The notes beneath the pieces were generated by a model, which was not told where the DNA came from, made no database searches, and saw only the letters and a program-made list of their open reading frames with translations. Shown one piece after another: positions 1 through 35,963 of a stretch of DNA of 35,963 bases. The translations under genes and the position numbers were made by a program. The stretch's first letter is position 1. Each line of letters begins with the position of its first letter. The DNA is from Vicinamibacteraceae bacterium. GTDB lineage: Bacteria; Acidobacteriota; Vicinamibacteria; Vicinamibacterales; JAFNAJ01. The DNA lies in contig JAHDVQ010000017.1 of assembly GCA_023384595.1 (NCBI GenBank), forward strand, positions 4,480-40,442, written 5' to 3'.

Positions 1-1701
1 CAGCCGGGCCGCCACGGCGTCTGGCGTCGCCGCCGACGCCATCACCCCCTCGCGGACGAACGGCGTCAGGTTGTTCGGCTCGTTGAGCACGAGCGCCGGT
101 ACCCCGAGCGACAGGCCGTCGAGGGCCACCGTGGAGTTCACCGTCACGATGAGGGCGGCGACCGAGAGGAGGCCCGCCAGATCCAGGCCCGCCGGGGCGA
201 TGACGGCGTTCGGCAGGCCACGGGTCGCCTCGACGTAGGGCGCCGCCGTTTCCGCCGGGTGTGGCACCACCACGAGGCGCACCTCGGGCGTACGCAGCAG
301 GGCCTCGACGAGCACGGGCATCGCGGGCGCGGCCTGGGAGAACTTGGTCACGAGGACCGCGATGGCCTCGCCTGGCCCGGCGCCGAGTGCCGCACGCACG
401 CGAGCCCGGCTCCCGTCATCGGCGATGGCGACCCTGGCCGCGAGCGCGTCGCGTCCCGGGCTACCCGTCACGAGCAGGCTCTCGCCCGGGAAACGGCCGT
501 GGTCGACGAGGTGCGCCGCCGCGTAGCGATCGAAGAGCAGCGTCCTGGTCGGCCGTGGGAAGCCGCGATCGGCGGCGTTGGCCGGCGACGGCGCCATCTC
601 GTCGGGCTCGTGCAGGTAGTTCAGCCAGTGGCGGTAGATGAAGCCGTGCTGGAGGCCCGCGGTCGGGATGCCGCGCCGCCGCGCCTCGAGCACGAGCGCG
701 CGGCCCCATCCCCCCGCCTCGGCGTAGGTGATCGCCACCGCCGGGTCGAGGCGATCGAGCGCCGCGCCCGCTTCGTCCATGGCGCGCGCCGACCAGGGGA
801 ACTGCAGCCTCGTGACGCCGTCGAGCTCGGCGAACACGAGCGGCCACAGGTCCACGCCGTCCACCACCGCGTGCGCGCGGACCTCGTCGCTGCCGGCGAG
901 CGCGCGAAGGTTCGCGTCCCGCGCCTTCCACACGGCGAGCGACGGCGCGATCTCGTCCCGGCCGGCCAGCGCCTCGATCGGAACGAGACGCGCGGCGTGG
1001 CCCGGCCGCCACAACTCCCGCACGCCGTGCCACCACTGGCGCACGCGGAAGTTCGAGGCGGGGCCGAGCCCGACGAGCGTCGGCGCCGACGGCACCCGCG
1101 CGGCCAGCGCCTCGATGACCGGCCCGATGTAGCCCTCGTCGCCGGGATCCGAGGCGCTGCGGCGCCGCCAGAACGCGCTGTGCACGAAGGCGGCCACACC
1201 GCCCCGTGCCGGCGAGGCCTGCCCGTGCCAGCCTCGCGCGGCGCGCGCGCTCCAGGTGAGGAACTCGCCTTGCGCTCGCGCCAGCGGCCCCACAGTCCGT
1301 CCCGGCCGCAGCCGCGTGCCGCCTTCGACGGCGACGCCGCGTCGCGCGAGCGCCGCCTGCAGCACATACCGATCCGCCGGCGCGGCGTCGGCCTCGACGA
1401 TGACCTGTGCCGGCGCCTCGCGCGCGACGAGCGCGTCGATGGCCTCGAGTCGCTCGTGCCACATGAGCACGGCTTGCAGCTTGTGCAGGTACAGCTCGGC
1501 GAACCACCACAGCGAGTCGCCGCGATAGGTGAAGCGGTCGCGGAACGCCAGGCCGTCCAGCCGCAGGTGACGCACGCCCTTGATCCACCGGTTGGCGCGC
1601 TCGGCGGCGCGCTCGGCGGCCTCCGGTGACAGGAACGCCCCGAGCGAGACGTCGCGACGGGCGCCTCCGTGTGCGACCACGACCAGACGCGGCCACGCCA
1701 T
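1..1701 (-). CDS. Putative GT-B-like glycosyltransferase / capsule-type surface polysaccharide biosynthesis protein (C-terminus truncated by window edge)
   Basis: Frame is open from ATG at 1701 to base 1 with no stop, so it is absent from the ORF track as a complete ORF. I translated MAWPRLVVVAHGGARRDVSLGAFLSPEAAERAAERANRWIKGVRHLRL... and ...VNSTVALDGLSLGVPALVLNEPNNLTPFVREGVMAS, a GT-B/epimerase-like donor-site pattern. Upstream GT9 stop (1704-1706) is adjacent. Confidence 0.6.
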   Translation of the reverse strand, partial: MAWPRLVVVAHGGARRDVSLGAFLSPEAAERAAERANRWIKGVRHLRLDGLAFRDRFTYRGDSLWWFAELYLHKLQAVLMWHERLEAIDALVAREAPAQVIVEADAAPADRYVLQAALARRGVAVEGGTRLRPGRTVGPLARAQGEFLTWSARAARGWHGQASPARGGVAAFVHSAFWRRRSASDPGDEGYIGPVIEALAARVPSAPTLVGLGPASNFRVRQWWHGVRELWRPGHAARLVPIEALAGRDEIAPSLAVWKARDANLRALAGSDEVRAHAVVDGVDLWPLVFAELDGVTRLQFPWSARAMDEAGAALDRLDPAVAITYAEAGGWGRALVLEARRRGIPTAGLQHGFIYRHWLNYLHEPDEMAPSPANAADRGFPRPTRTLLFDRYAAAHLVDHGRFPGESLLVTGSPGRDALAARVAIADDGSRARVRAALGAGPGEAIAVLVTKFSQAAPAMPVLVEALLRTPEVRLVVVPHPAETAAPYVEATRGLPNAVIAPAGLDLAGLLSVAALIVTVNSTVALDGLSLGVPALVLNEPNNLTPFVREGVMASAATPDAVAARL

Positions 1702-1703
1702 GG

Positions 1704-2957
1704 TCAGCCCGCGCCTCCGGCTGCCGCGCCGGGCCGCTCGCGACGGCCCGCGTCGCGTCCCGCGGCGGCGGCCTCCGACAGCACCTCGCGCGCGGCGTGG
1801 TAGACCATGTCGGAGGTGATCCCCTCGAGGCAGTCGGGCACGTGACCGCGGCAGCGTTCGGGCGGCAAGCGGATCTGGTTGCACGGCGCGCACCAGAGGT
1901 CGATGCGCACCACCCGCGTGAACGGGCCGCGCGGCGCGTAGCGTGCCGGCGCCGACGGTCCGAAGACCGCGACGGTCGGCGTCGCCATGGCCGCCGCCAG
2001 GTGCATCGGACCGGTGTCGCCGGTCACGTACAGCGACAGCCGCTCGAAGACCGCCGCAAGGCTCACGAGGTCGAGCGCTCCCGTGAGGTCGATGGTCGGG
2101 ATCCCGGCCGGAATCGCCGCGCGTGCCCGATCGACGAGCGGCCTGTCGCCCGAATCGCCGGTGAGCACGATCGTCGCGCCCAGCTCGGCGGCCAGCCGCG
2201 CGGCGGCCTCGCCGAAGCGCTCGGGGTGCCACTGCTTGATCTCGCGCCCGCCGCTCGTGTGCAGCCCGATGAGCGGCCGGCCTGCGGGTGCCGAGACCAG
2301 CGCCGCCGCGGCGGCGTCGCGGGCGGCGTCCGGCAGCACCAGGCGGGCCTCGGCGCCGCTCCGCCGTGCCGGCGCCGGCGCCCCGATGGCCCGTGCGAGC
2401 GTCTCGACGAGCGCGTACGTCGTCTCCGCCGTGTGCGCCTCGGGGTCGAACGGCCCCCTGATGGTGAGCAGCGGGCCGCCGCCGGCCTGCGCGAACCCCG
2501 CGCGCACGGGCACCCGCGCCAGCCCGAGCAGCATGTTCGACCGGATGTCGCCCTCGAAGTTGATCGCGAGATCGTACTCGCGCCGCCGCCACTCGAGGGC
2601 CCGGCCGACGAGCTCGTTCGTCGTCGCGCCGCGCTGGCCGCGGGCGAGCCAGGGCACGTCGAGCGTCTCGACCCGCGTCACGCCGGGCACGAGCCTGGCC
2701 AGATCTGCGTTCCAGCTTCCGACGACGAGATCGAGGCTGGCCCGGGGAAGGATGTCCCGCACGGCCGCGATGGCGTCGAGCGTCATCACGAGATCGCCGA
2801 TGCGCTCGAGGCGCAGCAGCAGCACGCGCTGTGGCGGAAACTTCACCGGGCGCGCCGGCAGGAGCCGGGCGCCGAGCACGGCCGCGCGGAGGCCGAGGTC
2901 GGCGAGGCCGACGAGCCGCCGCTCGCGCGGGTCGTAGATATGCAGGTAATCGAACAC
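1704..2957 (-). CDS. Glycosyltransferase family 9 (heptosyltransferase-like)
   Basis: Translation contains ILLLRLERIGDLVMT-like N-terminus (VLLLRLERIGDLVMTLDAI) and GLHTSGGREIKQWHPERFGEAAARL...YVTGDTGPMHLAAAMATPTVAVFGPS, typical of GT9. GTG start at 2957 is preceded by an in-frame stop. Confidence 0.9.
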   Translation of the reverse strand: MFDYLHIYDPRERRLVGLADLGLRAAVLGARLLPARPVKFPPQRVLLLRLERIGDLVMTLDAIAAVRDILPRASLDLVVGSWNADLARLVPGVTRVETLDVPWLARGQRGATTNELVGRALEWRRREYDLAINFEGDIRSNMLLGLARVPVRAGFAQAGGGPLLTIRGPFDPEAHTAETTYALVETLARAIGAPAPARRSGAEARLVLPDAARDAAAAALVSAPAGRPLIGLHTSGGREIKQWHPERFGEAAARLAAELGATIVLTGDSGDRPLVDRARAAIPAGIPTIDLTGALDLVSLAAVFERLSLYVTGDTGPMHLAAAMATPTVAVFGPSAPARYAPRGPFTRVVRIDLWCAPCNQIRLPPERCRGHVPDCLEGITSDMVYHAAREVLSEAAAAGRDAGRRERPGAAAGGAG

Positions 2958-2989
2958 TCAGGCGACCGTTTCGCTCGCTCGGGACACTA

Positions 2990-5491
2990 TTACCGCACCT
3001 CGACGCGGAAGACCATCACGCCGAGGTCGCGCGCGTCGGCGGCGCCGGAGAGCTGCAGCGGGTTCCAGGTGGGGGTGTCGATGCGCAGGCGGCCGGGCGC
3101 CTCCGATTCGGCGAGGGCCGCGACGAGGTCGGCGGGCATGGCGAACTCGTGCGTGCTGCGGTTCGGGCCGAGCGTGACGGCGCCGAGGACGCGGCCGTCG
3201 ATCGACACCGTCACAACGGGGACGGGCGCGTTGGCCGGTCTCGCCCCGCCCGCCATGGTGAGCGCGATCGCGCGCGCCGTTGGCGTGATGCCCGTCACGG
3301 CCACATATGAGACGTCGCGCGTCCAGCGGAACGGCGAGCCGTCGGCAAAGCGCTCCTTCGCATGGAAGCGCACCACGTGCAGGTCGTCGCCCTCGCCGAG
3401 GCTGAGCCGCAGGGGCGCCACCTCGCCTCCCGTACCGGCCACGAACCGGTAGAGGCCGAAGTCGAACTCCTTCTGCCTCACGCCCCTCGGATACGCGTTC
3501 CACCGCGACTCGTACTCCGGCACCTGGAAGCGCTCGCTCGCCACCGGCTCGACGCGCAGCCGCCGCGACAGCAGGTCCGTGCCGCCTCCGCCGAGGAAGA
3601 AGACCCGCTCGTAGGTGGCGGCCGCGGTGTCGAGAAAGGCCGCGAACGCCGCGCGATCGGGCGCGGGCGAGGCGAGGACGAGCGCCGGCCTCGCGTAGAT
3701 GTAGTTGAGCGGCAGGGCGAGCACGTGCGCATCCGACGCGTTCCGCGACTCGACGATGACGAGGTCGCGCTCGGTGAAGCGTCCGGCGAGCCGTTCGAGC
3801 CGTGGGATGATGCCGGCGTACTCGACGTGCGCGAACACGGGCGCCGAAGCCTGCCAGAACTGAACCCCGATTGGCGCGACGAGCACGAAGAGCAGCAGCG
3901 CCCTCGCTGCCGCGGGAGGCCCGCCCGCCGGTGCGGCCTCCCCGCGCCGCGCGGCCGTCTCGACGACCCACGCGACGCCCGCCACGGCGAGCAGCAGCGC
4001 GGCCGGCAGGATGACGGCCAGGAAACGGCGCGCCGCCCAGAAGTGCTCCGGCACGATCCGGATCTTGTAGAAGAAGAAGACCGCGTAGACGGCCACCGTC
4101 AGGAACCAGGCGGGCGCGCGCCAGAACGTGCCGCGCACGCGCACGAGGAGCCCCGCCACGGCGAGCGCCACGACCGGCGGCGTCACATACCAGCCGAAGC
4201 TCCTGAGCGCCATCGCATCGTGCGCGGCGAGCTTGCCGGCCGGCTCGCGGAAGAACCAGGCGTAGACGGCGAGCAGGGCGAGCACGGCGCCGAGCGCGAT
4301 CGGCCCCCACCGCACGAGCGGCTCCCGCGCGGCGCGAAGGCCCCACGCGGCCAGCGCGAGCGCGAAGCACCCGAGCACGGCCAGAGCGACGGTCGCCGGA
4401 TTGAGGTGCGCCGCCCACACGAGCGGGAGCGCGATGTAGGCGCGCATGACGGTGAGCAGGTAGACGGCGGTGACGGCGAGGCCGGCCGCGAGCGTCGCGT
4501 AGAAGCGCCAGCCAGGGCCGCGTCCCGTCAGCCACCCGGCCGCGATGCCGGCGCCGGCAGCGCCGAGCGCGAGCACCGTGTCGATGCGCAGCAGGAGCAG
4601 CATCGAGAGCAGGAGTCCCGCGACCACCGCGAAGTAGCGATCCTCCTCCGTCGTCGCGCGCGCCAGGGCGAGCAGACCCGCCCAGAGCAGTGTCAGCATC
4701 GCGACCTCGGCGTTGGGATACCGGGCAAACCACGCGAGGACGACGTTCACGGCGAGCAGGGCCGCGGCGGCCGCCGCCACTGGACGCCCGAAGAGCCGCG
4801 CGCCGACGAAGTAGGTGGCGAGCACGCCGAGGATGGCCCAGGCGCCGACGGTCTGCCGGGCCCCTGAGAGCCCGTTCACGCCGTAGCCGAGGGCCATCGA
4901 CGCGGGGAAGAGATGCGGGAACTGCGGCACGACGGCCGGCGCGCCGGCCTCGCGCACGAAGAAGCCCATGAACCGCAGGCTGTGGTACTCGGCCTGTCCG
5001 TAGGGCGGAAAGAACAGGTCGGCGAGCGCCGCCGGCACCGCGCCCACGACGGGGTCGTCGACGACGAGCGCCCCGCGCTGCGCGATCTGGATGCCCTCGT
5101 TGACGTAGACACCGGGATCCTTGCCGCCGACCACGAACTCGGACGCAGGGAAGTAGAGCCAGAGCCCGGCGGCGACGAGGGCGAGCGGCACCGCGTCGGC
5201 CGGACGCCAGGGGCGCGCGGCGGCGCCGAGGCGAAGGCGGCCGCGGGCGCCGGCAGCCACGAGCGCGCAGAGCGCGGCGTTCAGCACGAGCAGCCGCTCG
5301 AGACGGTACTGGCCGAGCGCGGCGAGCACGAGCACCCCGGCGAGGGAACACGCCAGGCTCGTCACCACCGCCCAGAACAGGCGCTCGCCGGCGTCGAGCC
5401 CCGCGCGGCGATCACGCCCGCCCCACGGTGCGCGGAACGCGAGCGCGCCGGGCAGGTACGCGATGAGCAGCAGCGCGAGCGCCCTGACCAT
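2990..5491 (-). CDS. Large integral membrane protein, GT-C/ArnT-like glycosyltransferase with C-terminal extracytoplasmic beta-rich domain
   Basis: 833 aa; many hydrophobic helices, early acidic residues after the first TM segments, and a soluble C-terminus ending RIDTPTWNPLQLSGAADARDLGVMVFRVEVR. Confidence 0.7.
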   Translation of the reverse strand: MVRALALLLIAYLPGALAFRAPWGGRDRRAGLDAGERLFWAVVTSLACSLAGVLVLAALGQYRLERLLVLNAALCALVAAGARGRLRLGAAARPWRPADAVPLALVAAGLWLYFPASEFVVGGKDPGVYVNEGIQIAQRGALVVDDPVVGAVPAALADLFFPPYGQAEYHSLRFMGFFVREAGAPAVVPQFPHLFPASMALGYGVNGLSGARQTVGAWAILGVLATYFVGARLFGRPVAAAAAALLAVNVVLAWFARYPNAEVAMLTLLWAGLLALARATTEEDRYFAVVAGLLLSMLLLLRIDTVLALGAAGAGIAAGWLTGRGPGWRFYATLAAGLAVTAVYLLTVMRAYIALPLVWAAHLNPATVALAVLGCFALALAAWGLRAAREPLVRWGPIALGAVLALLAVYAWFFREPAGKLAAHDAMALRSFGWYVTPPVVALAVAGLLVRVRGTFWRAPAWFLTVAVYAVFFFYKIRIVPEHFWAARRFLAVILPAALLLAVAGVAWVVETAARRGEAAPAGGPPAAARALLLFVLVAPIGVQFWQASAPVFAHVEYAGIIPRLERLAGRFTERDLVIVESRNASDAHVLALPLNYIYARPALVLASPAPDRAAFAAFLDTAAATYERVFFLGGGGTDLLSRRLRVEPVASERFQVPEYESRWNAYPRGVRQKEFDFGLYRFVAGTGGEVAPLRLSLGEGDDLHVVRFHAKERFADGSPFRWTRDVSYVAVTGITPTARAIALTMAGGARPANAPVPVVTVSIDGRVLGAVTLGPNRSTHEFAMPADLVAALAESEAPGRLRIDTPTWNPLQLSGAADARDLGVMVFRVEVR

Positions 5492-6616
5492 TCAGCCTCT
5501 CGGATCGGGGGCCACCGCCATCCTCGGCTGGAAGCGCCGGAGCGTCTCGCCGACCAGCGCGGGCACGTCCGCGGCGAGCGAGGGATAGAGGGGCAGCGAG
5601 ACGAGCTCGCGGCAGATGCGATCGGCCACGGGGCAGGCCGCGGGCGTCTCGGTGGCAAGGGCGGGTTGCCTGGGAATGGGCACCGGATAGTGTATGAGCG
5701 TTTCGATGCCGGCGCCGGAGAGGTGCGCCTGCAGGCGCTCGCGTTCGAGCGACAGCACGGGGAACAGATGGTAGACGTGGCCGGCGTCGCACTCCGGCGG
5801 CACCGTCAGGGGGCATCCCGCAAGCGCGGCGCGATAGCTCGCGGCGAGCTTCCGCCTCTTGGCCGTCCACGCGGCCAGCAGCGGGAGGCGTTCGCGGAGC
5901 ACGGCCGCCTGAATCTCGTCGAGCCGCGTGTTCACGCCGAACTCGTCGTGGTGGTAGCGCGTCCGCTGCCCGCCGTTCCGCAGGCGCTTCACGCGATCGG
6001 CCAGCGCGCCATCGTCGGTGACGACGGCGCCGCCGTCGCCGAGCGCGCCGAGGTTCTTGGTCGGGTAGAACGAGAAGGCGGCGGCGACACCAAAGGTGCC
6101 GACGGGCCGTCCGCCGCACGTCGCGAGGTGCGCCTGGCAGGCGTCCTCGACGAGCGCCAGGCCGTGCCGCTCCGCGATGGCCGACAGGGCCGGCATGTCG
6201 GCGGCCTGCCCGTACAGGTGCACGGGGAGGATGGCACGCGTCCTGGGAGTGATCGCGGCCTCGACCGCGGCCGGGTCGAGCGTGAGTCGCGTCCCGTCGA
6301 GGTCGGCGAAGACCGGCCGCGCGCCCGCCATCATCACGGCGAGGGCCGAGTAGGCGGCCGACAGGGGGCTGGTGATGACCTCGTCGCCCGCGCCGATGCC
6401 GAGGGCGCGGAAGACGAGCGCCAGCGCGTCGGTGCCCGTGCCGACGCCGACGGCGTGGCGAGTGCCGCAGGCCGAGGCCCACTCGTGCTCGAAGGCGTCC
6501 ACCTCGGGGCCGAGCACGAACCAGCCGCGGTCGATGACGCGCGCGATGGCGCGGTCGATCGCCGCGCGGTCCTCGCGGGGATGCAGGTCGTTGAACGGAA
6601 TCTTGTGGAGTGTCAC
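5492..6616 (-). CDS. DegT/DnrJ/EryC1/StrS-family PLP-dependent sugar aminotransferase
   Basis: IPFNDLHPREDRAAIDRAIARVIDRGWFVLGPEVDAFEHEWA...VGVGTGTDAL...VEDACQAHLA...SFYPTKNLGALGDGGAVVT (PLP lysine). GTG start at 6616 overlaps the upstream stop as GTGA; the ORF-track start at 6802 is over-extended. Confidence 0.92.
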   Translation of the reverse strand: MTLHKIPFNDLHPREDRAAIDRAIARVIDRGWFVLGPEVDAFEHEWASACGTRHAVGVGTGTDALALVFRALGIGAGDEVITSPLSAAYSALAVMMAGARPVFADLDGTRLTLDPAAVEAAITPRTRAILPVHLYGQAADMPALSAIAERHGLALVEDACQAHLATCGGRPVGTFGVAAAFSFYPTKNLGALGDGGAVVTDDGALADRVKRLRNGGQRTRYHHDEFGVNTRLDEIQAAVLRERLPLLAAWTAKRRKLAASYRAALAGCPLTVPPECDAGHVYHLFPVLSLERERLQAHLSGAGIETLIHYPVPIPRQPALATETPAACPVADRICRELVSLPLYPSLAADVPALVGETLRRFQPRMAVAPDPRG

Positions 6617-7641
6617 TGTGGTGGCGCCGTGGCGGGCGCGGTCTCGTCGAGATATCGCGCGAGGTGCTCGCGGTAGTAGGCGAGCGTGCGGCCGAACCCC
6701 TCGCGCAGCCCCACGCGCGGCTGCCAGCCGGTGGCGGCGCGGAACTTCGACGAATCGGAGTAGAAGCTGCCGATGTCGATGGCCTTCTTCTCGGCGGGCC
6801 ACTCGACGAAGCGGATGCGGCCGCTGCCGGCCATCTCGACGAGCATGGCGACCAGGTCGCGGTGCGAGACCGGTTCGTCGCCGCCGACGTTGAAGACCTC
6901 GCCGTTGGTGGCCTCGGACGCGCCGGCGAGGAGGAACGCCTCGGCCGCATCGTCCACGTAGACGAAGTCACGCATCTGCGAGCCGTCGCCGAAGATCTCG
7001 ACCTCGCGATCCTCGATGACGAGGCGGATGAACCAACCGATGAAGCCCTGGCGGTTGTGGCGCACGAGCTGACGCGGGCCGTAGACGTTCGTCAGGCGCA
7101 GCGAGCACCCGCGCACGCCGAACACGTTGTTGTAGACGAGGTGATAGTACTCGCCGGCCACCTTGTTGATGCCGTTCACGTCGGTCGGCCGCACGAGGTG
7201 CCGCTCGTCGACGGGGAGGTAGTCGGGCTTGCCGTACACCTGCCGCGTGCCCGCGTAGACGACCTTCGCGCGCGCGTTGAACCGCCGGCACGCCTCGAGG
7301 ATCGTGAGCTGGCTGCGGCAGTTGATCTCGAGGTCGGTGAAGGGGTCGCGCATCGAGTCGATGTGGCTCACCTGGCCCGCGAGGCTGAAGACGACCTCGC
7401 GGTCGCGCACGAGGTAGTCCATCGTGCTCTGCTGGCGGACGTCGGCGATGTTGACGCGGACGCGGTCCTCGATGCCCGCGATGTTGAAGAGGTGGCCGCC
7501 GTAGTCGGGGATGAGCGAGTCGACGAGGAGGACGTCGGCGCCGAGGTCCACGAGGCGCCGGGCGAGGTTGCTGCCGATGAAACCGAGACCGCCCGTGACC
7601 ATCACGCGGCGCCCCCGGTAGAACGCGGCGAGGTCCGTCAT
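6613..7641 (-). CDS. NAD-dependent epimerase/dehydratase (extended SDR), atypical NxxxK active site
   Basis: MTDLAAFYRGRRVMVTGGLGFIGSNLARRLVDLGA (Rossmann GxxGxxG)...VVYAGTRQVYG...DVNGINKVAGEYYHLVYN...SLRLTNVYGPRQ...FGDGSQMRDFVYVDDAAEAF. ATG at 7641 overlaps the upstream stop. Confidence 0.9.
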   Translation of the reverse strand: MTDLAAFYRGRRVMVTGGLGFIGSNLARRLVDLGADVLLVDSLIPDYGGHLFNIAGIEDRVRVNIADVRQQSTMDYLVRDREVVFSLAGQVSHIDSMRDPFTDLEINCRSQLTILEACRRFNARAKVVYAGTRQVYGKPDYLPVDERHLVRPTDVNGINKVAGEYYHLVYNNVFGVRGCSLRLTNVYGPRQLVRHNRQGFIGWFIRLVIEDREVEIFGDGSQMRDFVYVDDAAEAFLLAGASEATNGEVFNVGGDEPVSHRDLVAMLVEMAGSGRIRFVEWPAEKKAIDIGSFYSDSSKFRAATGWQPRVGLREGFGRTLAYYREHLARYLDETAPATAPPQ

Positions 7642-8510
7642 GACGCCGGCGGCTCCCCGCGGCGTGCCCCCGCCCCCACCGGCTGCTCCTCGTGCGGGGG
7701 GGCGGCCGCGCGTCCGGCCGCGCCCGGCACGATCTCGGCCGAAGGCGGCGCAGCGGCCCGCCCCGGCGCGGCGTCCGTCCGCCGCCGCACCACCAGCTCC
7801 ATCCAGAGGCTCAGGACGTCCAGGCCGGTCTTGACGATGCGCCGGACGTTGAAGAACTGCGATTTCCCGTACGCCCGGTGGAAATGGTGGACCGGCACCT
7901 CCGCGAGGCGGAAGCCGCCGTCGTGGATCTTCTTCATCAGCTCGAGGCAGATGACGCCGCTCGACTTGGTGAGCACGATCCGGTCGAAGATCGACCGCCG
8001 CATCAGCCGGAAGTCGCAGTCCACGTCGCGCATCTTCAGCCCGAAGAGCGTCTTCACCGTGTGGTGATACAGCCGGCCGATCACGATGCGGTGCAGCGGG
8101 TCGGATCGGCTGATCTTGTAACCGTTGACGATGTCGACGTCGTCGTCCATGCGCTCCCAGAGGAGCGCCATCTCCGTCGGGTCGTACTGCGCGTCGCCGT
8201 CGGTGTAGAAGATGAACTCCTTCGAGGCCCGCTCGAAGCCGCTGCGCAGCGCGCCGCCGTAGCCCCGGTTCACCCGATGGTGCACGATCTTCACCTCGGG
8301 GTAGACGCGCGCCAGCTCGTCGAGCAGCTGCGGCGTCTGGTCGCGGCTGCCGTCGTTGATGACGATGACCTCGTGATCGGGCGTGAGCGTGCGCGCGGTC
8401 AGCAGGGCGCTCACCACCATGCTGGCGATGGTCCCGCTGTCGTTGTAGGCGGGAAAGAACACGGTGAGGCCGGGCGGCCGGGGGGAGCCTTTCGGCGGCA
8501 TGGCAAACAC
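7638..8510 (-). CDS. Glycosyltransferase family 2 (polyprenyl-phosphate sugar synthase/DPM1-like)
   Basis: GLTVFFPAYNDSGTIASMVVSALLTARTLTPDHEVIVINDGSRDQTPQLLDELARVYPEVKIVHHRVNRGYGGALRSGFERASKEFIFYTDGDAQYDP: GT2 core with DGDAQY. Confidence 0.9.
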   Translation of the reverse strand: MFAMPPKGSPRPPGLTVFFPAYNDSGTIASMVVSALLTARTLTPDHEVIVINDGSRDQTPQLLDELARVYPEVKIVHHRVNRGYGGALRSGFERASKEFIFYTDGDAQYDPTEMALLWERMDDDVDIVNGYKISRSDPLHRIVIGRLYHHTVKTLFGLKMRDVDCDFRLMRRSIFDRIVLTKSSGVICLELMKKIHDGGFRLAEVPVHHFHRAYGKSQFFNVRRIVKTGLDVLSLWMELVVRRRTDAAPGRAAAPPSAEIVPGAAGRAAAPPHEEQPVGAGARRGEPPAS

Positions 8511-8519
8511 CGAAGCGTA

Positions 8520-9764
8520 CTATACGGCCTTGTGCCGGGCAAGGAACGCCGCCTCGTACGCGGCTTCCATCCGCTCGGCGACGCGGGCCCACGAATAGCG
8601 CGCGGCGACCTCCGCCCGCGCCGCCTCGCCCAGACGCCGCCCGAGCGCGGGATCGCCCGCCAGCCGCGCCAGTGCCGCGGCGAGCGCCTCGGGGTCGCGT
8701 TCAGGCACGGTCAGCGCCGTCTCGTCCGGCCGCACCACCGCCCCGATGCCGCCGGCGACCGTCGTCACGAGCGGCGTGGCCGAGGCCAGCGCCTCCATCA
8801 CCACGTTCGGCAGGCCGTCCACGTTTCCCGCATCGTCGCGCACCGAGGGCACCACCGCGATGTCGGCCGCCGCCAGGTGGTCGGCGACCGAGTCCTGCGA
8901 CAGCAGGCCGGGGAAGACGACGCGTTCCGCCACGCCGCGATCGGCGGCGCGTGCCGCCAGTTCGGCGCCGAGATCGCCGTCGCCGCCGATCACGACGGCG
9001 AGGGCGGGCAGGTGCGCGAGCCGGGCGGCCGCGTCGATCAGGTACTCGAAGCCCTTCTTGCGCACGAAGCGGCCGGCCGTGAAGACCATCACCGCGTCGT
9101 CGGCGAGGCCGAGCGCCGCGCGCACCCGGCGGCGCCGCTCGGGGTCGGGCCCGAAGCGCTCGATGTCGACGCCGTAGGGCACGACCTCGCTGGCCGCGGC
9201 CGAGGCGCCCAGCGCGATCGCACGATCGCGGAGGTCGCCGCTGCACGCCGTCACCCAGCCGGCGCGCGCGAAGACACGCCGGGCCACGGCGCGGGCGGGC
9301 GCGAGACGTTCGGCGACGAACACGTCGGAGCCGTGGAGGCTGACGACGAGCGGGCGGCCGGGCGCGGCCGCGGCGGCCATCGCGCCGCCGGGGATCACCC
9401 AGTGTCCGTGCATCACGGTGGCGTCGACGGCGCGCGCCACGTGGCGGGCCATCCGCCAGCCGGACGCGAGCGCGAGCGGCGCGGCGGCGTAGGCGGCGCC
9501 GCGCAGCGACACGTCGGCGCGCAGGGCGCCCGCGTACCCGAAGACGTTCAGCGCGGGATGCGGCGCGTACTTGAAGAAGTGAAAGGTCACGCCGCCCTCG
9601 CGCGCCGGCCGCGCGACGAGCGGGTGCCACGGCGCCACGAGGTGTACCTCGTGCCCGCGCGCGGCCACGCCGTGGGCGATGGGCGCCATGAAGCTGCCGA
9701 CGTTGTCGCCGGGGAAGCGCGGGTAGCTCGTGGCGACCATGACGACGCGGTGCCGGCGGCTCAC
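8520..9764 (-). CDS. Glycosyltransferase family 4
   Basis: VVMVATSYPRFPGDNVGSFMAPIAHGVAARGHEVHLVAPWHP...VSLHGSDVFVAERL...VPYGVDIERFGP...FTAGRFVRKKGFEYLIDAAARL...VMEALASATPLVTTVAGG. GTG at 9764 in a GTGA overlap. Confidence 0.93.
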   Translation of the reverse strand: MSRRHRVVMVATSYPRFPGDNVGSFMAPIAHGVAARGHEVHLVAPWHPLVARPAREGGVTFHFFKYAPHPALNVFGYAGALRADVSLRGAAYAAAPLALASGWRMARHVARAVDATVMHGHWVIPGGAMAAAAAPGRPLVVSLHGSDVFVAERLAPARAVARRVFARAGWVTACSGDLRDRAIALGASAAASEVVPYGVDIERFGPDPERRRRVRAALGLADDAVMVFTAGRFVRKKGFEYLIDAAARLAHLPALAVVIGGDGDLGAELAARAADRGVAERVVFPGLLSQDSVADHLAAADIAVVPSVRDDAGNVDGLPNVVMEALASATPLVTTVAGGIGAVVRPDETALTVPERDPEALAAALARLAGDPALGRRLGEAARAEVAARYSWARVAERMEAAYEAAFLARHKAV

Positions 9765-10486
9765 GGCGTCCTCCGCCCGCGGAGCGCCGAGCGCAGCACG
9801 ATGCGCCACGGTGTGAGCGCCGATTCGACGACGATGCCCGTCGAGAGCTTCGACTGCCCGGCCCGGCGCTCGACGAACACGATGGGCACTTCGCCAATCC
9901 GGCAGCCGGCGCGATGGGCCTCGTACAGCACTTCGACCAGGAAAGCGTAGCCCTCCGACACGATGCCGTCGAAGCGCACGCGGTGGAGCGCCTCGCGCCG
10001 CCAGCACCGGAATCCGCTCGTGCAGTCGCGCACGGGCAAGCGGGTCACGGCGTGGATGTAGCGGTTGGCGAACGTGCTCAGCACCAGCCGGTGAAGCGGC
10101 CAGTTCACGACGCTCACGCCCTGCAGGTAGCGCGAGCCGATCACGAGGTCGTGACCGGCGGCGGCCGCCGCGACGAGCGCGGGAAGCGCCGCCGGATCGT
10201 GCGACAGGTCGGCGTCCATCTGGCAGACGTAGTCGGCGTGGCCCCGCGCGGCACGCTGCAGCCCCTCGATGTACGACCGCCCGAGCCCGCGCCGCCCGGT
10301 GCGGTGCAGGACCTCGACGCGTCCCGGGTGCGCGAGGGCCAGCGCGTCGGCGACCTCGCCCGTGCCGTCCGGCGAGCCATCGTCGATGACCATCACGCGG
10401 TAGCCGTCGAGCGCCATGATGGCCCCGACGAGCACCGGCAGGTTCTCGCGCTCGTTGTACGTGGGGACGAGCACGAGCACGCTCAC
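9761..10486 (-). CDS. Glycosyltransferase family 2, dolichol/polyprenol monophosphomannose synthase-like
   Basis: VSVLVLVPTYNERENLPVLVGAIMALDGYRVMVIDDGSPDGTGEVADALA...DYVCQMDADLSHDPAALPALV...GSRYLQGVSVVNWPLHRLVLSTFANRYIHAVTRLPVRDCTSGFRCWRREAL: canonical DPM1-type. GTG at 10486 in a GTGA overlap. Confidence 0.93.
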   Translation of the reverse strand: MSVLVLVPTYNERENLPVLVGAIMALDGYRVMVIDDGSPDGTGEVADALALAHPGRVEVLHRTGRRGLGRSYIEGLQRAARGHADYVCQMDADLSHDPAALPALVAAAAAGHDLVIGSRYLQGVSVVNWPLHRLVLSTFANRYIHAVTRLPVRDCTSGFRCWRREALHRVRFDGIVSEGYAFLVEVLYEAHRAGCRIGEVPIVFVERRAGQSKLSTGIVVESALTPWRIVLRSALRGRRTP

Positions 10487-11817
10487 GGCGCCACCTCGCG
10501 CGGACGCCCGAGCCAGACCGACGCGAACACGGCGAGGGCGGGATCCACGATCGGGATGCGGAACCGCTCCTGCGGCAGGAAGAGGATGGACGCGGCGATG
10601 GTGGACGCGACGAGCAGCAGCAGCGTCACCGGCGGCGCCGCCGACGCGAGCGCGCGCCGGGCGCCGGCCACGGCCAGGGGCAGCAGCAGCAGGTACGGCA
10701 CGACCGACGCCGCGAGGTAGAGCGGCGAGTGCAGGCGGTACGAGGGGCCGATCGGCACGACCGTGAAGAACGCCTTGCGCGCGAGGAGCCAGAGCCACGC
10801 CACCGGCTCGGCGCGAATCCAGGCGAAGGCCTCGCGGTAGTAGACCTGTTCGAGCGCCTCGGGCGACAGACCCGGATGCCGTGCCCTCAAGGCGAGGTTG
10901 GCTTCCTTGATGGCCGGATTGGCCGCCATGTCGCCTTCGCCGATCGCAAGCGGGTGGTTGCCCGTCCAGAACGTCACGCCGCCCTCCGACGCGATGATGA
11001 CGGGCCGCTCGTAGACCGACAGGTTGCGCAGCGTCCACGGGGCGATGGCCGCGGCGGTGGCGGCAACGAAGAGGGCGGCGCCCAGCCAGCGGCGGCGCCA
11101 GAGCAGCCAGCCCGCGACGAGCGGGACGGCGAACACCGTGGACGGGCGCACGAGCGCCGCCACGCCGCACAGGAGGCCGCCTGCCGCCAGGCGCAGGGTG
11201 TCGTGCGCGGCAGGCTGGCGTCCCCGCGCGACGGCTCCGGTGCTCGCCCCGCCGCCCGCGCGATGCCGCCGGTCGAGCGCGCCGCCGAGCACCAGGGCGA
11301 GCGAGAGGACGATGGGCACATACAGCGCCTCGCTCAGCGCGTAGGCCGCAATCCAGGTGAGCGCGGGGTGCAGGGCCACGACCCAGGCCGCGATGGCTCC
11401 GGCGCGATGGCCGCCGGCCCGCCGTGCGAGCGCGGCGCCGAGCGGCACGGCGAGCACCGCGACCAGGCACTGCGCGATCTTGATGGCGGCGGGCACGTCC
11501 GGCGGATACCGCCCCTCGCGCAACTCCGGACTGAACCGGGTGAGGGGCGCGAGGAAGGCGGGGTAGAGCGGCGCCCGGCCGAACGTGTCGGCGCGTTCGT
11601 GGCGCGGTTCCGCCGGCAGGTCGGACTCGAAGCCGCGGCCCTGCGCGAGGTTGGCCCCGAGCGCCAGGTACTCGCGCTCGTCGTGCGTGAGCGGCTTTCC
11701 CTGCCAGTAGCCGAGCGCGAAGGCGAGCCGCAGCACCAGGCCGACGGCCACCGCCGCCATGACGGCCCGCCGCGCCGCCCGCGCCGCGTCGCCGCTGCTG
11801 CTGCTGCGCGTGCTCAC
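10483..11817 (-). CDS. GT39/ArnT-like (GT-C) membrane glycosyltransferase
   Basis: RLAFALGYWQGKPLTHDEREYLALGANLAQGRGFESDLPAEP...GRAPLYPAFLAPL and multiple TM helices; typical PMT_2/dolichyl-phosphate-mannose-protein mannosyltransferase-like N-terminus. Confidence 0.82.
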   Translation of the reverse strand: MSTRSSSSGDAARAARRAVMAAVAVGLVLRLAFALGYWQGKPLTHDEREYLALGANLAQGRGFESDLPAEPRHERADTFGRAPLYPAFLAPLTRFSPELREGRYPPDVPAAIKIAQCLVAVLAVPLGAALARRAGGHRAGAIAAWVVALHPALTWIAAYALSEALYVPIVLSLALVLGGALDRRHRAGGGASTGAVARGRQPAAHDTLRLAAGGLLCGVAALVRPSTVFAVPLVAGWLLWRRRWLGAALFVAATAAAIAPWTLRNLSVYERPVIIASEGGVTFWTGNHPLAIGEGDMAANPAIKEANLALRARHPGLSPEALEQVYYREAFAWIRAEPVAWLWLLARKAFFTVVPIGPSYRLHSPLYLAASVVPYLLLLPLAVAGARRALASAAPPVTLLLLVASTIAASILFLPQERFRIPIVDPALAVFASVWLGRPREVAP

Positions 11818-11818
11818 C

Positions 11819-12679
11819 TCACCGGCGCCCTTCCGCCCTCAGGGCGGAGATCTGCTCGGATACGAGCCCGACGAGGAAGACCACGACCGAGAACATGAGC
11901 AGCAGCACCGCGCCGTTGGGGATCTTCCGCGTGACGGCCACGCCCCAGAGGCCGTACCCCGTGCCGAGCAGGAACGCCGCGACGGCAATCGGCAGGAAGA
12001 TGCGCAGCGGGCTGAAGATGGTGATCACCCGCAGCAGGATGAGAAAGAACTTGACCCCGTCGCGCGCCAGCCGGATCTTCGACCGGCCCACACGGCGCCC
12101 CGCCTCGATCGGCTCGAACATCACGTTGTGGCCGGCCTTGATGAAGGCGAGCGTCAGCGTGGTGGGCGACGAGAAGCCGTTGGGCAGCAGGTGGAGGAAC
12201 TCGGCGGCGTACTCGCGCCGCATGCCGCGGAAGCCCGACGTCAGATCGGGAATGGGCCGGCTCGTGAGGTAGCTCGCCAGCCCGTTCAGCAGGGTGTTGC
12301 CGACGCGCCGCGCCAGCGTCGCCTGCGACTGCCCCGACCGCGCGCCGACGACGAGATCGTAGTCGCCGAGCGGCGCGATCACCCGCGCGATGTCGGCTGG
12401 CGCGTGCTGCCCGTCGCCGTCCATGATGACGACGAACTCCCCCGTGGCGTACCGGAGCCCGGTCTTGACCGAGGCGCCGTTGCCCTTGTTGTACGGATGG
12501 CGCAAGACGATCGCGCCCGCCGCCCGCGCCTCGGCCGCCGTCGCATCGCTCGATCCGTCGTCGATGACGACGATCTCGTGCCACGGGCCGTGCGCGGCCA
12601 CGGCCCGCACCACCTCGCCGATGACCTCGCCCTCGTTGAAGGCGGGAATGAGAATGGAGACCGCCCGCGGCTCGGCCAC
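11819..12679 (-). CDS. Glycosyltransferase family 2 with C-terminal TM segments (DPM/GtrB-like)
   Basis: VSILIPAFNEGEVIGEVVRAVAAHGPWHEIVVIDDGSSDATAAEARAAGAIVLRHPYNKGNGASVKTGLRYATGEFVVIMDGDGQHAP...PDLTSGFRGMRR; two hydrophobic C-terminal segments. Confidence 0.92.
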   Translation of the reverse strand: MAEPRAVSILIPAFNEGEVIGEVVRAVAAHGPWHEIVVIDDGSSDATAAEARAAGAIVLRHPYNKGNGASVKTGLRYATGEFVVIMDGDGQHAPADIARVIAPLGDYDLVVGARSGQSQATLARRVGNTLLNGLASYLTSRPIPDLTSGFRGMRREYAAEFLHLLPNGFSSPTTLTLAFIKAGHNVMFEPIEAGRRVGRSKIRLARDGVKFFLILLRVITIFSPLRIFLPIAVAAFLLGTGYGLWGVAVTRKIPNGAVLLLMFSVVVFLVGLVSEQISALRAEGRR

Positions 12680-12680
12680 G

Positions 12681-13652
12681 TCACTCGCTCCAGGGCTCGC
12701 CGGTGCGCGGCTCGCCGGTTTCGAGCTTCCGCACGCGGTACACGAGTTCCTCGATGAGCTTCCGGCTGCCGGCGATGAGATCGGCCACGAGCCCGATCAG
12801 GATGATCTGGAAGCCCACGATCATCAGCACCGCCGACAGGATGAGCGACTGGAGGTGCCCGTAGCCGGTGCCGTTGATGTAGAAGTACAGGAAGCGCAGC
12901 GAGACCAGAAAGCCGGCGGCGAAGATGAGCCCGCCGATGTACGAGAACACCTTCAGCGGCTCGTGCGAGGCGTAGATCCGCACGATGATCGCCGTCGACT
13001 TCTTGATGTAGCCCGGGATGCTGTCGAAGAGCCGCGACTCCCGCGTCCGCGGGTTGGTGCGCACCTCGACGTGGGCCACGGCCATCCGCCGCTTGCCGGC
13101 CTGGATGATCGACTCGAGCGTGTAGGAGAACTCCGAGACGATCGTCATCCGGAGCGCCGCCTCGCGCGTGTAGGCACGGAAGCCGCTGGTCGTGTCGGGC
13201 ACCTGCGTGCCCGAGACCTGCCGCACCACCCACGACCCGAGCCGCTGGAGCGACTTCTTGGTCGGCGACATCTCCGAGACGTCGCGGATGTTGCGGTCGC
13301 CGATGCAGATGTCGGCGCGCCCGGCGAGCAGCGGCTCGAGCAGTCGCGGGATGTCCGCCCCCCAATACTGATTGTCGGCATCCGTGTTGACGATGTAGTC
13401 CGCGCCCAGCTTCAGCGCCATGTCGACGCCGGCGGTGAAGGCGGCGGCCAGCCCCTTGTTGCGCCGGAACCGCACGATGTGGTGCACCCCGTGCGCGCGC
13501 GCCACCTCCGAGGTCCTGTCGGTGGACCCGTCGTCGATGACCAGCGTCTCGATGACGTCGATGCCCGGGATGCTCCGCGGCAGATCGGCGAGCGTGGCCG
13601 GCAGCGTTTCGGCCTCGTTGAGGCACGGGATCTGGATGATCAGCTTCGTCAC
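12681..13652 (-). CDS. Glycosyltransferase family 2 with C-terminal TM segments (GtrB/DPM-like)
   Basis: TKLIIQIPCLNEAETLPATLADLPRSIPGIDVIETLVIDDGSTDRTSEVARAHGVHHIVRFRRNKGLAAAFTAGVDMALKLGADYIVNTDADNQYWG...; GTG at 13652 overlaps the upstream stop (GTGA). Confidence 0.92.
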   Translation of the reverse strand: MTKLIIQIPCLNEAETLPATLADLPRSIPGIDVIETLVIDDGSTDRTSEVARAHGVHHIVRFRRNKGLAAAFTAGVDMALKLGADYIVNTDADNQYWGADIPRLLEPLLAGRADICIGDRNIRDVSEMSPTKKSLQRLGSWVVRQVSGTQVPDTTSGFRAYTREAALRMTIVSEFSYTLESIIQAGKRRMAVAHVEVRTNPRTRESRLFDSIPGYIKKSTAIIVRIYASHEPLKVFSYIGGLIFAAGFLVSLRFLYFYINGTGYGHLQSLILSAVLMIVGFQIILIGLVADLIAGSRKLIEELVYRVRKLETGEPRTGEPWSE

Positions 13653-14695
13653 GCCGTCCCCGCCAGTTTCTCGACCACGCCGTCCCACGTAATGCCCTGC
13701 GCCCGCGCGCGTCCCGCCTCGCCGAGCGCCGCGGCCGCGCGGCGGTTCGCCCCGAGACGGTTGATCGCGTCGGCGAGCGCCTCGGGCTGCGGCTCCGTCA
13801 CCGCCCCGTTCTCGCCGTCGACGACGAACTCGAGCGGTCCGCCGGCGTCGGTCGTCGTCACGACGGGCTTGCCGGCCAGGAAGGCCTCGAGCGTCACGTA
13901 ACCGAGGTCCTCGTCGAACGGGGTGTAGACGACGGCGAGCGCGCCGGCATAGAGCTCGAGCACGCGGTCATCGTCGACGCTGCCCAGGAACTCGACGCGG
14001 TCGGCCACCCCCAGCTCTCCGGCGAGCGCTTCCATGGCCTGGCGCTGCGTCCCGTCACCGACGACGACCAGACGCGTCGGCGGATCGACGAGCGGCATCG
14101 CCCGCACGGCCAGGTCGACGCGCTTGACGCTCTCGATGCGCGCCACCGTGAACACGTAGTCGCCGGACGGACCCGGATGGAGCCGCGGCGCGAGCCGTGG
14201 GGGATGATACAGCGGTTCGGCGTCGAGCCCGTTGAACCGACGGAGCCGCTCCGAGATGTTCCGCGAGATCGCGAAGCGGCGCCGGCACTCCCCGAGCATC
14301 TCGCGATCCAGCTCCATCAGCCGCTGCCGCAGGCCCACGTCCTCCTCGACGTGCGCGAAGTCGCTGAACGGCGTGTCGCACAGCTCGTAGGCCGCGCGGT
14401 ACTGGTGCATCAGCCACGCCACCTTGTGGGGATGCCGCACGAAATAGGTCGGGAACTTGGTGGCGACGACGAGGTCGATGGGACGGCCGCTGCTCTCGCT
14501 CAGGTCGAGCAGCCGCCAGGCCGCCGCGTGCGCCAGGATCTCGTCCTTCGGATACCACTTGAAGGGGACGCTCACGAGCTCCGTGTCGTAGCCGTGTTCG
14601 CGAAACGCGCGCACCGCTTCGCGCACCATGAACTCGGCGCCGCCGCGCACGAACGGCACCTGGGCTTCGCAGACGAGCACCGTTCTGATCGACAT
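13649..14695 (-). CDS. Glycosyltransferase family 4
   Basis: MSIRTVLVCEAQVPFVRGGAEFMVREAVRAFREHGYDTELVSVPFKWYPKDEI...VARIESVKRVDLAVRAMPLV...YTPFDEDLGYVTLEAFLAGKPVVTTTDAGGPLEFVVDGENG. Confidence 0.93.
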   Translation of the reverse strand: MSIRTVLVCEAQVPFVRGGAEFMVREAVRAFREHGYDTELVSVPFKWYPKDEILAHAAAWRLLDLSESSGRPIDLVVATKFPTYFVRHPHKVAWLMHQYRAAYELCDTPFSDFAHVEEDVGLRQRLMELDREMLGECRRRFAISRNISERLRRFNGLDAEPLYHPPRLAPRLHPGPSGDYVFTVARIESVKRVDLAVRAMPLVDPPTRLVVVGDGTQRQAMEALAGELGVADRVEFLGSVDDDRVLELYAGALAVVYTPFDEDLGYVTLEAFLAGKPVVTTTDAGGPLEFVVDGENGAVTEPQPEALADAINRLGANRRAAAALGEAGRARAQGITWDGVVEKLAGTA

Positions 14696-14737
14696 CGTGA
14701 GGGTCGGCCGGTTCCTGACGTGATCCGGCGCCTGGCC

Positions 14738-15826
14738 TTAGGTGGCGAACCGGAAGTTAATGATGTCGCCGTCGGCGACGATGTACTCCTTGCCCTCGAG
14801 CCGGACCTCGCCGTGCTCGCGGCAGTGCGCCATCGACCCGCGGGCCACCAGGCGATCGTAGGCGACGACCTCGGCCCTGATGAAGCCCCGCTGGATGTCG
14901 CTGTGGATCTCGCCCGCCGCATCCTGCGCCGGCGTGCCGTGCGGGATCGACCACGCCCGGCACTCGTCCTCGCCCACGGTGAAGAACGACATGTACCCGA
15001 GCAGGTCGTAGCTCGCCCGGATGACCCGATCGAGGCCCGATTCGGCAAGCCCGAGGTCGGCCATGAAGACCGCGGCGTCTGCGGGCTCGAGCTCCGAGAT
15101 CTCGAGCTCGATCTTGGCGCACAGCGGCACCGCCTTCGCGCCGGCGCGCGCGAGGAACTCGCCGAGGCCCGCCGCCTCGACGGCGCCGTCGAGCGAACCC
15201 ATCTCGCCTTCATCGACGTTCAGCACCACCAGCAGCGGCTTGGCCGAGAGGAACTGGAACCCCCGCAGCCGCTTGCGATCGTCAGCGGCAAGGTCCACGA
15301 GACGCAGCGGCCGCCCGTCCTCGAGCGCCGCCTTCGCCTGGACGAGCAGCTGGTGCTCACGCCGCAGTTCGTCGGTGGCCGCCTTCTTCAGGTCCTTCTC
15401 GAGCCGCTCCAGCCGCTTCTCGACGACGACGAGGTCGGCCAGCAGCAGCTCCTCCTCCATCGTCTGGGCGTCGCGGGCCGGATCGATGGGGCCCTGCGCG
15501 TGCGGCACGCTCTCGTCGCGAAAGGCCCGCACCACGTGCAGCAGCGCGTCGGCGTTGCGGAACGGGGCGACGTCGAGCAGGTCCTTCGCCCCGCCGCCGT
15601 GCCCGCCCGCGAGATCGACGAACTCCACGGTGGCCGGCGCCCGCTTGCGCGGGTTGTACATGGCGGTGAGGCGATCGAGGCGCTCGTCGGGCACCCGCGA
15701 GATCCCGACGTTGGCTTCGAGCTTTCCCTGGTGCCCGGGCCGCGCGCCTTCGCGCGCGCTCGTCATGAGGCGGAACAGGGTCGTCTTTCCGGTCGAGGGG
15801 TAGCCGATGAGGCCTGCGCGCAGCAT
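14738..15826 (-). CDS. ychF: YchF-like (OLA1/DUF933, Obg-family) GTPase/ATPase, divergent subtype
   Basis: MLRAGLIGYPSTGKTTLFRLM...ATVEFVDLAGG...LLVVLNVDEGEM...AGEIHSDIQRGFIRAEVVAYDRLV...EGKEYIVADGDIINFRFAT: the C-terminal TGS-like YchF tail is clear. Start chosen at MLRAG by alignment to E. coli YchF as I remember it. Confidence 0.88.
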   Translation of the reverse strand: MLRAGLIGYPSTGKTTLFRLMTSAREGARPGHQGKLEANVGISRVPDERLDRLTAMYNPRKRAPATVEFVDLAGGHGGGAKDLLDVAPFRNADALLHVVRAFRDESVPHAQGPIDPARDAQTMEEELLLADLVVVEKRLERLEKDLKKAATDELRREHQLLVQAKAALEDGRPLRLVDLAADDRKRLRGFQFLSAKPLLVVLNVDEGEMGSLDGAVEAAGLGEFLARAGAKAVPLCAKIELEISELEPADAAVFMADLGLAESGLDRVIRASYDLLGYMSFFTVGEDECRAWSIPHGTPAQDAAGEIHSDIQRGFIRAEVVAYDRLVARGSMAHCREHGEVRLEGKEYIVADGDIINFRFAT

Positions 15827-15864
15827 GGCAGAACTCGGAATCGTAGCACGGGCGGCAGCCCGCG

Positions 15865-15912
15865 AGCGGATCGCGAAACCTAAAGCCAAGCGGATCGCGA
15901 GCCCTAACGCCA
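15865..15912. repeat. Two tandem 24-bp direct repeats (AGCGGATCGCGAaaCCTAAaGCCA / AGCGGATCGCGAgcCCTAAcGCCA; 21/24 identical)
   Basis: Direct reading at 15865-15888 and 15889-15912, upstream of the ychF start. Confidence 0.9.
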
Positions 15913-16020
15913 AGTCGAGGGAATCGCCTTCCGGCGGCCCTTTTGTTCACGCGCCGGACGACTATCGCGTCCAGGCGGTCGCCGGCCCGGCCCTTCCAGA
16001 CTCCTGCCCGCGATGGCGGG

Positions 16021-16050
16021 ATGCGGCAAGATGCGGCAACGCGAGGCAAC
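16021..16050. repeat. Three 10-bp-phased direct repeats (ATGCGGCAAG, ATGCGGCAAC, GCGAGGCAAC)
   Basis: Direct reading; located in the divergent ychF / PEP-CTERM intergenic region. Confidence 0.8.
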
Positions 16051-16213
16051 CGCCCAGGCCACGGGCAGCCCGCGTGGCGAATTCCGGCCGGAAAACGCGC
16101 AGCGCCTTGTCGTGGACGCCTGACGCGCCCCGTGGGCCCTCCCGGCGGGAGGCCAGCTTGCACCCGGCATCGGCACCACGCCCACGAGGGGTGTGGCGAG
16201 TCGGGAGGCAATC

Positions 16214-16867
16214 ATGATTCGTGCAGTCAAACCCGTAGTGATGACGGCCTGCCTGCTGCTGGCGGCAAGCGCCATGGGCGCGCCCATCCAGGGGGTCTCG
16301 GTCGCGTCGGTGAGCTCCGAGTTCACGGCATTCGGATGGGATCTTGGCGCGGTCCACACGGTGGACGGCAGCGGATTGAGCGGCGGTACGCACGCGCAAC
16401 TGGTCTATCCCGGCGGCACCTCATGGCAGACGATCTCGCAGACCGGCACCGGCGAGATCGTCTTCGACCTTGGCACCACCTACGACCTCGGCACCGTCCA
16501 TGTGTGGAACCTGAACTTCTATGCGCCCTACAACGGCCGGGGCGCCAGGGACGTCAGGATCTCGACCTCGCTCGACCTCCTGGACTGGAATCTGGAGGGG
16601 ACCGTGCAGTTCGCGATGGCCACAGGACTCGATGGCGATCCGGGGTTCGACCTGGACGCGACGGCCTGGTCGCTTGCGCGCTACGTCCGCTTCGAGATCC
16701 TCAGCAACTTCGGTTCCGACGACAACGCCGGCCACGTGGGCCTGTCCGAGGTGCAGTTCTTCAGGGCCGACACCGGAGACGACCCGTCGGTGCCCGAACC
16801 CTGGACCGTATCGCTCCTCGGGATGGGTCTCCTCGGGCTCTGCCGGCTGCGACGACGCGGGCGCTGA
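16214..16867 (+). CDS. Secreted discoidin (F5/8 type C)-like protein with PEP-CTERM sorting signal
   Basis: Signal peptide MIRAVKPVVMTACLLLAASAMGAP; beta-rich domain GTGEIVFDLGTTYDLGTVHVWNLNFYAP...ARDVRISTS...ARYVRFEILSNFGSDDNAGHVGLSEVQFF; C-terminus VPEPWTVSLLGMGLLGLCRLRRRGR (PEP motif, TM, Arg tail). SD-like GGGAGG upstream of ATG 16214. Confidence 0.85.
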   Translation: MIRAVKPVVMTACLLLAASAMGAPIQGVSVASVSSEFTAFGWDLGAVHTVDGSGLSGGTHAQLVYPGGTSWQTISQTGTGEIVFDLGTTYDLGTVHVWNLNFYAPYNGRGARDVRISTSLDLLDWNLEGTVQFAMATGLDGDPGFDLDATAWSLARYVRFEILSNFGSDDNAGHVGLSEVQFFRADTGDDPSVPEPWTVSLLGMGLLGLCRLRRRGR

Positions 16868-16880
16868 GCTGGTTGGCCCC

Positions 16881-18314
16881 TCACTCGCAGCCCTGCCAGT
16901 ACGCGTCCCAGCGGGCCTCGTTCCCGTCTGGTGACCACGCGAGCGGGACGGTCCGCCCGAGGCAATCGAGCTGCGAGGGATGGAACCGGCGCGAGACGAG
17001 ACCCTCGCGTTCGAGCCGGCCGTGGACGGCCGCGTAGTTGTCGGAGACGCGCACGTCGACGAGGTCGAGCGAGAGGTCGAAGGTGTGGAACACCGCGACC
17101 TCTGCGCAGTTGGTGCGCACCTGGACCTTGCGCTCCGCGACGAGCAACTCGGCGACAATCGGCACCAGGCCGAGCGCGCCGCAGACGTCGGGTCTGGGCA
17201 GCAGGACGGCGCGTCTCTCCCGGCCGCCTGTGAAGTCCGACATGCCGTCACCTGGTGCGCGGCGCGCGCCGGGCGGCAGGTCGAGCACCGTCAGCACGCC
17301 GCGACCGAGTCCGAGGCCGGGGTTGCTGACGCCCGCCAGCAGCAGGTCTCCAGCGCCATCTCCGTCGAGATCGTGCTGAAGGGCACCGTACACCGCGCCC
17401 GGGTGCCAGTACTCCTCCACCAGCCGGCCCGTTCCGGGTTCGAGCAGCGCGACCTGCGAGGGGAACCAGTGACTGTGCCAGGCCACGGCGAGGACCAGCC
17501 GACGGCCTCGCACGTGGAGCGGTCGCACGATCCTCCCCGAGAAGTTCGCGCTGAACTCACGGTGCCGCCACGTGAACGCGCGGCCGTACGTGAAGCGCCA
17601 CCGTTCACGACCATCGGCCTCGAAACAGACCAGTGAGCCGGTCGCCGCTCCGCCCCTGTCGGCGGGGACGTTCACCAGCACCTCGACGCTGCCGTCGCCG
17701 TCGGCGTCGAACACCGCCGCATTGTCGAGCCGCACGCCGGGCAGTTCCCACTGGGGCACGTAGGCCAGGCCCGGCAACACGCGCTCCCAGAGCGCCTGGC
17801 CCGAGACGTTTCGAACGACCACCCGCTCGCCGTCAACCAGGGCCGCATGCGGCAACGCCGCGGGTTCCCCGAGGGCGATGAAGTAGGTCGCGGCGGCCAC
17901 GACGACGGCCGTCGAGAGCAGGACCGCGGCCCACACGCGCCCTTTGCGGGCTCCCGGAAGTGGAACGTCAGGCTCCAGTGGCGTGGGTGAGGCGCCGGCC
18001 CGCCTGCGCTCTCCCGCCGACGCGCCGCCATTTCGCAGCCAGCGCTCGAGTTCCGCGGCGTCGGCGACAGGATGGGACTTCAGGTCGACAGGCAGTTGGC
18101 GGATGGGGATGTCGGTGCGCTTGTGCCAGCGCTGGACCGTGCGGACGTCCACTTCGAGGAACGCGGCAATGGCCTTCCACCCGCGCAGCACGCCGCGATC
18201 GAGTTGCGGAGGGGGTGCTGGCGGCTTCGGAGTCCCCTCGGACACGCTCCCCTGTATACCACAGTGCCGTTGAGCTGGCGCTTCGTGGAGCGATGCAGTC
18301 CGACTCTCAGGCAT
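16881..18314 (-). CDS. N-terminal HTH domain + single TM + C-terminal FG-GAP/VCBS repeat (beta-propeller-like) protein
   Basis: LRGWKAIAAFLEVDVRTVQRWHKRTDIPIRQLPVDLKSHPVADAAELERWL (MerR/excisionase-like HTH); VWAAVLLSTAVVVAAATYFIAL (TM); FDADGDGSVEVLV and HDLDGDGAGDLLLAG (FG-GAP Ca-loop-like). Start codon uncertain. Confidence 0.8.
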   Translation of the reverse strand: MPESRTASLHEAPAQRHCGIQGSVSEGTPKPPAPPPQLDRGVLRGWKAIAAFLEVDVRTVQRWHKRTDIPIRQLPVDLKSHPVADAAELERWLRNGGASAGERRRAGASPTPLEPDVPLPGARKGRVWAAVLLSTAVVVAAATYFIALGEPAALPHAALVDGERVVVRNVSGQALWERVLPGLAYVPQWELPGVRLDNAAVFDADGDGSVEVLVNVPADRGGAATGSLVCFEADGRERWRFTYGRAFTWRHREFSANFSGRIVRPLHVRGRRLVLAVAWHSHWFPSQVALLEPGTGRLVEEYWHPGAVYGALQHDLDGDGAGDLLLAGVSNPGLGLGRGVLTVLDLPPGARRAPGDGMSDFTGGRERRAVLLPRPDVCGALGLVPIVAELLVAERKVQVRTNCAEVAVFHTFDLSLDLVDVRVSDNYAAVHGRLEREGLVSRRFHPSQLDCLGRTVPLAWSPDGNEARWDAYWQGCE

Positions 18315-18340
18315 TTCCCCTAACGTCTCGGCCAGCGAAG

Positions 18341-18369
18341 ATAATGCGTAAGTTCAATAAACGTAACAA
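18341..18369 (-). promoter_or_regulatory. Candidate sigma70-like promoter for the HTH/FG-GAP gene (TTGTTA-N17-CATTAT on the minus strand)
   Basis: Minus strand TTGTTA (18369-18364), exact 17-nt spacer, CATTAT (18346-18341), in a locally AT-rich island divergent from the mraZ promoter. Confidence 0.45.
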
Positions 18370-18387
18370 GTTCGCAGCACTAATGTG

Positions 18388-18416
18388 TTGACAGGGTTCG
18401 TGCCGAAACCTACTAT
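18388..18416 (+). promoter_or_regulatory. Sigma70-type promoter of the dcw operon (TTGACA-N17-TACTAT)
   Basis: TTGACA at 18388-18393, 17-nt spacer, TACTAT at 18411-18416, ~37 nt upstream of the mraZ GTG start. Confidence 0.82.
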
Positions 18417-18443
18417 CGGGTGGTCCAAAGTGGACCGAAGTGG
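18417..18443 (+). promoter_or_regulatory. Putative MraZ operator: three 10-bp-phased GTGG boxes (cGGGTGG / AAAGTGG / GAAGTGG)
   Basis: Boxes at 18417-18423, 18427-18433, 18437-18443; spacing and motif resemble described MraZ sites (TGGGA-N5 repeats in E. coli, AAAGTG[T/G] repeats in mycoplasmas). Confidence 0.75.
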
Positions 18444-18452
18444 AGCGACCGC

Positions 18453-18899
18453 GTGCTGCTGGGGAGTCACCAAGCACGAATCGATGACAAGGGCCGGCTC
18501 AAGCTGCCGAGCCAGTTCCGGAACCTCATCGAGGGCCAGTACGGGCGGGATCTGTTCGTCACGAGCACCCACCCCCAGGGCGAGTACATCCGGCTGTACC
18601 CGATGAAGGTCTGGAACGAGCTGGGCGCGAAGCTCACGGCCATGCCATCGACCGAGCGCGCCAGGCTGCGGTTCCTCCAGACGGTGGGCTATTTCGGACA
18701 GGTGGCCGAGCTCGACAACCAGGGACGCGTGCTCGTGCATCCCCGGCTGCGGGCATCGGCGGCGATGGAGGGCGAAGTCGAGGTGCTTGGACAGATCACG
18801 TACCTCGACGTGTGGAACGCGGCGCGGTTCGAGGCGCACCGGCAGAGCGACCCGCTCACCGACGTCGACCTCGACGTGCTGGCACGGTACGGCATCTAG
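18453..18899 (+). CDS. mraZ: Transcriptional regulator MraZ
   Basis: VLLGSHQARIDDKGRLKLPSQFRNLIEG...TVGYFGQVAELDNQGRVLVHPRLRASA aligns with MFMGEYxHxIDEKGRxxxP. GTG at 18453 with GGAG 7 nt upstream preferred over 18420. Confidence 0.93.
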   Translation: MLLGSHQARIDDKGRLKLPSQFRNLIEGQYGRDLFVTSTHPQGEYIRLYPMKVWNELGAKLTAMPSTERARLRFLQTVGYFGQVAELDNQGRVLVHPRLRASAAMEGEVEVLGQITYLDVWNAARFEAHRQSDPLTDVDLDVLARYGI

Positions 18900-18911
18900 C
18901 GGGGGCGAGGC

Positions 18912-19793
18912 GTGCACGAGCCGGTCCTGGTTGCGGAGGTCGTCGAGGCCCTGCGGCCCCAGCGCGGTGGCACGTTCGTCGACTGCACGGTGGGGCTCGG
19001 CGGACACGCGCGGGCGCTGCTCGACGCAGGCGCCACGACGCTCGTCGGGCTCGACCGCGATGCCGAGGCGCTGGCGCTGGCGGGCGCGGTGCTCGCGCCG
19101 TTCGGCCCGCGGGTGACGCTGGTCCACGCCGACTATCGCGACCTCGAGGCGGAGCTCGATCGCCTCGGCGTCGGCGAGGTCGACGGCATCGTCGCCGACC
19201 TCGGCGTCTCGTCGATGCAGCTCGACGCCGAGGGCCGGGGCTTCAGCTTCCGCCGCGACGAGCCGCTCGACATGCGCATGGATCGCAGTCGTGGCGTGAC
19301 GGCGGCGGAGTGGATTGCGGCGACAGACGAACGTGCGATGGCCGACGCCATCTTCGCCTACGGCGAGGAGCGGTTTGCGCGGCGCATCGCGCGGCGCATC
19401 GCGCGGGCGCGCGACGAGGCGCCGATTGCGACGACGGGGCAGCTGGCGGCGGTGGTGCGGCAGGCGGTGCCCACGCGCGGCTACCAGCGCATCGACCCGG
19501 CGACGCGCACGTTCCAGGCGATCCGGATCGCGGTCAACCGCGAGCTCGATCGCCTCGACGCGTTTCTCGAGGCGGCGGCGGGACGGCTGGCCGTGGGCGC
19601 ACGGCTCGCGATCATCTCGTTCCACTCGCTCGAGGATCGCGTCGTGAAGCACACCTTCCGCGCGATGGTCGCGGCGGGCCGGCTGGCGCTGGGGCTCGTC
19701 ACGAGGCGGCCCGTCGTGCCGGGCGACGAGGAAGTCGGGCGCAACCCGAGGGCGCGCAGCGCGAAGCTGCGGGTGATGGAGAGGCTGGCATGA
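18912..19793 (+). CDS. rsmH: 16S rRNA (cytosine(1402)-N4)-methyltransferase
   Basis: MHEPVLVAEVVEALRPQRGGTFVDCTVGLGGHARALLDAG...DGIVADLGVSSMQLD...GRGFSFRRDEPLDMRMD...IISFHSLEDRVVKHTFR. Confidence 0.97.
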   Translation: MHEPVLVAEVVEALRPQRGGTFVDCTVGLGGHARALLDAGATTLVGLDRDAEALALAGAVLAPFGPRVTLVHADYRDLEAELDRLGVGEVDGIVADLGVSSMQLDAEGRGFSFRRDEPLDMRMDRSRGVTAAEWIAATDERAMADAIFAYGEERFARRIARRIARARDEAPIATTGQLAAVVRQAVPTRGYQRIDPATRTFQAIRIAVNRELDRLDAFLEAAAGRLAVGARLAIISFHSLEDRVVKHTFRAMVAAGRLALGLVTRRPVVPGDEEVGRNPRARSAKLRVMERLA

Positions 19794-20182
19794 GCGAACT
19801 CGACTTCGAATACGCGGTTCGCAAGGACGTGCGCAACAACCCCATCGTCCGCGAGGTGGACCGGGACAGGCACCGCACGATCGTGCGCTATACGCTGCTC
19901 GGCTTCGTGCTGCTCGCGACGCTGGTCTGGAGCGCGACCCAGCCCCTCGAGGTGGTGCGCGTGGGCTACGAACTGGAGCGGATGCGCGGCGAGAAGGCCG
20001 AGCTCGAACGCCTCAACCGCCATCTGCGGCTCGAGCAGGCGACGCTCGCGGCGCCGCAGCGCCTGCAGGATCTCGCGGTGCGCGAACTGGGACTGGTCGT
20101 GCCCACCCCGGAGGATCTCGTCGTCATCGAGCGGGTGACGCCGCCCGAGCCCCCATCCTCGTCGCTGATGGCGTCACGGTAG
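19790..20182 (+). CDS. ftsL: Cell division protein FtsL-like
   Basis: 130-aa bitopic protein with coiled coil (VRYTLLGFVLLATLVWSATQPLEVVRVGYELERMRGEKAELERLNRHLRLEQATLAAPQRLQDLAVRELGL), between rsmH and ftsI; ATGA overlap with rsmH. Confidence 0.8.
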   Translation: MSELDFEYAVRKDVRNNPIVREVDRDRHRTIVRYTLLGFVLLATLVWSATQPLEVVRVGYELERMRGEKAELERLNRHLRLEQATLAAPQRLQDLAVRELGLVVPTPEDLVVIERVTPPEPPSSSLMASR

Positions 20183-20191
20183 GAGCGCGGC

Positions 20192-22348
20192 ATGGACTCT
20201 CCACTCGCGCCCGGCGGCCCCGAGCCGTTCGCCGCGTCGCTCAACAATCCCGGCCTCGTGCGCGATGCCCAGCAGCGTGCGGCCGCCCCCGCGCCGCTCG
20301 ACTGGCGTCGGCTCGTGCGACGGCGGGCGCTCGTGCTCGGCGTGCTGCTGCTCCTGTGGGGCGCCGGCATCCAGGCGCGCCTCGTCTACCTGCAGGTGGT
20401 CGATCACGATCAGTACGTCCAGCTGGCCGAGCGGCAGCACACGAGGACGATCAAGATCGCCGGCAAGCGCGGCGCGCTCCTCGACCGGCACGGCCGCCTG
20501 CTCGCCTACAGCGTGGACGGCGACGCGGTTTTCGCCGAGCCGCCGCGCATCACCGACCGCGACGCCGTGGCGCGGCGGGTGTGCGAGGCCATCGAAGGCT
20601 GCGGTCCCGAGGAGCGCGGCGAGATCCGCGCACGGCTCGGACAGCGCCGGGCCTTCGTCTACCTGGCGCGGCGCATCTCGCCGGTCGACGCCGAGCGCGT
20701 GCGCGCCCTCGACATCCGCGGGATCGGCATCCGCCGCGAGGACCGTCGCTACTACCCGAACCGCGAGCTCGCGGCGCACCTGCTCGGGTTCGTGGGCATC
20801 GACAACGAGGGGCAGGCGGGCATCGAGCTGGCCTTCGACGAGCGCATTGCCGGGCGGCCGGGGATGGTCCTGCTGCAGACCGACGCCAGGCAGAACGCGT
20901 TCGAGCGCGTGCAGCGGCCGCCCACCGAGGGCGCGTCGCTCGAGCTCACCATCGACCAGTACCTGCAGTTCGTCGCCGAGCGCGAGCTGGCCGCCGGCGT
21001 CAAGGAGTTCGGGGCGAAGGCCGGCACCATCGTCATCATGGACCCGCGCGACGGCGACATCCTCGCGCTGGCGAACTACCCCACCTTCAACCCCAACGCG
21101 ATCAGGCGGGGCACCGAGCAGATCCGCCGGAACCGCGCGGTCGAGGACGTGTACGAGCCGGGATCGACCTTCAAGATCGTCACGGCGGCGGCGGCCCTCG
21201 AGGAACGGCTCGTGCGCCCCACCGACGTCTTCGACGTGAGCAGCGGCAGCATCCGCTTCGGCGCGCGCGTCATCTCGGACGTCCACCGCTACGGCGCGCT
21301 CTCGTTCCACGATCTCATCGTCAAGTCGAGCAACGTCGGCGCCATCAAGGTAGGGCAGCGCATCGGGCCGCACCGCCTGGTCGACTACGTGACGCGCTTC
21401 GGCTTCGGCGCGCGCGCGCTCGGCGACCTGCGCCACGAGACGCGCGGCATCGTGTGGCGCCCCGAGAAACTCAACGACAGCGCGCTCGCGTCGGTCTCGA
21501 TGGGCTACCAGGTCGCCGTCACGCCGGTGCAGATGGCGGCGGCGGCGAGCGCGGTCGCCAACGGCGGCGAGCTGGTCCGCCCCCGCGTGGTGCGCGCCGT
21601 CATCGAGGACGGCGTGCGTGTCGAGACGCCGCGCCGCCTCGAGCGGCGGGTCATCAGCCCGGCGACCGCCGCCACGCTGACCACCATCATGGAGGACGTC
21701 GTCGAGATCGGGACGGCGAAGGCCGCGCGCATCGACGGCTACACCATCGCCGGCAAGACCGGCACGGCGGCGAAGATCGAGAACGGCCGCTACTCGAAGG
21801 CGAACTACAACGCGTCGTTCGTCGGGTTCCTGCCATCGCGCGAGCCCGCCGTCACCGTGCTCGTCGTCATCGACTCGCCGCGCGGGCGCGGCTACTACGG
21901 CGGCGCGGTCGCCGCCCCGGTCTTCAGACGCGTCGCGGAAGCGACGCTCCAGTACCTCGGCATCCCGCCGGCCGACGACGAGCGCGCGCGCGTGCTGCTG
22001 GCGCGCCGCGTGGCGGCCGAGGGGCCGATCGTGAGCCCGGCGTCCATGCGCGAGCCGCTGACCGCCAGCCTCGACGCCACGCCCGACCTCGATGCCGGCG
22101 ACGGCATGCCGGACGTGCGCGGCTGGTCGGCCCGCGACGCCGTGCGCGCGCTCGCGCGGCTCGGCGTGACGGCGCGTGCGCGCGGCGACGGTGTGGTCGC
22201 CGCGCAGTCGCTGGCGCCAGGCGCTCCGCTGGATCCCGGGGCGACCTGCGTGCTCACGCTCGTGCGCCGCCCGGCGGCCGCCGTCGCGGCGGCCGCGGCC
22301 GTCCCACTCGCCGGATCTGCTCCGCCCCAGGTGCGGCCCGACCCATGA
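20192..22348 (+). CDS. ftsI: Division-type transpeptidase (FtsI/PBP2-SpoVD-like) with C-terminal PASTA domain
   Basis: GKRGALLDRHGRLLAYSVDGDAVFAEP...EPGSTFKIVTAAAAL (SxxK)...SSNV (SxN)...AGKTGTAAKIENGRY (KTG); C-terminal MPDVRGWSARDAVRALARLGVTARARGDGVVAAQSLAPGAPLDPGATCVLTL (PASTA-like). Confidence 0.93.
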   Translation: MDSPLAPGGPEPFAASLNNPGLVRDAQQRAAAPAPLDWRRLVRRRALVLGVLLLLWGAGIQARLVYLQVVDHDQYVQLAERQHTRTIKIAGKRGALLDRHGRLLAYSVDGDAVFAEPPRITDRDAVARRVCEAIEGCGPEERGEIRARLGQRRAFVYLARRISPVDAERVRALDIRGIGIRREDRRYYPNRELAAHLLGFVGIDNEGQAGIELAFDERIAGRPGMVLLQTDARQNAFERVQRPPTEGASLELTIDQYLQFVAERELAAGVKEFGAKAGTIVIMDPRDGDILALANYPTFNPNAIRRGTEQIRRNRAVEDVYEPGSTFKIVTAAAALEERLVRPTDVFDVSSGSIRFGARVISDVHRYGALSFHDLIVKSSNVGAIKVGQRIGPHRLVDYVTRFGFGARALGDLRHETRGIVWRPEKLNDSALASVSMGYQVAVTPVQMAAAASAVANGGELVRPRVVRAVIEDGVRVETPRRLERRVISPATAATLTTIMEDVVEIGTAKAARIDGYTIAGKTGTAAKIENGRYSKANYNASFVGFLPSREPAVTVLVVIDSPRGRGYYGGAVAAPVFRRVAEATLQYLGIPPADDERARVLLARRVAAEGPIVSPASMREPLTASLDATPDLDAGDGMPDVRGWSARDAVRALARLGVTARARGDGVVAAQSLAPGAPLDPGATCVLTLVRRPAAAVAAAAAVPLAGSAPPQVRPDP

Positions 22349-23895
22349 CGCTCGGCGAGCTCCTCGATCGGGTCGCGGCGCGTGTGCCGCTCGAGCGTCA
22401 GGGCGCGGGTTGGGACGCCGCCGCCGCCGCCCCCGTGCACGCGCTCGTGTACGACTCGCGCCAGGCGGCCGCGGGGTCGGTGTTCTTCGCCCTGCGGGGG
22501 GTGCACGCCGACGGCCGCGCGTTCGCCCCGCAAGCCGTCGCCCAGGGCGCCATGGCCGTGCTCGCCGAGGGCGCGCCGCCGGGTGGCTGGAGCGGGCCCT
22601 GGGTGTCGGCGCCCGACGCGCGCCGGGCGCTCGCCTGGGCCGCCGCGGAGTTCTACCGCCATCCGAGCGAGTCGCTCGCGCTCATCGGCATCACCGGCAC
22701 CAACGGCAAGACCACGACGACCTACCTGGCGCAGTCCATGCTCGACGCGGCCGGCCTGCGTGCGGCGCGCCTCGGCACCATCTCGTACCGCGTGCGCGGC
22801 GTCGATCGCGACGCGGCGCGCACGACGCCCGAAGCGGCCGACCTGCAGCGCCTGCTTCGCGACGCGGTCGACGGCGGCGACCAGACCTGCGCCATGGAGG
22901 TCTCGAGCCACGCGCTCGCGCTGCACCGCGTCGAGGGCCTCCGGTTCGCCGCCGCGGTCTTCACCAACCTGACGCGCGATCACCTCGACTTCCACGGCGG
23001 GATGGAGGAGTACTTCCGCGCCAAGCGGCGGCTCTTCGAGATGCTGCCCGGCGGCGCGCCCGCCATCGTGAACATCGACGATCCCTACGGCCTCCGCCTG
23101 AAGCAGGACTTCCCGCACGCCGTCACGTACGCGCTCGATCGGCGCGCCGACGTGCACCCCGACGCGTTCTCGGCCTCGCTCGACGGCCTCGCCTTCGACG
23201 TGCTGACGCCGCGCGGCCGGGTGCGGGTGAGGTCGCGCCTCGTCGGCCGGCCCAACGCCTACAACGTGGTCGCGGCGATTGCCGTCATGACCACGCTGGA
23301 CGTCCCGATCGCCGCAATGGAGGAGGGCATCTCGCGCCTCTCGCACGTCCCGGGGCGCTTCCAGACGGTGAGCGGCCCGGGCGACGACATCGAGGTCGTC
23401 GTCGACTACGCCCACACCGACGATGCGCTGCGCAACCTGCTCGAGACGACGCGCGCGCTCGTCAAGGGACGCATCATCACGGTGTTCGGCTGCGGCGGCG
23501 ATCGCGATCGCACGAAGCGGCCGCTCATGGGCGCCGTCGCCGCCCGGCTGAGCGACCTCGTCGTCATCACCTCCGACAACCCGAGGTCCGAGACGCCCGA
23601 GGACATCATCGAGGAGATCAAGCGCGGCATCGTGCCCCCCGAACGGCCCGCGACGCGCGCCGGCCAGGTGATCGCGCCCGTGCGCACGGTGCCGTGGCTC
23701 GCGATCGTGGATCGCGAGGCCGCGATCCGGCGCGCCGTCGGGGAGGCGCTCCCCGGCGACATCGTCGTCGTGGCCGGCAAGGGACACGAGCAGTACCAGG
23801 AGATCGGCGGACGCACGCTGCCCTTCGACGACGTGGCCGTCGCGCGCGCGGCGCTGGCCCAACGGCGCGAGCGGCGCGCGGGGGACGGGTCGTGA
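22345..23895 (+). CDS. murE: UDP-N-acetylmuramoyl-L-alanyl-D-glutamate--2,6-diaminopimelate ligase
   Basis: DSRQAAAGSVFFALRG...GITGTNGKTTTTYL...EVSSHALALHRV...LTRDHLDFHGGMEEYFRAKRRLF...SDNPRSETPEDII. The DNPR motif is consistent with meso-DAP specificity. ATG 22345 overlaps the ftsI stop. Confidence 0.95.
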   Translation: MTLGELLDRVAARVPLERQGAGWDAAAAAPVHALVYDSRQAAAGSVFFALRGVHADGRAFAPQAVAQGAMAVLAEGAPPGGWSGPWVSAPDARRALAWAAAEFYRHPSESLALIGITGTNGKTTTTYLAQSMLDAAGLRAARLGTISYRVRGVDRDAARTTPEAADLQRLLRDAVDGGDQTCAMEVSSHALALHRVEGLRFAAAVFTNLTRDHLDFHGGMEEYFRAKRRLFEMLPGGAPAIVNIDDPYGLRLKQDFPHAVTYALDRRADVHPDAFSASLDGLAFDVLTPRGRVRVRSRLVGRPNAYNVVAAIAVMTTLDVPIAAMEEGISRLSHVPGRFQTVSGPGDDIEVVVDYAHTDDALRNLLETTRALVKGRIITVFGCGGDRDRTKRPLMGAVAARLSDLVVITSDNPRSETPEDIIEEIKRGIVPPERPATRAGQVIAPVRTVPWLAIVDREAAIRRAVGEALPGDIVVVAGKGHEQYQEIGGRTLPFDDVAVARAALAQRRERRAGDGS

Positions 23896-25295
23896 CCGCC
23901 GGCTTCACGCTGTCGTTCGCCGAGCTGGCCGAGGCGGTGGGCGGCGTGCTCCTGCAGGGGAACCCGGCCACGCCCGTCGACGGCGTCTCGACCGACACGC
24001 GGACCATCGCGCCCGGCGATACCTTCGTCGCGCTCCGGGGACCGGCGTTCGATGGCCACGCGTTCCTCGAGGCGGCCGCCTCGGGCGGCGCGGCCGGCGC
24101 CATCGTCGAAGCCGCGCGGGCCTCGGAGTGGCCAGGCGCCCTCGCCATCGTGGGCGTGGCCGACACGCTGCGCGCGCTGCAGGACCTCGCGCGCGCCGTG
24201 CGCCGTCGCGTCGACACGCGCGTGGTGGCGATCACCGGCAGCGCCGGCAAGACCACCACGAAGGAAGCGCTCGCGGCGATGCTGTCGACGCGGTACCGGA
24301 CGGTCAGGAACCGCGGAAACCTGAACAACCACATCGGCCTCCCGCTCTCGCTGCTCGATCTCCGGACCGGGCCCGACTACGCGGTGATGGAACTCGGCAT
24401 GAACCACGCCGGCGAGATCCGGCGCCTCGTCGAGATCGCCGAGCCCGACGTGCGCGTGTGGACCAACGTGGGGACGGCCCACCTCGAGTACTTCGGCACG
24501 CCCGAGGCTATCGCCGACGCGAAGGCCGAAGTGCTCGAACGTGCCACCCCGCGCACCCTGGCCGTGGTCAACGCCGACGATCCGCTGGTCATGGCGCGCG
24601 TGGCCGGGTTCGGCGGCCGCGTGCTCACCTTCGGCTTCAGCGAAAGCGCCGATATCCGGGCCCACCACGTGGTGCCGCGCGGCTTCGACGGCACCCGCGC
24701 GCGCGCGATGACGCCGGTGGGCGAGCTGGATCTCGACGTGCCGCTCCCGGGTGAAGGCCACGTGCTCAACGTGCTCGCCGCGGCCGCCGTCGCCGTCGAC
24801 GCGGGCATCGACGCCTCGGCCATCGCGGCAACGGTGCGGTCGCTCAGGCCGGTCGCACGCCGTGGCGAGGTGCATCGCCTCGACGACGGCACCCGGATCG
24901 TGGACGACAGCTACAACGCGAGCCCGACCGCCGTCGAGATGATGCTGCGGGTCATGGCGGGCGACCCCTCGGCGGCGCGGCGCGTGGCGTTCCTCGGCGA
25001 GATGCTCGAGCTCGGCGAGCAGTCGGCCGGCCTGCACCGCGAGACGGGGCGGAAGGCCGTCGAGGCCGGGGCGTCGCTGGTGGTCGCCGTCGGCGGCGAT
25101 CCGGCTCGCGCGCTCTTCGAAGGCGCGTTGGCCGCGGGACTCGACGAGTCCGGGGCGCGCTACTTCGAGACGAGCGACGCGGCGGCCGCCGAAGCCAGGG
25201 CCCTCGTCAGGCCCGGCGATCTGGTCGTCGTCAAGGGCTCGCGCGGCACGCGCATGGAGCGCATCGTGGATCGGCTCGTCGGAGGGGCAGGCTGA
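23892..25295 (+). CDS. murF: UDP-N-acetylmuramoyl-tripeptide--D-alanyl-D-alanine ligase
   Basis: [18 protein letters not shown]...[18 protein letters not shown]...[14 protein letters not shown]...[10 protein letters not shown]...[21 protein letters not shown] start overlaps the murE stop. Confidence 0.95.
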
Positions 25296-26380
25296 TGCTC
25301 TACCACCTGCTCTTCCCGCTGCACCAGACGTTCTCGTTCCTGAACGTGACGCGCTACATCACGTTCCGGACGGCGGCGGCGAGCCTGACGGCGCTCGCCA
25401 TCAGCCTGCTGTTCGGTCCGTGGATGATTCGCCGGCTGCGCGCGTTCCAGATCGGACAGGTGATCCGCGCCGAGGGCCCCGAGAGCCACCGCGCCAAGTC
25501 GGGCACGCCGACCATGGGCGGCCTCCTGATCCTGACGGCGGCGCTCGGGCCGACGCTGCTCTGGGCCGATCTCACCAACGTCTACGTGTGGATTGCCGTG
25601 CTCTCGACGGCGGCGTTCGGCGCCATCGGGTTCGCCGACGACTACCTGAAGATCGTGCGGCGATCGCACCACGGGCTCATCCCGCGCTACAAGATGGGCC
25701 TGCAGATCCTGGCCGGCCTCGCCGTCGGCGTCGTGCTGCTCGTCCTCGCGCAGTCCGAACTGTACAGCACGCGCCTCATCTTCCCATTCTTCAAGAGCCT
25801 CATTCCCGATCTCGGGTGGCTCTACGTGCCGTTCGCGGTGCTGGTGCTCGTGGGCGCCTCGAACGCGGTGAACCTGACCGACGGGCTCGACGGGCTGGCC
25901 ATCAGCTCGTTTGCCGTCGCGGCCGCGGCCTTCACGGCGCTCGCCTACATCACCGGGCACCGGGTGTTCGCGGACTACCTGCTCATCGTCCGGTTCGCAC
26001 CGGCGGCGGAGCTGACCATCTTCTGCGGCGCGCTGGTGGGCGCGAGCCTCGGCTTCCTCTGGTACAACTCGTATCCCGCCGAGATCTTCATGGGCGACGT
26101 CGGCTCGCTCGCCCTCGGCGCCGCGCTCGGCACCGTCGCGATCCTCATCAAGCAGGAGCTGCTGCTCGTCATCGTCGGCGGCGTGTTCGTGATGGAGGCC
26201 CTCTCGGTCATCATCCAGGTCGCCTCCTTCAAGCTCACGGGCCAGCGGGTGTTCCGGATGGCGCCGCTCCACCACCACTTCGAGCTGAGCGGGTGGAGCG
26301 AGCCGAAGGTCATCTTCCGCTTCCTCATCATGGCCATCTTCTTCGCGTTGTGCAGCCTGACAACGCTCAAGCTGCGATGA
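25295..26380 (+). CDS. mraY: Phospho-N-acetylmuramoyl-pentapeptide-transferase
   Basis: [18 protein letters not shown]...[17 protein letters not shown]...[15 protein letters not shown]...[14 protein letters not shown]...[21 protein letters not shown]. Confidence 0.97.
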
Positions 26381-26398
26381 CGGGCGGGGTGACGCGCG

Positions 26399-27799
26399 AT
26401 GAATGGCGGCCGGAGACGAGCGGAGGGATCGTCGGGGTTCGACGTGGCGGGCCGGCGCGTCGTCGTCGTGGGCGCCGCGCGCAGCGGCGTGGCCGCGGCG
26501 CTGGCGCTGGCGCGGCGGGGCGCGAGCGTCGTCGTGAGCGAGAGGGCGCCGTCGGCGACGGAGGCCGGCGCGTTGACGGCGGCGGGCGTGGAGCTCGAGC
26601 TCGGGGGGCATCGCACGGAGACCTTCACGCGGGCGGACCTCGTGGTGGTGAGTCCGGGCGTGAAGCTCCACATTCCGGTGCTCGAGGCGGCGCGCGCGGC
26701 CGGCGTGGAGGTGATCGGCGAGCTGGAGCTCGCCTCGCGCTGGATTCGGGGACGGGTCGTGGCCATCACCGGCACCAAGGGCAAGTCGACGACGACGACG
26801 CTCGTGGGACGGATGCTCGACGCGGCCGGGGTACGGGTGCTGACGGGCGGCAACATCGGCGTGCCGCTGGCGAGCCAGGTCGAAGAGAGCCGGCCCGACA
26901 CGGTGCACGTCGTCGAGGCGAGCAGCTTCCAGCTCGAGGCCACCTCGCGCTTCCACGCCGACGTGGCGGTGTTCCTGAACTTCTCGCCCGACCACCTCGA
27001 TCAGCACGCGTCGATCGAGGAGTACCGCGAGGCGAAGGCGCGGATCTTCGAGACCCAGCGCGCGGACGACGTCGCGGTGGTGAACGCCGACGACCCCGAG
27101 GTGATGGCGCTCGCCGCGCGCACGACGGCGCGGCTGGTGAGGTTCGCGGCGGCACGGGAGCTCGATGAGGGGGTGTTCGTGCGCGGCGACGCGATCGTCA
27201 GCCGCGAGGGAGGTCGCGAGACGGTGTGGTTCCATCGCCGCGACGTCGAGGTCGCGGGGCGGCACATGCTCGCCAACGTGGTGGCGGCCGCGGCGGCCGC
27301 GCACGCGATGGGCGCGTCGCCCGCCGCGATGGTGGAGGGGCTGAAGGGGTTTCAGGGGCTCGAGCACGCGATGGAGCCGCTCCGCGAGGTCGGCGGCGTG
27401 CGGTTCGTCAACGACTCGAAGGCGACCAACGTCGACGCGGCGCGCTACGCGATCGAGAGCGTGCCCGGCGGCGCGGTCGTGATCCTCGGGGGGAAGTTCA
27501 AGGGCGGCGACCTCGGCGTGCTGCGCGAGGCGCTTCGGGAACACGCCCGGGCGGCGGTGCTGATTGGCGAGGCGGCCCCGATGATGGCCGAGGCGTTCGC
27601 CGGGGCCGTCGTGGTCGAGCGCGCGGCGTCGATGGCCGACGCCGTGCGGAGGGCGTACGCGCTCGCGCGGCCCGCAGGCACCGTGGTGCTCGCGCCGGCC
27701 TGTTCGAGCTTCGACATGTTCGCCGACTACGGCGATCGGGGCCGGCAGTTCAAGGAGGAGGTGGCGCGGCTCGGCGCCGCGCACGATGGCGAGTCGTGA
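26399..27799 (+). CDS. murD: UDP-N-acetylmuramoylalanine--D-glutamate ligase
   Basis: VVVVGAARSGVAAALALARRGASVVVSE...VSPGV...AITGTKGKSTTTTLVGRML...GGNIGVPL...EASSFQLEATSRFHADVAVFLNFSPDHLDQH...NDSKATNVDAARYAIES. Confidence 0.95.
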   Translation: MNGGRRRAEGSSGFDVAGRRVVVVGAARSGVAAALALARRGASVVVSERAPSATEAGALTAAGVELELGGHRTETFTRADLVVVSPGVKLHIPVLEAARAAGVEVIGELELASRWIRGRVVAITGTKGKSTTTTLVGRMLDAAGVRVLTGGNIGVPLASQVEESRPDTVHVVEASSFQLEATSRFHADVAVFLNFSPDHLDQHASIEEYREAKARIFETQRADDVAVVNADDPEVMALAARTTARLVRFAAARELDEGVFVRGDAIVSREGGRETVWFHRRDVEVAGRHMLANVVAAAAAAHAMGASPAAMVEGLKGFQGLEHAMEPLREVGGVRFVNDSKATNVDAARYAIESVPGGAVVILGGKFKGGDLGVLREALREHARAAVLIGEAAPMMAEAFAGAVVVERAASMADAVRRAYALARPAGTVVLAPACSSFDMFADYGDRGRQFKEEVARLGAAHDGES

Positions 27800-27909
27800 G
27801 CAGTCATCAGGCGATCGGGTGCGATCGGGAGCGTGTCGCTGGGAACGCAGGCTGCCCCGGTCTGCGAGACAGGTGTCCCGGTCCTCCCGTTGTCTGATGA
27901 CTGCTGACG
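27795..27909 (+). repeat. Long-range inverted repeat in the murD-ftsW gap (16-bp arms, 15/16; extendable as RNA)
   Basis: Left arm CGTGAGCAGTCATCAG (27795-27810), right arm CTGATGACTGCTGACG (27894-27909); 12 bp perfect core AGCAGTCATCAG/CTGATGACTGCT; left arm overlaps the murD stop codon. Confidence 0.85.
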
Positions 27910-27978
27910 GCTCGCGTCACACCTCATCCGGGCATCGTTTCGGGCGGAAGACGGAAAGGCTTTAGGGATCGTTCATCG

Positions 27979-29082
27979 ATGGCGCGCAAACTGCGGACCG
28001 ACTGGCTGCTCTTCTCGGCCACGCTGCTCCTCGTGGGGCTCAGCGTGCTGATGGTCTACTCCGCGTCGGCCGTCGTCGCCATGGAGAAGTACGAGCAGCC
28101 ATACATGTTCCTCGGGAAGCAGGTCGCGTGGGCGGTGCTCGGCCTCGGCCTCCTCGCCGGGCTGATGCGCGTCGACTACCGCCATTACCGCGACCCGCGG
28201 TTCATCGCGGCCGCCATCGTCACCGTCGTTCTCGCGCTCGGCCTCGTCCTCGTCATGGGCCGCGAGATCAACGGGGCCACCCGATGGTTCGCCATCGGCG
28301 GCATCGGTGTGCAGCCGTCCGAGGCGGCCAAGCTGGTGGCCATCGGCTTCACGGCCATGTGGCTCGAGCGGAACATGGAGCGCGTCAACGATCTGTGGCG
28401 CGGCCTGTGCCCGATTCTCGCCCTGCTCGGCGTGTTCAGCGCGCTCATCATCGCGCAGCCCGATCTCGGCACGACGTTGGTCCTGGTCGCCTCGGCCGGC
28501 ATCGTGGTCTTCGCCTCGGGGCTGCACTACGGCTTCGTCGGCGGGGCCGCCGTGGTCGGCGCCGGGTTGTTCACGCTGCTCGTCGCCTGGGAACCGTACC
28601 GGGTGCGGCGCATCTTCGCCTTCCTGGATCCGTGGGCGGACCCGCAGGGCCAGGGCTTCCAGATCATCCAGTCGCTGATCGCGGTCTCGACCGGGGGGGT
28701 CGGCGGACGCGGGCTGATGGCGGGTGTCCAGAAGATGTACTACCTGCCGTTTCCGCATACCGACTTCATCTACGCCGTGGTCGGCGAGGAACTCGGCCTC
28801 GTCGGGACGACGGGGGTGCTCGTCGCGTTCGCCGTGATCATCTGGCGCGGGCTGTCGATCGCGCTGCGCGCGCCGGACCGGTTCGGCAGCCTGCTGGCGC
28901 TCGGCATCACCGCGATGGTCGGGCTGCAGGCCCTGGTGAACATGTCGGTGGTGCTCGGCCTCCTGCCCACCAAGGGCATCCCGCTGCCGTTCGTGAGCTC
29001 GGGAGGCTCGTCGATGCTCGTGAGCTTCGTCGCCATGGGCGTGCTGTTGAACATCTCGCAGCACGCCTCGGCGCGGACGTGA
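27979..29082 (+). CDS. ftsW: Lipid II polymerase / SEDS protein FtsW
   Basis: LLLVGLSVLMVYSASAVVA...GREINGATRWFAIGGIGVQPSEAAKL...AQPDLGTTLVL...HTDFIYAVVGEELGLVGT...LLPTKGIPLPFVSSGGSSMLV. Confidence 0.96.
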   Translation: MARKLRTDWLLFSATLLLVGLSVLMVYSASAVVAMEKYEQPYMFLGKQVAWAVLGLGLLAGLMRVDYRHYRDPRFIAAAIVTVVLALGLVLVMGREINGATRWFAIGGIGVQPSEAAKLVAIGFTAMWLERNMERVNDLWRGLCPILALLGVFSALIIAQPDLGTTLVLVASAGIVVFASGLHYGFVGGAAVVGAGLFTLLVAWEPYRVRRIFAFLDPWADPQGQGFQIIQSLIAVSTGGVGGRGLMAGVQKMYYLPFPHTDFIYAVVGEELGLVGTTGVLVAFAVIIWRGLSIALRAPDRFGSLLALGITAMVGLQALVNMSVVLGLLPTKGIPLPFVSSGGSSMLVSFVAMGVLLNISQHASART

Positions 29083-29113
29083 TGGACATGCGTCCAGGGA
29101 GGATGACCCGGCG

Positions 29114-30205
29114 ATGAGCGTACGCGTGGTGTTCGCGGGCGGCGGCACGGGGGGACACCTGTACCCCGGGATTGCCGTGGCGCGCGCGATCCTCGCGCTC
29201 GATCCGGGCGCCGTCGTGAGCTTCGCGGGCACCAGCCGCGGCATCGAGGAGCGCGTGGTGCCACGTGAAGGCTTCGCGCTCGACGTCATCCGCAGCGCCG
29301 GGCTGAAGGGCAAGTCGCTCCGCGCCCTCGCCTACGGGCTCGCGCTGTTGCCCCTGAGCGCGCTCGATGCGTGGCGGGTCGTGACGCGGCGGCGGCCGCA
29401 CGTGGTCGTCGGCGTCGGCGGCTACTCGTCGGGACCCGTCGTCGGTCTTGCCGCGCTGCGCGGCGTGCCGACGATGGTGCTCGAGCAGAACGCCGTGCCG
29501 GGCCTCGCCAACCGGCTGCTCGCCCGCCTGGTCGATGCCGCCGCCGTGACCTTCGCGGACACGCGCCGCTGGTTCGGCGATCGCGCGTTCGTCAGCGGCA
29601 ACCCGGCGCGCGCGGAGTTCTTCGGCGTGCCGCCGCTCGCGCCGCGCGCCGCCGGCGGCCCGTGGCGCCTGCTCGTCTTCGGCGGCTCGCTCGGCGCGCA
29701 CGCCATCAACGTCGCGATGGCCGCGGCGGCGCCGGACCTCGCCGCCTCGCCCAGGCCGATCGACATCGTGCACCAGACCGGCGAACGCGACGCCGGACTG
29801 GTGGCCGACGCCTACCGCCACGCCGGGGTCGAGGCCACGGTCGTGCCGTACATCACCGACATGGCCGGCACCATGGCGGGGGCCGACCTCCTCGTCTGCC
29901 GCGCCGGCGCGACCACGCTGGCCGAAGTCACTGCGGCGGGGCGGCCGGCCATCCTCGTCCCCCTGCCGACCGCCACCGACGATCACCAGCGGCGCAACGC
30001 CGAGGCGCTCGCAGGCGAGGGCGCAGCCGTGCTGCTGCCGCAGACCGAGATCGTCGGGTCTCGCCTCGCGCGCGAGGTCCTCTCGCTGCTCGACGACGAG
30101 CCGCGGCGGCTCGCAATGGGCGAAGCCGCCCGCCGGCTGGCCCGTCCCGACGCGGCCCGCGTCATCGCGGCGCACGTCATCGCGCTCGCCGGGGGGGCGG
30201 CCTAG
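29114..30205 (+). CDS. murG: UDP-N-acetylglucosamine--N-acetylmuramyl-(pentapeptide) pyrophosphoryl-undecaprenol GlcNAc transferase
   Basis: VVFAGGGTGGHLYPGIAVARAIL...GVGGYSSGPVVGLAALRGVPTMVLEQNAVPGLANRLL...GGSLGAHAIN...ADLLVCRAGATTLAEVTAAGRPAILVPLPTATDDHQRRNAEAL. Confidence 0.96.
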   Translation: MSVRVVFAGGGTGGHLYPGIAVARAILALDPGAVVSFAGTSRGIEERVVPREGFALDVIRSAGLKGKSLRALAYGLALLPLSALDAWRVVTRRRPHVVVGVGGYSSGPVVGLAALRGVPTMVLEQNAVPGLANRLLARLVDAAAVTFADTRRWFGDRAFVSGNPARAEFFGVPPLAPRAAGGPWRLLVFGGSLGAHAINVAMAAAAPDLAASPRPIDIVHQTGERDAGLVADAYRHAGVEATVVPYITDMAGTMAGADLLVCRAGATTLAEVTAAGRPAILVPLPTATDDHQRRNAEALAGEGAAVLLPQTEIVGSRLAREVLSLLDDEPRRLAMGEAARRLARPDAARVIAAHVIALAGGAA

Positions 30206-30207
30206 CC

Positions 30208-31620
30208 ATGCTGGGACGCACGCGGCGCATCCACTTCGTGGGCATCGGCGGCAGCGGCATGAGCGGCATCGCCGAACTGCTGGCCAACCTCGGTTACGAC
30301 GTGACGGGTTCCGACGAGAAACGCTCGTCGACGACCGAGCGGCTCGAACGGCTCGGCGTGCGCGTCTGGCAGGGGCATGCCGCCGCGCAGGTGGGCGAGG
30401 CCGACGTCGTCGTCGTCTCATCGGCGGTACGGCCCGAGAATCCCGAGGTCGTGGAAGCCCGCTCGCGCCACGTGCCGGTCATCCCGCGCGCCGAGATGCT
30501 GGCCGAGCTGATGCGGCTTCGCCGCGGCATCGCCGTCGCGGGCGCCCATGGCAAGACGTCGACGACGTCGATGATCGCGCACGTGCTGGAGCGCGGCGGC
30601 CTCGACCCGACCGCCGTCATCGGCGGGCGCCTCAGCACCTTCGGCAGCAACGCGCGGCTCGGACGCGGCGAGTGGATCGTCGTCGAGGCCGACGAGAGCG
30701 ACGGGTCGTTCCTGAAGCTCTCGTACGAGATTGCCGTCATCACCAACGTCGATCGCGAACACCTCGATCACTACGGCACGTTCGAGCGCGTCTGCGAGGC
30801 GTTCGTCGACTTCGCCAACCGCGTGCCGTTCTACGGCGCCGTGGTCATCAACGTCGACGACCCGGCGCTCGCGGCGCTCGGCGCGCGGATGGGACGCCGC
30901 ACGGTGACCTATGCGCTCGACGGTGGCACGGCCGACGTGACGGGACGCGACATCGCGCTGCGGCCCTTCGGTGCGGCCTGCGAGGTCGACGTGAAGTTCG
31001 CCGCAGCGGCGGCGCCGCGCCCGGTTGGCCGACTGGCGCTCCAGGTCCCCGGGCGGCACAACCTGAAGAACGCGCTGGCGGCTGTCGCCGTCGGCCTCGA
31101 GCTCGGCCTGACGTTCGAGCAGGTGGCCGCCGCGCTCGCCGACTTCCGGGGGGCCGAGCGCCGCTTCCAGCTCGTGGGCGAGGTGGGCGGCGTGATGGTC
31201 GTCGACGACTACGGGCATCACCCGACCGAGATTGGCGCGGTCATCGCCGCGGCGCGCGCCTGCGACCCCGGCCGTCTCGTGGTGGCATTCCAGCCGCATC
31301 GCTACACGCGGACGCGCGACCTGCTCGACGAGTTCGTCGACGTGCTCGCGACGGCCGACGAGGTGGTGCTCACCGACATCTACGCCGCCGCCGAGGCGCC
31401 CATTCCGGGCGTGTCGTCCGAGGCGCTCGCCGCGCGGCTCGCCGCGCGGCTCGGGCGGCCCGTGCAGGTGGTCCGCCCTGTCGAGGCCCTCGTCGAGCAC
31501 CTGGCCGGCCTCGTCCGGCCTGGCGATCTGGTGGTGACGCTGGGCGCGGGATCGATCGGACACATCGGCGAGCACCTCGTGACGCGGCTCACCGCCCGCC
31601 AGTGGGAGGCGGAGCGATGA
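30208..31620 (+). CDS. murC: UDP-N-acetylmuramate--L-alanine ligase
   Basis: RRIHFVGIGGSGMSGIAELLANLGYDVTGSDEK...AGAHGKTSTTSMIAHVLERGGLDPTAVIGG...VEADESDGSFL...DREHLDHYG...VVDDYGHHPTEI...QPHRYTRTRDL. Confidence 0.97.
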   Translation: MLGRTRRIHFVGIGGSGMSGIAELLANLGYDVTGSDEKRSSTTERLERLGVRVWQGHAAAQVGEADVVVVSSAVRPENPEVVEARSRHVPVIPRAEMLAELMRLRRGIAVAGAHGKTSTTSMIAHVLERGGLDPTAVIGGRLSTFGSNARLGRGEWIVVEADESDGSFLKLSYEIAVITNVDREHLDHYGTFERVCEAFVDFANRVPFYGAVVINVDDPALAALGARMGRRTVTYALDGGTADVTGRDIALRPFGAACEVDVKFAAAAAPRPVGRLALQVPGRHNLKNALAAVAVGLELGLTFEQVAAALADFRGAERRFQLVGEVGGVMVVDDYGHHPTEIGAVIAAARACDPGRLVVAFQPHRYTRTRDLLDEFVDVLATADEVVLTDIYAAAEAPIPGVSSEALAARLAARLGRPVQVVRPVEALVEHLAGLVRPGDLVVTLGAGSIGHIGEHLVTRLTARQWEAER

Positions 31621-32564
31621 GCGCCGCGCGCAGGAGCACGGCCGTGCGGTCCAGGCGCGGCGCGGTGGCGCCGGCCGAGGATCGCCGCTTCAGGCGCGCT
31701 CAGGCGCGCCCCGCCGCGCGCCGCCGCCGCGAGCGATGGCGCAGGGCCCTGAGCGTGGCCCGCGTCTCGGCCCTCGTGCTGGGCCTCGTGCTGTGCGGCC
31801 TCTACGTCTGGCGGACGCTTCCCGACGCGTCGTTCCTGCGCGTGCAGGCCATCGAGGTGCGCGGCACGGCGCACGTGTCGTCGGGCGAGGCGCTGGCCAT
31901 CCTCGAGGGCCTGCGCGGCCAGCCGCTGCTGCGGGCCGATCTCGAGGCGTGGCGCGCGCGGCTCCAGAGCTCGGCCTGGGTGAAGCAGGCCACGCTGCAT
32001 CGCGTGCTGCCCTCGACGATCGAGGTCGACATCGTCGAGCGCGTGCCGGTGGCCATCGGCCGCGACGGCGATCGCCTCTTCCTCGTCGATTCGACCGGCA
32101 CGGTCATCGACGAGTTCGGGCCGCGGTACGGCGACTTCGACCTGCCGCTGGTGGACGGGCTCATCGAGACGGGCGCGCGCGACAGCGCGGCGCACGCGCA
32201 GCGGGCGGCGCTCGGGGCCCGCGTGCTCGCGGCCTTCGCGGCCGAGCGCGACGTGCTCGATCGCGTGTCCCAGATCGACGTGCGCGACCCGCGCAACGCG
32301 ATCGTGCTGCTCGAGGACGACGAGGCGCGGCTGCACCTCGGCGACCGCGCGTTCGTCGAACGCGTGCGGTCGTACCTGGAACTGGCGCCGGCGTTGCGCA
32401 GCGACGCCGCGGTGCTCGACTACGTGGATCTGCGGTTCGACGCGCGCGTCTTCGTGCGGCCCTCTCCCGAGGCCGTGCGGGCTCGTGCGGCGGCAACGAC
32501 GTCGGACGCGCCGGCGGCGGCGGGCGGCACGGGAGCCGGCCCGCGCGACGCGGCGTTCGACTGA
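31617..32564 (+). CDS. ftsQ: Cell division protein FtsQ (POTRA/DivIB-like)
   Basis: N-terminal Arg-rich cytoplasmic tail, TM, POTRA-like VQAIEVRGTAHVSSGEALAILEGLRGQPLLRADLEAWRARLQSSAWVKQATLHRVLPSTIEVDIVERVPVAIG; position between murC and ftsA; ATGA overlap with murC. Confidence 0.92.
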   Translation: MSAARRSTAVRSRRGAVAPAEDRRFRRAQARPAARRRRERWRRALSVARVSALVLGLVLCGLYVWRTLPDASFLRVQAIEVRGTAHVSSGEALAILEGLRGQPLLRADLEAWRARLQSSAWVKQATLHRVLPSTIEVDIVERVPVAIGRDGDRLFLVDSTGTVIDEFGPRYGDFDLPLVDGLIETGARDSAAHAQRAALGARVLAAFAAERDVLDRVSQIDVRDPRNAIVLLEDDEARLHLGDRAFVERVRSYLELAPALRSDAAVLDYVDLRFDARVFVRPSPEAVRARAAATTSDAPAAAGGTGAGPRDAAFD

Positions 32565-32605
32565 GGACTTCGACCAGCGCCTGGCGGCGCGTGCTGGAGG
32601 ATGCG

Positions 32606-33844
32606 GTGGCTCGCAAGGAACGATATCTCGTGGGGCTCGACGTTGGCACCGCCAAGGTCACGGCCATCGTCGGCGAAATCATGGACGATGGCGGGCTCGA
32701 CATCATCGGGGTGGGCATGGCCGACTCGCGCGGCATCAAGCGCGGGCTCGTCGTGAACCTCGAGGCCGCCGTCGACTCCATCAAGCGCGCCATCGAGGAG
32801 GCGGAGCTCACCGCCGGCATCGAGATCGACACGGTCCACCTCGCGCTCTCCGGCGCCAACGTCAAGGGCTTCAACAGCCGGGGCGTGGTGGCGGTGGCCG
32901 GCAAGACCCGCGAGATCACGCGCGAGGACGTGCGCCGCGCCATCGACGCGGCCAAGGCCGTCAGCCTGCCGAGCGGCCGCGAGATCCTCCACGTGCTGCC
33001 GCAGGACTTCGTCGTCGACGACCAGGACGGCATCGGCGCGCCCGTGGGCATGACGGGGTCGCGGCTCGAGGTGAACGTCCACATCATCACGGGCAACGCC
33101 TCGTCGACGCAGAACGTCGTGGCGTGCGTGAACCGCGCCGGCGTCGAGGTGGCCGAGACGGTGCTTGAGCAGCTGGCCGCGAGCGAAGCCGTGCTGACGC
33201 CCGACGAGCGCGAGCTGGGCGTGGCGCTGGTCGACATCGGTGGCGGCACGACCGATTTCGCGGTCTTCGAGCGCGGCAGCCTGTGGCACACGGGCGTCGT
33301 GTCGATCGGCGGCGATCACTTCACCAACGACATTGCCGTCGGCCTGCGGACGCCCGTGCCCGACGCCGAGCGCGTCAAGCGCCGCTGCGGGTGCGCGCTC
33401 TCGCTCATGGTCGGCGAGGACGAGACGATGGAGGTGGCCAGCGTGGGCGGGCGCAAGCCGCGCCTGATGCCGCGCCGGATCCTCGCCGACATCCTGCAGC
33501 CCCGCGCCGAGGAGATCTTCCACCTGCTGTGGGACGAGATCCGCCGCGCGGGCTACGAGAAGTCGCTGCACTCGGGCATCGTGCTCACCGGCGGCGGCAG
33601 CATGCTCGAGGGGCTCGCCGAGATCGCCGAGCAGATCTTCGACCTGCCCATCCGCCGCGGCTACCCGGTGGGCGTGGGCGGACTGACCGATCACATCAAC
33701 TCGCCCGCGTTCGCGACGGCCGTCGGGCTCGTGATGTACGCGCACAGGAACCGCCACGTCGACGACCAGGCCGCGGTCGGCGCCGGGGCGCTCGCCCGCG
33801 TCAGGGGATGGCTGCGGGCCTTCTTCAGGGAATTCCAGGCGTGA
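32606..33844 (+). CDS. ftsA: Cell division protein FtsA
   Basis: [34 protein letters not shown]...[25 protein letters not shown]...[36 protein letters not shown]...[13 protein letters not shown]-terminal amphipathic [20 protein letters not shown] 32606 preceded by GGAGG. Confidence 0.94.
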
Positions 33845-33885
33845 CCCAGGACCACTACGACGACATCCACGGCCGGGGAGGCACG

Positions 33886-35163
33886 ATGAACGAGTTCGCC
33901 CACGAAGCGGGAGCCATGCGACAGAAGACCCAGGATGCGACGATGGAGCGGCTGCGACTCACGCTCGCCGAGGACGTGCGCGCCGGCGCGCGGATCAAGG
34001 TGATTGGCGTGGGCGGTGGCGGCAGCAACGCCGTGAGCCGCATGGTGCGCGCCGGCCTGGAGGGCGTCGAGTTCATCGTCGCCAACACCGACGTGCAGGC
34101 GCTCGCCACCAACGCCGCGCCCGTGCGCATCCAGATCGGCACCAAGCTCACCAAGGGGCTCGGCGCCGGTGCCGACCCGAACGTGGGGCGGCAGGCGGCG
34201 CTCGAGGACACCGACCGCATCATCGAGGCGCTCGACGGCGCCGACATGGTGTTCGTCACGACCGGCCTCGGCGGCGGCACGGGCACCGGCGCCGCGCCGG
34301 TCATCGCGAGCCTGGCCACCGAGCTCGGCGCCCTCACCATCGCCGTGGTCACCAAGCCGTTCGCCTTCGAGGGGCGGCGGCGGTCGGCCCAGGCCGAGGG
34401 GGGCCTCGATCAGCTGCGCAGCGCCGTCGATACGGTCATCACCATCCCCAACGAGCGCCTGCTCGCCACCATCGACCGCAACACGCCGCTCCCCGAGGCG
34501 TTCGCGGCCGCTGACGACGTCCTGCGACAGGCCATTCAGGGCATCTCGGATCTCATCCTGGTGCCCGGGCTCATCAACCTCGACTTCGCCGACGTGAAGA
34601 CCACCATGTCGGGCATGGGCATGGCCATCATGGGCACCGGCGTCGGCGAGGGGACCGACCGCGCCAAGGACGCGGCCACGCGGGCCATCTCGAGCCCGCT
34701 GCTCGAGGACGCGTCCGTGCGCGGCGCCCGCGGCGTCATCATCAACGTGACGGGCGGGCCCGACATCTCGCTGCACGAGGTGAACGACGCGTCACTCATC
34801 ATCCAGCAGGCCGCGCACGAAGACGCCAACATCATCTTCGGCGCCGTGGTCGACCCCAAGATGGAGGGGCGCGTGAAGATCACGGTGATCGCCACGGGCT
34901 TCGACAAGAGCGCGAGCGTCGGCGTCACGCCGCGGGCGACCGAGACGCCCGTCGACCTGTCGGCCTACACCACGCGCCGGCACGACGCCGAAGTCGACCG
35001 TGCCGTCGAGCGCCACCAGGTGACCTTCTCCCGGCGCGCCCCCGTGGCGCTGCCGATGGCCGTCGGCGCCTCGCCGCTGGTCCTCGGCGAGGCGGGCGAC
35101 GACGAGGGCGCCGGCGACCCGCTCGAGGTGCCCACGTTCCTGCGGCGCCAGAGCGAGGGCTGA
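33886..35163 (+). CDS. ftsZ: Cell division protein FtsZ
   Basis: [18 protein letters not shown]...[10 protein letters not shown]...[40 protein letters not shown]...[21 protein letters not shown]-terminal conserved peptide [12 protein letters not shown]. Confidence 0.98.
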
Positions 35164-35324
35164 GGGTTCGCGGCTGCGAGGCCGGCGCCGGCGTGCGTGG
35201 TACACTGAATAGACCCACGGCACGCGTGAGCGCCGGCGCTCGAGCGCCAGCCATCGCAGGACGCCTGGCGCGGTCGTCTCCGGCATGACCCGCCCTCCGG
35301 ACCGGCGTGTCGTGGCCCGTCCCC

Positions 35325-35963
35325 ATGAAAGCCCAGGACCTGCGCGCTCGCGCCCGTGAGACCCTCGCCCGCGAAGTCGGCACCGTCATCAAGCCGCACG
35401 CGGGACGCCTGCGCGTCGCGCTCGCGTTTCCGAACACGTATTACGTCGGGATGTCGAACCTCGGCCTCCAGACGGTGTACCGCCTCTTCAACGCCCTCGA
35501 CGAGGTGGTGTGCGAACGTGTGTTCCTGCCCCCGAAGCAGGAGCTGCAGGCCCAGCTCGCCAGCGGGCTGCGCCTGGTGTCGCTCGAGTCGCAGACCCCG
35601 ATCGCCGACTTCGACGTCTTCGCCTTCTCGGTTTCCTTCGAGTGGGACTACCCGAACCTGGTCTCCATGCTGCGGCTGGCCGGACTGCCGGTCTATGCTG
35701 CCGAGCGCGATGCGCGTCATCCCCTCGTCGTTGTCGGCGGCCCGGTGACCTTCGTCAACCCCGAGCCGCTCGCGCCCTTTGCCGACGTCATCGCCGCCGG
35801 GGAAGGCGAGATGCTCATCCCGGCCCTCGTCGAAGCCCTTCGAGATGGGTCCCCGAAGTCAGCCGTGCTCGAATCGCTCGCCGGCCGGCGCGGTTTCTAC
35901 ATCCCCTCGTTCTACGAGCCGCGCTACGACGACCTCGGCCGCCTCGTCGCCATCGAGCCGCGC
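35325..35963 (+). CDS. B12-binding-type radical SAM protein, N-terminal part (truncated by window edge)
   Basis: Open frame to the end: MKAQDLRARARETLAREVGTVIKPHAGRLRVALAFPNTYYVGMSNLGLQTVYRLFNALDEVVCERVFLPPKQEL...VFAFSVSFEWDYPNLVSMLRLAGLPVYAAERDARHPLVVVGGPVTFVNPEPLAPFADVIAAGEGEM. The CxxxCxxC motif would lie beyond the window. Confidence 0.72.
   Translation, partial: MKAQDLRARARETLAREVGTVIKPHAGRLRVALAFPNTYYVGMSNLGLQTVYRLFNALDEVVCERVFLPPKQELQAQLASGLRLVSLESQTPIADFDVFAFSVSFEWDYPNLVSMLRLAGLPVYAAERDARHPLVVVGGPVTFVNPEPLAPFADVIAAGEGEMLIPALVEALRDGSPKSAVLESLAGRRGFYIPSFYEPRYDDLGRLVAIEPR

Follow-up and report, generated by a model that had tools for sequence, protein, structure and literature searches.

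MraZ is a known DNA-binding protein and forms an oligomer of AbrB-like domains. Several of its structures have been solved, among them 1n0e, 9qlg, 9qlr and 9sx6. In Escherichia coli, MraZ binds direct repeats in the promoter region of the dcw cluster and represses the cluster (Eraso et al. 2014, as described in papers citing it). In Burkholderia cenocepacia, EMSA and 5′-RACE located the MraZ-bound repeat behind the −10 hexamer, where it overlaps the mapped transcription start site (PMC7761207). MraZ also represses the cluster in Mycoplasma genitalium (PMC8475190), and the Mollicutes site AAAGTG[T/G] is attributed by the same paper to Fisunov et al. 2016.

Here we analyze a 35,963-nucleotide stretch of DNA (the window) from a Vicinamibacteraceae bacterium. 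Its dcw promoter (Pmra) lies on the forward strand and, read from the sequence, comprises the −35 hexamer TTGACA (18388–18393) and the −10 hexamer TACTAT (18411–18416) separated by a spacer of 17 nucleotides. This promoter matches the consensus at 10 of 12 positions and is the sole one found between 18200 and 18600 when both strands were scanned (0.1 expected). Directly after TACTAT, three 10-bp units spanning 18417–18446 read CGGGTGGTCC AAAGTGGACC GAAGTGGAGC. Each of them is a putative MraZ site with a GTGG core: box 1 at 18420–18423 (unit 18417–18426), box 2 at 18430–18433 (unit 18427–18436) and box 3 at 18440–18443 (unit 18437–18446), all on the forward strand. The Shine-Dalgarno sequence GGAG (forward strand, 18442–18445) has two nucleotides in common with the core of box 3 and lies 7 nucleotides 5′ of the start codon. 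The promoter, the three phased boxes and the Shine-Dalgarno sequence had been listed in the initial annotation, and they are confirmed base for base. Judged from the position of the −10 hexamer, transcription is predicted to start on the forward strand at about 18423 (± 2 nucleotides), 7 nucleotides past the last −10 base and on the final base of the first GTGG. The predicted mraZ leader of about 30 nucleotides agrees with the 30–34 nucleotides that are the rule among relatives. Two details of the window count against the reading as an MraZ operator that is given below: box 1 follows the −10 hexamer by only 3 nucleotides, one fewer than the norm of the clade, and the base after it is T where the clade usually has A.

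This element is very probably the dcw operator by which MraZ is predicted to bind and repress its own promoter. It is arranged as in E. coli and B. cenocepacia and is thus ordinary in kind. The E. coli K-12 Pmra, which was compared by reading the sequence NC_000913.3, likewise carries three GTGG(G) boxes with a GTGG-N6 period, directly behind the −10 hexamer and 5′ of the mraZ start. In contrast, its box 1 begins 7 nucleotides past the −10 hexamer TAAACT, compared to 3 in the window, its boxes read GTGGG instead of GTGGA, and its mraZ starts with ATG instead of GTG. Furthermore, box 3 of E. coli ends well before the Shine-Dalgarno sequence, which in the window lies inside box 3. A DNA similarity search of E. 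coli against the promoter region gave no match. The PmraBc promoter of B. cenocepacia is similar in its MraZ-bound tandem repeats, in which 7 nucleotides plus a spacer of 3 make up 10 bp, and in their location behind the −10 hexamer. It differs in having four repeats and a transcription start site 100 nucleotides upstream of the start codon, so that neither the Shine-Dalgarno sequence nor the start codon is overlapped. In the Mollicutes, direct repeats with an AAAGTG core resemble the Vicinamibacterales consensus AAAGTGGA. A further likeness, stated for M. genitalium, is that the genome has no other such site. These bacteria are phylogenetically remote and wall-less, and the comparison with them covered the repeats.

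The mraZ gene (forward strand, 18453–18899) has a GTG start and encodes a protein of 148 amino acids, the predicted repressor of the boxes. The Pfam MraZ family (PF02381) matches it in two stretches with 64 bits against a cut-off of 23 (E = 1e-17, residues 1–72). Each half-domain contains a D-x-x-x-R motif, and these residues (D11..R15 and D88..R92) are invariant in 30 relatives. mraZ is present in all 60 sampled genomes of the family and order. It is the first gene of the cluster and is followed by rsmH (mraW; forward strand, 18912–19793), ftsL and ftsI, with mraY further on. In three genomes (G080/L065, G092/L066 and G121/L067), two adjoining mraZ genes lie on one strand, and the phased boxes are clearest before one of them; these genomes and G115 have four MraZ domain matches each. 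On the minus strand of the window, a divergent open reading frame of 477 amino acids without Pfam match (16881–18314) starts about 75 bp from the dcw −35 hexamer, and its N-terminus is helix-turn-helix-like (GWKAIAAFLEVDVRTVQRW).

The open reading frame as supplied began at the GTG at 18420. The initial annotation considered this start likely wrong and placed it at 18453, and our results bear this out. The GTG at 18420 is in frame, but it lies inside box 1 and 5′ of the predicted transcription start. The Pfam match begins at residue 1 of the shorter protein, and the relatives align from the same codon. In addition, an in-frame stop occurs between +1 and the start in 54 of the 91 relatives whose start codon is in the usual position, so 18420–18452 is not coding.

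How much of this pattern could be chance, or a compositional repeat in a GTG-rich leader? The pattern GTGG-N6-GTGG-N6-GTGG matches once in the window and never in 100 dinucleotide shuffles. Its single match in the 4.83-Mb genome is the dcw site, yet the reversed control pattern matches five times, so that GTGG triples by themselves are not rare genome-wide. What sets the boxes apart is their place right behind the mraZ −10 hexamer and their conservation. Among 109 mraZ upstream regions of the order Vicinamibacterales (duplicates removed), three 10-bp-phased TGG boxes occur in 100, in one register to the −10 hexamer, which supplies the conservation that the initial annotation had left to a motif scan of related genomes. 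Moreover, the boxes are missing where mraZ is missing. The conservation rules out a chance repeat, an origin to which we assign next to no probability.

In these relatives, TTGACA is exact in 100/109 upstream regions and the spacer is 17 nucleotides long in 96/109; the −10 hexamer reads TACTAT in 48 and TACCAT in 22 of the 109. All three boxes contain the full GTGG in 60/109 upstream regions. TGG-TGG distances of 10 were counted 218 times, and no spacing outside the series 10, 20 and 30 was counted more than 8 times. In the 95 best upstream regions, aligned on box 1, TGG is invariant in every box, as follows from their selection; an A comes after each GG in about 80%. Box 3 is preceded by an AAA-like spacer, which agrees with the AAAGTG core of the Mollicutes site (PMC8475190). 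It counts against an MraZ operator that just one or two boxes are clear in some relatives (for example L006, L055 and L056). In genus g7, a fourth GTGG in phase continues into the start codon. A TT located about 6–7 nucleotides 5′ of the −35 hexamer, within an ATTTTG-like stretch, is conserved in 84–86 of the 95 and is not obvious in the window; it is possibly an UP-element-like contact.

Further GTGG triples in the relatives occur at about the control rate and have dissimilar, mostly GC-rich spacers, and for these reasons we claim no wider MraZ regulon. In genome G009, a motif GTGGGAGAACGTGG... recurs at unrelated places (C13:6347, C44:67168, C102:3528, C155:21216 and C230:1304).

The link between boxes and protein is also seen where the gene has been lost. 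mraZ was undetected in 19 of 199 genomes of a phylum-wide sample. Whole genera (g75 and g105) have lost it while keeping rsmH and a promoter-like site, for instance G068, G095, G149 and G158. Nine mraZ-less genomes from families f25, f35 and f44 were scanned by a simple pattern match within 600 bases upstream of rsmH, and all nine have a promoter-like site TTGAC-N17/18-TANNNT. Phased boxes 5′ of rsmH are absent from all nine, with best scores of 16–21 compared to a median of 26 in genomes with mraZ; in five mraZ-bearing sisters from f35 and f44 the boxes scored 23–26. The boxes thus go with mraZ while the promoter stays, which ties them to the MraZ protein.

This co-loss also bears on a reading in which the G-rich repeats form a promoter-regulating G-quadruplex, as proposed for the PmraZ promoter of Staphylococcus aureus, where a quadruplex-forming G-rich stretch downstream of the mraZ promoter has been reported (PMC11796246). 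The regular spacing of the GG tracts would suit such a structure. However, a quadruplex needs neither the fixed 10-bp period, nor the invariant T before GG, nor the A after it, and all of these are conserved. Most relatives have just three isolated GG pairs, and the loss of the boxes together with mraZ points to a protein. We therefore regard a quadruplex as very improbable.

Under the preferred reading, that of a MraZ operator, the following sequence of events can be proposed. The near-consensus sigma-70-type promoter would drive mraZ, rsmH, ftsL, ftsI and the genes beyond. MraZ would dock on the three GTGG boxes, which lie one helical turn apart on one face of the DNA, from about −3 to +24. 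The docked protein would cover the start site and the initially transcribed DNA. RNA polymerase could then neither open the promoter nor escape from it, and transcription of mraZ itself and of the cluster would be lowered. From the position of the boxes, we infer a steric block of initiation.

The initial annotation suggested that repression might also act at the level of the leader, and this part is not borne out. In its fuller form, the idea would be that the repeats act in the mRNA, with access of the ribosome to the Shine-Dalgarno sequence barred by MraZ or by some other factor, and that regulation is mainly translational. The boxes do sit in the ribosome-binding site: the Shine-Dalgarno sequence overlaps the core of box 3 in 66 of the 91 relatives that have the usual start position, and GGAG is found in box 3 of 69%, in box 2 of 48% and in box 1 of only 9% of genomes. 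Against this, the position of the boxes follows the −10 hexamer and not the start codon. Box 1 lies exactly 4 nucleotides past the −10 hexamer in 89/109 upstream regions and within 3–5 nucleotides in 91%, whereas the stretch between box 3 and the start codon is anywhere from 10 to 84 nucleotides long and comes within one nucleotide of its commonest length in only 64%. A fixed gap on one side and a variable distance on the other argue that the boxes are held to the promoter and RNA polymerase, not to the ribosome. The boxes are far from the start in relatives such as L050, L035 and L169. Other classes of Acidobacteriota likewise have them behind a promoter, at a greater distance from the start codon. 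Furthermore, box 1 extends 5′ of the predicted +1 and MraZ binds DNA. Folding of the leader is unremarkable (z = −0.45 in the window, −1.35 to +0.84 in six leaders), and a search of the leader against Rfam gave no match. Taken together, mainly translational control by the repeats appears very improbable. The overlap of the Shine-Dalgarno sequence with box 3 is better taken for sequence economy than for a further level of repression; box 3 would carry the Shine-Dalgarno sequence because the distance from the −10 hexamer to the start codon is short in Vicinamibacterales.

This economy goes further in part of the order. Box 3 apparently serves as both operator and ribosome-binding site in Vicinamibacterales and, in some relatives, as start codon as well. 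In 18 genomes the usual start position has no ATG, GTG or TTG. An RTG or TTG in box 3, in frame 12, 15 or 24 nucleotides upstream, is the only or nearest start in 14 of these 18. Thirteen cases are clear (L005, L007, L012, L014, L019, L021, L026, L029, L043, L045, L048, L057 and L183), while L144 is ambiguous, as other in-frame starts lie nearby. In L151 the start is probably CTG. The lineages with a start in box 3 comprise all five f5 genomes and members of f2, f9 and f12, hence at least four families. On the MraZ tree, which is built from only 146 columns, the box 3 start needs seven changes, at least four of them forced by well-supported branches, which suggests several independent shifts. 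The Shine-Dalgarno sequence of such starts would be box 2 (GTGGAG), and several of these genes have a weak one only. The frame of box 3 is associated with loss of the usual start (Fisher test, p = 0.0005), a value that ignores kinship and is not proof; there is also some circularity in it, since any gene that lacks its usual start has to have another.

The start codon of mraZ itself is commonly weak, being GTG or TTG in 79 of the 91 genomes with the usual start; the same holds for mraY in 2 of 30 genomes and for rsmH in roughly 40%. Tuning is a plausible role for a weak start in a gene whose product represses it. RsmH, the product of the next gene, methylates C1402 of the 16S rRNA. In E. coli, non-AUG initiation is altered in an mraW (rsmH) mutant, and loss of MraW raises MraZ (PMC8475190). 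Since RsmH alters non-AUG initiation there, feedback of RsmH on mraZ is conceivable. In Vicinamibacterales, where the operator is merged with an mraZ start that has stayed weak and non-AUG, repressor output might then respond to RsmH in a second, translational feedback loop, a speculation that we consider rather unlikely. Many relatives have a second rsmH-like gene elsewhere in the genome (41–45% identity). As for mraY, families f5 (G007, G019, G029, G038 and G047) and f11 (G013, G033 and G059) have only a distant mraY-like gene of about 40% identity, which is either well away from mraZ or on a different contig, and it seems on this ground that mraY was replaced outside the cluster.

These findings extend the MraZ operator to Vicinamibacterales, an order within Acidobacteriota that has become known chiefly through metagenomes. 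The loss of the boxes along with mraZ and their lock to the −10 hexamer give strong comparative support to MraZ occupying the transcription start site. The merging of operator, Shine-Dalgarno sequence and start codon would explain why automatic gene callers can misplace the mraZ start in this order, and its apparent repetition across lineages indicates that the constraint of an operator and a translation start can share the same bases.
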